A stretch of DNA of 42,564 bases from a virus. Below are positions 1 to 42,564 of the stretch, in pieces. The DNA is taken from positions 1 through 42,564 of IMG/VR virus record IMGVR_UViG_3300023179_000202; one strand, written 5' to 3'. Position 1 is the stretch's first letter, and each line of letters starts with the position of its first letter. The notes below the pieces were generated by a model. It was not told the DNA's origin, did no database searches, and was given only the letters and a program-made list of their open reading frames with translations. The position numbers were made by a program, and so were the translations under genes.

Positions 1-184
1 GGCGATGAGCATGGTTCTGCCGGGCGTCACGATCGGGCGTAACGCCATGATCGCGGCGGGGTCGGTGGTGTCGAAGAGCGTGCCGGCGAACCACCTTTAC
101 GTAAAAGGCGTGTGCAAGCCGATCGCAAAGGAAGCGGATCGCATGCGGTTTGCGCAGGAAGAGCTTGGGATGGTGCGGCAATGA
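1..184 (+). CDS. Hexapeptide-repeat acyltransferase, C-terminal 60 residues (5' end outside window)
   Basis: The open frame enters from the left edge (first full codon at base 2) and stops at 182-184. Its 60 residues match the C-terminus of the complete gene at 41371-41913 with six substitutions, including the left-handed beta-helix part LPGVTIGRNAMIAAGSVV. It would therefore be a WbpD/WlbB-like sugar N-acetyltransferase. Stop and next start share ATGA, as in the full copy. It is either a strain variant of the right-hand gene attached by assembly or part of a true duplication. Homology to the right-hand gene is directly visible; the enzymatic role is inferred from the family. Confidence 0.85.
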   Translation, partial: AMSMVLPGVTIGRNAMIAAGSVVSKSVPANHLYVKGVCKPIAKEADRMRFAQEELGMVRQ

Positions 185-804
185 TCACCGTCGCCACTCT
201 GCTCTGGCAGTCGAACGCCCACAGTCTGCCGACGTCCTGCTGCTATGACGAGACGTGGGCGGAGAAGCTGTATCGCGGTTTCGCGCGCAACCTCACGCAG
301 CCGTTTCGGTTCGTGGTGTTCACCGATCGCCCGCGTCGTTTCGGCATCCCGATTGAGCAGCGGGCCATTCGCGAGGATCCGCCGACCTACGCGTGTTGCC
401 TTGAGCCGTACCGCATGGACGTGCCGATGATCTTGGTGGGGCTCGATACGATCGTCACCGGCAACATCGACCACCTCGCCAAGTATTGCCTGACGGCGGA
501 CAAGGTGGCGGTGCCGCGTGATCCGATCTTCACCGATACGGTGTGCGACGGCGTGCACCTCGTGCCCGGTGGTTTCGCCCATTGGTACGAAGAGGCGGCC
601 GGCGCGAACGACATGGAGTTCATCAGGTCGCGCAAGGACCAGGTGAACGTCATCGACGATCTGTGGCCGGGGCATGTCCGCAGCTACCGCTGTGACATCA
701 AAACGAAGGGCTTCGGCGACACGCGCATTGCGTATTTTCATGGCGCTGAGAAGGCCCATGAGATCATCGACCGTGAGCCGTGGGTTCGGAGGCACTGGCA
801 GTAA
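181..804 (+). CDS. Short GT-A-like glycosyltransferase, left copy
   Basis: A 207-residue protein. The segment ILVGLDTIVTGNID (residues 84-97) resembles the acidic metal/nucleotide-sugar motif of GT-A glycosyltransferases, in the usual setting of a beta strand followed by 'G(D/N)(I/L)'. Near the C-terminus YFHGAEKAHE resembles the FHG-x-x-KPHE ending of short phage and LPS glycosyltransferases. No signal peptide or membrane segment is seen. It differs from the copy at 41910-42533 at only five residues, although the DNA has many more changes, mostly synonymous, so the protein is under purifying selection. The start is ATG overlapping the acyltransferase stop. Substrate unknown; a nucleotide sugar is inferred. 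Confidence 0.75.
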   Translation: MITVATLLWQSNAHSLPTSCCYDETWAEKLYRGFARNLTQPFRFVVFTDRPRRFGIPIEQRAIREDPPTYACCLEPYRMDVPMILVGLDTIVTGNIDHLAKYCLTADKVAVPRDPIFTDTVCDGVHLVPGGFAHWYEEAAGANDMEFIRSRKDQVNVIDDLWPGHVRSYRCDIKTKGFGDTRIAYFHGAEKAHEIIDREPWVRRHWQ

Positions 805-835
805 ATGGCGCTGACGAACTACGGCACGCTCCGCG
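709..835 (+). repeat. 127-bp exact repeat, left copy
   Basis: Identical to 42438-42564 (offset 41,729). Identity begins abruptly after position 708 (g here, c at 42437) and runs to the last base of the window. A length of exactly 127 equals a standard de Bruijn k-mer, so this is most likely the assembler's circular closure point, not a biological direct repeat. Confidence 0.95.
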
Positions 836-1476
836 CCGCCGCGCTCGATTGGTCATGGACGACGGGAAGCCTGACCGACACGGTCATGGCCAATGACATT
901 TTCCCGATTGTGCAGAGCCAAGTCTATTGGGGCGACAAGACCGCTGGCATGCAGCCGATCGAGCCGCTGCGCATCCGGTCGATGGTTTCGACGGGGACGT
1001 TGACTCCGGCGACGGGCGGGACGGTGACGATCTCGACGGGCGTGTCGGCGACATGGCTTGAGTTCATTGAGATGGCGCCGGTCTACAACTACGCCTACGC
1101 GATGAACTACGTGGAGCCGTGGAGCTTTCGCAAAGAGGTGGAGGCGCTGTCGAGCACGCAGGCGCCGCAGTGGATTTACACGGTCGAAGGCGACACGCTG
1201 TTCGTCGCGCCGGCGTCGGTGGGGACGATCCGGGCGACGTGGTATCAGAAGTTCACGGCGCTCGGGAGCGACAGTTCGACGGACTACATCATCACGAACG
1301 CTCCGCAGGTGTACCTGTACGGCATGATCGCGCAGGCATGCCTGTACACGCAGGACGATCGGTATCCGCAGTTCCGGGCGATGTTTGCGGGCGCGATCAA
1401 GGCGCTCAACGACACGGACCAACAGCAACGGGCGAGCGGGTCGCGCAGCGTCGCGCGGCCTCGGGTGGTGATTTGA
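805..1476 (+). CDS. Head-tail adaptor protein (gp11/P22 gp4-type)
   Basis: A 223-residue protein starting at the ATG directly after the glycosyltransferase stop. The opening MALTNYGTLRAAALDW has the pattern of podovirus adaptor proteins, which start with a helical 'L..A...W' segment, and such proteins are always encoded just before the tail tube/propeller genes, as here. The family forms the ring under the portal and joins head to tail. It overlaps the next gene by three bases (TGATG). On a circular map its upstream neighbour is the sugar-modification cassette. Function rests on position and N-terminal pattern, so moderately sure. Confidence 0.65.
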   Translation: MALTNYGTLRAAALDWSWTTGSLTDTVMANDIFPIVQSQVYWGDKTAGMQPIEPLRIRSMVSTGTLTPATGGTVTISTGVSATWLEFIEMAPVYNYAYAMNYVEPWSFRKEVEALSSTQAPQWIYTVEGDTLFVAPASVGTIRATWYQKFTALGSDSSTDYIITNAPQVYLYGMIAQACLYTQDDRYPQFRAMFAGAIKALNDTDQQQRASGSRSVARPRVVI

Positions 1477-1919
1477 TGCAGACCATTTTCGGCGAGATCA
1501 CCCTGCAGGACATGCGGGCGTCGCCCAAGATCACCGAAATGGTGATGCCGATGGTCGGGCGCGCGTGCCAGTTCGCCGGCGGCCGGTGGACCCCGGAGGA
1601 TGTTGCGGACGGCTTGATCGATGGTCGCTTTCGCCTGTGGGGCGCGATGCGTCCGCCGGCGGATTTGCAGGCCGTGGCGGTGACGTTCTTGGAGCCCGAG
1701 GGCAAGCCAAAACGCGCGATGGAGCTCCTGCTGCTCGGCGGCCCGGACATGCGCGCGATGTTCAGGTTTCTGCCGGCGTTGCAGAAGGTGGCGCGGCAGC
1801 AGGGCGCCGATGTCATGCGCGTGCATGGCAAGCGGTCTTGGCAAGATCACATTGGCGACGATTGGAAGCCGGTCGTGACGATCTACGAGCAGGCGCTTGG
1901 CGAAGCTCGTCAAGATTGA
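1476..1919 (+). CDS. GNAT-fold virion-associated protein (T7 gp13-like)
   Basis: A 147-residue protein. The C-terminal half (LPALQKVARQQGADVMRVHG followed by a Trp and an aromatic/hydrophobic strand) has the layout of phage proteins with an N-acetyltransferase-like fold related to T7 gp13, usually encoded between adaptor and tail genes of podoviruses. Whether it binds acetyl-CoA cannot be seen. It overlaps the upstream stop by TGATG and the downstream TTG start by 23 bases. An alternative call is a plain conserved tail-region protein of unknown role. Confidence 0.5.
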   Translation: MQTIFGEITLQDMRASPKITEMVMPMVGRACQFAGGRWTPEDVADGLIDGRFRLWGAMRPPADLQAVAVTFLEPEGKPKRAMELLLLGGPDMRAMFRFLPALQKVARQQGADVMRVHGKRSWQDHIGDDWKPVVTIYEQALGEARQD

Positions 1920-3369
1920 CTTCCCGCCGGGGGTAAGCCGCCGGGGAACGCTCTACGAAACGCAAGGGCGCTGGTACGACGCGAGCCTCGTGCGGTGGTA
2001 TGAGGGCAGCATGTACCCGGTCGGCGGCTGGGTGGCGCGTTCGACGTCGGCGGTGACGGGCAGTGCGCGTGCGATCTTGCCGTGGGTGGATAACACCAAG
2101 CTCTGGTGGATCGCGCTCGGCACGAACAGCAAGCTCTATGCGTTCAGCCAATCAAGCACGACAGGCACGGACATCACGCCGGTCGGTTTGACGACGGGGC
2201 GTGCGGACGCGCTCGACGGCGCGGGGTACGGCCTCGGCTATTATGGAACGGGCACGTACGGTACGGCGCGGGTGGACAACGTGACCGTGCAAGAGGCCGA
2301 TCGCTGGTCCCTCGACACGTTCGACGACGACCTGTTGGCCTGCCTGACGAGCGATGGGCGCATTTGGCGCTGGACGCGGTCGGGCCTGCCGAGCGTGTTG
2401 ACCAACGCGCCCACGGGCTGCGTCGGCGTGCACGTAACGCCGGAGCGGTTTGTGTTTGCGCTCGGCGCCGGCGGCTATTCGCGGCTCGTTCAGTGGTCGG
2501 ATCAAGAACAGCCGACCGTATGGACGCCCTCGAGCACGAACCAGGCCGGCGACTTCACCCTGCAGACGCAAGGGCGGGTTCAATGCGCGGCCTCAAGCCG
2601 GTTCGGGACAATCATCTGGACCGACCTCGACGTGCATTTGGCGCAGTACATCCGCCTGCCCTACGTCTATTCGATCGACCCGATCGGCGATCAGTGCGGC
2701 ATCCTCTCAAGGGCGGCGTTCGCGGTTGCCGACAGCGCCGTCTATTGGATGGGGACGTCAGGTTTTTTCCGGTTTGACGGCGGCGGTGTGCAGAAGCTCG
2801 CGTGTGACGTGTTCGACGCCGTGTTTCTGGATCTGTCGCGGGTGCAGCGGTCGAAGACGTTCGCTTGGTACAACAGCCAATACAGCGAAGTCTGGTGGCA
2901 CTATCCGTCGTCCGCGGCGACTGAGGTTGACCGCTACGTCGTGTACAATACCCGCGAGGATCACTGGTCTATCGGGGCGCTGGCGCGGACGACGGGAGTT
3001 GATCGCGGGATTGCGGGCTATCCGATCCTGTGCGGCTCGGACGGCATTTTGTACGACCACGAGCGCGGATCGAGCTGGAGCGGCGTGCAGCCGTATGCGG
3101 ATAGCGGCCCGACAGAAATTGGCGAGGGCGATACGGTCGCGCGCGTGCGCCGGTTGATCTTCGACGAGAAGACCAGCGGCGACGTGCGGGTGTCGATGCT
3201 GACGCGCAATTGGCCCAACGGTACGGAGACGACGGCGGGACCGTTTGCGAGCGGCAACCCGGTAAGCGTGCGTGTCGCAGGTCGGCAGTTGCGGTTGAAG
3301 GTGGAGTTCCTGCAGGTCGGCGAATGGGGCACGCCGCGCCTTGAGATCATCGAGGGGGGCAAGCGGTGA
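1897..3369 (+). CDS. Beta-propeller tail protein (P22 gp10-like)
   Basis: A 490-residue protein rich in Trp, Tyr, Gly and short beta segments repeated about every 50 residues (e.g. WWIALGTNSKLYAF, LLACLTSDGRIWRW, VYWMGTSGFFRFDG, PILCGSDGILYDHE), which is the signature of phage tail-closure/nozzle proteins with a propeller, related to P22 gp10 packaged-DNA stabilisation proteins. The start is an unusual TTG at 1897, inside the 3' end of the previous gene; MAKLVKIDFPPG is the typical N-terminus, so this start is preferred over internal ones. It closes the tail below the adaptor ring by family knowledge. The stop overlaps the next GTG (GTGA). Confidence 0.75.
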   Translation: MAKLVKIDFPPGVSRRGTLYETQGRWYDASLVRWYEGSMYPVGGWVARSTSAVTGSARAILPWVDNTKLWWIALGTNSKLYAFSQSSTTGTDITPVGLTTGRADALDGAGYGLGYYGTGTYGTARVDNVTVQEADRWSLDTFDDDLLACLTSDGRIWRWTRSGLPSVLTNAPTGCVGVHVTPERFVFALGAGGYSRLVQWSDQEQPTVWTPSSTNQAGDFTLQTQGRVQCAASSRFGTIIWTDLDVHLAQYIRLPYVYSIDPIGDQCGILSRAAFAVADSAVYWMGTSGFFRFDGGGVQKLACDVFDAVFLDLSRVQRSKTFAWYNSQYSEVWWHYPSSAATEVDRYVVYNTREDHWSIGALARTTGVDRGIAGYPILCGSDGILYDHERGSSWSGVQPYADSGPTEIGEGDTVARVRRLIFDEKTSGDVRVSMLTRNWPNGTETTAGPFASGNPVSVRVAGRQLRLKVEFLQVGEWGTPRLEIIEGGKR

Positions 3370-3572
3370 GGTTTCAGCCGGCGCCGGCGCTTTACTCTGC
3401 GACGGCCGAAAATGAGTTTCGGGCCAATGTGGCGCGGCAGATCGATACGGTGCTGCGCTCGGATCGCGACGTGGAGCTCGTGACGACGCGCATCATCCTG
3501 CGCAGTCCGAACGGCTCGAGGTTTGCGCTGACGGTGAGCAACGCGGGCGTTCTGTCGGCGACCGCGCTGTGA
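3366..3572 (+). CDS. Small tail-region protein (68 aa)
   Basis: GTG start overlapping the propeller gene stop. The ending ILRSPNGSRFALTVSNAGVL is a pattern seen in small tail-region proteins of podoviruses next to gp10-like genes; it looks like one small beta domain. No enzymatic motif. It is translationally coupled at both ends (GTGA overlaps). Function unknown; likely virion or tail assembly by position. Confidence 0.7.
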   Translation: MRFQPAPALYSATAENEFRANVARQIDTVLRSDRDVELVTTRIILRSPNGSRFALTVSNAGVLSATAL

Positions 3573-3778
3573 AAGTCCCGATTGACGAGGCGGCGTGGCA
3601 GGCCAGAGGCGTGCCAACCATCGTCGAAGATAATCGCGTGCGCGTGCGTCTCTTGAACGACCATGCGTCGCATGTGTGGATCGACTTGCAGCGAGAGGGC
3701 GATTGCGTCCTGCTCATGGTTGATCGTTCGTCCCTTCATCGCCGGATCGCGGATGCGATCGGCGTGACCGAGGTTTGA
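3569..3778 (+). CDS. Small conserved tail-region protein (69 aa)
   Basis: GTG start overlapping the previous stop by GTGA. The 69-residue product has alternating charged and hydrophobic residues consistent with a small beta-rich domain (VRVRLLNDHASHVWIDL). No known motif, signal or membrane segment is seen. Its place inside the late operon and uninterrupted coupling support a real gene; role unknown. Confidence 0.65.
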   Translation: MKVPIDEAAWQARGVPTIVEDNRVRVRLLNDHASHVWIDLQREGDCVLLMVDRSSLHRRIADAIGVTEV

Positions 3779-3781
3779 GCG

Positions 3782-4981
3782 ATGGCCCTGTTCGGGTTCG
3801 GAAAGAACAATTCCAAGAGCAGTACGACGACGAACGAGACGTCTACGGAGACGCCGAACGTCCCCGAGTGGTTGCGCGCGCCGTTCGGCGAGTACACGGA
3901 CCAATGGCGCAACATGGTCGGCCTGACGGACAATCCGTCGCTGTACACGGTCGGCGCGAATGGCAACCAGATCGGCGCGGCGCGACGCGCGCAGGGCATC
4001 GACACGCGCAACAGCATGGTGGGCGGCGAGAGCCTGCTCGGTGTGTTGGCGGGCGCTGATTTCCTTGGCGGCATGCCGTATCAGCAGCGATCTGGCGGGC
4101 TGCTCTCAAACCTCGAAAACTACAGCGCGCCGACCGTCAACATGCCGCAGAACTGGCGCGCATCGCTCACGGCGCCAACGGGCAACTACAACGCCAACAC
4201 GCTCGCAGGGACGGACCTGTCTTCATACTTCAGCCCGTTTCAATCGCAGGTCATCGACGCGTCGATGAACGACTATGGCAACCTGCTGGCGCAAGGCATG
4301 AACTCGATCAAAGCCAACACGCCGACCGGCGCTTATGGCGGTGCGCGGCAAGGCGTGGCGATGGGGCAGTTCGCAGCGGACGCGGCGCGCAATCAAGCGT
4401 CGCAACTGGCGGGTCTGCGGCAGAGCGGGTTTCAAAACGCGCAACAGGCTGGGCAGTTCGACGTCAACAACCGGAACCAGTTCCAAGGCCAGCAAAACGC
4501 CGACCTGTTCTCGGCGTCTGGCCAGAACGCCGCAGCGCGCAACAACATGTTGCTGGCGCGCAACCAAGCGGACATCGGCACGCAGCAGTTCAACTCTGGC
4601 CAGGATTTGGCGTCGGCCGGCCTGCGCCGCGGCATCGCTAACGACTTCGGCCAGCTCGGCTCAAGCATCAATTCCGACATGCTCAACCAGGCGCGGTTCA
4701 AGGCCGACCTTGCCAACAGCATGATCGGCGCGGGATCGGCCATCAACGCGGACCAGCGGGCCAACACAAGCTTGCTGCAACAGACCGGCGACAGCATGCG
4801 CGGCATCGATCTGGCGAACAATCCGACGCTGGCGCGCATGCAGTATCTCGCCAACCTTGGCCAGATGCTCGGCTTCACGAATGCGGACCTGTTCACGGGC
4901 AAAACGACGAACTCGACGGGGACGAGTTCAAGCAAGGGCAGCGGGACGCAGTTTGGCTTCCAGCTTGGGGGCAATAAGTAA
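3782..4981 (+). CDS. Asn/Gln/Ala-rich internal virion (ejection) protein
   Basis: A 399-residue protein starting three bases after the preceding stop. The N-terminus is a Ser/Thr/Asn-rich tail, and residues about 130-350 are a long Ala/Gln/Asn-rich helical region with heptad-like spacing, ending in a Ser/Gly-rich tail. This composition and its place between the propeller and two further long proteins match the set of internal or DNA-ejection proteins of P22-like podoviruses (gp7/gp20/gp16 analogues). It has no enzymatic motif. Its last codon shares one base with the next start. Role inferred from order and composition. Confidence 0.6.
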   Translation: MALFGFGKNNSKSSTTTNETSTETPNVPEWLRAPFGEYTDQWRNMVGLTDNPSLYTVGANGNQIGAARRAQGIDTRNSMVGGESLLGVLAGADFLGGMPYQQRSGGLLSNLENYSAPTVNMPQNWRASLTAPTGNYNANTLAGTDLSSYFSPFQSQVIDASMNDYGNLLAQGMNSIKANTPTGAYGGARQGVAMGQFAADAARNQASQLAGLRQSGFQNAQQAGQFDVNNRNQFQGQQNADLFSASGQNAAARNNMLLARNQADIGTQQFNSGQDLASAGLRRGIANDFGQLGSSINSDMLNQARFKADLANSMIGAGSAINADQRANTSLLQQTGDSMRGIDLANNPTLARMQYLANLGQMLGFTNADLFTGKTTNSTGTSSSKGSGTQFGFQLGGNK

Positions 4982-6111
4982 TGCCGATGTTCGGGTATCG
5001 TCGCCCCGACGAAATCGGGGCCGGGTATTCGCCCAATGCCGCGCCGATGGTTGCGAGCTCGGCGCCGGTTTCGCAACCGGCGGTCGCTCAGCCCGCAATC
5101 GGCATGACCAAAGGCGGCAAGCCGCGCGGGTTGTTCGGCAAAGTGGTGCACTCGCTGAATTTTTTCGACGAGGATCCGACGTTCGGCGACTGGCTCATTG
5201 GCGGCACGTCGCGGCTCGACGAGCTGCGCGATCGCCGCGTTAAGGCGGCCCAGCGCGAGCAAACGCAGGCGGCGCTCAATCAGTACATTCAGAACCTGCC
5301 GCCCGAGCTGCAGCCGCTTGCGCGGCTCATGCCGGATGAGGTCGGCAAGGTGGCGTTGAAGCAGTACGAGCCGGACGAGTACGGGTATTCGGACGGGGTG
5401 ATGTACAATAAGCGGCGGCCGGAGGCGACGCGGGTCGCCGACAAGCCGATCGACCCGATCGCGCTGGCGCGGCTGCAGCTCGACAATGACAAGTTTAAGT
5501 TTGACCAGCAGCAGGCCGGTCAAATGACGCCGCATCAGCGGGCGCAGTTCGATTTGGCGACGAAGAAGTTCAACGCGGGCCTTGACGACAATGGCGCGCC
5601 ACGACCGCTCAAAGGGCCAGACGCGCACTTGCTGACAAAGGCTCGAGACGCGGCCGATACGGCTCAAAGCATGACGGCGCTGCTTGATATGTTCGACGAG
5701 GCCAACCGAAAGGCCTCTTCCGGCCCCGGCGCCGGGCTTCAGGTGTGGAGCCCAGAGATTGGCCAGATGAAAAGTGCAGAGACGCAGATGCGTTCATTCA
5801 TGCGGCCGGCGGGTTCCGGGGCGACGTCGGATTACGAGCAGCGCCTTTATGCTCAGGGCCCCCCGAGTGTGGACAAGCCGGGCGCGGTCAATGCGGCTCT
5901 GTCGGCCAATTTCCGCAAGCTCGCGGCAATTCAGAATGCGCGTCGCGACTTCTATGAAACGTTTTCTCAGCGGTACGGCCACTTGAACGGCGCTGAGCAG
6001 CAGTTCCGCGCATCGCCTGAGTTCACAAAACTGACGGCGCAGGCGGGAAATTCAGCCGCGCCGGCAAACGCACCTCCTGCGCGTCCTGACCCGCTTGGAA
6101 TTCGCAAATGA
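4981..6111 (+). CDS. Internal virion (ejection) protein
   Basis: A 376-residue hydrophilic, largely helical protein with an N-terminal Pro/Ala linker (residues 35-50) and a C-terminal Pro/Ala tail. No signal peptide, membrane segment or hydrolase motif is visible. It is the second of three consecutive long genes with one-to-four-base overlaps, the usual arrangement of podovirus ejection proteins. Assignment rests on position and composition only. Confidence 0.55.
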   Translation: MPMFGYRRPDEIGAGYSPNAAPMVASSAPVSQPAVAQPAIGMTKGGKPRGLFGKVVHSLNFFDEDPTFGDWLIGGTSRLDELRDRRVKAAQREQTQAALNQYIQNLPPELQPLARLMPDEVGKVALKQYEPDEYGYSDGVMYNKRRPEATRVADKPIDPIALARLQLDNDKFKFDQQQAGQMTPHQRAQFDLATKKFNAGLDDNGAPRPLKGPDAHLLTKARDAADTAQSMTALLDMFDEANRKASSGPGAGLQVWSPEIGQMKSAETQMRSFMRPAGSGATSDYEQRLYAQGPPSVDKPGAVNAALSANFRKLAAIQNARRDFYETFSQRYGHLNGAEQQFRASPEFTKLTAQAGNSAAPANAPPARPDPLGIRK

Positions 6112-8231
6112 CGCGATTTTCGGAGATTCGGGCGCAACACCCAGAATACCACGACATGAGCGACGCCGATCTGGCGCGGGGGCTCCACGAAAAATTCTAT
6201 TCGGACATGCCGTTCCGCGAGTTTGCGCAAAGGGTTGGTTACAACACGTCATCGGGCTACGGGGCCGCGCGCGTCGATCAGGAGCGCAGGCAAGTGCCGC
6301 GCGGCATCGACGGCGGTTTCACCGACCAAGTGCTGAACAATCTGGGCGTCGGCGACGAAATCGACGGCGCGGCCGCAGCGACCGTTCAGGCGGGTCGCAA
6401 CCTGATGAACACGCTGCGCGGCCAGCCCAACACGGTGACGCCTGGCGATGCGTACAGCGCCGCATCCGATGTCCGCCGTCGTTCTGCGGCGGCCTACGCC
6501 AAGCAGCACCCCGTGCTCAACGCTCTCGCGACGGCGGGCGGCATTGCGGTTGCGGGACGCCCGCAGACGGCGGGCGTGGCCCCCGCGCAAATCGCGCCGA
6601 TGAGCGTACTGAGGGCCGGCGTCACGACATCAGGACTGACGGCCCCGTTCGCCTTGGCGCAGGCGGATGGCGATTTAGGGCAACGCGTGCAGACGGCCGC
6701 CCCGCAGGTTCTGACTGCGGGGCTGTTCGGCTCCGGGTTGCAAGCGGCGGTCAATCGACTCGCCCGCCCTACGGCTAAGGCGGCCATGCCGGCAAACAAC
6801 GCCAGCCTTTTCGAGCGCGTCGGCGTGCGCCCGACATATGCCGCCGTTACCGGATCGGAGACGGGCGGTCTGGCGAAGGGCATCGCTGAAAACTGGTTGC
6901 TCGGCGGATCTGCAAGACGCAACCTGCAGAACAGCCTTGACGACACCCAGCAGGCCGCCGCCCGCATCGCCGGGTCGTACGGTCAGGTGCGCGGGCCGCA
7001 GATTGCGGGCGATGAGGTCGCGCAGGGCGTGACGAACTTCGCGCGCAACAGGGCAGACCCGCGCTCCTTCGCGTCGCGCTCCGGCCGCCTCTATGACCGC
7101 GCGTTTGGCATGATCGACAATGCGAACGTCGGCGGCGTTTCGACCAGCGCAACCGGGCAGGCGCTGCAGGACATTCAAAACCGCGTGACCGCGCCTAATC
7201 TGGCCAACCTTGTGACCGATCCGCAGATCGGGCGGATTGCCTTAGCGCTGCGCGACGATCAGGGGGCAATCAAGTTTTCGGACCTGCGCGCGCTGCGTTC
7301 CTGGGTTCGGGAGGCGCGCGGCAATCCGCAATTGCGGCAGGGCATGGACGAGGCCGCACTTGGCCGGCTTGAAGGCGCTCTGACGCAGGACATCATGGAC
7401 AGCGCGCGCCAAATCGGCGGCGCGGCGGCAGAACGAACGTTGCGACGCGCGGATCAGTTCTATCGCACCGGATCGCAGCGCCTGCAGCAGATCGACCAGC
7501 GCTTCGGCGTCATGAACGATCGCGTCTCGGCCGAAAACCTTTATGGGCGCATCAAGAGCGTGGCGACATCAGGCGCCCGCGCGGACGCGGACAGCCTGCT
7601 CGCTCTAAAAAAATCGGTGCCGCAAGACGTGTGGAGCGATGTGGCGGCGACGCTCATTGACGACATGGGCAAGCCCACGGCGGCGGCGCTCGGTGGCGAT
7701 GCTGCGTTTAGCGTGACGCAGTTCGCCAAGAATTTTGGCGCGGCCGGTCAGCGCGGCGGATTGACCGACGCGGCCAAGGACATCTTGTTTGGCCCAAAGG
7801 GCTCAAGTCTGCGGGCGGGACTTGATGAGTTGGCCGAGGTTGCGCGCCTGCAGGGCGGCGTCGAAAGGGCGGCGAACGCCAGCCGGTCGGGCGTATCGGT
7901 TCAGAACGTCGGAACCCTCACCGGGGCGGGCGCGATCGCCGCTCAGGCGGCAACCGGAAACGTGCTGCCCGCGGTCGGCGCCATGGCGGGCGGCGCGGGA
8001 GTGATGATTACGGGCGAGATGCTGACGAACCCGGCGTTCGTTCGTTGGCTTGCGGGGGCTCCAAAAGCCGGACAGGCGATTGGGGGATGGCGGGCGCATC
8101 TGGCTCAACTGGCTCAACTGGGACAGCTTGCAGCACGCGATCCTGCTCTTTCAGCCTATTATAATCAGCAAGTATCCGCTCAGCTTTCGTCGCCCGATCG
8201 TCCGCAATACACACCACAGCGAACGCAATAA
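6108..8231 (+). CDS. Large internal virion / DNA-ejection protein
   Basis: A 707-residue protein, the longest of the ejection-type set. The N-terminal 50 residues resemble a short helical domain common at the start of phage internal proteins (FSEIRAQHPEYHDMSDADL). The middle is helical and Ala/Arg-rich. Near the C-terminus an Ala/Gly-rich hydrophobic stretch (about 610-650, GAGAIAAQAATGNVLPAVGA onward) could insert in a membrane, which fits a pore-forming ejection protein. No lytic transglycosylase motif was found. Function is inferred from position (before the tail fibre) and hydrophobic segment. Confidence 0.6.
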   Translation: MTRFSEIRAQHPEYHDMSDADLARGLHEKFYSDMPFREFAQRVGYNTSSGYGAARVDQERRQVPRGIDGGFTDQVLNNLGVGDEIDGAAAATVQAGRNLMNTLRGQPNTVTPGDAYSAASDVRRRSAAAYAKQHPVLNALATAGGIAVAGRPQTAGVAPAQIAPMSVLRAGVTTSGLTAPFALAQADGDLGQRVQTAAPQVLTAGLFGSGLQAAVNRLARPTAKAAMPANNASLFERVGVRPTYAAVTGSETGGLAKGIAENWLLGGSARRNLQNSLDDTQQAAARIAGSYGQVRGPQIAGDEVAQGVTNFARNRADPRSFASRSGRLYDRAFGMIDNANVGGVSTSATGQALQDIQNRVTAPNLANLVTDPQIGRIALALRDDQGAIKFSDLRALRSWVREARGNPQLRQGMDEAALGRLEGALTQDIMDSARQIGGAAAERTLRRADQFYRTGSQRLQQIDQRFGVMNDRVSAENLYGRIKSVATSGARADADSLLALKKSVPQDVWSDVAATLIDDMGKPTAAALGGDAAFSVTQFAKNFGAAGQRGGLTDAAKDILFGPKGSSLRAGLDELAEVARLQGGVERAANASRSGVSVQNVGTLTGAGAIAAQAATGNVLPAVGAMAGGAGVMITGEMLTNPAFVRWLAGAPKAGQAIGGWRAHLAQLAQLGQLAARDPALSAYYNQQVSAQLSSPDRPQYTPQRTQ

Positions 8232-8325
8232 CCAATGCGACGACTTGCTGCCACCAAAGCTCGGCGTAGCCGAGCAAGAACAGACCAGCCGCAAACAGGA
8301 TCGGAAGAAGGGCGATCGGGCGCAT
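8008..8325 (-). CDS. Possible antisense small membrane protein (105 aa)
   Basis: The 105-residue frame begins outside the upstream late gene and runs antisense into its last 224 bases. The N-terminus has two hydrophobic segments (about 4-20 and 25-42, separated by GYAELWWQQ) followed by a charged helical stretch (DDRATKAERILADYNRLKEQ) and a Pro-rich tail with a VEPVEP repeat. That is the layout of a two-pass membrane protein, better than expected for a chance shadow. Against it: no clear ribosome site, and it opposes the late operon. The 144-bp gap on the plus strand is otherwise empty. Uncertain. Confidence 0.35.
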   Translation of the reverse strand: MRPIALLPILFAAGLFLLGYAELWWQQVVALVIAFAVVCIADDRATKAERILADYNRLKEQDRVLQAVPVEPVEPDAPAIPQSPVRLLEPPQANERTPGSSASRP

Positions 8326-8375
8326 CCGGTCAGCCTACGCCAATTCGCGCCCTTTGATCAAACAGAGGCCTAACC

Positions 8376-9473
8376 ATGCCCACCCAAACCACCGTCTTCA
8401 ACCTTAACAAACCGACCGTCGCCGGCGACCCCGACACCTGGGGCGGCTCTGCGGGCCTCAACGGATCGCTCGACAAGCTCGAGGCAGCGCTCAAAGCGAC
8501 GGCGACGACGGGCTCGGCGAATGCGTACGTGCTGTCGAGCGGCCTGTCCCTCACGGCGTACGCCACGGGCCTGACGCTGCGGATCATCCCGAACTTCACG
8601 AACAGCGGCGCGGCGACAATCAACGTGGACGGGCTCGGCGCCAAGAGCATCACGAAGCTTGGCGCGACGGCGGTGGCGTCGGGGGATATTACGAGCGGGC
8701 GGATTTACACGCTCAGCTACGACGGAACGCAGTTTCAGATCGTCGAGATCAATGCGCTGGATCCGACGCTCAGCACGATTGCGGCGCTGACGCCGACGAC
8801 GGACCAGTCGATCTACTTTACCGGGTCGGACACGGCGGCGACCTACAGCCTGACGTCGGCGGGCCGGTCGATGGCGAGCGCGGCAAGCGCGACTGCGCAG
8901 ACGGCGCTGCTCAATGAGTTCACGGGCGACAGCGGATCGGGCGGCCTCAAGGGTCTCGTCAAGGCGCCGATCGCGGGGGACAGCGGCAAGTACCTTAAAG
9001 GCGACGGAACCTGGTCAACGCTCAACCCCGCAATATCGTGGGGTGCGCCGGTTGCGACGTGGACGTGGTCAACGAACGTCACGGAAATCGCCTTCACTGG
9101 CTTGAGCGCGTATTCTGAGCTTCTGATTATAGCCTATGACGTCACCACGGCGTCGAGTGTCGCGATCCAGTTGCAATGGTCGATTGACAACGGAAGCACC
9201 TACATTTCGACATCGACATATGGCCGGTCAGGCGGGGCCACCACATCTGCATCTGTACGCTTCACGGCAGCCACGGCCAGCGCGTATGTCGTCCACATCC
9301 TGAACTTCAACACCGCGTCATATCCATCGACCGCCATCTCGCTCATGGATGCGGGGACGAGCCCGATGCTAAGCGTTGACACGACCCTGCGCGCCAAAAA
9401 CGCCTTCAAGATCCTCAACAGCGGCACCGCCAACTTTACGGCGGGCACGATCCGCGTTTACGGGAAGGCCTAA
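8376..9473 (+). CDS. Tail fibre / receptor-binding protein
   Basis: A 365-residue Ser/Thr/Ala/Gly-rich protein. Residues 1-40 (FNLNKPTVAGDPDTWGGSAG) are the N-terminal pattern of alphaproteobacterial phage fibre proteins; the middle has repeated short beta turns, and LVKAPIAGDSGKYLKGDGTW (about 195-215) is the collar seen before many fibre C-terminal domains. The last 150 residues form a beta-sandwich-like domain likely to contact the host surface. Start follows AGAGGCCTAACC, a sequence repeated before the next gene. It is followed by a fibre-assembly-like gene. Fairly sure of the class; receptor unknown. Confidence 0.75.
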   Translation: MPTQTTVFNLNKPTVAGDPDTWGGSAGLNGSLDKLEAALKATATTGSANAYVLSSGLSLTAYATGLTLRIIPNFTNSGAATINVDGLGAKSITKLGATAVASGDITSGRIYTLSYDGTQFQIVEINALDPTLSTIAALTPTTDQSIYFTGSDTAATYSLTSAGRSMASAASATAQTALLNEFTGDSGSGGLKGLVKAPIAGDSGKYLKGDGTWSTLNPAISWGAPVATWTWSTNVTEIAFTGLSAYSELLIIAYDVTTASSVAIQLQWSIDNGSTYISTSTYGRSGGATTSASVRFTAATASAYVVHILNFNTASYPSTAISLMDAGTSPMLSVDTTLRAKNAFKILNSGTANFTAGTIRVYGKA

Positions 9474-9475
9474 CC

Positions 9476-9802
9476 ATGCCGATGTATCGTGAAATCGTGA
9501 CGCCCGAAGGCTCGCAGATTGTGCAGCTTACGGCGGAAGAGGAAGCGGCGATCATCAACGCACCGCAGCCGGTCCCGGAGGAAGTCCGCCAAGCCCAAGC
9601 GCGCCGCGCGCTCCTCGCTGCGGGATTGCTGACGACCGTTGAGGCGGCCGTCGCTGCGTCCTTGCAGGACATCCAGATTGCGTGGGAGTACGAGCCGAAC
9701 ATCAGGCGCGACAGCCCGATGATCGCGGCGCTTGCGCCAGCGCTCGGCCTGACCGACGCGCAGATTGACGACCTGTTCCGCGCCGCGGCGGCGATCACCT
9801 AA
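9476..9802 (+). CDS. Tail fibre assembly-like protein (108 aa)
   Basis: The C-terminal pattern ARRALLAAGLLTTVEAAVA ... IRRDSPMIAALAPALGLTD is typical of small proteins encoded directly downstream of fibres in many phages, thought to help fibre folding or attachment. Starts two bases after the fibre stop, with the same AGGCCTAACCATGCC context as the fibre gene. No membrane or signal segment. Function by family pattern and neighbourhood. Confidence 0.65.
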   Translation: MPMYREIVTPEGSQIVQLTAEEEAAIINAPQPVPEEVRQAQARRALLAAGLLTTVEAAVAASLQDIQIAWEYEPNIRRDSPMIAALAPALGLTDAQIDDLFRAAAAIT

Positions 9803-9812
9803 GGGCTGACCC

Positions 9813-10520
9813 ATGACAACCGAGGAAGAAGTGGCGGCCATCCTTGAGGGGTGGGCGGTGACGACGTGCGTACAGAACGGGCATTTTTGGACGATCGCGG
9901 GGTTTGATCCGTGCGGCCGCAATCATTCGGGCTCAAGGGCGGACCCGATCGAACTCGCCCATGACCTCGCACGCCTTGTCGATCCGCCGCCGCCGATTGA
10001 GATCGATCCCACGCCAGAACCAGTCCAGCCCACGGTTCTGGCGGAGGCGAGCGCGGGCGTCGAGGCGGCCCCACCGGCCTCGGCGCCCGTTGCGCCTCAT
10101 GTCAACGAAACGCCGGAACCTCAACACGAGGATCCGGCTCATGTTAACGAACCCGCCGAACTTCAACATGATCCGGCCCCCGTTTATCCCGGCATGATGG
10201 TGGTCCCCGACCAGGAAGGCCCGCTGCGCGGCTGGCTCACCAAGCGCATCACCGAGATCGAAGAGGACCGGCTTGCGGCGGCCGATGATCCGAATGCGCG
10301 CGCGCGGCAGATTTGGGGCTTCACGACGTATACGAACCTCACGCGCGGCGGCAACGACATCCCTGCGGACGTGCAGGCGGCCTATGACGAATTTCTGCGC
10401 GTGCAGCCGATCATCGACAGGATCGAGGCCTACGCCAAAAACCTGCGCAGGGCGGCGATCAGCGTTGATCTGCAAATGCTCAAGGCGATGGCGGACAAGA
10501 TCGAGGAGGGCTGGCCGTGA
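9813..10520 (+). CDS. Late protein of unknown function with Pro/Glu-rich linker (235 aa)
   Basis: Residues 1-60 form a small domain with two Cys and an aromatic core; 60-130 is a low-complexity Pro/Ala/Glu linker carrying two imperfect 14-residue repeats (HVNETPEPQHEDPA and HVNEPAELQHDPAP); residues 130-235 are helical. No catalytic motif, signal peptide or membrane span. It lies between fibre assembly and spanin genes, so a structural or lysis-associated role is possible but not shown. The stop overlaps the next start by GTGA. Confidence 0.6.
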   Translation: MTTEEEVAAILEGWAVTTCVQNGHFWTIAGFDPCGRNHSGSRADPIELAHDLARLVDPPPPIEIDPTPEPVQPTVLAEASAGVEAAPPASAPVAPHVNETPEPQHEDPAHVNEPAELQHDPAPVYPGMMVVPDQEGPLRGWLTKRITEIEEDRLAAADDPNARARQIWGFTTYTNLTRGGNDIPADVQAAYDEFLRVQPIIDRIEAYAKNLRRAAISVDLQMLKAMADKIEEGWP

Positions 10521-11506
10521 GCAACTGGCAAAACTTCGGGACCGAAGAAGACGCCCCCGGCTGGGGCACGCGTCTGGCGCGCCGTCTGCGCGTCTGGTCG
10601 GGGCTGGCCTACCATTGGGCGGGTCAGGCCGTGCACAACATCCAACGCACGCAGATCAAGCTGGTGGTGCGCCTCGCGCCGCTCGACGTGGCGGACGCCA
10701 AGCAGCTCGGCGCGCGGCTGTTTGAGCATGAGCCGAAGGACATCGCCGAGAAACAATTGCGCGACGCGGCGTGCACGTACCTTGCCAAAGAGGCCAACAC
10801 TAAGCTCGAGCCCGATGAGTGGCTGACGCTTGCGCAAGTCTTGCGCACGCTACGCCAGGACTACGGACAGGACGTGCTGAGCCAGCTCGTGCACGCCTCG
10901 CTCAACCGCCGCAAAGCCGCGCCCGCTCCCCCGCTTCGTCCGGCAGCTCCCGCAAGCATGCCGGCCCCGGCCTATCAGGTGCAGGGCTTGCTCGGCATTC
11001 CTGGGACGCTCGACACCTTCGCGTACATCAGCATGGGGCTGGCGGTCGTCGTGCTGTTTCTCGGCGGTTGGGTGTGGGTCGCCGAAACGCGCATCGACCG
11101 GTTGAAGCTCGAGAACCGGGAGTTCAAGAAATACACCAAGATCGTCGAAGAGGACGCCAAGAAGGCGACGGCGCGCGCGATCGATGCGGAGGGCCGCGTC
11201 GGCATGGCGAACGCGTCGGTTGCCGAGACGGCGAAGCGGGCGGCGACAGTCAACCAGGCAGAGGTGAAACGGCAAGAGGCGGCCCGCGGGATGCGGCGTC
11301 GCGAGGAGGCGAAACGTGCGGCTGAGCGTTCCAACAATCCTGATGGCGTTATCCACGACCCTAACGACTGGCTGCGCGACCTTGCCGCTCAGCCGCTCCT
11401 ATCAGCCGACCCCGTTGCCGCCCCCGACGCCGCCCGCAGCGCCGGCGGTGGTGATCCCGGCAGCGTGTCTGGAAACGCCGGAGACGCGCCCGGCCCCCGC
11501 CGGTGA
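10517..11506 (+). CDS. Inner-membrane spanin (Rz-like) with long N-terminal extension
   Basis: A 329-residue protein starting at GTG 10517. It has one transmembrane segment (about 169-189, YISMGLAVVVLFLGGWVWV) followed by a charged coiled coil (190-275) and a DPNDWLRD motif like the end of many i-spanins. The o-spanin gene begins inside its 3' end in another frame, the classic Rz/Rz1 arrangement. Spanins fuse inner and outer membranes in the last step of lysis. Odd: about 165 cytoplasmic residues precede the membrane span, whereas typical Rz proteins start with it. The last 45 residues are low-complexity, as expected where the overlapping frame constrains the sequence. Confidence 0.7.
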   Translation: MSNWQNFGTEEDAPGWGTRLARRLRVWSGLAYHWAGQAVHNIQRTQIKLVVRLAPLDVADAKQLGARLFEHEPKDIAEKQLRDAACTYLAKEANTKLEPDEWLTLAQVLRTLRQDYGQDVLSQLVHASLNRRKAAPAPPLRPAAPASMPAPAYQVQGLLGIPGTLDTFAYISMGLAVVVLFLGGWVWVAETRIDRLKLENREFKKYTKIVEEDAKKATARAIDAEGRVGMANASVAETAKRAATVNQAEVKRQEAARGMRRREEAKRAAERSNNPDGVIHDPNDWLRDLAAQPLLSADPVAAPDAARSAGGGDPGSVSGNAGDAPGPRR

Positions 11507-11663
11507 GCCCGCGCCCGCTCCGAACGCGGGCGATCTCGCCGTCGCCAACTGGGCGGCGCGCGTCGCGAAGGACTATGCGCGGGATCTGATCGTGTGGGGC
11601 GAGGGGCTCGTCCTCAAGCAAACGACCTGCAAGACGGCGCTTGAGGCGCAGACGAAGGGCTGA
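11316..11663 (+). CDS. Outer-membrane spanin lipoprotein (Rz1-like)
   Basis: A GTG start at 11316 preceded by AGGAGG eight bases upstream. The N-terminus is a lipoprotein signal peptide with lipobox LTTGC and lipidated Cys20, followed by a Pro-rich stretch (residues 30-45) characteristic of Rz1 proteins. The first 190 bases lie inside the i-spanin gene in a different frame. It would sit in the inner leaflet of the outer membrane and bind the i-spanin coil across the periplasm. The overlap, lipobox and proline content together make this one of the safer calls. Confidence 0.85.
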   Translation: MRLSVPTILMALSTTLTTGCATLPLSRSYQPTPLPPPTPPAAPAVVIPAACLETPETRPAPAGEPAPAPNAGDLAVANWAARVAKDYARDLIVWGEGLVLKQTTCKTALEAQTKG

Positions 11664-11665
11664 TC

Positions 11666-11998
11666 ATGGAACGCAACGGGCTGGAAAATCTGGATGAGCG
11701 CTACGTTACGTATCGCGAGCACGCAGAACTGCGTGAAGAGGTGATGCGTCAGCGCGCGAAACTTGAACATCTCCCCGACGATGTGCGCGAGCTGCGCAAG
11801 TCGATCGACGCGCTCAAGGATCTGCTCAAGCAGTCGCCGCAGCAATTCCCCGTCGATCAGGTCATGCTCACCATCCACAGGGTCATGGACGGTATGAAGG
11901 GCGGGACGGGTCCGTCGTGGTTTGAGCGGATCGTGGGGCTGGTCGGCGCGGCGGCGGTCGGCGGCTTTGTCGTCAAGCTGGCGGGCCTCGGTCACTGA
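11666..11998 (+). CDS. XhlA/holin-like small membrane protein (110 aa)
   Basis: A hydrophilic helical N-terminus (residues 15-60, with LRKSIDALKDLL heptads) ends in a single C-terminal hydrophobic segment (WFERIVGLVGAAAVGGFVV, about 86-105). This coil-then-membrane layout resembles XhlA-type haemolysin/holin accessory proteins. It starts two bases after the o-spanin stop, so a lysis role is plausible. It could instead be a general late membrane protein; no hole-forming activity can be read from sequence. Confidence 0.55.
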   Translation: MERNGLENLDERYVTYREHAELREEVMRQRAKLEHLPDDVRELRKSIDALKDLLKQSPQQFPVDQVMLTIHRVMDGMKGGTGPSWFERIVGLVGAAAVGGFVVKLAGLGH

Positions 11999-13503
11999 TG
12001 CGGCTCGCCTTCCCGCGCCCGGTCGCGAAAGAGCCGGATCCGCCGGGGGTGACGATCCCTGAAAGCCTCGTCAAGTCCGCCAAGCTGGCGTCGTGGCTGG
12101 CGTTCTTCTCGTTGGTCTATTTCCTCTGGCTCTACACGCTCGACATCGCCAAGGATCGAGCCGCGGCCCTCACGCTCAACAATGTTGGGCCGTTCGTCGG
12201 GCTCGGCCTCCAGTTTTGGTGGCCCTACATCATCGGCTTTGGGATGGTCGCCGTGGGCATCCCCTACGTCGCCAAGATCGCCATCCCGGTTTTCATGTCG
12301 CTGCGCTGGAAGGGCCAGTTCTATCCTAAGCTCTGGTCGTTGTTCATCGCCGTCGCCGTGTCGCTCGTCGTCGTCGCGGGCACGTTCACGGTGCAAGGCG
12401 AAGCGGTCATGGAGAAGGGCCGCGACAGCGCCGTGAAGGTCGAGAAGATCGGGCAAGATCGAGCGGCGCTTGAGGCGCAATTGTCTGTCACCAAGGGCGA
12501 GTTGGCCGACATGATGCGGTCTTCAAGCGGCTACCTTGCCACCGCCGCCAGCGTGGGCGCTGCGCAATGGCAGGCTGAGTACATCGACAAGCTCGGACGC
12601 AATGATCCGAACGCGGATCGGATTAAACGCGCGCTTGGCGCGGCCAAGGCGGCGGACGCCAAGCGCGAGGAGATCAAGTCTCTGACGCTTGCGCTTGCTG
12701 CGGCGCCGACCATCGCCAGCGTGCAGCAGCGCGTGACGTCAAGCGGAACGGGCTGGATTGCCTCGACGATCGACTGGCTTGAGGGCGCACGCGCCATGTT
12801 GCTCGCGCTCGTCATGGATATCGTTTGTTTGGTGATGCCGTGGATCGCTCTGCGGCTCGAACAGGCGCGCAAGCTGCAGATGGACGCGGCTGCGCCCCAG
12901 GTCGCGACCGTCGATGAAAGCCATATGATCCCGCACTTCACCGAGCAGGTGACGCCACAGCCCATGGATCCGCCCATGGAGGCGTACGACGAGAACGGCG
13001 AGCGGCTGGTGTTCCGGAAGGGCCATTACGCGCGCAAGGCGGCGCGGAAGAAGGCGAAGGAGAGTGACCGGCCCGTTCCGTTGAGCGATACTGATCCGCG
13101 CGTTGTGCGTGATTTGGAGGCTGGCGATGCGCAGCAAACTGACCGAGGAGCAGAAGCGTCTGCTTCAACAGCAGGACTTGGAGAACCTGATTTACGACAT
13201 CAGGCCGCTGTCGGAGATGGATCTTCGCCCGAGGTTTTCGTTCCTTCAGGACGAGTGGGACCTGACGGAGAATCCGGACGGGTCGTTCTTGGTGACGCCC
13301 AAGAACAAGAAACGGCCCCGGCGCAAACCACCCACGCCGAACGCATCCTGACCATCGAAGAAGCCGAAGCCCTCGTGCAGGCGGGGACGCACGCGTGGGA
13401 CATTGACAAGGCGGGGAACCGCTTCGTGCGCGAGCTTGAGGCGCAGGCGAAGGCATCGCCGAATGGTGAGGGTGTGATGTTGGAGGACGTCCGTGGCGCT
13501 TAG
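11998..13503 (+). CDS. Multi-spanning membrane protein of unknown function (501 aa)
   Basis: The first 130 residues hold three hydrophobic spans (about 30-48, 65-90, 110-130), then a charged extracytoplasmic helical region, a fourth span (about 258-285) and a hydrophilic C-terminus. No transporter or enzyme motif recognised. Between 13127 and 13351 a second frame is open and carries the stronger GC-rich third-position signal, so this part of the long frame is dual-coding. The final 50 residues (ILTIEEAEALVQAGTHAWDI and on) look protein-like again. Starts one base before the previous stop. Possibly lysis or superinfection related by position only. Confidence 0.6.
   Translation: MRLAFPRPVAKEPDPPGVTIPESLVKSAKLASWLAFFSLVYFLWLYTLDIAKDRAAALTLNNVGPFVGLGLQFWWPYIIGFGMVAVGIPYVAKIAIPVFMSLRWKGQFYPKLWSLFIAVAVSLVVVAGTFTVQGEAVMEKGRDSAVKVEKIGQDRAALEAQLSVTKGELADMMRSSSGYLATAASVGAAQWQAEYIDKLGRNDPNADRIKRALGAAKAADAKREEIKSLTLALAAAPTIASVQQRVTSSGTGWIASTIDWLEGARAMLLALVMDIVCLVMPWIALRLEQARKLQMDAAAPQVATVDESHMIPHFTEQVTPQPMDPPMEAYDENGERLVFRKGHYARKAARKKAKESDRPVPLSDTDPRVVRDLEAGDAQQTDRGAEASASTAGLGEPDLRHQAAVGDGSSPEVFVPSGRVGPDGESGRVVLGDAQEQETAPAQTTHAERILTIEEAEALVQAGTHAWDIDKAGNRFVRELEAQAKASPNGEGVMLEDVRGA
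13127..13351 (+). CDS. Nested 74-aa gene inside the 501-aa membrane protein gene
   Basis: ATG at 13127 is preceded by GGAGG with seven-base spacing. The product (beginning MRSKLTEEQKRLLQQQDLEN, later RPRFSFLQDEWDLTENPDG and a basic tail KNKKRPRRKP) is hydrophilic and protein-like. By my codon reading about 80% of its third positions are G or C, against about 43% for the overlapping long frame here, so this frame looks like the main coding frame of the segment. Function unknown; the small acidic-basic architecture suggests a soluble accessory protein. Confidence 0.6.
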   Translation: MRSKLTEEQKRLLQQQDLENLIYDIRPLSEMDLRPRFSFLQDEWDLTENPDGSFLVTPKNKKRPRRKPPTPNAS

Positions 13504-13597
13504 CCCTCAACAGATCGCCGCCATCAAGCGCGCGATCAAAGCGCAGCAGGAGGACGCGCAGCGGATGAAGTCGTTCGCCGCGCCGCGCAGGCGCTGA
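13493..13597 (+). CDS. 34-aa basic peptide gene at end of late operon
   Basis: GTG start with GGAGG seven bases upstream, overlapping the previous gene's last codons. The 34 residues are helical and Lys/Arg/Gln-rich (IKRAIKAQQEDAQR, ending PRRR). Last gene before a leftward-facing terminator. The ribosome site is good, but nothing indicates a function. Confidence 0.5.
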   Translation: MALSPQQIAAIKRAIKAQQEDAQRMKSFAAPRRR

Positions 13598-13600
13598 AAC

Positions 13601-13633
13601 GCAAAAAGCCCCGCCGTGTGACGGGCGGGGCTT
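13601..13633 (-). terminator. Intrinsic terminator for the leftward membrane protein gene
   Basis: AGCCCCGCC at 13607-13615 pairs with GGCGGGGCT at 13624-13632 around an eight-base loop. Read leftward, the stem is followed by TTTTTGCG, a proper U tract; read rightward it is followed by tggag, so it mainly stops the gene whose stop is at 13638, though the stem may also slow the late operon. Confidence 0.8.
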
Positions 13634-13637
13634 GGAG

Positions 13638-14390
13638 TTATTGCGACACACGCTTGCGGAGATCGAAGACGTTGCCCGGTTTCGCGGCGGCGGCTTTCGC
13701 TTTCGCATTGCGCTCGCGCGTGGCCCTCGCCTTGGCGGCAGAAGCCTTGCGCGCTTCCTGCTTCTCCAGCGCGGCGCGCTGGGCCTCGGTGAGCGGCCGG
13801 GGCGCGCGGAACGCGCTGGCCGACCACATTACGAGGAGGTGCAAGAAGATCGCCTGCGCCCAGTCGGGGAAGTCGGGTTGCGACTTGCCCGGAGGCGTGA
13901 GGCGTTCCGCAGCGTCGCGCCGTTCCCGGCTGTCGGCTTGCGGATCGTTCGCCAGCGTCTTGTCGGCCTCGTAAGCGTCGGAGCCCTGGTAGGTCTCCCA
14001 CGCCTTGCTCTCACGATCAAGCGCGAACGCTGAGGCGAGATAGCCGACCGGCACGGTGAGCAGCGCGAACGCTACCATCCGAGCCTGCCACGCCCGACCG
14101 CTGACCTCTTTGCGAGGATCTTCGCGGAGGGCGCCGGCGATTGCGGAGCCGGCAAAGGCCAGCAGGCCGCAAATCACCGACATGGCGCTGTGGATCAGAG
14201 CAGCGCGGGGATAGTCGCCCCACGGCGTGGCCCACAAATCAGCGTGCGGGGCGTTCTCGAACGCGGCCCACGCGCTGTAGGTTTCGAGCACCGCGAGGAG
14301 CACGAGCCCGAGGCTCATGATGCCGGCGATCTTCAGCGGGTGGCCGGCGCGCTTGATTTGGCGGCCGGCTTGCTTGATGGATTTATGCAT
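13638..14390 (-). CDS. Leftward membrane protein, likely lysogenic accessory (250 aa)
   Basis: The only leftward gene between late operon and attP, with its own terminator and an upstream region shared with a divergent regulator. Hydrophobic spans at about 22-42, 62-85 and 103-122, then an acidic extracytoplasmic segment, a fourth span around 180-195, and a Lys/Ala/Arg-rich C-terminal coil. The layout (three spans, outside loop, fourth span, charged tail) recalls the 501-aa protein at 11998, without clear sequence identity. Independent promoter and terminator are typical of morons expressed in lysogens, such as superinfection-exclusion proteins; that role is inference. Confidence 0.65.
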   Translation of the reverse strand: MHKSIKQAGRQIKRAGHPLKIAGIMSLGLVLLAVLETYSAWAAFENAPHADLWATPWGDYPRAALIHSAMSVICGLLAFAGSAIAGALREDPRKEVSGRAWQARMVAFALLTVPVGYLASAFALDRESKAWETYQGSDAYEADKTLANDPQADSRERRDAAERLTPPGKSQPDFPDWAQAIFLHLLVMWSASAFRAPRPLTEAQRAALEKQEARKASAAKARATRERNAKAKAAAAKPGNVFDLRKRVSQ

Positions 14391-14492
14391 GGCTGTGTCT
14401 TTCCAGTCATGGGCTCCTCGCTCGCCTTGCTGTCCAGGCGGAGGCGGGTGAGGGGCCGGTTTTCAAAGAGCAGACGGCGCGTGTTGCATCGT

Positions 14493-14504
14493 CTGGATAT
14501 CCAG
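14493..14504. promoter_or_regulatory. Palindromic operator CTGGATATCCAG, copy 1
   Basis: A perfect 12-bp palindrome followed by AT, in the 168-bp region between the leftward membrane protein and the rightward ribbon-helix-helix-like gene. An identical copy lies 38 bp (centre to centre) to the right. The regulator encoded 16 bases after the second copy is the natural ligand (inference). Confidence 0.7.
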
Positions 14505-14530
14505 ATAGCGCACCACAAGGGGCTGGTCAA

Positions 14531-14542
14531 CTGGATATCCAG
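14531..14542. promoter_or_regulatory. Palindromic operator CTGGATATCCAG, copy 2
   Basis: Second perfect copy, also followed by AT, ending 16 bases before the ATG at 14559. Its position over the likely promoter fits autorepression. The rest of the intergenic region holds no gene that I can support. Confidence 0.7.
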
Positions 14543-14558
14543 ATGCTACAGACGATTT

Positions 14559-14756
14559 ATGCCAAGACCTAGAACCCAAGCCCAGAAGGAGGCCGAGAAG
14601 CGCGCGGAGGCTGAAAGCCACGGCAAGACGCTCGTGCGGCACACGGCGGAAAGCGCTGCCGATCTTGCAAAGCTGCGGGAGCGGTTTCCGAAAACGAGCG
14701 ATCCCGCGTTGATTAGGCTGGCGATGCGCGAACTGGCAAAGAAAGGCAACCGATGA
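14559..14756 (+). CDS. Small ribbon-helix-helix-like DNA-binding protein (65 aa)
   Basis: A basic N-terminal helix (residues 1-20) is followed by GKTLVRHTAESAADLAKLRE and DPALIRLAMRELAKK, a strand-helix-helix pattern like Arc/MetJ-type repressors and many antitoxins. Two palindromes just upstream are typical of autoregulated proteins of this class. It overlaps the next gene by ATGA, forming a two-gene operon. Size fits the family (45-80 aa). It could be an antitoxin paired with the following gene, or the regulator of the divergent membrane protein. Confidence 0.55.
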   Translation: MPRPRTQAQKEAEKRAEAESHGKTLVRHTAESAADLAKLRERFPKTSDPALIRLAMRELAKKGNR

Positions 14757-15106
14757 GCTGCGAAATCGAACTCAAGTTCACGCTGCTAGACTTCCTGCGC
14801 CGGCTGGGCATGTCCGAGGACGACATCGTCGTCGGTTTGTTCGATGCGCTTCAAAAGCTGACGGATGAGGGCGTTCTAATTGTGCAACGAGATGAGGGCG
14901 TTTGGGTGATTCCCGGCTCTCAAATTCAGCCAGCTGATGAAGACGGGCATTGGATTATCGAGGTCCCGTCTGCACAGGCCGAAAACCCTGTGGAGTGGCT
15001 AGCCAACGAAGACGATGGTTACGAGATCAGCCTTGGCTTTGGTGATTGCACTACTATCAAGCATGTGCCCGAGGCTGAGCGTAAACTGGGCGCCACCACA
15101 CCGTAA
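14753..15106 (+). CDS. Acidic protein of unknown function beside attP (117 aa)
   Basis: Overlaps the regulator stop by ATGA. The product is acidic with a helical N-terminus (LLDFLRRLGMSEDDIVVGLF) and later beta-like segments. Its third codon positions are less GC-rich than in neighbouring late genes, which suggests recent acquisition. No toxin family motif, signal or membrane segment is recognised. Its place between a small regulator and attP is where phages often carry cargo. Function unknown. Confidence 0.6.
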   Translation: MSCEIELKFTLLDFLRRLGMSEDDIVVGLFDALQKLTDEGVLIVQRDEGVWVIPGSQIQPADEDGHWIIEVPSAQAENPVEWLANEDDGYEISLGFGDCTTIKHVPEAERKLGATTP

Positions 15107-15165
15107 ACACCCCAAGCCCCGCAACGAAAACAAGGCGCCACTGGAGCACCTTCGTTTTGCGGCTT

Positions 15166-16350
15166 TCACCGCCTGCGCGACAACTTCCACCGTGAGGCGC
15201 CGCACGCACCGAACGCCCGCAAGGGTCGGCGTTGGCCTTCCAAACTAGTGACAGGGGTTCGATTCCCCTTACCCGCTCCAGCATTATCAAGCACATAGGC
15301 GGACGGGGCGGAAAGCGGTTGTCGCCGGTTGTCGGCGCGGTTGTCCGCCTCCACCATCGGGTCGATGTAGACGGCCAGCATGCGCGCCACTTCCGCCTCG
15401 CTCCAACCGAGGCGGCGCGCGATCTGGCCGTTCGACATGCCTTGCGCGGACAGCCTCGACGCGGCGGCTCTGCGCAGCCCGTGCAAGCCCTTGTCGATCC
15501 CGAGCGGGGCGAGTGCTGCGGTCAGGCTGTTGTGCAGGCCGTCGGCGGTCCACGGCTTGCCGAGCGTGTTCGTGAGCACGGTGTCGGCGTTGTCCGGACA
15601 ACCGCGCAATGTGGCGCGCAGGGAGGGGGTGAGGTCGATGATGGCTTCGCGCCCGTACCGTCGCCCTTTTGACGGGCGCCAGCGGATCACGCCGCGCGCG
15701 TCGTCGATCGACGCCCACGTGAGGCGCACCAGATCCTCGCGCCGCAGGCCGGTATCGACGGCAAGGCGCACGGCGGCGGACAAGCGGGCGGGGAGAGAGA
15801 ACACCGCAACCGCGATCTCCGCATCGCTCCACGCCGGCTGCGGCGGCGCGACGTAAAGGCGCGGCATGTCGGCAGTCGGCTTGGCGTCGCTCGGCAACAT
15901 GTCCTGGCGTCGGCCCCACGTCGCCAGTGCGCCCACGACCGTCTTGATCTGGTCCGCCGTGCGCAGCGAGCGCTCCGCCGCTTCGATGCGCCAGGCGCGA
16001 ATGCGATCCCGCCCCCCCTTGCCGGCGAATTGGCGCAGATCGAGATCGCCGAGGCGCTTGCGGGCTTCACGCAGGAACTGGCCGTATAGGTCCTGCGTTT
16101 GCGTGGCGAGGCGGCGGAACTCGAGGCTGCGCTCGTAATCGTCGATGAGGCGCTTCACCGAACCTTCGACGGGGCGATGACGGTTCGCCAGCAGCTCGAG
16201 AATTTCGGCGGCGCGGGGCTCGACTTCCGCCAGCGGGCCGGACCACAGGAGGGGGCCGCCTTCGCCGTCGTAGAGGTACAACCGCCCCTTGGCGATCTTC
16301 CGCCTAACGCCCCTTGGCCACACGATCCCGAGCCCATTGCTTGATGCCAT
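15166..16350 (-). CDS. int: Tyrosine-type site-specific integrase
   Basis: A 394-residue protein. The N-terminal DNA-binding part runs to about 170. The catalytic domain shows Arg203 (DTGLRREDLVRL), Lys228 (RPSKGRRYGRE), the box H290-x-x-R293 (KGLHGLRR), Trp316 in place of the second His (RRLGWSEAE) and the nucleophile Tyr328 (MLAVYID). ATG has GGAGG seven bases upstream. The C-terminal tail GAGKGNRTPVTSLEG is the translation of a tRNA-derived attP (15238-15280), so integration would replace the final residues. It is the last gene of the leftward operon, overlapping the one before by 47 bases. Catalyses recombination between attP and a host tRNA-Gly gene. Confidence 0.93.
   Translation of the reverse strand: MASSNGLGIVWPRGVRRKIAKGRLYLYDGEGGPLLWSGPLAEVEPRAAEILELLANRHRPVEGSVKRLIDDYERSLEFRRLATQTQDLYGQFLREARKRLGDLDLRQFAGKGGRDRIRAWRIEAAERSLRTADQIKTVVGALATWGRRQDMLPSDAKPTADMPRLYVAPPQPAWSDAEIAVAVFSLPARLSAAVRLAVDTGLRREDLVRLTWASIDDARGVIRWRPSKGRRYGREAIIDLTPSLRATLRGCPDNADTVLTNTLGKPWTADGLHNSLTAALAPLGIDKGLHGLRRAAASRLSAQGMSNGQIARRLGWSEAEVARMLAVYIDPMVEADNRADNRRQPLSAPSAYVLDNAGAGKGNRTPVTSLEGQRRPLRAFGACGASRWKLSRRR
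15238..15280 (+). other. attP core: 3' half of tRNA-Gly(UCC)
   Basis: From the anticodon loop TTCCAA through anticodon-stem 3' strand ACTAG, T arm AGGGG-TTCGATT-CCCCT, acceptor 3' strand TACCCGC, discriminator T and CCA. The 5' bases before it (gttggcc) cannot form the partner stem strand CTAGT, so only the 3' half is carried, as in phages that integrate in tRNA genes and restore the gene. The core lies inside the 3' end of the integrase gene. The expected host gene has a GCGGGTA acceptor and a CTAGT anticodon stem. Confidence 0.88.
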
Positions 16351-16615
16351 CGACCGCCTCCGTCTGAGGAGCGGCGGGCGATTCCGGTTGTTGGGGTGTT
16401 AACGCCGGCCTTGCCTGCACGATGAGGCGGCCCGCTTCGTACACGACGACGGCCTCAACGGGGCCGGTCCAGCCGCCATGACGGACGGTGGACAGGGCCA
16501 GTTCGCGCAGGCGGTTGCGGTCGGCGGTGCTGGGGAGGGCGGCGGCGAGTTTGGCCGTAATGACGCTGGCGTGAGCAAACGCGATGGAGAGGCGTTCATC
16601 CGTGGTCGCGGTCAT
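16304..16615 (-). CDS. Unknown early protein upstream of integrase (103 aa)
   Basis: ATG at 16615 with GGGAG spaced seven bases upstream, chosen over a longer frame because the upstream region encodes another small gene. The N-terminal half is helical (LSIAFAHASVITAKLAAAL), then a short beta segment (VEAVVVYEAGRLIVQARP), a Pro/Gln/Ala linker and a helical tail. It overlaps the integrase start by 47 bases. A directionality factor is possible by position, but it has no clear winged-helix pattern. Confidence 0.6.
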   Translation of the reverse strand: MTATTDERLSIAFAHASVITAKLAAALPSTADRNRLRELALSTVRHGGWTGPVEAVVVYEAGRLIVQARPALTPQQPESPAAPQTEAVDGIKQWARDRVAKGR

Positions 16616-16749
16616 TTCTCCCACCCCTCGCAAACGTCGCCATCGAAAACCAAATACGCAGCCTTCGGATGATAGCAGCGGCCCGAAAACCAAAAGCGGC
16701 ATACCCGGACCCGGCCTTGGGTTGTGAAGGCGCTACAGGGTTGGGTCAC
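16612..16749 (-). CDS. 45-aa Cys/aromatic-rich small protein
   Basis: GTG start at 16749 preceded by AAGGA, stop overlapping the next ATG (ATGA). The 45 residues contain Cys5, Cys17, Cys24 and Cys39 with FWFSGRCYHPKAAYLVFDGD between them, consistent with a tiny zinc-binding fold. It fills a 117-bp gap between neighbouring genes exactly and overlaps both, which supports it. Function unknown. Confidence 0.65.
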   Translation of the reverse strand: MTQPCSAFTTQGRVRVCRFWFSGRCYHPKAAYLVFDGDVCEGWEK

Positions 16750-16951
16750 CGGCTTGTTCCTTCGGTGCGTGCTCGCCGCACCATGTCATCTGTTTTCGCG
16801 GGGGGAAAAAGTAGACGTACTCAATCCCAGACGCGCCTTTGCAGACCCACGGCATAGTGCTTCGGATTTGGCACGATCCGTCCATGCCCAGCTCGTCACG
16901 CCCGCCAGAGAACCGATAGAAATGCGCGCACGTCTCACACGTCTTTCGCAT
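16733..16951 (-). CDS. Cys-rich putative zinc-binding protein, paralogue A (72 aa)
   Basis: Start at 16951 (MRKTCETC). Cys pairs CETC at the N-terminus, two central Cys (GSCQIR, WVCKGA) and WCGEHAPK near the end fit a small zinc ribbon. The neighbour at 16935-17138 has the same first eight residues and the same WCGEHAPK ending, so they arose by duplication. Stop-start overlap with the upstream gene is 17 bases. Role unknown; small zinc proteins of this type are common in phage early regions. Confidence 0.75.
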   Translation of the reverse strand: MRKTCETCAHFYRFSGGRDELGMDGSCQIRSTMPWVCKGASGIEYVYFFPPRKQMTWCGEHAPKEQAGDPTL

Positions 16952-17138
16952 CGCCCGCCTCCTGTTGCTTCGGCGCGTGCTCGCCGCACCAGTCGTAATG
17001 TTCTTTTTGGACTTCTTGCGGGTAACGCTTGCAAACAGGAATGCTGTAACTCGTGCGTGGGCCTCTGGGGTCGCGCTCATTCGGCGCAGAAATCAAAATC
17101 GTTCCCCACCAGCGGCACGTCTCACACGTCTTTCGCAT
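16935..17138 (-). CDS. Cys-rich putative zinc-binding protein, paralogue B (67 aa)
   Basis: Begins MRKTCETCRWWG and ends WCGEHAPKQQEAGDAKDV. Central KRYPQEVQKEHYDWC differs from paralogue A, but the Cys framework is kept. The last 17 bases of this gene encode GDAKDV-stop in one frame and MRKTC of paralogue A in another; the gene upstream of this one ends with the same trick. Probably zinc-binding; function unknown. Confidence 0.75.
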   Translation of the reverse strand: MRKTCETCRWWGTILISAPNERDPRGPRTSYSIPVCKRYPQEVQKEHYDWCGEHAPKQQEAGDAKDV

Positions 17139-17484
17139 CCCCGCCTCCCTGCGCCAGGAACGCGCGGAGGGCGGCGCGGGCGCACGACTGCCAATACGTC
17201 CGTTGCATAATGAAGCGATTGGCCTTCACTTCCTCGTTGTAACCCTCGTAAAGCGTTGAATCGCAAATCGCCCTCGCCACCCTCTCCACGTCCGCCTCGC
17301 TCGGCTCCGCGCCGACGACGCGCAGGCCGGACGATCCGCGGCCTCGCAGCACGTCTATTGCGTCGCCGGTCGCCTTGCGGAGTTCAAGGTATACTTCGGG
17401 CTCGGTCGTGAGGTAGCAACACGCATTGCCGACAGCCAAAGCGAGGTTGTCTGCGACCTCGCGCGCTTTTGGGTCATGCGTCAT
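17122..17484 (-). CDS. Early protein of unknown function (120 aa)
   Basis: ATG 17484 (MTHDPKAREVADN) chosen because a 53-aa gene ends over it with ATGA overlap. The product is helical; SEADVERVARAICDS and the following Tyr/Arg-rich helix resemble small phage proteins with an 'ERVARAI' helix often found in alphaproteobacterial phages. It ends GGGDAKDV, overlapping the next start by 17 bases. No enzymatic motif. Confidence 0.7.
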   Translation of the reverse strand: MTHDPKAREVADNLALAVGNACCYLTTEPEVYLELRKATGDAIDVLRGRGSSGLRVVGAEPSEADVERVARAICDSTLYEGYNEEVKANRFIMQRTYWQSCARAALRAFLAQGGGDAKDV

Positions 17485-17642
17485 GATCGGGCCTCCCGCC
17501 GTTGAGCGATCCGAACAAGGATCATCCGCTCCACTGTGCCCAAATCGTAGTTCACGGGCATCATGCCCAACGCAATGCGCAGGCAATCCATGCCAAGACA
17601 CACCATGCGCCTGTGCGCCTCCGTTCGCTCGTCATGCTTCAT
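17481..17642 (-). CDS. 53-aa early protein
   Basis: ATG at 17642 overlaps the end of the DUF6527 gene by 11 bases; the stop overlaps the next start by ATGA. The peptide (MKHDERTEAHRRMVCLGMDC then a Leu/Met-rich helix and RIAQRREARS) is helical and fills the only gap between two genes. Too short to assign; support comes from precise coupling on both sides. Confidence 0.6.
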   Translation of the reverse strand: MKHDERTEAHRRMVCLGMDCLRIALGMMPVNYDLGTVERMILVRIAQRREARS

Positions 17643-17961
17643 CGGAGTGTTCTTCAATTTCCGGCAGGTCGACCGTCTGCCCCCTCAGCGCGTGCGTGCA
17701 GTCGTCAAGGAACTGGATGCGGCCATCGGTAACAAAGCTGTGGCAGACGGAGGGGCATCCTTCCGGCGTGTCGGCGTCTTTGCCGTTGTAGGTGACGAGG
17801 ATTGACGGGCTTAGCGTGGGCCGTTCGTAGTAGCCGTTAAAGGCCCAGTTCGGGCGGCTTTCGCCATGCACCGGCAACATGTGCGGGCCATCACAGCCGG
17901 GGCAATCGACGCGGACATAGGCTCGACCGTAGCCGTCCTTTGCTTTTTTCGCTCGGGCCAT
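17632..17961 (-). CDS. DUF6527-like early protein (109 aa)
   Basis: ATG 17961 (MARAKKAKDG). The pattern CPGCDGPHMLPV, then WAFNG, PTLSPSILV and CHSFVTDGRIQFLDDC-TH with two Cys pairs and His residues is that of a small widely distributed phage family (DUF6527 in my reading), probably metal-binding through CPGC, H and the later Cys/His residues. Function of the family is unknown. Start overlaps upstream stop by TGATG. Fairly sure of the family, not of the role. Confidence 0.75.
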   Translation of the reverse strand: MARAKKAKDGYGRAYVRVDCPGCDGPHMLPVHGESRPNWAFNGYYERPTLSPSILVTYNGKDADTPEGCPSVCHSFVTDGRIQFLDDCTHALRGQTVDLPEIEEHSDEA

Positions 17962-18161
17962 CAGATCAGTCCTTTGTCTTTCGCCAACCATTCAGGGAGT
18001 GTCAGCACGCCATCGGCCAACTCGGCTTGCGACTTGGGTATCCAGATGGCGTTTTCGCGCTCGCCATCGTCGGAAACGAGCCACGCTTTCGCGGTCTCGT
18101 GGTGAAGCTGCACGGCGCAGTCGATCAAGTCGGATCGGCGCACTCGATCGTCATCAGCCAT
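17961..18161 (-). CDS. Small early protein with 'AWLVSDDGE...WIPKSQ' pattern (66 aa)
   Basis: A compact beta-type protein: LHHETAKAWLVSDDGERENA then IWIPKSQAEL and a C-terminal PEWLAKDKGLI. This pattern recurs in small phage and plasmid proteins of unknown role. Coupled at both ends (overlap with 18154 gene, TGATG with the next). No metal or catalytic motif. Confidence 0.7.
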   Translation of the reverse strand: MADDDRVRRSDLIDCAVQLHHETAKAWLVSDDGERENAIWIPKSQAELADGVLTLPEWLAKDKGLI

Positions 18162-18594
18162 TCTCGGCCTCCATAATCTTCGCCTCCAGCATCGCGGCGA
18201 GGAGGGCCAGGGCGGGGGTTGCCGCTGATTGATGGCGAAGCCCGTATGCGCGCAGCGGCGACGGCACCCACACGCTTGCGCGCGGCTTGATCGCGGCGTT
18301 CGTCACGCTCCAGTGTACCCCCGGCAACGCCCGCTCCACCAGGGCGAGGGCGGCGTCGAGGCTGGCGGTGTACTCCGGAATCACCACAAGCCTGCCGGTC
18401 GCGTCTCGCGTTTCGTCAATAACGTATGGCGTTTTCCAGTGATTGACGTGCCGCGTCTCGCGTGTCGCGCCAGGGGTCAGCGCCAACCAAACAACGACAT
18501 CAGTCTCCCGATCCGCCCCCGTCGCGCTTTTCACGCGCTCCAGCAGCTCGCGCAGGGTCGCGGGGGTCGCGGGGGTCGCGGTGATGTCAGTCAT
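18154..18594 (-). CDS. Phage ABA-sandwich-like protein (146 aa)
   Basis: Start at ATG 18594. TLRELLERVKSATGADRETD followed by VVWLAL, later SLDAALALVERALPG-x-x-W and the end ATPALALLAAMLEA match the 'phage ABA sandwich' family pattern: two repeats pack beta strands between helices. Near the N-terminus a GGGGTCGCG-type 9-bp repeat encodes ATPATP. Family role unknown, common in early regions of proteobacterial phages. Confidence 0.75.
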   Translation of the reverse strand: MTDITATPATPATLRELLERVKSATGADRETDVVVWLALTPGATRETRHVNHWKTPYVIDETRDATGRLVVIPEYTASLDAALALVERALPGVHWSVTNAAIKPRASVWVPSPLRAYGLRHQSAATPALALLAAMLEAKIMEAENG

Positions 18595-18835
18595 GGCGGC
18601 TGTATTCCTCAATAGGCGAGCTGATCGTGTAGATGTGAAACTCCTCGTAAAGCTGGATCAGCGTGACCTCGAACGATGCTGCCTCTTTCAGTTCGCTGAA
18701 GCGCCGCTGCGCCGCCGCCATCGCTTGTTCGCGCGTTGGGAGGAGGTCTTCCTCGCGGTACGGGAAATACTCGTACTCAGGTTTGCGATCCCCGGCGAAG
18801 GTCGTTTTGATCGTCCAGCGTTCTTGCGTTCTCAT
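18587..18835 (-). CDS. Early protein of unknown function (82 aa)
   Basis: ATG 18835 (MRTQERWTIK). A small alpha/beta protein with an aromatic N-terminal strand (YEYFPYREED) and a helix (REQAMAAAQRRFSELKEA) ending in a second strand (VTLIQLYEEFHIYTI). Overlaps both neighbours by 4-8 bases. Nothing catalytic seen. Confidence 0.65.
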   Translation of the reverse strand: MRTQERWTIKTTFAGDRKPEYEYFPYREEDLLPTREQAMAAAQRRFSELKEAASFEVTLIQLYEEFHIYTISSPIEEYSRHD

Positions 18836-19071
18836 GGCGTGTCTCCGAGGGCGGCGTAACGATCTGCGGCAATGTTGTGGATGCGCTCTAACTGCCCCGC
18901 GGCGGCGCGGAGGGCGGTGGCGGTTTCTTCCTCGCTTGTCGACGTGAACATCTGCTCTTGCCAAGCGACAGCCGCGCGGTTCGCTTCTTCATACTCGGCA
19001 AGATCGCGCGCATTTTGTTCGTGCTTTTCCGCCAGCTCCACGAGCCGCGCGGGGGTGATGGGGTCAGTCAT
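18832..19071 (-). CDS. Helical early protein of unknown function (79 aa)
   Basis: ATG 19071 (MTDPITPARL). Nearly all-helical and acidic, with heptad-like spacing (LVELAEKHEQNARDLAEYEE and TALRAAAGQLERIHNIAA), so probably a coiled-coil or helical hairpin. Coupled by ATGA to the downstream gene and overlapping the Dam gene upstream. Role unknown. Confidence 0.65.
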   Translation of the reverse strand: MTDPITPARLVELAEKHEQNARDLAEYEEANRAAVAWQEQMFTSTSEEETATALRAAAGQLERIHNIAADRYAALGDTP

Positions 19072-19543
19072 GGCGGCCTCGCAAAACAAAACACGCAATG
19101 TGTCGCCCGGTGCCCGGCCCGACAGATCCGTCCTCCGTAGCCAGCCATCTCACGTCACCAAGGTTGCGAACCTCCGCGCCCGCGGCCAACAACATCAGCA
19201 CCCACTTATCGATCGGGTAGACAAGCACGGACTGTTTGCCTTGCTGCTGTTCTGCGATTGCCTTGCGCACCCAAGCCGTCATGCCTTTCTTGCGCCCCTC
19301 ATGGATGATCGAGCCAAAAGGCGGATTGACATAGTTCGATCGCCCCCACGGCGCTGTAAGCCCGTCGAAATCGTCCGGCTTTGGAAACGGACAGGGATCG
19401 AAATCAAACGAGAACTCAGCGTTCAGGCGCGTGTAAAGGTCTGGCGGCGTCAGCCAGTAATGCTTGCCGTCGTCGCCGTTGCCGTCGTGAAATTTGTTAG
19501 ACACGCGCGACTCTGGAAGCGGAAACAACAAAGGCTCGCTCAT
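19064..19543 (-). CDS. Phage Dam-type N6-adenine DNA methyltransferase (159 aa)
   Basis: The size and motif order fit the phage Dam family: WLTPPDLY near the N-terminus (residues 30-37), FDFDPCPFP (about 46-54), catalytic motif YVNPPFG with NPPF at 73-76, then helices and VLVYP. It transfers a methyl group from AdoMet to adenine in DNA; the site is not readable. In temperate phages it can protect DNA from host restriction. Overlaps by 4 bases with the upstream gene. One of three DNA methyltransferases here, with no restriction nuclease beside it. Confidence 0.88.
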   Translation of the reverse strand: MSEPLLFPLPESRVSNKFHDGNGDDGKHYWLTPPDLYTRLNAEFSFDFDPCPFPKPDDFDGLTAPWGRSNYVNPPFGSIIHEGRKKGMTAWVRKAIAEQQQGKQSVLVYPIDKWVLMLLAAGAEVRNLGDVRWLATEDGSVGPGTGRHIACFVLRGRHD

Positions 19544-20070
19544 GGCGCATCTCCGAGGGCGGCGCGGGCGAAATCCGCAGTCTTTTGCCGGACGATTGCG
19601 CGGGCCTCCGCATAGCGCGAGATGGCGTCCATCAAGCCTTGATCCGGCCCGGCCACGCCGCCAGTCGTCTGCGCGGCAACGGAAAGCGCATCGGCCGCGC
19701 GTGTGTAATCATGCATCCACGAAGGCCACGCGGCTTTGAGCACAAACGCCTCCCGCGCCTGCGCGGCCTCAAGGGCGGCGGCGAGGCGGGTGACATTGTT
19801 GCGCGCCCAGGCGATAAACTCGGCATCGGTTCGCGCATCGCCTTCGCCCAACTCCGAGCCGCGCACACCGTCCGTCGTGACGATGTACCGCGTCATCCGC
19901 TGGCCGTCCGGCGTTTCGGCGGCACCCGCATCAAACACCGTGCCGATCAGCCAATCATGTCCGACTTCGGACATTTCATTGACACGCCAAGGGCCTGACG
20001 TGGCGGCTGCAATCCTTTCTCGCGCCTCCGCCACGAGCGCGGCGACGTCGTCAGGGGTGGGGGTGGTCAT
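19540..20070 (-). CDS. Ead/Ea22-like early protein (176 aa)
   Basis: ATG 20070 (MTTPTPDD). The pattern ARERIAAATSGPWRV followed later by DAEFIAWARNNVTRLAAALE is that of Ead/Ea22-like proteins widespread in leftward early operons of lambdoid and alphaproteobacterial phages; their function is unknown. The C-terminal part is helical. Overlaps the methyltransferase upstream by ATGA. Confident in the pattern, not in any activity. Confidence 0.7.
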   Translation of the reverse strand: MTTPTPDDVAALVAEARERIAAATSGPWRVNEMSEVGHDWLIGTVFDAGAAETPDGQRMTRYIVTTDGVRGSELGEGDARTDAEFIAWARNNVTRLAAALEAAQAREAFVLKAAWPSWMHDYTRAADALSVAAQTTGGVAGPDQGLMDAISRYAEARAIVRQKTADFARAALGDAP

Positions 20071-20960
20071 GGACGGGGCTCCAGTGTGACGGGCAGGTAC
20101 GCACGCGCAATCCAGTGCGACAGCGCGAAGGGGATCTTGGCGATGCGGGCGGACGCGGCTTTGCGGCGCGAGGATTTGCTTGGCAACGAACAAAGGTTCT
20201 GGTCGAACCATTCCGCGCCCGCGCCCGCGCCCTTGCGCCCTTCCTCAACATGCCGCGCCACGCTCTCGCTCTGAAAGCTGCGCCCGCTGCCGTCGAAGCG
20301 GAAGCCGGGGTTTTTGCGGCCAGCGCGTTCGAGCAACGCCTCGCGCACCTGCGCGCCCTGCGCGCCCGGATTAAACGCCAGCCCCGGCGTGTGGTCCGGG
20401 TGATTGGGGTGACGCCAGCCCGCGCCGACACCCGGCACCTTAACACCGCCAAGCGTGCGCGGCATCAGCGCCGGCACGTCGCCCCACAGGTAATAGCTGC
20501 CGAAGTTCCAGCGTGCGCGGCCCACCCACGGCTCCGTTCCGCGCACGTTCTCCACGACGAGCGGGATGCGCCGCCCCGCCGCCTGGCTCGCCTCGCGCTG
20601 GATGCGGAAGCACGCATCGAACAGGGCATTGAGGTCCGCGATCGTGCGCGAGCCTTTGTAGCCCTCAGGAAAATCGCCCTCGCCACGCAGGGCGCGGGCG
20701 ATCTGTTTCGCGCGGGACCACGGCATAGCCATGTAAGAATACTCCGTACACGGTGGCGAGGCGACGATCAGGTCTGCGTCCGCAAACTGCGCGCCGTCGA
20801 GCGTCAGCACGTCCTGAAGCACCAGGCGCGCGGGGTAGCGTTCGCCGTCATATTCGTGCGCCTCGATGTCGTAGCCGGTCACGTCGTAGCCCGCTGCAAG
20901 CAAGCCCTCCGTCCAGCCGCCGAGACCGCAGAACAAGTCGATCGCGCGGGGCTTTCTCAC
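20067..20960 (-). CDS. C5-cytosine DNA methyltransferase (297 aa)
   Basis: GTG 20960 is the likely start: GGGAGAGG lies just upstream and MRKPRAIDLFCGLGGWTEGL begins exactly at motif I. Motif IV SPPCTEYSY carries the catalytic Cys (71), and VVENVRG (about 135-141) is motif VI. The C-terminal third is variable, as for target recognition domains. It methylates cytosine C5 in a site not predictable here. The end of a 30-aa gene overlaps the start (GTGA). The distal motif region is short compared with bacterial Dcm enzymes, usual for phage versions. Confidence 0.88.
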   Translation of the reverse strand: MRKPRAIDLFCGLGGWTEGLLAAGYDVTGYDIEAHEYDGERYPARLVLQDVLTLDGAQFADADLIVASPPCTEYSYMAMPWSRAKQIARALRGEGDFPEGYKGSRTIADLNALFDACFRIQREASQAAGRRIPLVVENVRGTEPWVGRARWNFGSYYLWGDVPALMPRTLGGVKVPGVGAGWRHPNHPDHTPGLAFNPGAQGAQVREALLERAGRKNPGFRFDGSGRSFQSESVARHVEEGRKGAGAGAEWFDQNLCSLPSKSSRRKAASARIAKIPFALSHWIARAYLPVTLEPRP

Positions 20961-21049
20961 GGCCTCTCCCTCGCAATCAAGGCACACGCCAACAGAAACA
21001 CGAGCACGCCTATCAGCGCGGACGCGAGGAGGTCGTTGAGAGAGATCAT
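20957..21049 (-). CDS. 30-aa single-pass membrane peptide
   Basis: ATG 21049 overlaps the upstream stop (ATGA) and its own stop overlaps the methyltransferase GTG (GTGA). The peptide is MISLNDLLASALIGVLVFLL followed by ACALIARERP, a single hydrophobic helix with a basic end. The exact coupling on both sides makes a real gene likely; no function can be given. Confidence 0.6.
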   Translation of the reverse strand: MISLNDLLASALIGVLVFLLACALIARERP

Positions 21050-21228
21050 GAGCGCCGCCCCCGCAGGTCGACGACCTTCGGCTCCTCTCGAGGAGGGATG
21101 GGATCGCGCGCCTTGGGCGGCGAGGCGCCGGTGTCATTCAGGGAAAGCGCGACGCCAAACGCCGCGCCAAGCAAGAACACGAACACCGTGATGATGATGG
21201 TGCAGATGATAAGGAGGAGGTTGATCAT
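21046..21228 (-). CDS. Small single-pass membrane protein (60 aa)
   Basis: The first 31 residues are a strong hydrophobic helix (LLLIICTIIITVFVFLLGAA), followed by a hydrophilic Pro/Arg-rich tail. Coupled by TGATG to the upstream gene and by ATGA to the next. An N-terminal anchor with a short cytoplasmic tail; role unknown. Confidence 0.75.
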   Translation of the reverse strand: MINLLLIICTIIITVFVFLLGAAFGVALSLNDTGASPPKARDPIPPREEPKVVDLRGRRS

Positions 21229-21506
21229 CAGTAGCGGCTCCGCTGCTCACGGTCGGCATAGTCGATCGCGTAGGCCTCAAGCTCGCGCTCCTCGTCCGCA
21301 GTCAACGTCACGTCGGGGCGCCAGAACAGCTCAGCATGCGTGCATTGTCCGGGCTCGTCCCACGTATCGGGGTAGCCGGGCTGGATGCGGTACTCGACAT
21401 TGAGCGTCGTGACGCTTTCGTTTTCGTCCGCGTCGTAGCGGATGAGGTCGTACGAGAACTTTCCCTGCTCCCATTTCGGGGCAGGGGTGTTGCGGGTCAA
21501 GGCCAT
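21228..21506 (-). CDS. Early protein of unknown function (92 aa)
   Basis: ATG 21506 (MALTRNTPAPKWEQG) overlaps the stop of the preceding gene (TGATG). The product is acidic with several Trp/Tyr and a C-terminal helix (LTADEERELEAYAIDYADRE). No known motif. Good coupling supports the gene. Confidence 0.7.
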   Translation of the reverse strand: MALTRNTPAPKWEQGKFSYDLIRYDADENESVTTLNVEYRIQPGYPDTWDEPGQCTHAELFWRPDVTLTADEERELEAYAIDYADREQRSRY

Positions 21507-21730
21507 CACCGCCCCCACGCGCCAACCGGCACGCCGTAAATCTGCGCGTTGCCGTTGTCCCAGATCGCGGCAAACACCGGGCCACGCGTCAGCCACGTGC
21601 CCATGTCATACGGGCGCACGAGACCATGATCCGTGCGCTGAAGATACGTTTGCCCGCTCTCGCGAAACGGGGACAGGCCCATGAAATTGTAATAGTGCGG
21701 ATAGAAATTGTAATAGTGCGGATACATCAT
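21506..21730 (-). CDS. 74-aa protein with duplicated YPHYYNF heptapeptide
   Basis: ATG 21730 follows GGAGGGTGAG; the next codon is also ATG. The N-terminus is MMYPHYYNFYPHYYNFMGL, caused by a perfect 21-bp tandem duplication (21683-21724). The remainder (LRTDHGLV-like basic part, then WLTRGPVFAAIWDNGNAQIY) looks like a small beta domain. Homologues with one or several heptapeptides would be informative. Function unknown. Confidence 0.65.
   Translation of the reverse strand: MMYPHYYNFYPHYYNFMGLSPFRESGQTYLQRTDHGLVRPYDMGTWLTRGPVFAAIWDNGNAQIYGVPVGAWGR
21683..21724. repeat. Perfect 21-bp tandem repeat, two units
   Basis: Unit 21683-21703 is repeated base for base at 21704-21724. It keeps the reading frame of the leftward 74-aa gene and adds one copy of YPHYYNF. 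Both copies are identical, indicating a recent slippage event. Confidence 0.95.
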
Positions 21731-21731
21731 C

Positions 21732-21989
21732 TCACCCTCCCCAAACCGCCCAGCCGCCAGCATACGGCCGCGTTTGGCGGCGCCAGGCTTCGGTTTCCTC
21801 GCACCCCTCTGGCGACAAGTCGTAATCCAGCGTGCGCACATCCTTCGCGATTGCGGCGATCGTCCTGATCACCTCCTCGATCTGGCTCCGCTCGCTGCGG
21901 TATTCGTGCGGCCCGTCGCGCAGTTCGCCGAGCGCGAGGTAGAGCTCGTCGAGGGCGCGGGTGATCGGGGGGAGGCAGGGGTGAGTCAT
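21732..21989 (-). CDS. Early protein, paralogue of 22069-22275 (85 aa)
   Basis: ATG 21989. N-terminal 38 residues (MTHPCLPPITRALDELYLAL and on through GPHEYRSERSQ) closely match the next upstream gene but one, including long stretches of identical DNA. The rest is helical with a Trp-rich end (GGWAVWGG). Coupled by ATGA to the 41-aa membrane gene. Role unknown. Confidence 0.7.
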   Translation of the reverse strand: MTHPCLPPITRALDELYLALGELRDGPHEYRSERSQIEEVIRTIAAIAKDVRTLDYDLSPEGCEETEAWRRQTRPYAGGWAVWGG

Positions 21990-22111
21990 TGATAATCCCC
22001 TAACGTGTTGATGATTGCGCGAAACAACGACACGACGGCAAACGCCGCGATCGCCGCGCAGACCGCCGTCATCGACCACGAGACGATTGCAAGCTGCATG
22101 TCGTTGAGCAT
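21986..22111 (-). CDS. 41-aa single-pass membrane protein
   Basis: MLNDMQLAIVSWSMTAVCAA then IAAFAVVSLFRAIINTLGDYQ: one hydrophobic helix with short polar ends. ATG 22111 lies within the 3' end of the upstream gene; the stop overlaps the next ATG by ATGA. The size is below usual annotation limits but the coupling is exact. Confidence 0.6.
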   Translation of the reverse strand: MLNDMQLAIVSWSMTAVCAAIAAFAVVSLFRAIINTLGDYQ

Positions 22112-22275
22112 TTAGAAGCATCCTTTGGCTGCGGTTGCGGTTGTTGCGGTTGCGAGCGCTCGCTGCGGTATTCGTGCGGGCCTTCGCGCAGTTCGCCGAG
22201 CGCGGTTTCCAGCTCCTGGCGTGCGCGGTCTAGGAAGGGCAGGCAGGGGTGGGGGTTGTCGAGGGTGTCGGTCAT
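22069..22275 (-). CDS. Early protein with PHPCLP...HEYRSERSQ domain (68 aa)
   Basis: ATG 22275 with AGGGA nine bases upstream. Residues 7-44 match the N-terminus of the gene at 21732-21989; after SERSQ the sequence changes to a Pro/Gln repeat (PQQPQPQPK) from a GGTTGC-type hexamer tract and an unrelated tail. It looks like one duplicated copy whose second half was lost and replaced by overlapping sequence of the 41-aa gene. Role unknown. Confidence 0.6.
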   Translation of the reverse strand: MTDTLDNPHPCLPFLDRARQELETALGELREGPHEYRSERSQPQQPQPQPKDASKCSTTCSLQSSRGR

Positions 22276-22285
22276 TGGTCAGTCC

Positions 22286-23188
22286 CTAAATCACAACATC
22301 TTCGGGCCACATGCCGCGAGGGCACCCGTCGATGCCGGGAATTTCGATGTTTTGAAGGTCTTTCCCGACAGCGATTTTCGCCATTGAGCGGCCGGCGACG
22401 AATGCGTTCCAAGTGCGAATGATGAGCGCGAACTGCATATCGAGCGGCAATTTCATGCGCGACGCGCGCACTTGAAGCATTCGGTTGCGGAACACCAGCC
22501 GGGGGTCGGTTGCGTACAACTCTTCGCCCGTCTGAATGCCTTCGCAAAATTCGCGGCCAAGATCCCAGCGATGTCGGGCGGCGCACCCAAGGAACATGAC
22601 GGTGGCCATGAATGATGCGGAGCACACGGAGCGCGTCAGGTGCGCCATTTGCGCCGCCTCTTGAACCCGAGCAAAGCGTTCTGATGCGACCGGGAATGCG
22701 GCCATAACGATGGAGTTCGTCAGCGGGCGAATGCTGAACTTTGGGTCTTGCGTCTCGCAATACCAATAAATGTGCCGCACAGCCGCGCCGACGATGTTGG
22801 TGTGCAGGCCGCCTTTGATCGCTAGGACGTCCGAGATCGTCCGCTTGCGGCCCGTGTCAATCACGTCGATGGTTTCGGGCGGAAAACCGCCAATCAAGAT
22901 GCACGGAACAGGCGTGTTGGTGTCCACAATCGCCGTGCAACGGTGTTGCCCGTCGATCAGTTCTCCAGCTTCATTAAATGCGATGACGTTCGGGGCGGCG
23001 GCCCACGTGCCCGCCAAAATGTCGGCTTTGATTTTGTCGAGGTGTTCCCTCGATACGACGCGGTTTTTGTGCTGTTTGCTCAGAAATTGCCGCGCCATGT
23101 CGGGCGTGACGATGGTCGTCAGCTCGTCCCAGCGCCATGCAATTTCTTGCACATCGACCACGGCGAGGGGCTTATCTTTTTGGGTCAT
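22286..23188 (-). CDS. ParB/sulfiredoxin-like domain protein with DGQHR motif (300 aa)
   Basis: ATG 23188 (MTQKDKPLAVV). The N-terminal domain shows VSREHLDKIKADILAGTW, an I-x-F strand and GELIDGQHRCTAIV (about 84-97), the pattern of ParB-like nuclease/sulfiredoxin-fold proteins in phages and mobile elements. IDTGRKRTISDVLA follows. The C-terminal 180 residues are helical. Some members act as nucleases or nucleotide hydrolases, but the role here is open: partition, DNA processing or regulation. Upstream lie the SSB-like gene and a 40-aa frame, suggesting DNA metabolism. Confidence 0.65.
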   Translation of the reverse strand: MTQKDKPLAVVDVQEIAWRWDELTTIVTPDMARQFLSKQHKNRVVSREHLDKIKADILAGTWAAAPNVIAFNEAGELIDGQHRCTAIVDTNTPVPCILIGGFPPETIDVIDTGRKRTISDVLAIKGGLHTNIVGAAVRHIYWYCETQDPKFSIRPLTNSIVMAAFPVASERFARVQEAAQMAHLTRSVCSASFMATVMFLGCAARHRWDLGREFCEGIQTGEELYATDPRLVFRNRMLQVRASRMKLPLDMQFALIIRTWNAFVAGRSMAKIAVGKDLQNIEIPGIDGCPRGMWPEDVVI

Positions 23189-23207
23189 TTTACGCGACCC
23201 CGTTCCA

Positions 23208-23330
23208 CTAGCGAGTTGCACGGGCAGGCTCCTTTGCGGGCTGCGGTTGCGGGGCTTGCGCGCTCCGCTCTTGCGCGCGGGCCTCCGCTTGGGAGACCAC
23301 GCGCGCGGCGATGAGGGAGAACCGGACCAT
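23208..23330 (-). CDS. Possible 40-aa Gln/Ala-rich small protein
   Basis: ATG 23330 overlaps the SSB-like gene stop (TGATG); TAG stop at 23208. MVRFSLIAARVVSQAEARAQ followed by a Gln/Pro/Ala/Arg-rich tail. Start coupling is like that of the confirmed neighbours, but low complexity in GC-rich DNA makes chance open frames likely. It is the only content of this 141-bp gap. Confidence 0.4.
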   Translation of the reverse strand: MVRFSLIAARVVSQAEARAQERSAQAPQPQPAKEPARATR

Positions 23331-24061
23331 CAGAACGGGATTTCGTCGTTGAGGTCATCATCGAAGTCGGGTGCGTTGCGACCGCTCGGAGCGACCTTGC
23401 CGCGCGGCTGTCCGAACCCTGCGTCGTTCGTCGCAGGCTTCGCCGGCGGCTGCGCCTGCGCCGGCACGACGCGGACGGTTTGCGGCTTTGGCGCCGTCAG
23501 CGCTTGATACTCGGGCGACTTGGCGATGAGCTGCTTCAAGTACTCCGACAGACCCTCGAACAGATCCCGGTCAAACTCGTGCGGATCGAGCGACAAAAGA
23601 AACGGCTCGACGCTCGGACCAGGCGAGGCCATGCCACGCCCCAGCTTCACGACGTTCTCGACGTTGGCGTAGGTCTTGCCGTCGCGTTCGCTGTGGACGA
23701 CCTGCAGTTGGCAGCCGACCGCCAACAGCTTGTCGAGCGTAAAGCCGCCGGGGCCGAAGTCCGTTTCCACGAACTTCTTGCCGCGCCAGCCTTCGAGGTG
23801 TTCGCGCAGCTTGGCCTTCTCGTGCATGGAAAACGGGTAGCGGCGCGAGATGATGAAGGGGCGACCGTCCGCCATCGGCGTTTCGGTGTCGAGTTCCCAA
23901 CGGATCATGATCTCGCGGCGCTTCTCAGTGATGCCGCCCTTGAAGCTGTTGATCCGCTCTTGCGTGCCCAAGTCGATCACGGCGACGCACACGGCGGGGT
24001 GCAGACCTTCCGGGGCCGGTTCAAAGTCGCCGCCGCCTTGCGTGGGTTTGGGAAGATGCAT
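23330..24061 (-). CDS. Putative single-stranded DNA-binding/replication protein (243 aa)
   Basis: ATG 24061 with AAGGA upstream. N-terminal LPKPTQGGGDFEPAPEGLHP-type opening and VCVAVIDLGTQ, then long beta-rich domain, a Pro/Ala/Gln linker (about 195-220) and an acidic C-terminal tip DFDDDLNDEIPF. An acidic tail ending in -PF after a flexible linker is the hallmark of SSB proteins, through which they recruit partners. The fold is not the canonical bacterial SSB by eye, so this may be a phage-specific SSB family. Located near the start of the leftward operon, where recombination genes usually lie. Confidence 0.6.
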   Translation of the reverse strand: MHLPKPTQGGGDFEPAPEGLHPAVCVAVIDLGTQERINSFKGGITEKRREIMIRWELDTETPMADGRPFIISRRYPFSMHEKAKLREHLEGWRGKKFVETDFGPGGFTLDKLLAVGCQLQVVHSERDGKTYANVENVVKLGRGMASPGPSVEPFLLSLDPHEFDRDLFEGLSEYLKQLIAKSPEYQALTAPKPQTVRVVPAQAQPPAKPATNDAGFGQPRGKVAPSGRNAPDFDDDLNDEIPF

Positions 24062-24066
24062 CTGAG

Positions 24067-24306
24067 TCAGTCCTTCAATGTGAGGTGGCCGGCGAGCTGT
24101 TCAGCGCGGAGCGTCACAGCGTTCTCGATCCCGTCGAGCCACGCGGCGGGGAGAATGTCGAAAGTCTCGCGATTGGTTTCCCACCACTGCGCCAGCTCGT
24201 CGTGCGAGCGGCAGGCGCGGATCTCGCGGGTAATGCGATCCCACTCGCCGGCCTTTTTGGCGGCGGACGAGGACAGGCGCGCAGGCGGCGGCTTAGGCAG
24301 CTCCAC
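24067..24306 (-). CDS. Early protein of unknown function (79 aa)
   Basis: GTG 24306 chosen because GGAGG lies five to six bases upstream within the previous gene's end; a longer frame without such a site exists. MELPKPPPARLSSSAAKKAG precedes a helical domain (WDRITREIRACRSHDELAQW). The 'HDELAQWW' segment resembles small phage proteins next to recombination genes. Function unknown. Confidence 0.65.
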   Translation of the reverse strand: MELPKPPPARLSSSAAKKAGEWDRITREIRACRSHDELAQWWETNRETFDILPAAWLDGIENAVTLRAEQLAGHLTLKD

Positions 24307-24478
24307 GGATCGCCTCCATGGCCTGCCGCAGCGCGCTGCGCGTCGTGTTGTCGGGATCGAAATCGGGCGACTGCTCAAGCGCGCGGATCGCGGCGATCAG
24401 GGCAGTTTCAGCGCCGTAAAGGTGGAACTCAGCGTCGTGCGCGAGGTCCAGGTCGGCGGGGGTGAGTGGGGTGTTCAT
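24293..24478 (-). CDS. First gene of leftward early operon (61 aa)
   Basis: ATG 24478 lies 11 bases after the proximal operator, so it is the first product of the leftward promoter. The protein is acidic and helical (LTPADLDLAHDAEFHLYGAE, ALIAAIRALEQSPDFD). In lambda this position holds the antiterminator N; here there is no Arg-rich N-like motif, so such a role is not supported. Overlaps the next gene by 14 bases. Confidence 0.65.
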   Translation of the reverse strand: MNTPLTPADLDLAHDAEFHLYGAETALIAAIRALEQSPDFDPDNTTRSALRQAMEAIRGAA

Positions 24479-24488
24479 GCCCGCAAGA

Positions 24489-24505
24489 CTTGCATGGCAT
24501 GTAAG
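24489..24505. promoter_or_regulatory. Putative OL1 operator (17 bp)
   Basis: CTTGC-ATGGCAT-GTAAG: five-base arms with one mismatch around a 7-base spacer. Same design as the sites at 24523, 24917 and 24974. It lies just before the first leftward gene, near the likely -10 region downstream of TTGACC (24510-24515 read leftward). Confidence 0.6.
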
Positions 24506-24522
24506 AGGCGGTCAAGCGCAAA

Positions 24523-24539
24523 ATTACATCAGCCGTAAA
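24523..24539. promoter_or_regulatory. Putative OL2 operator (17 bp)
   Basis: ATTAC-ATCAGCC-GTAAA, with GTAA/TTAC core arms and a 7-base spacer. Centre is 34 bp from OL1, and the candidate -35 box TTGACC lies between the two sites. The repressor gene stop is 24548, nine bases away. Confidence 0.6.
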
Positions 24540-24547
24540 TCGGCGCG

Positions 24548-24907
24548 TCAGCCGTTTGCAACTTTCGACCGCGCAAAGGTTTTTAGGACGAGCAGGGCTT
24601 GGGGCTTGTCGTCCTCGGGGACCTGGGACCAGACCTCCTCAATGCCTGCCTCTTTATTTGGAGGCCGAGACATGAGGGCAGTCGGCGTCGTGCGCAGGAC
24701 TTCTGCAAACATATTCAGAATGTCGATGTCTACGGGCTGTTTTTGCTTTTCGTAGCGCGAGACTGACGCAACAGTCGTCTCGTATTCAAACATCGTCGCG
24801 AGCCGATCGACCACGTCTTCCTGAGTGTAGCCGCGATAGTCGCGCCACTGCTTGATGAAGTTCTTAGGTATAGGCCGCTTAAGCCTGTCTTTGACGCGCT
24901 TAACCAT
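24548..24907 (-). CDS. Short XRE-family lysogeny repressor (CI-like, 119 aa)
   Basis: ATG 24907 is preferred; an in-frame ATG at 24925 lies inside an operator. Residues 14-75 form a helix-turn-helix of the XRE type (NFIKQWRDYRGYTQEDVVDR, then TVASVSRYEKQKQPVDIDIL). The remaining 45 residues are a short helical tail with no S24 peptidase domain and no Ser/Lys dyad, so it cannot self-cleave like lambda CI. It is divergent from the Cro-like gene with operators between. Predicted to hold both early promoters off in lysogens; induction must use another trigger. Confidence 0.8.
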   Translation of the reverse strand: MVKRVKDRLKRPIPKNFIKQWRDYRGYTQEDVVDRLATMFEYETTVASVSRYEKQKQPVDIDILNMFAEVLRTTPTALMSRPPNKEAGIEEVWSQVPEDDKPQALLVLKTFARSKVANG

Positions 24908-24916
24908 GCGGCGATC

Positions 24917-24933
24917 GTTACACATTGCGTAAC
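24917..24933. promoter_or_regulatory. Putative OR operator next to repressor gene (17 bp)
   Basis: GTTAC-ACATTGC-GTAAC, perfect five-base arms and a 7-base spacer, nine bases upstream of the repressor ATG. Position suggests control of the repressor's own promoter. Confidence 0.75.
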
Positions 24934-24950
24934 CGTGCGCCTTCCGCCGC

Positions 24951-24970
24951 GCGCAAATTGCCTCTTGCGC
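24951..24970. promoter_or_regulatory. Inverted repeat GCGCAA-N8-TTGCGC in the switch
   Basis: A perfect six-base inverted repeat in the middle of the divergent region. TTGCGC at 24965-24970 could be the -35 box of the rightward promoter with TAACTT (24987-24992) as -10, sixteen bases apart. The other arm, GCGCAA, reads TTGCGC on the opposite strand but is not well placed for the repressor promoter. Could also be a third, different operator. Confidence 0.45.
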
Positions 24971-24973
24971 GAA

Positions 24974-24990
24974 CTTACATGTAATGTAAC
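24974..24990. promoter_or_regulatory. Putative OR operator next to cro-like gene (17 bp)
   Basis: CTTAC-ATGTAAT-GTAAC, containing the palindrome TTACATGTAA. It covers the candidate -10 box TAACTT and ends nine bases before ATG 25000, so binding would block the rightward early promoter. Confidence 0.75.
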
Positions 24991-24999
24991 TTCGTGGGC

Positions 25000-25203
25000 A
25001 TGACAAACGACAGCCCCAGCGCGCTTCGCGCATGGCGCGGCGACCGCACGCTCGATGAGGTTGCCGCGCTTCTCCAGACGACCCCCGCAACGATCTCGCG
25101 CCTTGAGCGGGGAGAGCAGTGGGTTAGCCGCGAACTGGCGCTCCGCATCAGGGACGTGACGGGCCTTCAGGTGGACGACCTGTTGCCACGGGGCGCCGCA
25201 TGA
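25000..25203 (+). CDS. Cro-like XRE-family regulator (67 aa)
   Basis: A single helix-turn-helix domain: LRAWRGDRTLDEVAALLQTT followed by PATISRLERGEQWVSRELAL, the typical XRE recognition-helix pattern. The ATG at 25000 is taken; a GTG at 24994 is also in frame. No Shine-Dalgarno is visible, and a -10 box at 24987-24992 would start transcription at or next to the ATG, so the mRNA may be leaderless. Divergent to the repressor, first gene of the rightward operon, and overlapping the next gene by ATGA: the layout of Cro. Confidence 0.8.
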   Translation: MTNDSPSALRAWRGDRTLDEVAALLQTTPATISRLERGEQWVSRELALRIRDVTGLQVDDLLPRGAA

Positions 25204-25475
25204 GCCTGCCCCGCTCCTACACGCGCCATTCGCTGGAATTCTGGATCAACGGGCTCCGCGAGAGCCTGGCGAACGATCCGGACGGCGAGATGGCCCCGCG
25301 CTGGCGCAAGTCGCTCGAGAGAGCGGAGGCCGAATTGTCCGAACTCAAATCAATGATGGGGGAGCAGTCACATGCCCAGGCTCAGCAATACGCCGTGGAC
25401 GGACGAGGAAGACGCTATCCTGGCGCGCATGTGGCGCGAGGGCGCAAGCGCTTCTCAAATCGCAAAGGCGCTTGA
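25200..25475 (+). CDS. Early protein of unknown function (91 aa)
   Basis: ATG overlaps the cro-like stop (ATGA). Residues 1-57 are protein-like and helical (SLEFWINGLRESLANDPDGE, RWRKSLERAEAELSELKSMM). The last 34 residues overlap the GcrA-like gene by 104 bases in another frame and are basic and low-quality, so they are probably constrained by GcrA coding. A start further along is not available. Role unknown. Confidence 0.6.
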   Translation: MSLPRSYTRHSLEFWINGLRESLANDPDGEMAPRWRKSLERAEAELSELKSMMGEQSHAQAQQYAVDGRGRRYPGAHVARGRKRFSNRKGA

Positions 25476-25872
25476 TACGGGACGGTCCCGGAACGCCGTG
25501 ATCGGCCGTGTGCATCGCCTGAACCTGCCCATGCGCATTGAGTACAACTCGAACCGCACCAACGCCTTCGGACGCGTTCGCAACGCGCGCACGGGCCGCA
25601 AGCCGCGCAAGGTCATCTATACGCCCGTCGCTGCGGCCCGCGTCCGGGCGCCGACCATCAACCCGCGCAAGGCGGCGTTGCGCGCCGAGCAGATCGAAAC
25701 GCTCAACGTCCCGTTCCTCGAAGTGCAGCGCTTCCAATGCCGCGCGATCGTGGACGACACGCGCTTTGCTCAGAAGTGCTGCGGCCAGTGGCGGGATGAG
25801 GATAGCCCGTACTGCGCCGATCACCGCGCTCTGTATTCGGCTCCAGCGAAAGAGAAGGGGCAGGCGGCATGA
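25372..25872 (+). CDS. gcrA: GcrA-family cell-cycle regulator homologue (166 aa)
   Basis: ATG preceded by GGGGAG. Residues 8-53 contain the GcrA signature: WTDEEDAILARMWREGASAS, QIAKALDTGRSRNAVIGRVH, RLNLP, a helix-turn-helix that recognises GANTC sites methylated by CcrM in Caulobacter-type bacteria. The C-terminus keeps the family's Cys/His pattern (FQC at 121-123, KCCGQW, SPYCADH at 145-151), the part that contacts the sigma-70 holoenzyme. A 60-residue basic linker separates the two. In the rightward early operon it could redirect host cell-cycle transcription or read methylation of phage promoters. Confidence 0.88.
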   Translation: MPRLSNTPWTDEEDAILARMWREGASASQIAKALDTGRSRNAVIGRVHRLNLPMRIEYNSNRTNAFGRVRNARTGRKPRKVIYTPVAAARVRAPTINPRKAALRAEQIETLNVPFLEVQRFQCRAIVDDTRFAQKCCGQWRDEDSPYCADHRALYSAPAKEKGQAA

Positions 25873-27266
25873 GCAACCCCCATTATATCGATCTTGTCGC
25901 GCAAAAGCGCGTTGCGTTTGCACCGCGTGGATTTGAGCCGCGTTCGCTTCATCCCGCGTTGAAGCCGCATCAAGAGCACTGCGTGGACTTCGCTGTCCGC
26001 CAAGGGTCGGCGGCGCTGTTCCTTGATACGGGCTTGGGCAAGACGCTTTGCGCGCTCGATTGGGGGCGTCAGGTCGTGGAGCGCACGAACCGACCCGTGT
26101 TGATGCTTGCGCCTTTGGCCGTTGCTGCGCAGCACGAGCGCGAGGCGGGCAAGTTTGGCATTGACGCGCGCAAGGTCCGCGAAGCCGCCGAGATCAGCGG
26201 CGCGCGCATCTACGTCACGAACTACGATCGGCTTGACCGTTTCGACGCTGACGACTTTGCCGGCGTGATCCTAGACGAAAGTTCCATCATCAAGAGCTTT
26301 TCGGGCCAGACCTCCAAGGCGCTCATTCAGTCGTTCGCGCGCACGCCGTACCGGCTGGCCTGTACCGCGACGCCCGCGCCCAACGATCACATGGAGCTGG
26401 GCCAGCACTCCGAGTTCTTGGGCGTCATGCGCCAGACAATGATGCTGAACCGATGGTTCATCCACGACAGCGCCGACACCGGAACGTGGCGCATGAAGGG
26501 CCACGCGGTTGAAGACTTCTGGTCCTGGGTGGCCTCGTGGGCGCGCTGCATCTCCAAGCCGTCCGATATCGGCTTGAGCGATGACGGTTATGACCTGCCG
26601 CCGCTCGATCTAGTCAAGCACGAGATCGCGGCGGACCGCTCGATTGACACCGGAGCGGAAAAGGACGGCCAAGCGCGACTGTTCCGCATCCCGGAAACGT
26701 CCGCTACGTCAATCCACAAAGAGAAGCGGCTGACGGTCGAGGCCCGCGCCGACGTAATCGCGCGCCTTGTCGCCGCCGAGCCCGGCGAACCGTGGATCGT
26801 CTGGTGCGAGACGGACTATGAGGCTGACGCGCTTATGGCGCGCCTTTCAGGCGCCGTTGAAGTACGCGGCTCCATGAAGGCTGACGACAAGGAAGAACGC
26901 CTTGCAGCCTTTGCCGACGGCCGCGTGCGCGTGCTCGTGAGCAAGCCGTCCGTGTGCGGATGGGGCCTCAACTGGCAGCATTGCGCCCGCGTCGCCTTCA
27001 TTGGCCTCTCGTTCTCCTATGAGGCGTTTTATCAGGCCGTTCGCCGGTGCTGGCGCTTCGGCCAGACGCGCCCCGTCAAAGTTCATGTGGCGATGGCCGA
27101 CACTGAGCGCGCCATCTGGGAAGTCGTGTCCCGCAAGGCCGGCGATCACGACGCCATGAAAGAGCAGATGACCTTGGCCATGCGCCGCGCCGCGAACCTC
27201 GTGGCGCATGGCGACTATCAACCGCGCCAGCCGATCCGCTGGCCTTCATTCCTGGGTGCAGCATGA
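25869..27266 (+). CDS. SNF2-type DEAD/DEAH helicase (465 aa)
   Basis: Motif I DTGLGKT (53-59), motif Ia region LMLAPLAV, motif II LDESS (135-139), motif III TATPAP (166-171), motif V CGWGLNWQ (363-370) and motif VI QAVRRCWRFGQ (389-399) are all present in order: a superfamily 2, SNF2-like ATPase. Phages with replication modules of this kind often pair it with the methyltransferase encoded next, four bases overlapping. It probably moves on double-stranded DNA rather than unwinding it, by family knowledge. No nuclease or extra domain is seen. Exact role in replication or anti-restriction unknown. Confidence 0.85.
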   Translation: MSNPHYIDLVAQKRVAFAPRGFEPRSLHPALKPHQEHCVDFAVRQGSAALFLDTGLGKTLCALDWGRQVVERTNRPVLMLAPLAVAAQHEREAGKFGIDARKVREAAEISGARIYVTNYDRLDRFDADDFAGVILDESSIIKSFSGQTSKALIQSFARTPYRLACTATPAPNDHMELGQHSEFLGVMRQTMMLNRWFIHDSADTGTWRMKGHAVEDFWSWVASWARCISKPSDIGLSDDGYDLPPLDLVKHEIAADRSIDTGAEKDGQARLFRIPETSATSIHKEKRLTVEARADVIARLVAAEPGEPWIVWCETDYEADALMARLSGAVEVRGSMKADDKEERLAAFADGRVRVLVSKPSVCGWGLNWQHCARVAFIGLSFSYEAFYQAVRRCWRFGQTRPVKVHVAMADTERAIWEVVSRKAGDHDAMKEQMTLAMRRAANLVAHGDYQPRQPIRWPSFLGAA

Positions 27267-28159
27267 CACACGTGATCGACCAAAAGCATGGCGCCAACTG
27301 GACGGCGTATAACGCAGACTGCGTGGACGTGCTGTCCGCCATGCCGTCCGACACAATCGGCTTCTCCGTGTTCTCGCCGCCGTTCGCGCATCTGTTCGTG
27401 TATTCGGACAGCCCGCGCGACATGGGCAACGTCTCGGATGAAGCGGAGTTCAAGGCGCTTTACGAGCACGTTGCGCGCGAGCTGTATCGCGTCACCAAGC
27501 CGGGCCGGCTTGTGGCGGTGCATTGCTCCGACCTTCCGCGCACCAAGTCCATGCATGGCGTCGTGGGGCTCTATGACTTCCCCGCCGATATCCGCGAAGC
27601 GCACGAGCGCGCCGGCTGGACGTACCATTCCCGCATCACGGTGTGGAAAGACCCCGTCGTGGAGATGCAGCGCACCAAGGCGTTGGGGCTTCTCTACAAG
27701 CAAATCCAGACGGACGCGACGCGCAACCGTCAGGGAATGCCGGACTACGTGCTCGTGTTCCGCAAGACGCCTGAGGACGAAACCAAGGTTGATCGCGTCG
27801 GCCAGGACGCCAAGCAGTTCCCGGTGGACATGTGGCAGCAATGGGCGTCGCCCGTCTGGATGGATATCAACCAGACGGATGTGTTGAACGCCCGTGTGGC
27901 GCGTGAGGACAAAGACGAGCGCCACCTTTGCCCGCTCCAACTGCCCCTGATTGAGCGATGCATCCGCCTTTGGACCAATCCCGGAGACGTGGTGTTCTCG
28001 CCCTTCATGGGCATTGGATCGGAGGGCGTTTCTGCAATCCGAACCGGGCGCAAGTTCATCGGCACGGAATTGAAGCCCGGCTACTTCAATCAGGCCGTGC
28101 GTTTCTTGGCCGAAGCTGAGCAAGCCAACACCGCAACTCTCTTCGAGGCTATCGCTTGA
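27263..28159 (+). CDS. Amino-DNA methyltransferase, beta-type order (298 aa)
   Basis: Motif IV FSPPF (37-41) comes before the AdoMet-binding motif SPFMGIGSEG (246-255), the circularly permuted (beta) order of N4-cytosine and N6-adenine methyltransferases; SPPF favours N4-cytosine but does not prove it. FIGTELKPGYFNQA after motif I is typical. It is not CcrM-like (DPPY absent). Overlaps both neighbours by four bases, so it is made with the SNF2 helicase and the primase. Likely modifies phage DNA during replication; recognition sequence unknown. Confidence 0.87.
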   Translation: MTHVIDQKHGANWTAYNADCVDVLSAMPSDTIGFSVFSPPFAHLFVYSDSPRDMGNVSDEAEFKALYEHVARELYRVTKPGRLVAVHCSDLPRTKSMHGVVGLYDFPADIREAHERAGWTYHSRITVWKDPVVEMQRTKALGLLYKQIQTDATRNRQGMPDYVLVFRKTPEDETKVDRVGQDAKQFPVDMWQQWASPVWMDINQTDVLNARVAREDKDERHLCPLQLPLIERCIRLWTNPGDVVFSPFMGIGSEGVSAIRTGRKFIGTELKPGYFNQAVRFLAEAEQANTATLFEAIA

Positions 28160-30003
28160 CCATGGGCATCTTCGCGGGCCTGCCGTCCGACCCGAAGGCG
28201 CTTGCGTTGGAATACGCGCGGCGCGGCCTGCCCGTGTTCCCGTGCAAGCCGGAACGCTTCGGGGAGGAGCGCAAGCGCCCATTCACGCGCCACGGGTTCA
28301 AGGACGCCACGACCGACCCCATCAAAATCGCCCAGTGGTGGGAGTGGTGGCCCGACGCGCTCGTGGGCATTCCTACGGGCCCGGCGACCGGCCTCATGGT
28401 CCACGATTGGGACAGCAAGAGCTGCGACGTGGAGATGGCCCTCGCAGACATGGAGGCCGATTTCGGCCCCATCATGGGGCCGCTCATCCGCACCATGTCG
28501 GGCGGTATTCACATCTGGACGAAGTGGGTCGCCGGCATCCTCAACAGCGCCTCCAAGCTGCGCCCCGGCTACGACGTGCGCGGGGAGGGTGGATACGCCA
28601 TCGCGCCCGGCTCGCACGGCTACATGCTCGAGCGCGATGTCGAGCCTGACGAGCCGCCCGAGGCGCTCATCAACGCCCTTCGCAATGCCAGTGGCAAGCC
28701 GTCCCTGTCCGTCGTCGGCGGCACGGACGCAGGCCTCACGCCCGTCTATCAGCGCACGGTCGCCGAGCAGGTCCAAGCGGCCCTGCAAGAGGGCTCACGT
28801 CACGACGCCGTCGTCCGCCTCGTGTGGATTTACGTCCAGCGCGGGTTCTCCATGGACGAGATCCTTGCGCACGCTGACGTGTTCTCGCGCGGCAACGGCT
28901 GGTCGATCCCCGAGGGCCGGCGCGAGTTCAAAAAGGCCGCAGAAAGCGCCTTTAAGAAGCAAGGTCTTCCGCTTACCGGCAAGATCGAGCCGGGGCCAAT
29001 TGAGATTGTCAGTCTTAACGAGCTCCAGACCCGCGACCCGCCCGAGTGGCAAATCCAGGGCGTCATCCCCGAAAATTCGCTCGGCAGCTTCTACGGCGAC
29101 AGCGCCACCTTCAAGACGTTTAACGTCCTCGATATGGCCCTGTCCGTCGCCTACGGCGTCCCTTGGCAGGGCACGCCCACCAAGCAAGGCCCCGTCATTT
29201 ACGTCGTCGGCGAAGGTCAGAACGCTTTTGCCCTGCGTGTCCACGCCTGGCGCAAGGCGCGCGGCCTCTTAGGCGTCGACGCCCCGTTCTTCGTCATCCT
29301 CCAGCCCGTCGCCATGGGTGATCCGAAAGCCGTCGCCATGGTCGTTCAGGCCGTCGAGGCGAAGGGCATCAAGCCGGTCCTCATGCCCATCGACACGCTC
29401 GCCCGGAACTTCGGCGCGGGCGACCCCGACAAGACGCAGGACATGACCGCCTTCGTCGGCGGCCTGGACGCCCTCCGGCTCAAGTTCAGCACGACCGTGC
29501 TGGTGGTCCACCACAGCGGCAAGGACGCCGCCAAGGGCGCGCGCAACTCGTCTGTGTTGCGCGCTGCGGTGGACGTCGAGATCCGCGCTGAGCGCGAGGA
29601 GAAGGCCCAGCGCGTCAAGCTCATCAACACGAAGCAGAAGGACGGCGAGGAGTTCCGCGACATGTGGCTGACCCTCGACCCCGTCGAGGTGACTGACCCC
29701 CGCACGGGAGAGGTTACGACGTCGCTCGTGGTGCGGGGCGACAGCGCCGATGACAAGCCCGTTCCCATGGCGAAACCAGGCGGACGGATGGAGGCGTGGG
29801 TCCTTTCCGTGCTCGCCCAACGCGAAACTTTGACCCTCTCCGAGATCATCGGACGCGACCCTCAGGTGGACAAATCCAACGTCAAACGCGCGCTGAGGGG
29901 TCTTTTGGAAAAAGGGCTCGTGAAACGCGGCGAGGGGTCACCGCAGACCTTTTGGAAAGCTGACCAATACCAACAGGATGAGCGTGAAACTGACCCCAAC
30001 TGA
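28156..30003 (+). CDS. Primase-polymerase / RepA-type ATPase fusion (615 aa)
   Basis: N-terminal Prim-Pol domain: metal-binding DWD at 84-86 (VHDWDSKS), GGIHIWTKW (116-124) corresponding to the conserved G-G-x-H motif. Central RecA-like ATPase of the RepA helicase type: P-loop GDSATFKT (314-321), Walker B LMPIDTL (409-415), then VLVVHHSGKD, a motif typical of RepA-like helicases. C-terminal 80 residues form a winged-helix-like region (LTLSEIIGRDPQVDKSNVKR). The start may be TTG 28156, which has GAGG in front and overlaps the previous stop, or ATG 28162. It would open and prime the phage origin; iterons start within its last codons. Confidence 0.87.
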   Translation: MTMGIFAGLPSDPKALALEYARRGLPVFPCKPERFGEERKRPFTRHGFKDATTDPIKIAQWWEWWPDALVGIPTGPATGLMVHDWDSKSCDVEMALADMEADFGPIMGPLIRTMSGGIHIWTKWVAGILNSASKLRPGYDVRGEGGYAIAPGSHGYMLERDVEPDEPPEALINALRNASGKPSLSVVGGTDAGLTPVYQRTVAEQVQAALQEGSRHDAVVRLVWIYVQRGFSMDEILAHADVFSRGNGWSIPEGRREFKKAAESAFKKQGLPLTGKIEPGPIEIVSLNELQTRDPPEWQIQGVIPENSLGSFYGDSATFKTFNVLDMALSVAYGVPWQGTPTKQGPVIYVVGEGQNAFALRVHAWRKARGLLGVDAPFFVILQPVAMGDPKAVAMVVQAVEAKGIKPVLMPIDTLARNFGAGDPDKTQDMTAFVGGLDALRLKFSTTVLVVHHSGKDAAKGARNSSVLRAAVDVEIRAEREEKAQRVKLINTKQKDGEEFRDMWLTLDPVEVTDPRTGEVTTSLVVRGDSADDKPVPMAKPGGRMEAWVLSVLAQRETLTLSEIIGRDPQVDKSNVKRALRGLLEKGLVKRGEGSPQTFWKADQYQQDERETDPN

Positions 30004-30018
30004 CCCCCACTGACCCCC
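29989..30018 (+). repeat. Three contiguous 10-bp iterons ACTGACCCC(A/C)
   Basis: ACTGACCCCA at 29989 and ACTGACCCCC at 29999 and 30009, one helical turn apart, across the primase stop codon. Further ACTGACCCC copies are at 29692, 30024 and 30083 and an inverted copy at 30044. Phased iterons beside the initiator/primase gene are a common design of phage and plasmid origins. Confidence 0.75.
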
Positions 30019-30022
30019 TAGT

Positions 30023-30104
30023 GACTGACCCCGGAAAGGAGGGGGGGTCAGTCAGGGTCACCGGTCTATAGACCGTGACCTGACTGACCCCCTCCGACAG
30101 GAGG
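30023..30104 (+). other. Overlapping hairpins: candidate origin or RNA switch
   Basis: Three structures share arms. Hairpin A: GACTGACCCC (30023-30032) with GGGGTCAGTC (30044-30053). Hairpin B: a 50-bp dyad 30043-30092 centred on TATA (30067-30070), arms pairing over about 22 bases with two single-base bulges. Hairpin C: CCTCC (30091-30095) with GGAGG (30100-30104), which would hide the ribosome site of the DUF1064 gene. A and B cannot form together, and B competes with C by two bases. No gene lies in 30004-30110. It may act as DNA (origin cruciform) or as RNA (translation control). Confidence 0.6.
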
Positions 30105-30110
30105 CTGGAG

Positions 30111-30527
30111 ATGACCGCAGTTTTGAGGAAGCGAGTGACCCCCGGTCGCTCCAAATACGGCGCCCGAAAAACCGTCCGTGACGGCATCACGTTCGACTCC
30201 GTCGGCGAGGCCAACCGCTGGGGCCAGCTCAAGCTGCTCGAGCGCGCCGGCAACATCCGAGGGCTTGGCGAGCCACACCCGTCCTTCCCGATCGCCATAA
30301 ACGGAACGATCGTTTGCAAGGTCGAGATGGACTTCGCCTATTCCGAAAACGGCCAGGCGGTCGTCGAGGACTACAAGGGCGTCGACACCCCCGTTTCCCG
30401 CCTCAAGCGCAAGCTGCTGGCGGCGGCGTATCCGCATCTGGTCATCCGCGTGACCGGCGCGGCTGCGCCCAAGCCTAAGGCCCCGCGCAAGCCGCGCTTG
30501 GCAGCCGGTAAGGGGAGGGCGAGATGA
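30111..30527 (+). CDS. DUF1064 phage nuclease-like protein (138 aa)
   Basis: ATG 30111 with AGGAGG six bases upstream. The pattern SKYGARKTVRDGITFDSVGE, EANRW, then DFAYSENGQAVVEDYKGVDT and LKRKL matches DUF1064, small phage proteins with a PD-(D/E)xK-like core (D of DFAY, E-x-K of VEDYKG). They are thought to be nucleases or resolvase-like enzymes of replication. The C-terminal tail is Lys/Arg/Pro-rich. The ribosome site can be closed by hairpin C. Confidence 0.8.
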   Translation: MTAVLRKRVTPGRSKYGARKTVRDGITFDSVGEANRWGQLKLLERAGNIRGLGEPHPSFPIAINGTIVCKVEMDFAYSENGQAVVEDYKGVDTPVSRLKRKLLAAAYPHLVIRVTGAAAPKPKAPRKPRLAAGKGRAR

Positions 30528-30931
30528 CCCGCCCCCAATCCACCGCCGCATGGCAGGCGCAGCGCATCGAGCAACTAGAGGCCGAAGTCGCCTACCTGCG
30601 CGGCCAGCTCGCCGAAGCGACCGGCGACGCCCGCCAGAGCATCCTGATGAGCGAGTACGGCCTCACGCATCAGGAAGCCCGCGTGCTGGCCCGCCTGATG
30701 CAGCCCGCGCCCACGCTCGCCGCCCTTGCGGCTGCCATGCGCACGGAAAGCACGCTGCCCGAAAAGCTCGTCCAGGTGCTGATTTGCCGGATCCGCGCCA
30801 AGCTCGCCCGCGTCGGCCTCGCCGGCGCGATCGAGACGGCTGTCGGGCTCGGCTACCGCCTGACCCCTCACGCCCGCCGCGCGCTCGCCGCGGCCCTCGA
30901 CGAAATTCCCGCGCAGGAGATGAGCCGATGA
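30524..30931 (+). CDS. Winged-helix (OmpR/PhoB-type) DNA-binding protein (135 aa)
   Basis: An N-terminal coiled coil (RIEQLEAEVAYLRGQLAEA, residues 14-32) leads to a domain with LTHQEARVLARLM, then EKLVQVLICRIRAKLARVG and AIETAVGLGYRLTP: the helix-recognition helix-wing pattern of response-regulator output domains. No receiver domain or phosphorylated Asp is present. GGGGAGGG gives a strong ribosome site. It is near the end of the rightward early operon, just before the late genes, so a late activator is possible. Confidence 0.7.
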   Translation: MTRPQSTAAWQAQRIEQLEAEVAYLRGQLAEATGDARQSILMSEYGLTHQEARVLARLMQPAPTLAALAAAMRTESTLPEKLVQVLICRIRAKLARVGLAGAIETAVGLGYRLTPHARRALAAALDEIPAQEMSR

Positions 30932-31473
30932 GCCGCATATGGGACCAGTGGCGCGCCGAGAAATGGCAAGAGCGGGCCGAGTACGGCATCGGCGGCCGCC
31001 GCCCGCCGCAGGACCGATGGTGCGTCCGCCGTTGGGTCAACGACGGCGACATGCCGTCCGCCTTCTTCGACGCAGCCGTGTGGTACGAGGGACGCCTTGA
31101 GGCCGCATCCGGCTGTAAGGGTAGCGGACCTATCGCCGAACGCGTCCAGGGCGGCTCTAATGGTCAGGAAAAGGCCTATCTGGACGCCATCCATGCCGGC
31201 AATGAGCAGGCGAGCGCACGCATGGCCGTCTGGCGGTTCGCTGAGTGCAAGCCGACGCTGCTGGTGTTCGATGCGTTATTCGAGCGCGAGGATGGCGACG
31301 ACATCCTGCCAGGCCGTCCGTCCCTCGACGCGCTCGCCCGCCGCTTTGGCCGGCGCAAAGCGGCGATCAAGGCCATGGCGATGTTGTCGCTGGAGGGGCT
31401 GGCGAACTACCGGGAGCGGACCACGAAAGGGCGCGACTTGTGGGTCAAACGCGGCGGGCTCGCTACCCGTTGA
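30928..31473 (+). CDS. Early protein of unknown function with possible HTH (181 aa)
   Basis: Overlaps the winged-helix gene by ATGA. The N-terminal part is Trp/Arg-rich (WDQWRAEKWQERAEYG); the C-terminal part SLDALARRFGRRKAAIKAMA followed by LSLEGLANYRE has a helix-turn-helix-like pattern. Last gene before the strong terminator, so with its neighbour it may control the early-to-late change. No family recognised. Confidence 0.65.
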   Translation: MSRIWDQWRAEKWQERAEYGIGGRRPPQDRWCVRRWVNDGDMPSAFFDAAVWYEGRLEAASGCKGSGPIAERVQGGSNGQEKAYLDAIHAGNEQASARMAVWRFAECKPTLLVFDALFEREDGDDILPGRPSLDALARRFGRRKAAIKAMAMLSLEGLANYRERTTKGRDLWVKRGGLATR

Positions 31474-31520
31474 CGGCGGGATCAGTTTGGATCATGATTT
31501 GGTCAAGATCGAATTGATTC

Positions 31521-31553
31521 GCCCGCCCGGCCCCCAAGCCGCGGCGGGCTTTT
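31521..31553 (+). terminator. Rho-independent terminator ending the rightward early operon
   Basis: GCCCGCC (31521-31527) pairs with GGCGGGC (31543-31549), with inner CGGC/GCCG pairs around a CCCCCAA loop, followed by TTTTCG. The stem is very GC-rich and ends in a T run. It separates early from late genes. Confidence 0.85.
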
Positions 31554-31672
31554 CGTATTCCGCTGGCGGGCTAACCGGTCGGGGCGTCAGTTCGTTCCCC
31601 AACTTTGAGCCATAGCCCAGACCGACCCACGCCAGCGGAACCCCCATCAACCCCCATGGAAGGCTGGAAACC
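31554..31672. other. Intergenic region before late operon
   Basis: 119 bases between terminator and the first late gene. It holds a 9-bp inverted repeat, CCGCTGGCG (31560-31568) and CGCCAGCGG (31630-31638), with a 61-base loop. I see no sigma-70-like promoter; a phage-activated late promoter would be expected here. No small gene supported. Confidence 0.5.
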
Positions 31673-32023
31673 ATGGCAAACGTCCTGAAGGTGGCCCCGC
31701 CACCAAGCGAGGCTGAACGCCTTGAACGCATGCAGCGTGAGGCCCTTGAGGCCATCAACCGCCGCCTCACCGATGAGATCGCGCCCGCGCTGCGCCAAGA
31801 GATCGTCGCTGAGGTCAAGGGCACGATCGAAGAAACGCGGCAGGCCGCGTTTGCCCACGGGCATGCGCACGCCATGAGCAAGACGTGGCGCTTCCTCGTT
31901 GCAGGCGCACTGGTGGGCTTCCTAGCGGCTGTCATGACCTACGGCGTAGCGTCGCTCAACGGTGGCTACCTCGCGAGCATGGAACGGAAGAACGACGAAA
32001 TCCGGAGCCTGTTGAACCAATGA
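31673..32023 (+). CDS. Single-pass membrane protein, first late gene (116 aa)
   Basis: Residues 10-60 form a charged coiled coil (AERLERMQREALEAINRRLT onward); one membrane span at about 72-95 (FLVAGALVGFLAAVMTYGVA); a short outer tail. GGAAGG precedes the ATG. It begins a run of four small genes before the terminase. A holin or other lysis role would be conceivable because none is certain elsewhere, but it is only inference. Confidence 0.7.
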   Translation: MANVLKVAPPPSEAERLERMQREALEAINRRLTDEIAPALRQEIVAEVKGTIEETRQAAFAHGHAHAMSKTWRFLVAGALVGFLAAVMTYGVASLNGGYLASMERKNDEIRSLLNQ

Positions 32024-32253
32024 CCTACACAGAAGCCGCCCGCGTGGCCGAAGAGAACGCGCGCTGGATCCGCAACAACGACGCCGAGCGCATGCGCAAA
32101 ATCGAGCAGCTTGAGCGGGCGCGCGCCGTGATTGCCGCTGCGCTCAACATCGATCCGATCACCGTTGAGCCGGATGAGCCGCCGCCGGCGGACAATGTCG
32201 TCGATCTCATGAACCCCGTTCCTGTTGCAGTGGAAGGTGAGGACGCAGCATGA
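32020..32253 (+). CDS. Small helical late protein (77 aa)
   Basis: ATG 32020 overlaps the previous stop (ATGA). Residues 1-45 are a charged helix (EENARWIRNNDAERMRKIEQ), then a Pro/Glu-rich acidic tail. It looks like a soluble partner of the coiled-coil membrane protein before it, but no family is recognised. Confidence 0.65.
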   Translation: MTYTEAARVAEENARWIRNNDAERMRKIEQLERARAVIAAALNIDPITVEPDEPPPADNVVDLMNPVPVAVEGEDAA

Positions 32254-32363
32254 AGAAGACCACGCCTGCCGCCGCCAAGCCGGCCGCTAAGAAGTCGCCC
32301 GAGTTCCGCCCGGCTCCCGGCGCTGCGCCGAAGGCCGCCGGCCCGAAAAAGGGCAAGTGCTGA
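32250..32363 (+). CDS. 37-aa Lys/Ala/Pro-rich basic peptide
   Basis: ATG 32250 overlaps the previous stop; its stop overlaps the next ATG (TGATG). The peptide (MKKTTPAAAKPAAKKSPEFR, ending KKGKC) is low-complexity and strongly basic, like histone H1 tails, so it may bind DNA or acidic proteins. Coupling on both sides supports expression. Confidence 0.6.
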   Translation: MKKTTPAAAKPAAKKSPEFRPAPGAAPKAAGPKKGKC

Positions 32364-32476
32364 TGACGATCAACGCAAACGCGATCATCGCCAAAGTGAT
32401 CGACGGCGTTCTGTCCGGCTTCGGCATCGTCGCAGCCGTGTGGCTCGTTCGGAAGTTTCTTCCGGGCGTCATCTAA
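32363..32476 (+). CDS. 37-aa amphipathic or membrane peptide
   Basis: ATG 32363. The peptide has IIAKVIDGVLSGFGIVAAVW then LVRKFLPGVI, a hydrophobic helix with two basic residues near the end. It could cross the membrane once, as very small holins do, but this is not shown. It ends 15 bases before the terminase small subunit. Confidence 0.55.
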   Translation: MTINANAIIAKVIDGVLSGFGIVAAVWLVRKFLPGVI

Positions 32477-32491
32477 AGTAGACAAGTTTAG

Positions 32492-32779
32492 ATGGCTAAG
32501 GGTGTCAAGACTGGTGGACGTCAAAAGGGCGTCTCGAACAAGGCGACGACTGATCTCAAGGCTGTCGCTCGTCAGTACACCCCGCAAGCCATCGACACGC
32601 TCGTGCGGCTCATGCAGCGCGAGGACAGCCCGGCGACGCAGCTTGGCGCGGTCAAGGAAATCTTCGATCGCGCCTATGGCAAGGCCACGCAGCCGATCGC
32701 GGGCGATGACAGCATGGACGCGATCCGTGCGGCTCTGACCGTGGCGTTCATCAATCCCGGACAGAATGGCCCGCGTTGA
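32492..32779 (+). CDS. Terminase small subunit-like protein (95 aa)
   Basis: The N-terminus is basic with GGRQKGVSNKATTDLKAVAR, a pattern widespread in short proteins encoded directly in front of PBSX-type large terminases; a helical segment (DTLVRLMQREDSPATQLGAV) follows. It overlaps the large subunit gene by 14 bases. The family would recognise DNA for packaging. It is short for a small terminase (usual 130-180 aa), so part of the function could lie elsewhere. Confidence 0.6.
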   Translation: MAKGVKTGGRQKGVSNKATTDLKAVARQYTPQAIDTLVRLMQREDSPATQLGAVKEIFDRAYGKATQPIAGDDSMDAIRAALTVAFINPGQNGPR

Positions 32780-34034
32780 GCTGCCGGCCTATGCCCAGCA
32801 GCTTTGGACGCCGGCTCGCCACTACGCATTTTACGGCGGCCGTGGCGGCGCCAAGTCGTGGGCGGTTGCTGATCATCTCCTGATCAGCGGCGCGCAGAAC
32901 ACGTTGCGCGTCGGCTGCGCTCGAGAGATTCAAGACACGATCCGCGACAGCGTTAAGCGCCTGCTCGACGACCGCATTCAGGCGCTCGGCCTGCAGGGCT
33001 ATTACGAGAGCACGGACAAAGAAATCCGGGGCAAGCGCAACGACACGCTGTTCATCTTCAAAGGGCTCTGGCGCAATCCGGACGGCCTGAAGTCGATGGA
33101 AGGCGTCGACCGCGTGTGGGTCGAAGAGGCGGCGCGCGTTTCGCAGCGGTCGATCGACCTGCTGATCCCGACCGTGCGTAAAGAGGGGTCCGCGCTCATC
33201 TGGACGTGGAACCCGGAATACGACCACGACCCGGTCGACAAGATGTTCCGGGGTCCGCACGGGCCGCCACCGCGATCGATCGTGCAGCGGGTAAGTTGGC
33301 TCGATAATCCGTGGTTCCCGCAAGTTCTGCGCGAGCAGATGGACCACGACTATGCCGTGGACCCGGATAAGGCGGACCATGTCTGGGGCGGCGATTACGT
33401 CAAGGCGGTCGAAGGCGCGTACTATGCCAAGGTGCTGCGGACTGCTCGAGAGCAGGGGCGGTTTACGTACATTCCGCTCGATCCGGCCTTTGCGATCCGC
33501 GCCTATTGGGATTTGGGCCGCAACGACGCCACGGCGATCTGGGTCTGTCAGTTCTCGAACAATCGCATCGCCGTGCTCGACTATTGCGAGGCCTCGGGCC
33601 AAGCGCCCGGCTATTATTTCAACTGGCTGCGCTCCAACGGTTACGAGAGCGCGCAGCTCGTCCTGCCGCATGACGGCGCGAGCATTCATCCCGACAACCC
33701 CGTGGCCATGTCCTACGAGACGCAGGCGCGGCAGGCGGGCTTTCAGGTCAAGGTTGTGCGCAACCAAGGGCCAGGCGCCGCGATGCAACGCATCGACGCC
33801 GTGCGGCGGTTGTTCCCGCGCATGTGGTTCAACGACGACGCCACACGCGTCGGTGTGCGCGCCTTGGGTCATTACCATGAGCGGCGAAACGAAGAGCGTA
33901 ACGTCGGCCTCGGGCCGGAGCATGATTGGTCAAGCCACGCGGCCGACGCGTTTGGCTTGATGGCTATCGACTACAAAGAGCCCACCACCACCGCCGAAAT
34001 CGCGGCCCGCCCGCGTTACGGCACGATCGCTTGA
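32766..34034 (+). CDS. terL: Terminase large subunit (packaging ATPase-nuclease, 422 aa)
   Basis: Walker A-like GGRGGAKS (24-31), Walker B VDRVWVEEA (114-122) with catalytic Glu121, then coupling segment TWNP (147-150). The C-terminal RNase H-like nuclease shows YWDLGRNDATAIW (Asp249), LVLPHDGA and SSHAADAFGLM with the last acidic residue. It resembles the PBSX family. It cuts concatemers and drives DNA into the prohead through the portal. A headful mechanism would give circularly permuted ends, consistent with the circular closure seen here. Confidence 0.95.
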   Translation: MARVELPAYAQQLWTPARHYAFYGGRGGAKSWAVADHLLISGAQNTLRVGCAREIQDTIRDSVKRLLDDRIQALGLQGYYESTDKEIRGKRNDTLFIFKGLWRNPDGLKSMEGVDRVWVEEAARVSQRSIDLLIPTVRKEGSALIWTWNPEYDHDPVDKMFRGPHGPPPRSIVQRVSWLDNPWFPQVLREQMDHDYAVDPDKADHVWGGDYVKAVEGAYYAKVLRTAREQGRFTYIPLDPAFAIRAYWDLGRNDATAIWVCQFSNNRIAVLDYCEASGQAPGYYFNWLRSNGYESAQLVLPHDGASIHPDNPVAMSYETQARQAGFQVKVVRNQGPGAAMQRIDAVRRLFPRMWFNDDATRVGVRALGHYHERRNEERNVGLGPEHDWSSHAADAFGLMAIDYKEPTTTAEIAARPRYGTIA

Positions 34035-34046
34035 GGGTCTGACTAC

Positions 34047-34562
34047 ATGGCAATGCTTCTGGTCCGTGCTGCGCGCATCACGCGGCCAAACGATGTGACC
34101 GCGTATGCGGTGGGCGACCTGCTTGCCAACAGCGTGACCGCAGGCAGCGTTACACCGTTCACGTTCGCGCACGACAACGTGGTCCAGCCCGTGCAGGTCA
34201 TGCGCTTCATCATGCGGTCGAGCAACGACACGGTCACGAACAAGAACTTTCAGCTTTACCTGTTCTCGCGCTCGCCGACCGTTACCAACGGTGACAACGG
34301 CGCATTTGCCGTCACCGGCCCCAACGGCACGGACAACCTTGGCGGCGTGTTCGGCTCATCTGCGGCCGTCAACACCGGCGCCGGATCGATCAACTATTTC
34401 TACCCCATGGACGCGGCCGGCACGTTTCAAAACGGCTGGATTCCGCAGGTGTTCACGCTGCCGTTCTACGGCTTGCTCAAGGTCAACGCGGCCTACACGC
34501 CCACGGCGCTCGAGACGTTCGATCTCACGGCCGAAGTGGACATGATCTCGTATGGCAGATAG
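34047..34562 (+). CDS. Putative head decoration/structural protein (171 aa)
   Basis: Beta-rich, Asn/Thr/Gly-rich protein with alternating hydrophobic strands (QVMRFIMRSSNDTVTNKNFQ, LYLFSRSP, INYFYPMDAAG, FTLPFYGLLKVNAAY). No known enzyme motif. A structural gene between terminase and portal is unusual in P22-like phages. It resembles capsid decoration or fibre-like beta folds by composition only. The portal start overlaps its stop by 11 bases. Confidence 0.5.
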   Translation: MAMLLVRAARITRPNDVTAYAVGDLLANSVTAGSVTPFTFAHDNVVQPVQVMRFIMRSSNDTVTNKNFQLYLFSRSPTVTNGDNGAFAVTGPNGTDNLGGVFGSSAAVNTGAGSINYFYPMDAAGTFQNGWIPQVFTLPFYGLLKVNAAYTPTALETFDLTAEVDMISYGR

Positions 34563-36861
34563 CGCCACGTATGCCCCGCAGTTCGCCAGCCAGGCGGACC
34601 GCGAGGCGGAACTGCTGCGGCTGCTTAAGGGCGAGGAAAACGACGCCCTCGGCTATCGCCAGAGCGAGCTGCAGCAGCAGCAAATCGACGCGCTCAAGCA
34701 CTTCTTTGGCGAGCGATACGGCGACGAGGAAGACGGGCGCTCACAGGTCGTCACCCGTGAAGTGTTCGAGACGATCGAATGGACGATCCCGGACCTCATG
34801 CGCGTGTTCGCGGGCGGGAATAACGTCGTCTACCTCGAAGAAACGAGCCAGCAGGACGCGAAGTTTGCGCGGGATGCGGCGGATTATCTCAATTGGGTCT
34901 TTTTCACCGACAACAACGGCTATGAGATCCTGCACGACTTCGCGTTCGACGGTCTGCTGCACCGGCGCGGGTTCATGGCGTGTTACTGGCGCGAAAAGGA
35001 GTATTACGCGCCGGAGACCCTGACCGGGCTTAACATCGCCCAAGTGCAGCAAATCGCCAACGATCCTAACCTTGAGATCGTCGGACAGGACTTCGATAAC
35101 GAGACCGACGCCGGCGGCATCAGCTTGATGGTGCGGCGCGTGAAAGCGTGCGCGCGGGTCGAGATCGTGGGCGTCGCGCCGGAAGACATGCGGCTGAACG
35201 GCCGCGCGGTTGATATCGACAGCGCGCGCTATGTCGGCCGTGTCGTGCGTATGCTGCGCGGCGAGGTTGCGGCCATGTGGCCCGACAAGGCGCAGCAGGT
35301 GCGCGAGTACAGCGGCTCGGCGGTATCTGGCCCGCAGAACATTCGACGCGGGTCGGACGTGCGCATGGTGCGCTTTAACGATCAGAGCGACGACTGGCAG
35401 GCCACGGGCAACAATCCGGCGCAGCAGCTTGAGCTGCTTGAGGAGTATTTGCGCGTTGACTTGAACGGCGACGGTTATCCTGAGCTGATCCGTTCGTACC
35501 GCGTCGGCGATCTGATCCTTGAGGAAAGCGAGGTCAACGAGAACCCCTTCGGCTCGTGGACGCCGATCCGCGTCCCGCATCGGTTCTGGGGCCTCAGCAT
35601 GCACGACATCACAATGGACCTGCAGCGGCGGTCCACGGTGCTGACGCGTGCGGCGCTGGATGCGGTGTATCAGAGTGTCATCAACCGCGAGGCGTTCGAC
35701 AAGAACCGCGTGAACGTTGATGCGCTGTTGGCCACCTACGCCGGCGCGAAGATCCCCGTCGACGGCGACCCTAGCAGCGCGATTATGCCGCTCACGGGCG
35801 GGCTCGATACGGCGAAGACAGCCTGGGACGCGCTCAATCAGTTGACCGCGACCCTTGAGAACCGCACCGGCGCGACGCGGCAGACGCAGGGCGTTGATCC
35901 CGACGCGCTGTTGAAGGGCGCGCACTCGGGCAAGGCGATCGACCTCCTGCAGACGGCCGGCGCCGCGCGCAAGGAGGTGATGGCGCGGAATATGGCTGCG
36001 GGCCTCGAGCGCTTTTTCGGCAAGCTCTACCGGCTCATCTGCCGGCATCAGAACGAGCCCATTCAGACGCGCATCGGCGGCAAGTATGCGACGTTCGACC
36101 CGCGCGAGTGGAACCAAAACCTGCGCGTCCACATCCACACGGGCACGGGTACGGGCAACCGCGACCAGACCGTGGCGGGGCTTAACCTGATTGGCCAGGC
36201 GATGCAGGGCTTTGTGGAAATCGTGGGGCCGGACAATCCGGTGATCACACTGCAGCATCGGTATCGGTGGTTTGAGGAGCTGTGTCGCGCGTTGGGGTAT
36301 CGCAGCGCCGAGCCGTTCGCGGCCGAGCCGCCGGATGTGCCTGTGCAGGGTCCGGACGGTCAACCGCAGGTCGATCCGCAGACGGGCCAACCGGCGACGA
36401 AGCCTTGGACGCCGCCGCCGAAGCCCGACCCGAACATGCAAAAGGTGCAGGCGGACATGCAGGCCACGCAGGCCAAGATGCAGTCTGACACGCAAATGGC
36501 GCAGCTTAAGCACGGCCTTGAGCAGCAGAAGGCGCAGGCCGACGTGCAGATGCAGGAGCGTCGCGCGCAGGCTGACATGGAGGTGGCGCGCTACAAGGCC
36601 GAACTCGACGCGCAGCTTGAACGCGACAAGGCGGCCATGGAAGCGCAGCTCGCGCAGCAGAAGCTCGATGCCGAAATGCAACTGGCCTACGCCAAGCTGC
36701 AGGCCGAGACGCAGTTGGCGCGCGAGAAAATGGAGATCGAGGCCGAGGTTGCGCGGGAAAGCGCCAAGCTGAACGCCAAGGCCAAGGCGGGCGAGAGCGT
36801 CGGCGAGGACGACGACGCGACTCTCCCCGCGTATCGACCCGGCGGGGCGCTCGATGAGTGA
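34552..36861 (+). CDS. P22-like portal protein with long helical barrel (769 aa)
   Basis: Residues 1-600 match the order of P22/SU10-type portals: helical N-terminus, stem and wing region, FEELCRALGY near the core end. From about 625 a Pro-rich linker leads to about 120 residues of uninterrupted Ala/Gln/Glu/Lys helix (QADMQATQAKMQSDTQMAQL and on), equal to the barrel that reaches into the capsid in P22. The ATG lies in the previous gene's last codons. Twelve subunits form the DNA entry channel, binding terminase outside and the adaptor after packaging. Confidence 0.9.
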   Translation: MADSATYAPQFASQADREAELLRLLKGEENDALGYRQSELQQQQIDALKHFFGERYGDEEDGRSQVVTREVFETIEWTIPDLMRVFAGGNNVVYLEETSQQDAKFARDAADYLNWVFFTDNNGYEILHDFAFDGLLHRRGFMACYWREKEYYAPETLTGLNIAQVQQIANDPNLEIVGQDFDNETDAGGISLMVRRVKACARVEIVGVAPEDMRLNGRAVDIDSARYVGRVVRMLRGEVAAMWPDKAQQVREYSGSAVSGPQNIRRGSDVRMVRFNDQSDDWQATGNNPAQQLELLEEYLRVDLNGDGYPELIRSYRVGDLILEESEVNENPFGSWTPIRVPHRFWGLSMHDITMDLQRRSTVLTRAALDAVYQSVINREAFDKNRVNVDALLATYAGAKIPVDGDPSSAIMPLTGGLDTAKTAWDALNQLTATLENRTGATRQTQGVDPDALLKGAHSGKAIDLLQTAGAARKEVMARNMAAGLERFFGKLYRLICRHQNEPIQTRIGGKYATFDPREWNQNLRVHIHTGTGTGNRDQTVAGLNLIGQAMQGFVEIVGPDNPVITLQHRYRWFEELCRALGYRSAEPFAAEPPDVPVQGPDGQPQVDPQTGQPATKPWTPPPKPDPNMQKVQADMQATQAKMQSDTQMAQLKHGLEQQKAQADVQMQERRAQADMEVARYKAELDAQLERDKAAMEAQLAQQKLDAEMQLAYAKLQAETQLAREKMEIEAEVARESAKLNAKAKAGESVGEDDDATLPAYRPGGALDE

Positions 36862-37144
36862 CCGCATCGAACGGCTGCGCGAGATGCTGGCTGACGCGGA
36901 AAGCGCGCGCCGCATCAGGGAAGAACCATTCTGGGCGAAGGCCTGGACGGAAATCGAGCGGGAGTTGCTTGGGCGGCTGCTCGACCTTGGACCTGACGAT
37001 GATGAGGCGCGCTGGCGTCTGTCGCAGGCCATCAACGTGACGCGACGGCTGCGAAGCCTTGTCGAGTCTGAAGGGGCAACGCGGGATCAGATCATCCGTG
37101 AACTGGACCGCTTAGAGGGCCGGGTTATGCCGGCTGTTGCATAG
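36854..37144 (+). CDS. Small helical head-module protein (96 aa)
   Basis: Overlaps the portal gene by 8 bases. All-helical and charged (DRIERLREMLADAESARRIR, WRLSQAINVTRRLRSLVESE). Podoviruses with SU10-type capsids often have such a small gene between portal and scaffold; its function is not known. Not a recognised enzyme. Confidence 0.65.
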   Translation: MSDRIERLREMLADAESARRIREEPFWAKAWTEIERELLGRLLDLGPDDDEARWRLSQAINVTRRLRSLVESEGATRDQIIRELDRLEGRVMPAVA

Positions 37145-37154
37145 GGAATAGCGC

Positions 37155-38189
37155 ATGTCGGATTTGATCGGCGAAGATGCGTCCGTCGTTGCGGCGACGC
37201 AAAAGATCCTCGCACTTGGCCCCGCGGCTTGGGGCGATGAGGCGCCGGCTGCACCTCCGAAGCAGCGCGAAAACCGTCTCGACCGTGACCCCATCGAACG
37301 TGAGACCAGCACTGACCTCGCCGACGCCGAACAGGAACAGGCCGAGGCGCAGGCTGAGCAGAAGTCGGACGACAAGGCGCCTGCCGAGGCTGCGGATGCC
37401 GACTTCATCGAAATTCCCGGCGAGGAAGGCCAAGAGGCGGAAAAGGTTCCGCTGGCTCAAGCCGTGGAGGCAATCAAGCAGATGCGAGCGCTGCAAGGCG
37501 ACGTCGCGTCGGCCGTGAACAAGGCGGAGGCCGAGTATCAGGCGAAGGTCGATCAGGGCTTGAGCGAAATGGCGCGCGTTTATGACGCCGTCATCAACCA
37601 GGCGCGGACTGTCATTCAGTCCATGCCGACGCCGCAACCCCCGGATCGGTCCCTGATCACGCAGGATCCGGAAGTCTATCAACTGCTCCTGCAGCAGTAT
37701 GAACATCAGGTGCAATTGCTGAGCGCCGCGGAACAGCGCGCACAGCAAGCGGCGGCCGAGCAGGCGCAAGTGCGCCAGCAACAGGCGGCTTTGCGCATGC
37801 AGCGCGAGAACGAGCGGCTGGGTCGGTACATTCCAGAATGGAAAGACGACAAGAGCCGGGCGGACCTCGCGTCGCGCATGAGCGATTTCATGGCGAAAAC
37901 GTACGGGCTCGACGAGGCGACCATGAACGAGGTCGCTTTCGATCACCGCCTTGTTCGCGCCATGCACGAACTCATGACGCTCAAGGCGCAGGCCGTGAAA
38001 GCCCCTGAGGTTCGCAAGGAAGTGCAGGAGAGGGCCCCGAAGATCACGAAGGCCGCCCCGTCGCAACAACGCGCGCCGGACGGTCGATTTGTGAGCGACG
38101 CGGCGAGGCAGTTGAAGGAAACCGGCTCTGAGGACGCGGCAGCGCGTTTGTTCCTGACCGACCCGAGGTTCAAGTCGCTCTTTGCATGA
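37155..38189 (+). CDS. Capsid scaffolding protein (344 aa)
   Basis: An acidic, Gln/Ala/Glu-rich, largely helical protein with disordered N-terminus, a central coiled coil (about 170-225, QLLSAAEQRAQQAAAEQAQV) and a basic C-terminus (PSQQRAPDGRF and the final FLTDPRFKSLF). This composition directly before the capsid gene is the standard scaffold arrangement; the basic C-terminus would bind capsid protein. It guides prohead assembly and leaves before packaging. No protease is encoded nearby, as in P22, where scaffold exits intact. Confidence 0.82.
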   Translation: MSDLIGEDASVVAATQKILALGPAAWGDEAPAAPPKQRENRLDRDPIERETSTDLADAEQEQAEAQAEQKSDDKAPAEAADADFIEIPGEEGQEAEKVPLAQAVEAIKQMRALQGDVASAVNKAEAEYQAKVDQGLSEMARVYDAVINQARTVIQSMPTPQPPDRSLITQDPEVYQLLLQQYEHQVQLLSAAEQRAQQAAAEQAQVRQQQAALRMQRENERLGRYIPEWKDDKSRADLASRMSDFMAKTYGLDEATMNEVAFDHRLVRAMHELMTLKAQAVKAPEVRKEVQERAPKITKAAPSQQRAPDGRFVSDAARQLKETGSEDAAARLFLTDPRFKSLFA

Positions 38190-38220
38190 CGCTCATCACC
38201 ACCAACGATGAGGTTATGAG

Positions 38221-39192
38221 ATGACGAACTATACGACTTACTCTCAGATCGGTATTCGTGAAGACCTCACGAATGCTATCTATGACGTGACCCCACTCGA
38301 TTTTCCGTTTCTAACGACGATTCAGCGCGGCGCCCCCGCCAAGAACCGCTTCATCGAATGGCAGACGGACGTGCTGGCCAGCGCCTCGACGACCTCGCAG
38401 GCGATCGAAGGCGCGGCGGCTTCGTACAGCACGGCGACGCCGACGGTCCGGCTGCGGAATTTCACGTCGATCGTGCAGAAGAGCATCGAAGTGTCGGGCA
38501 CGGCACAAGCGGTGACGACGGCGGGGCGCGAGGAAGAACTCGCGTACCAGATCGCCAAGCGCTCAAAGGAAATCAAGCGCGACATGGAAGGCCAGCTCAC
38601 GCAGAACATCGCGTCGCGCGCTGGCTCTACGCTGACGGCGCGTCGTGCTGCGGGCTATGAGGCCTGGATCACCACGAACACGTCGCGCGGCACGGGCGGC
38701 GCCAACGGCGGTTACACCGCTGCGGGCACGGTCACGGCGGCGACGGACGCTTCGTCCACGAACCAGCGGACCTTCACGGAAACGCGCTTGAAAGCCGTCA
38801 TTCAGCAATGCTGGTCTTCGGGCGGCAATCCGAACCTCGTCATCGTGGGCCCGGTCAACAAGCAAAAGGCATCCGCCTTCGCCGGCATCACGACGAAATA
38901 CACGGACTTCGGCAATGCGGGATCGTCGACCAGCCTGACGATCGTCGCCGCCGCAGACATGTATTTGAGCGATTTCGGGAAATTGAAGATTGTCCCAAAC
39001 CGCTTTAGTCGAGAAAGGACGGCGATGGTCATCGACCCGGAATACTGGTCGATCCATTACTTGCGCCCATTCGCGGTCAACCCGATCGCCAAAGTCGGGG
39101 ACTCGGAGCGCAGGCAGATGCTCGTCGAGTTCACGCTGTGCAGTCGAAACCAGCGAGCGAGCGGCGTGGTGGCGGATCTGACCGTTACTTAG
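38221..39192 (+). CDS. Major capsid protein, SU10/DUF5309-like (323 aa)
   Basis: MTNYTTYSQIGIREDLTNAI followed by DVTPLDFPFLTTIQRGAPAK is the N-terminus of the SU10-type capsid family, an HK97 fold. GREEELAYQIAKRSKEIKRD forms the long spine helix, and SDFGKLKIVPNRFS and EYWSIHYLRPFAV lie in the axial domain. Thirty-one bases separate it from the scaffold gene and a terminator-like hairpin follows, which would help to raise its expression over downstream genes. Confidence 0.92.
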   Translation: MTNYTTYSQIGIREDLTNAIYDVTPLDFPFLTTIQRGAPAKNRFIEWQTDVLASASTTSQAIEGAAASYSTATPTVRLRNFTSIVQKSIEVSGTAQAVTTAGREEELAYQIAKRSKEIKRDMEGQLTQNIASRAGSTLTARRAAGYEAWITTNTSRGTGGANGGYTAAGTVTAATDASSTNQRTFTETRLKAVIQQCWSSGGNPNLVIVGPVNKQKASAFAGITTKYTDFGNAGSSTSLTIVAAADMYLSDFGKLKIVPNRFSRERTAMVIDPEYWSIHYLRPFAVNPIAKVGDSERRQMLVEFTLCSRNQRASGVVADLTVT

Positions 39193-39199
39193 GCCTAAC

Positions 39200-39231
39200 C
39201 GGGGCGGCTTTCGGGCCGCCCCATTATTTTC
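39200..39231 (+). terminator. Hairpin after the capsid gene (partial terminator)
   Basis: GGGGCGGC (39201-39208) pairs with GCCGCCCC (39215-39222) around TTTCGG, followed by ATTATTTTC. The T run is interrupted, so read-through is expected; late genes continue 21 bases later. Likely attenuates downstream genes or stabilises the capsid mRNA. Confidence 0.75.
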
Positions 39232-39252
39232 AGCAGCAGGAGAGCGACCGCA

Positions 39253-39654
39253 ATGGCGGACGAGAACGACAACGGCGAAGACCCGAACATCGAATTGGCT
39301 CCGATCAAGCGCGGACCGGGCCGGCCGCCGAAAGAGCAGGCGCCGGAGCCCAAACAGGACGTGGCGACCGCGCTCAGCAAGGTCCTGGCGCAGGCGCTCG
39401 GCGAGGCTGTTGGGTCACGGGAGCCGGAAGTTCGGCTTCCGGACGATGCGCGCGAAGTGCGGTTGAAAGCGAACAGACCGTTCCACGTTGCCGCAGAACA
39501 TCTCGCCCTGTCGCAAATCCAAGGGTCGGTCTACGGCATGGACGGCATGGGCCTGCAGGTCGAGCAGAACCAATCGTTCGTCGTGCGGCCTGGTCCGCAT
39601 GTGGACTACCTGCTCGAGCACGGCTTCGCGCGGCCTGAGAAGGTGCAGCAATGA
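39253..39654 (+). CDS. Head-tail region protein with AT-hook-like motif (133 aa)
   Basis: GGAG precedes the ATG. Residues 17-27 (PIKRGPGRPPK) are an AT-hook-like basic patch after an acidic N-terminus. The C-terminal part is a small domain ending LVEQ-type strands and YLLEHGFARPEKVQQ. It may be a virion protein touching DNA, but no family is recognised. The stop overlaps the next start by ATGA. Confidence 0.6.
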   Translation: MADENDNGEDPNIELAPIKRGPGRPPKEQAPEPKQDVATALSKVLAQALGEAVGSREPEVRLPDDAREVRLKANRPFHVAAEHLALSQIQGSVYGMDGMGLQVEQNQSFVVRPGPHVDYLLEHGFARPEKVQQ

Positions 39655-39995
39655 GCGTGCTTCTAGATGTCGACCCGTGGGGCGGCGTGCAAACGATGTC
39701 CTACGACCACGTCACCGGCAATTTGACGATCGCGCACACGACGGACATCCAGGCCATCCTGGACAACAACGCCGAGCTGGCGAACGGCTTCCAGAAGAAG
39801 GGCGACTGGTGGCCCGTAGCGTCGATCCCTCTGGTCGTGCTCGCCGACTGGCTCAAGGAATACGAGACGGAAAGCGGCCGCACGATCGGCGATCCGTTCT
39901 CGAACGACGAGGACTGGAACAAGTGGGTTTACGGCCGCCTCGACAGCAATGAGTTTTTGAAGCTGCGCACCGGCCATTTCAGGATTGGCCGATGA
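39651..39995 (+). CDS. Conserved head-tail region protein (114 aa)
   Basis: MSVLLDVDPWGGVQTMSYDH, then DWWPVASIPLVVLADWLKEY and a C-terminal helix-strand (LRTGHFRIG). The pattern 'ASIP-x-x-V-x-x-x-W' occurs in small proteins next to the capsid gene in podoviruses; function unknown. It is coupled to both neighbours by four-base overlaps. Confidence 0.6.
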   Translation: MSVLLDVDPWGGVQTMSYDHVTGNLTIAHTTDIQAILDNNAELANGFQKKGDWWPVASIPLVVLADWLKEYETESGRTIGDPFSNDEDWNKWVYGRLDSNEFLKLRTGHFRIGR

Positions 39996-41374
39996 ACGAG
40001 CGCGGGATCGATAGCGAGATCGAGCGCCTGATCGAGAAGGCGCAAGAGGCCGTCGAGGTCAGCGATTGGGGCCGGGTCATCATCACGTGTGATGAAATCT
40101 TGCGCCGTGATCCGAAGCAGGAGGATGCGCTGTTTCTGGCGGGGACGGCGTTTCTGAGCGGCGCCAATCCGGGTCTGGCGCTGCAGATGTTCAACACGGC
40201 GCGGCAGGCGACGAGCGATCAGCGCAAACTGGCGGCGATTTGGAACAACATCGGCGCGTGCTTGCAGGACAACCACCCGGACGAGGCATACAAGGCGCTG
40301 ATGAAGGCGCTGGAGTATGGTGAGCCGCGCGAGACCTACGACAACCTCTGCAACGTGGCGTCACAGATCGGCCGGCACGCTGAGGCGCTGGAGTGGGCGG
40401 ACAAGAGCGAGCAAGAGAGCCGCAAGGATGCGAGCTATAACCGCTCGTTTGCGCTTTTCAGCCTTGGTCGCTGGAAAGAGGCGTGGGCGGCGTTCGACAA
40501 GGCGGTCCCCAACCGCGACGGCGCGGCTCGCTCGTTCGGCTTCCCGCGTTGGAATGGCAAGTCGGGACGGCCGGTCATCCATGGGGAACAGGGCATCGGC
40601 GATGAAATCCTGTTTCTGTCCATGCTGCCGAAGGACTTCGACGGCGTGATCGAGTGCAACGCCCGCAACGTCGGGCTGGTGCAGCGGTCGTTCCGCAATG
40701 CCTCCGTGTACGGCACGATCGGCGAGAACGTCATCGACTGGTGCGAGATTGAAGAGCCGACACACGAAATCGAGATGGGCGGGCTTGGCACATTGTTTGC
40801 GCCGGAGCCGTACCGTCGTGGCGGCTTCCTGAAAGCGGACCCCGCTAAGGTCGCGATGTTCAAAGCTTGGCTCGACGGCGCGGCGAAGAGCCCGATCCGC
40901 ATCGGCGTGGCGTGGACGGGCGGCTCGTGGAGCACGGGCCGGATGCGCCGGAGCCTGCCGTTCGAGGATGCGCAGCGGCTGCTGACCATTCCAGGCGTGA
41001 CGACGGTCTGCCTTGAGTATGACGACCGAACGAAACTGCTCGAGCCCAGGAAGCACGTGCTCTATCCGAAGTGGGCCGTTCAGAAGGGGGCCGACATGGA
41101 CGACCTGGCGGCGCTGGTGTCGTCGCTTGATCTCGTGATCGCGCCGACGACCAGCATCGTGGATTTGTGCGGGGCGCTCGGCGTTCCGTGCTGGGCCATG
41201 GTCGATGCGCATCCGCAGTGGCGATACTCGCCGCTCGCCGGCAAGGATCAGATGTGGTTTTACGAGAACGTGCGCACGTTCCGTCAGAAGCCGGACGAGA
41301 AGACGTGGGGTCGTGTGGTCAACGAAATCCGCAAGGCGATTGCCGAGCGTTGGCCGCAAGAGAAGGCGGCATGA
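39992..41374 (+). CDS. TPR-glycosyltransferase fusion (460 aa)
   Basis: Residues 10-175 are tetratricopeptide repeats (e.g. AIWNNIGACLQDNHPDEAYK, then YNRSFALFSLGRWKEAWAAF). The rest is a GT-B-type glycosyltransferase like family 9/41 enzymes: HGEQGIGDEILFLSMLP (197-213), IRIGVAWTGG (302-311), and the nucleotide-sugar site APTTSIVDLCGALGVPCWAM (384-403). TPR-GT fusions often glycosylate proteins or surface sugars. It overlaps the acyltransferase gene (ATGA) and the previous gene (ATGA), so it is expressed with capsid and tail genes. Target unknown; a virion protein or host surface sugar is inferred. Confidence 0.82.
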   Translation: MNERGIDSEIERLIEKAQEAVEVSDWGRVIITCDEILRRDPKQEDALFLAGTAFLSGANPGLALQMFNTARQATSDQRKLAAIWNNIGACLQDNHPDEAYKALMKALEYGEPRETYDNLCNVASQIGRHAEALEWADKSEQESRKDASYNRSFALFSLGRWKEAWAAFDKAVPNRDGAARSFGFPRWNGKSGRPVIHGEQGIGDEILFLSMLPKDFDGVIECNARNVGLVQRSFRNASVYGTIGENVIDWCEIEEPTHEIEMGGLGTLFAPEPYRRGGFLKADPAKVAMFKAWLDGAAKSPIRIGVAWTGGSWSTGRMRRSLPFEDAQRLLTIPGVTTVCLEYDDRTKLLEPRKHVLYPKWAVQKGADMDDLAALVSSLDLVIAPTTSIVDLCGALGVPCWAMVDAHPQWRYSPLAGKDQMWFYENVRTFRQKPDEKTWGRVVNEIRKAIAERWPQEKAA

Positions 41375-41913
41375 TCGAGCGCCCCGACGTGTTCGTGCAC
41401 CCGATGGCGGTCGTGCATGACGACTGCAAGATCGGCAAGGGCACGAAGATTTGGCAGTTCGCATCGATCCTGCGCGGCGCAGAGTTGGGCGAGGACTGCA
41501 CGGTTGCGAGCGGCGCGTGTTTCGACGGAAGCCGCGCCGGCAATCGCACGATCCTGAGCCACAATTTGGCGGCGGGGCCGGGCTTTTGGCTGGGCGACGA
41601 CGTGTTCATTGGCCCGAACTGCTGTCTCGGGAATGACGCGTGGCCTCGAGCGCGCAAGGACGGGTTCGACGTGCGCGCGTTTGACGGCACGCGCTGGGCG
41701 ATCGTGATCGAACACGGCGCGAGCGTTGGTGCGATGTCGATGGTCCTGCCGGGCGTCACGATCGGCAGGAATGCGATGATCGCAGCGGGCTCGGTGGTCA
41801 GCAAGAACGTTCCGGCCAATCATCTGTACGTGAAGGGCGTGTGCAAGCCGATCTTGCGCGAAGCGGATCGGATGCGCTACGCGCAGGAAGAGTTCGGGTT
41901 GGTGCGGCAATGA
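41371..41913 (+). CDS. WbpD/WlbB-like sugar N-acyltransferase (180 aa)
   Basis: HPMAVVHDDCKIGKGTKIWQ opens a left-handed beta-helix of hexapeptide repeats (IGKGTK, LGEDCT, LGDDVF, IGRNAM). The order HPxAxV, IWxF, DDVFIGPNCCLGND, PGVTIGRNAMIAAGSVVSK is that of trimeric acetyltransferases which acetylate a 3- or 4-amino group of UDP/dTDP sugars. No aminotransferase partner is encoded, so it must use a host sugar. It sits between two glycosyltransferases with four-base overlaps. Confidence 0.85.
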   Translation: MIERPDVFVHPMAVVHDDCKIGKGTKIWQFASILRGAELGEDCTVASGACFDGSRAGNRTILSHNLAAGPGFWLGDDVFIGPNCCLGNDAWPRARKDGFDVRAFDGTRWAIVIEHGASVGAMSMVLPGVTIGRNAMIAAGSVVSKNVPANHLYVKGVCKPILREADRMRYAQEEFGLVRQ

Positions 41914-42533
41914 TCACTGTTGCCACGCTGCTCTGGCAGTCGAACGCGCACAGTCTGCCCACGTCCTGCTGCTATGACGAGACGTGGGCCGAGAAGCTGT
42001 ACCGCGGCTTTGCGCGCAATCTGACGCAGCCGTTCCGGTTTGTGGTGTTCACGGATAGGCCGCGCCGGTTCGGCATTCCGATTGAGCAGCGGGCCATCCG
42101 CGAGGATCCGCCGACCTATGCGTGCTGCCTTGAACCGTACCGCATGGACGTGCCCATGATCCTTGTGGGGCTCGACACAATCGTGACGGGCAACATCGAC
42201 CACCTCGCCGAGTATTGCCTGACGGCGGACAAGGTGGCGGTGCCGCGTGATCCGATCTTCACGGATACCGTGTGCGACGGCGTGCATCTGGTGCCAGCGG
42301 GCTTTGCGCATTGGTACGAGGAGGCGGCCGGCGCGAACGACATGGAGTTCATTCGGTCCCGCAAGGATCAGGTGAACGTCATCGACGACATGTGGCCCGG
42401 CCATGTGCGCTCGTATCGGTGCGACATCAAGCCGAACGGCTTCGGCGACACGCGCATTGCGTATTTTCATGGCGCTGAGAAGGCCCATGAGATCATCGAC
42501 CGTGAGCCGTGGGTTCGGAGGCACTGGCAGTAA
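41910..42533 (+). CDS. Short GT-A-like glycosyltransferase, right copy
   Basis: Same 207-residue protein as at 181-804 with Lys/Glu, Gly/Ala, Leu/Met, Thr/Pro and Lys/Asn differences. GLDTIVTGNID (87-97) and FHGAEKAHE near the end are kept. It is last in the three-gene sugar cassette and is followed directly by the adaptor start, which continues at 805 on a circular map. The 3' 96 bases are part of the exact 127-bp repeat. Confidence 0.78.
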   Translation: MITVATLLWQSNAHSLPTSCCYDETWAEKLYRGFARNLTQPFRFVVFTDRPRRFGIPIEQRAIREDPPTYACCLEPYRMDVPMILVGLDTIVTGNIDHLAEYCLTADKVAVPRDPIFTDTVCDGVHLVPAGFAHWYEEAAGANDMEFIRSRKDQVNVIDDMWPGHVRSYRCDIKPNGFGDTRIAYFHGAEKAHEIIDREPWVRRHWQ

Positions 42534-42564
42534 ATGGCGCTGACGAACTACGGCACGCTCCGCG
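42438..42564 (+). repeat. 127-bp exact repeat, right copy
   Basis: Identical to 709-835 and running to the last base. It contains the end of the glycosyltransferase gene and the first 31 bases of the adaptor gene (42534-42564), showing where the circle closes. Confidence 0.95.
42534..42564 (+). CDS. Start of adaptor gene, cut by window end
   Basis: The first ten codons of the head-tail adaptor, identical to 805-835. This is the same gene reached again around the circle, not a second adaptor. Confidence 0.9.
   Translation, partial: MALTNYGTLR

Follow-up and report, generated by a model that had tools for sequence, protein, structure and literature searches.

The window analysed here covers positions 1 to 42,564 of the IMG/VR virus record IMGVR_UViG_3300023179_000202 (G000), and it encodes a real GcrA-family protein, diverged from the cellular form (Table 1). 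GcrA binds sigma-2 and activates methylated promoters (PMC7403470). The explanation that we favour, with a probability of about 0.55, is that the window protein is the GcrA-family sigma-70 cofactor of a temperate alphaproteobacterial phage and would switch on host GcrA-type promoters, or redirect polymerase to them, for replication. This reading is based directly on the family, the predicted folds, the operon position, the conservation among relatives, an exclusively viral clade and a GANTC-free early region; from these we infer binding to methylated GANTC, contact with sigma-70, host targets and early timing. Phage-borne GcrA has been known since 2012 and is common, and the window copy is not the first of its kind.

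Table 1. Features of the window that bear on the gcrA homologue
Feature	Positions	Strand	Basis or remark
Integrase	15166-16350		
CI-like HTH repressor, divergent from cro	24548-24925	-	Pfam HTH_31 24.5 bits (below 27 cut-off); PHROGs transcriptional regulator/repressor
Cro-like HTH_3 regulator, first in rightward operon	25000-25203	+	Pfam HTH_3 33.1 bits
Small gene X, 91 aa	25200-25475	+	ORF list; conserved in G002, E 2e-8
gcrA homologue, 166 aa	25372-25872	+	Pfam PF07750, PDB 7ye1, AlphaFold model m70db229cc6e6
GcrA DNA-binding domain, residues 1-52, recognition helix SRNAVIGRVHRL	25372-25527	+	pLDDT, Foldseek
GcrA sigma-interacting-type domain, residues about 113-155, without CxWPxGDP	25708-25836	+	pLDDT, Foldseek, C/C/C/H
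SNF2/DEAD-type helicase	25869-27266	+	Pfam Helicase_C 40.7 bits; phrog_62 E 5e-71
Beta-class DNA methylase, SPPF catalytic motif	27263-28159	+	Pfam N6_N4_Mtase 84 bits
Prim-Pol / AAA_25 primase-helicase	28156-30003	+	Pfam; phrog_906 E 1.6e-48
GANTC (GATTC), sole one in a clear intergenic stretch	31516-31520	.	Just before terminator-like hairpin

A two-domain GcrA with a diverged C-terminal domain

The gcrA frame opens with ATG behind a ribosome-binding-like sequence, GGGGGAG. Its product matches the Pfam GcrA model with an E-value of 1.2e-22 and 81.5 bits (curated cut-off 26.9 bits) over profile positions 3-149 of 155; this model also gives a match in a Sulfolobus control genome, and the window match spans the full domain. 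A PDB sequence search with the protein returns C. crescentus GcrA (7ye1) over residues 8-162 at an E-value of 2.2e-15 and the GcrA DNA-binding domain 5yiu at 7e-10, so that the family match is far above chance and covers both domains. An AlphaFold2 model computed from 50 aligned viral copies has two confident domains, with pLDDT about 95 and 93, and a low-confidence linker between them, a layout already known from C. crescentus GcrA (PMC7403470). Foldseek E-values for this model reach no better than a modest 0.0025, owing to short domains and a flexible linker; the top two PDB matches are GcrA itself. The first-pass annotation had proposed a phage-encoded GcrA homologue with both domains, and on this point Pfam, PDB, AlphaFold and Foldseek agree.

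The DNA-binding domain is the better kept of the two. With pLDDT of about 94-97 at residues 11-50, its model lies on the structure of C. crescentus GcrA with methylated DNA (5yiv_A) at TMt 0.93 and 0.9 A, with 59% identity, and the N-terminal helix-turn-helix claimed at first pass is thereby found in the model as the GcrA DNA-binding fold. The recognition helix, TRNAVIGKVHRLGL in the window and SRNAVIGRVHRLNL in C. crescentus GcrA, is nearly the same in both. The C-terminal domain, at pLDDT of about 92-95, is matched to the sigma-interacting domain of GcrA (7ye2_G) at TMt 0.69 and 2.1 A over 47 columns, and the C-terminal Cys/His pattern noticed earlier holds up as C123, C137, C148 and H151, all four unchanged across 50 aligned viral GcrA proteins. 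Both domain folds, the recognition helix and the C/C/C/H residues are thus shared with C. crescentus GcrA (5yiv, 7ye1, 7ye2), from which the window protein differs in lacking CxWPxGDP and in scoring far under the NCBIfam equivalog cut-off for cellular GcrA (NF050816, 74.6 bits against 280). The motif CxWPxG(D/H)P stands in the C-terminal domain of every main-locus cellular GcrA examined; motif comparison finds CRAIVDDTRF at its site in the window protein and CRAVTDPTRF in the GcrA of the relative G002, and WP is retained in 25 of the 61 IMG/VR copies that have the C/C/C/H pattern. Since CxWPxGDP is missing, the sigma-70 contact of the window protein could be altered or lost. Judged from sequence and model, reading of methylated GANTC and binding of sigma-70 are nevertheless plausible.

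This uneven conservation suits a protein that sits on host GcrA sites or on sigma-70 and does not activate, a competitive inhibitor that would stall the host cycle, and HTH-only versions, expected to bind without recruiting polymerase, occur in the capsid relative G004 and in Caulobacter phage RW. A pure blocker would, however, need neither the invariant C/C/C/H residues nor the C-terminal fold that is predicted to be kept, and we regard such interference as unlikely. In Caulobacter phage RW (L114), GcrA is apparently split into an HTH-only protein and a protein with a C/C/C/H domain of sigma-interacting type, encoded 11 kb apart at 9047-9610 and 20001-20318.

Genome setting, relatives and methylases

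The gene order around gcrA is lambda-like: a leftward CI-like gene is followed by rightward genes for the Cro-like regulator, X, GcrA, helicase, methylase and primase, so that the surroundings, which run rightward, are indeed the early operon that had been assumed at first pass. The integrase, together with SU10-type capsid, portal and terminase genes, marks the phage as temperate-type. Gene X and gcrA share 104 nt, read in different frames, and the overlap recurs in G002, at about 107 nt, though the two GcrAs are only about 40% identical. Directly past the primase gene lies a 50-nt near-perfect inverted repeat (30043-30092), a possible terminator or origin. The contig ends, 2-835 and 41731-42564, form a direct repeat of 88.5% identity over 837 nt, which points either to a near-complete genome that wraps around on itself and shows strain variation, or to duplication of a gene. 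An OmpR-type wHTH gene at 30524-30931 was considered as a CtrA-like partner and dropped, as a PDB search gave no significant match.

All three closest capsid relatives of the window have GcrA-type genes: the two at 85% and 79% identity carry a complete one, and G004, at 65%, one with the HTH alone. In G002 and G003, as in the window, gcrA is preceded by a Cro-type gene and a small one. More distant capsid relatives, most of them fragments, gave no gcrA in the search. The closest full-length relatives of the protein itself are L002 (99%) and G002. In a quick tree of 127 GcrA proteins, with many open forks and several long branches, the window falls in a clade of 17 rows (SH-aLRT 99) made up of phage and viral-contig sequences only, among them MW202785 and 13 IMG/VR copies, and apart from phiCbK and the main cellular GcrAs. 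Because the clade is exclusively viral, the window gene is not a recent host capture. Viral GcrA genes occur in at least 159 IMG/VR stretches and in 32 GenBank phage records. Agrobacterium phage Atu_ph08 (PMC6630229) and Brevundimonas phages carry GcrA genes too, and most other phage and prophage GcrAs are less than 40% identical to the window protein. A capsid search for a clue to the host returned only Vogesella and "Actinomycetota" MAG matches, at 37-47%, an uninformative result.

The methylase two genes downstream was weighed as a CcrM-type writer for the GcrA reader and rejected on motif, profile and PDB comparisons: SPPF is present and the DPPY motif of CcrM type is not, the NCBIfam CcrM model gives 39.9 bits against a cut-off of 830, and the best PDB match is 2zie, with CcrM matching mainly over 71 residues. 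The pairing of SNF2 helicase and methylase is found near gcrA in 14 of 78 GcrA loci and in 23 of 79 methylase loci, near-duplicates included, counts whose meaning is limited by both being early-region genes. This pair (L267-L345) is widespread in viral contigs, with at least 596 matches to the methylase, and the median GANTC ratio of pair-bearing stretches, 0.16, is below that of GcrA stretches without the pair (0.29) and that of host DNA. Elsewhere in the window there are a Dam-type methylase-like match, below its cut-off, at 19064-19543 and a partial C5-methylase match at 20067-21137.

GANTC sites and the likely targets

The window holds 20 GANTC sites in 42.6 kb where a first-order Markov model expects 188, a ratio of 0.11, which overstates the depletion, given that synonymous codon shuffling of its genes yields 0.23 (16 sites seen, 68.5 +/- 6.4 expected; seven control motifs at 0.81-1.07). 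Depletion was rejected as a signature of phage GcrA at work, for the ratio is also low in 40 stretches of alphaproteobacterial chromosome (median 0.32, range 0.11-0.88), and so it is in capsid relatives that gave no GcrA match (G007 with no GANTC in 40 kb, G018 and G019 at 0.36). For L096-L097 (IMGVR_UViG_3300038701_002031), a capsid relative with no GcrA match and no GANTC in 40 kb, the first-order Markov model expects 137 sites. Depletion is thus general in alphaproteobacterial DNA; it supports an alphaproteobacterial host and is no mark of GcrA action.

Where the sites lie bears on the choice of target. With a simple gene caller, the intergenic and genic ratios are 0.52 and 0.29 in host chromosome stretches, the excess between genes being as expected of promoter elements; they are 0.33 and 0.27, a weak contrast, in GcrA viral loci, and 0.12 and 0.11 in the window, where only three sites are intergenic. 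The region 24,069-30,194 contains no GANTC, about three being expected at the window's own density, and the CI/Cro spacer none either. Sites that are rare, not enriched between genes and missing from this early region make it unlikely that the early promoters of the phage are GANTC-methylation switches, and an intergenic bias found in the host and not in the phage points to host promoters over phage promoters; on sequence grounds, host promoters are therefore the likelier target.

These data bear also on a CII-like role, in which the protein, its DNA specificity changed, would be a phage-specific activator of lysogeny or of later phage promoters. The order cro, X, gcrA ahead of the replication genes resembles the position of lambda cII and is shared by G002 and G003, and the genome also has an integrase and a CI-like gene. 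Yet the recognition helix is almost unchanged from that of cellular GcrA, the early region and the CI/Cro spacer offer no site, and the GANTC near the integrase start, at 16380, sits within an upstream open frame with no clear promoter, so that we think this role improbable. We speculate, with greater doubt, that GcrA might be a switch in the CII position that combines a near-host DNA-binding domain with a re-tooled sigma contact: the methylation state of the host chromosome, and so its replication state, would set the decision between lysis and lysogeny or that on replication, while phage DNA, nearly free of GANTC, would neither titrate GcrA nor respond to it.

The proposal made at first pass that phage genes are timed to replication fares worst; that GcrA would do so by reading methylated GANTC within the phage genome is very improbable. 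Although a weak sigma-70-like site stands 17 nt upstream of the intergenic GATTC and host GcrA is needed by an operon of a Brevundimonas prophage (PMC7987155), the distribution of the 20 sites speaks against it, and GcrA sites showed no positional bias when alphaproteobacterial phages were scanned in published work (PMC9437464).

Proposed action and its meaning

Action on host promoters for replication is the simplest reading, and it is the one that Gill et al. gave for phiCbK, whose GcrA they reported in 2012 and proposed to raise host replication genes (PMC3556154); in the literature searched, we found no experimental test of that hypothesis. Like the window protein, phiCbK gp222 is phage-encoded, has two domains and matches Pfam GcrA (PMC3556154), and the same role is proposed for both. 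The two differ in that phiCbK-like GcrA is only 25-28% identical to the window protein, retains CRWPYGDP and shows greater divergence in its recognition helix (TKSAVCGKADR), and in that phiCbK is a giant phage. In the mechanism that we favour, the window GcrA would most likely be produced at an early stage of infection, following the Cro-type switch; its helix-turn-helix, of near-host specificity, would bind methylated GANTC, and its diverged sigma-interacting domain would touch host RNA polymerase. Host GcrA-type promoters, those of replication genes included, would thereby be switched on or given redirected polymerase, and the cell would be pushed to a replication-permissive state. The takeover of the host cell cycle suggested at first pass is accordingly plausible.

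The loss of CxWPxGDP in many phage copies raises, at the level of single residues, the question of what GcrA needs for its contact with sigma-70. For the phiCbK hypothesis, a compact case is at hand in a 42 kb phage of temperate type whose GcrA has kept its DNA-binding domain well. If the protein works as proposed, the phage would be using the epigenetic cell-cycle cofactor of its host to force a state that permits replication.
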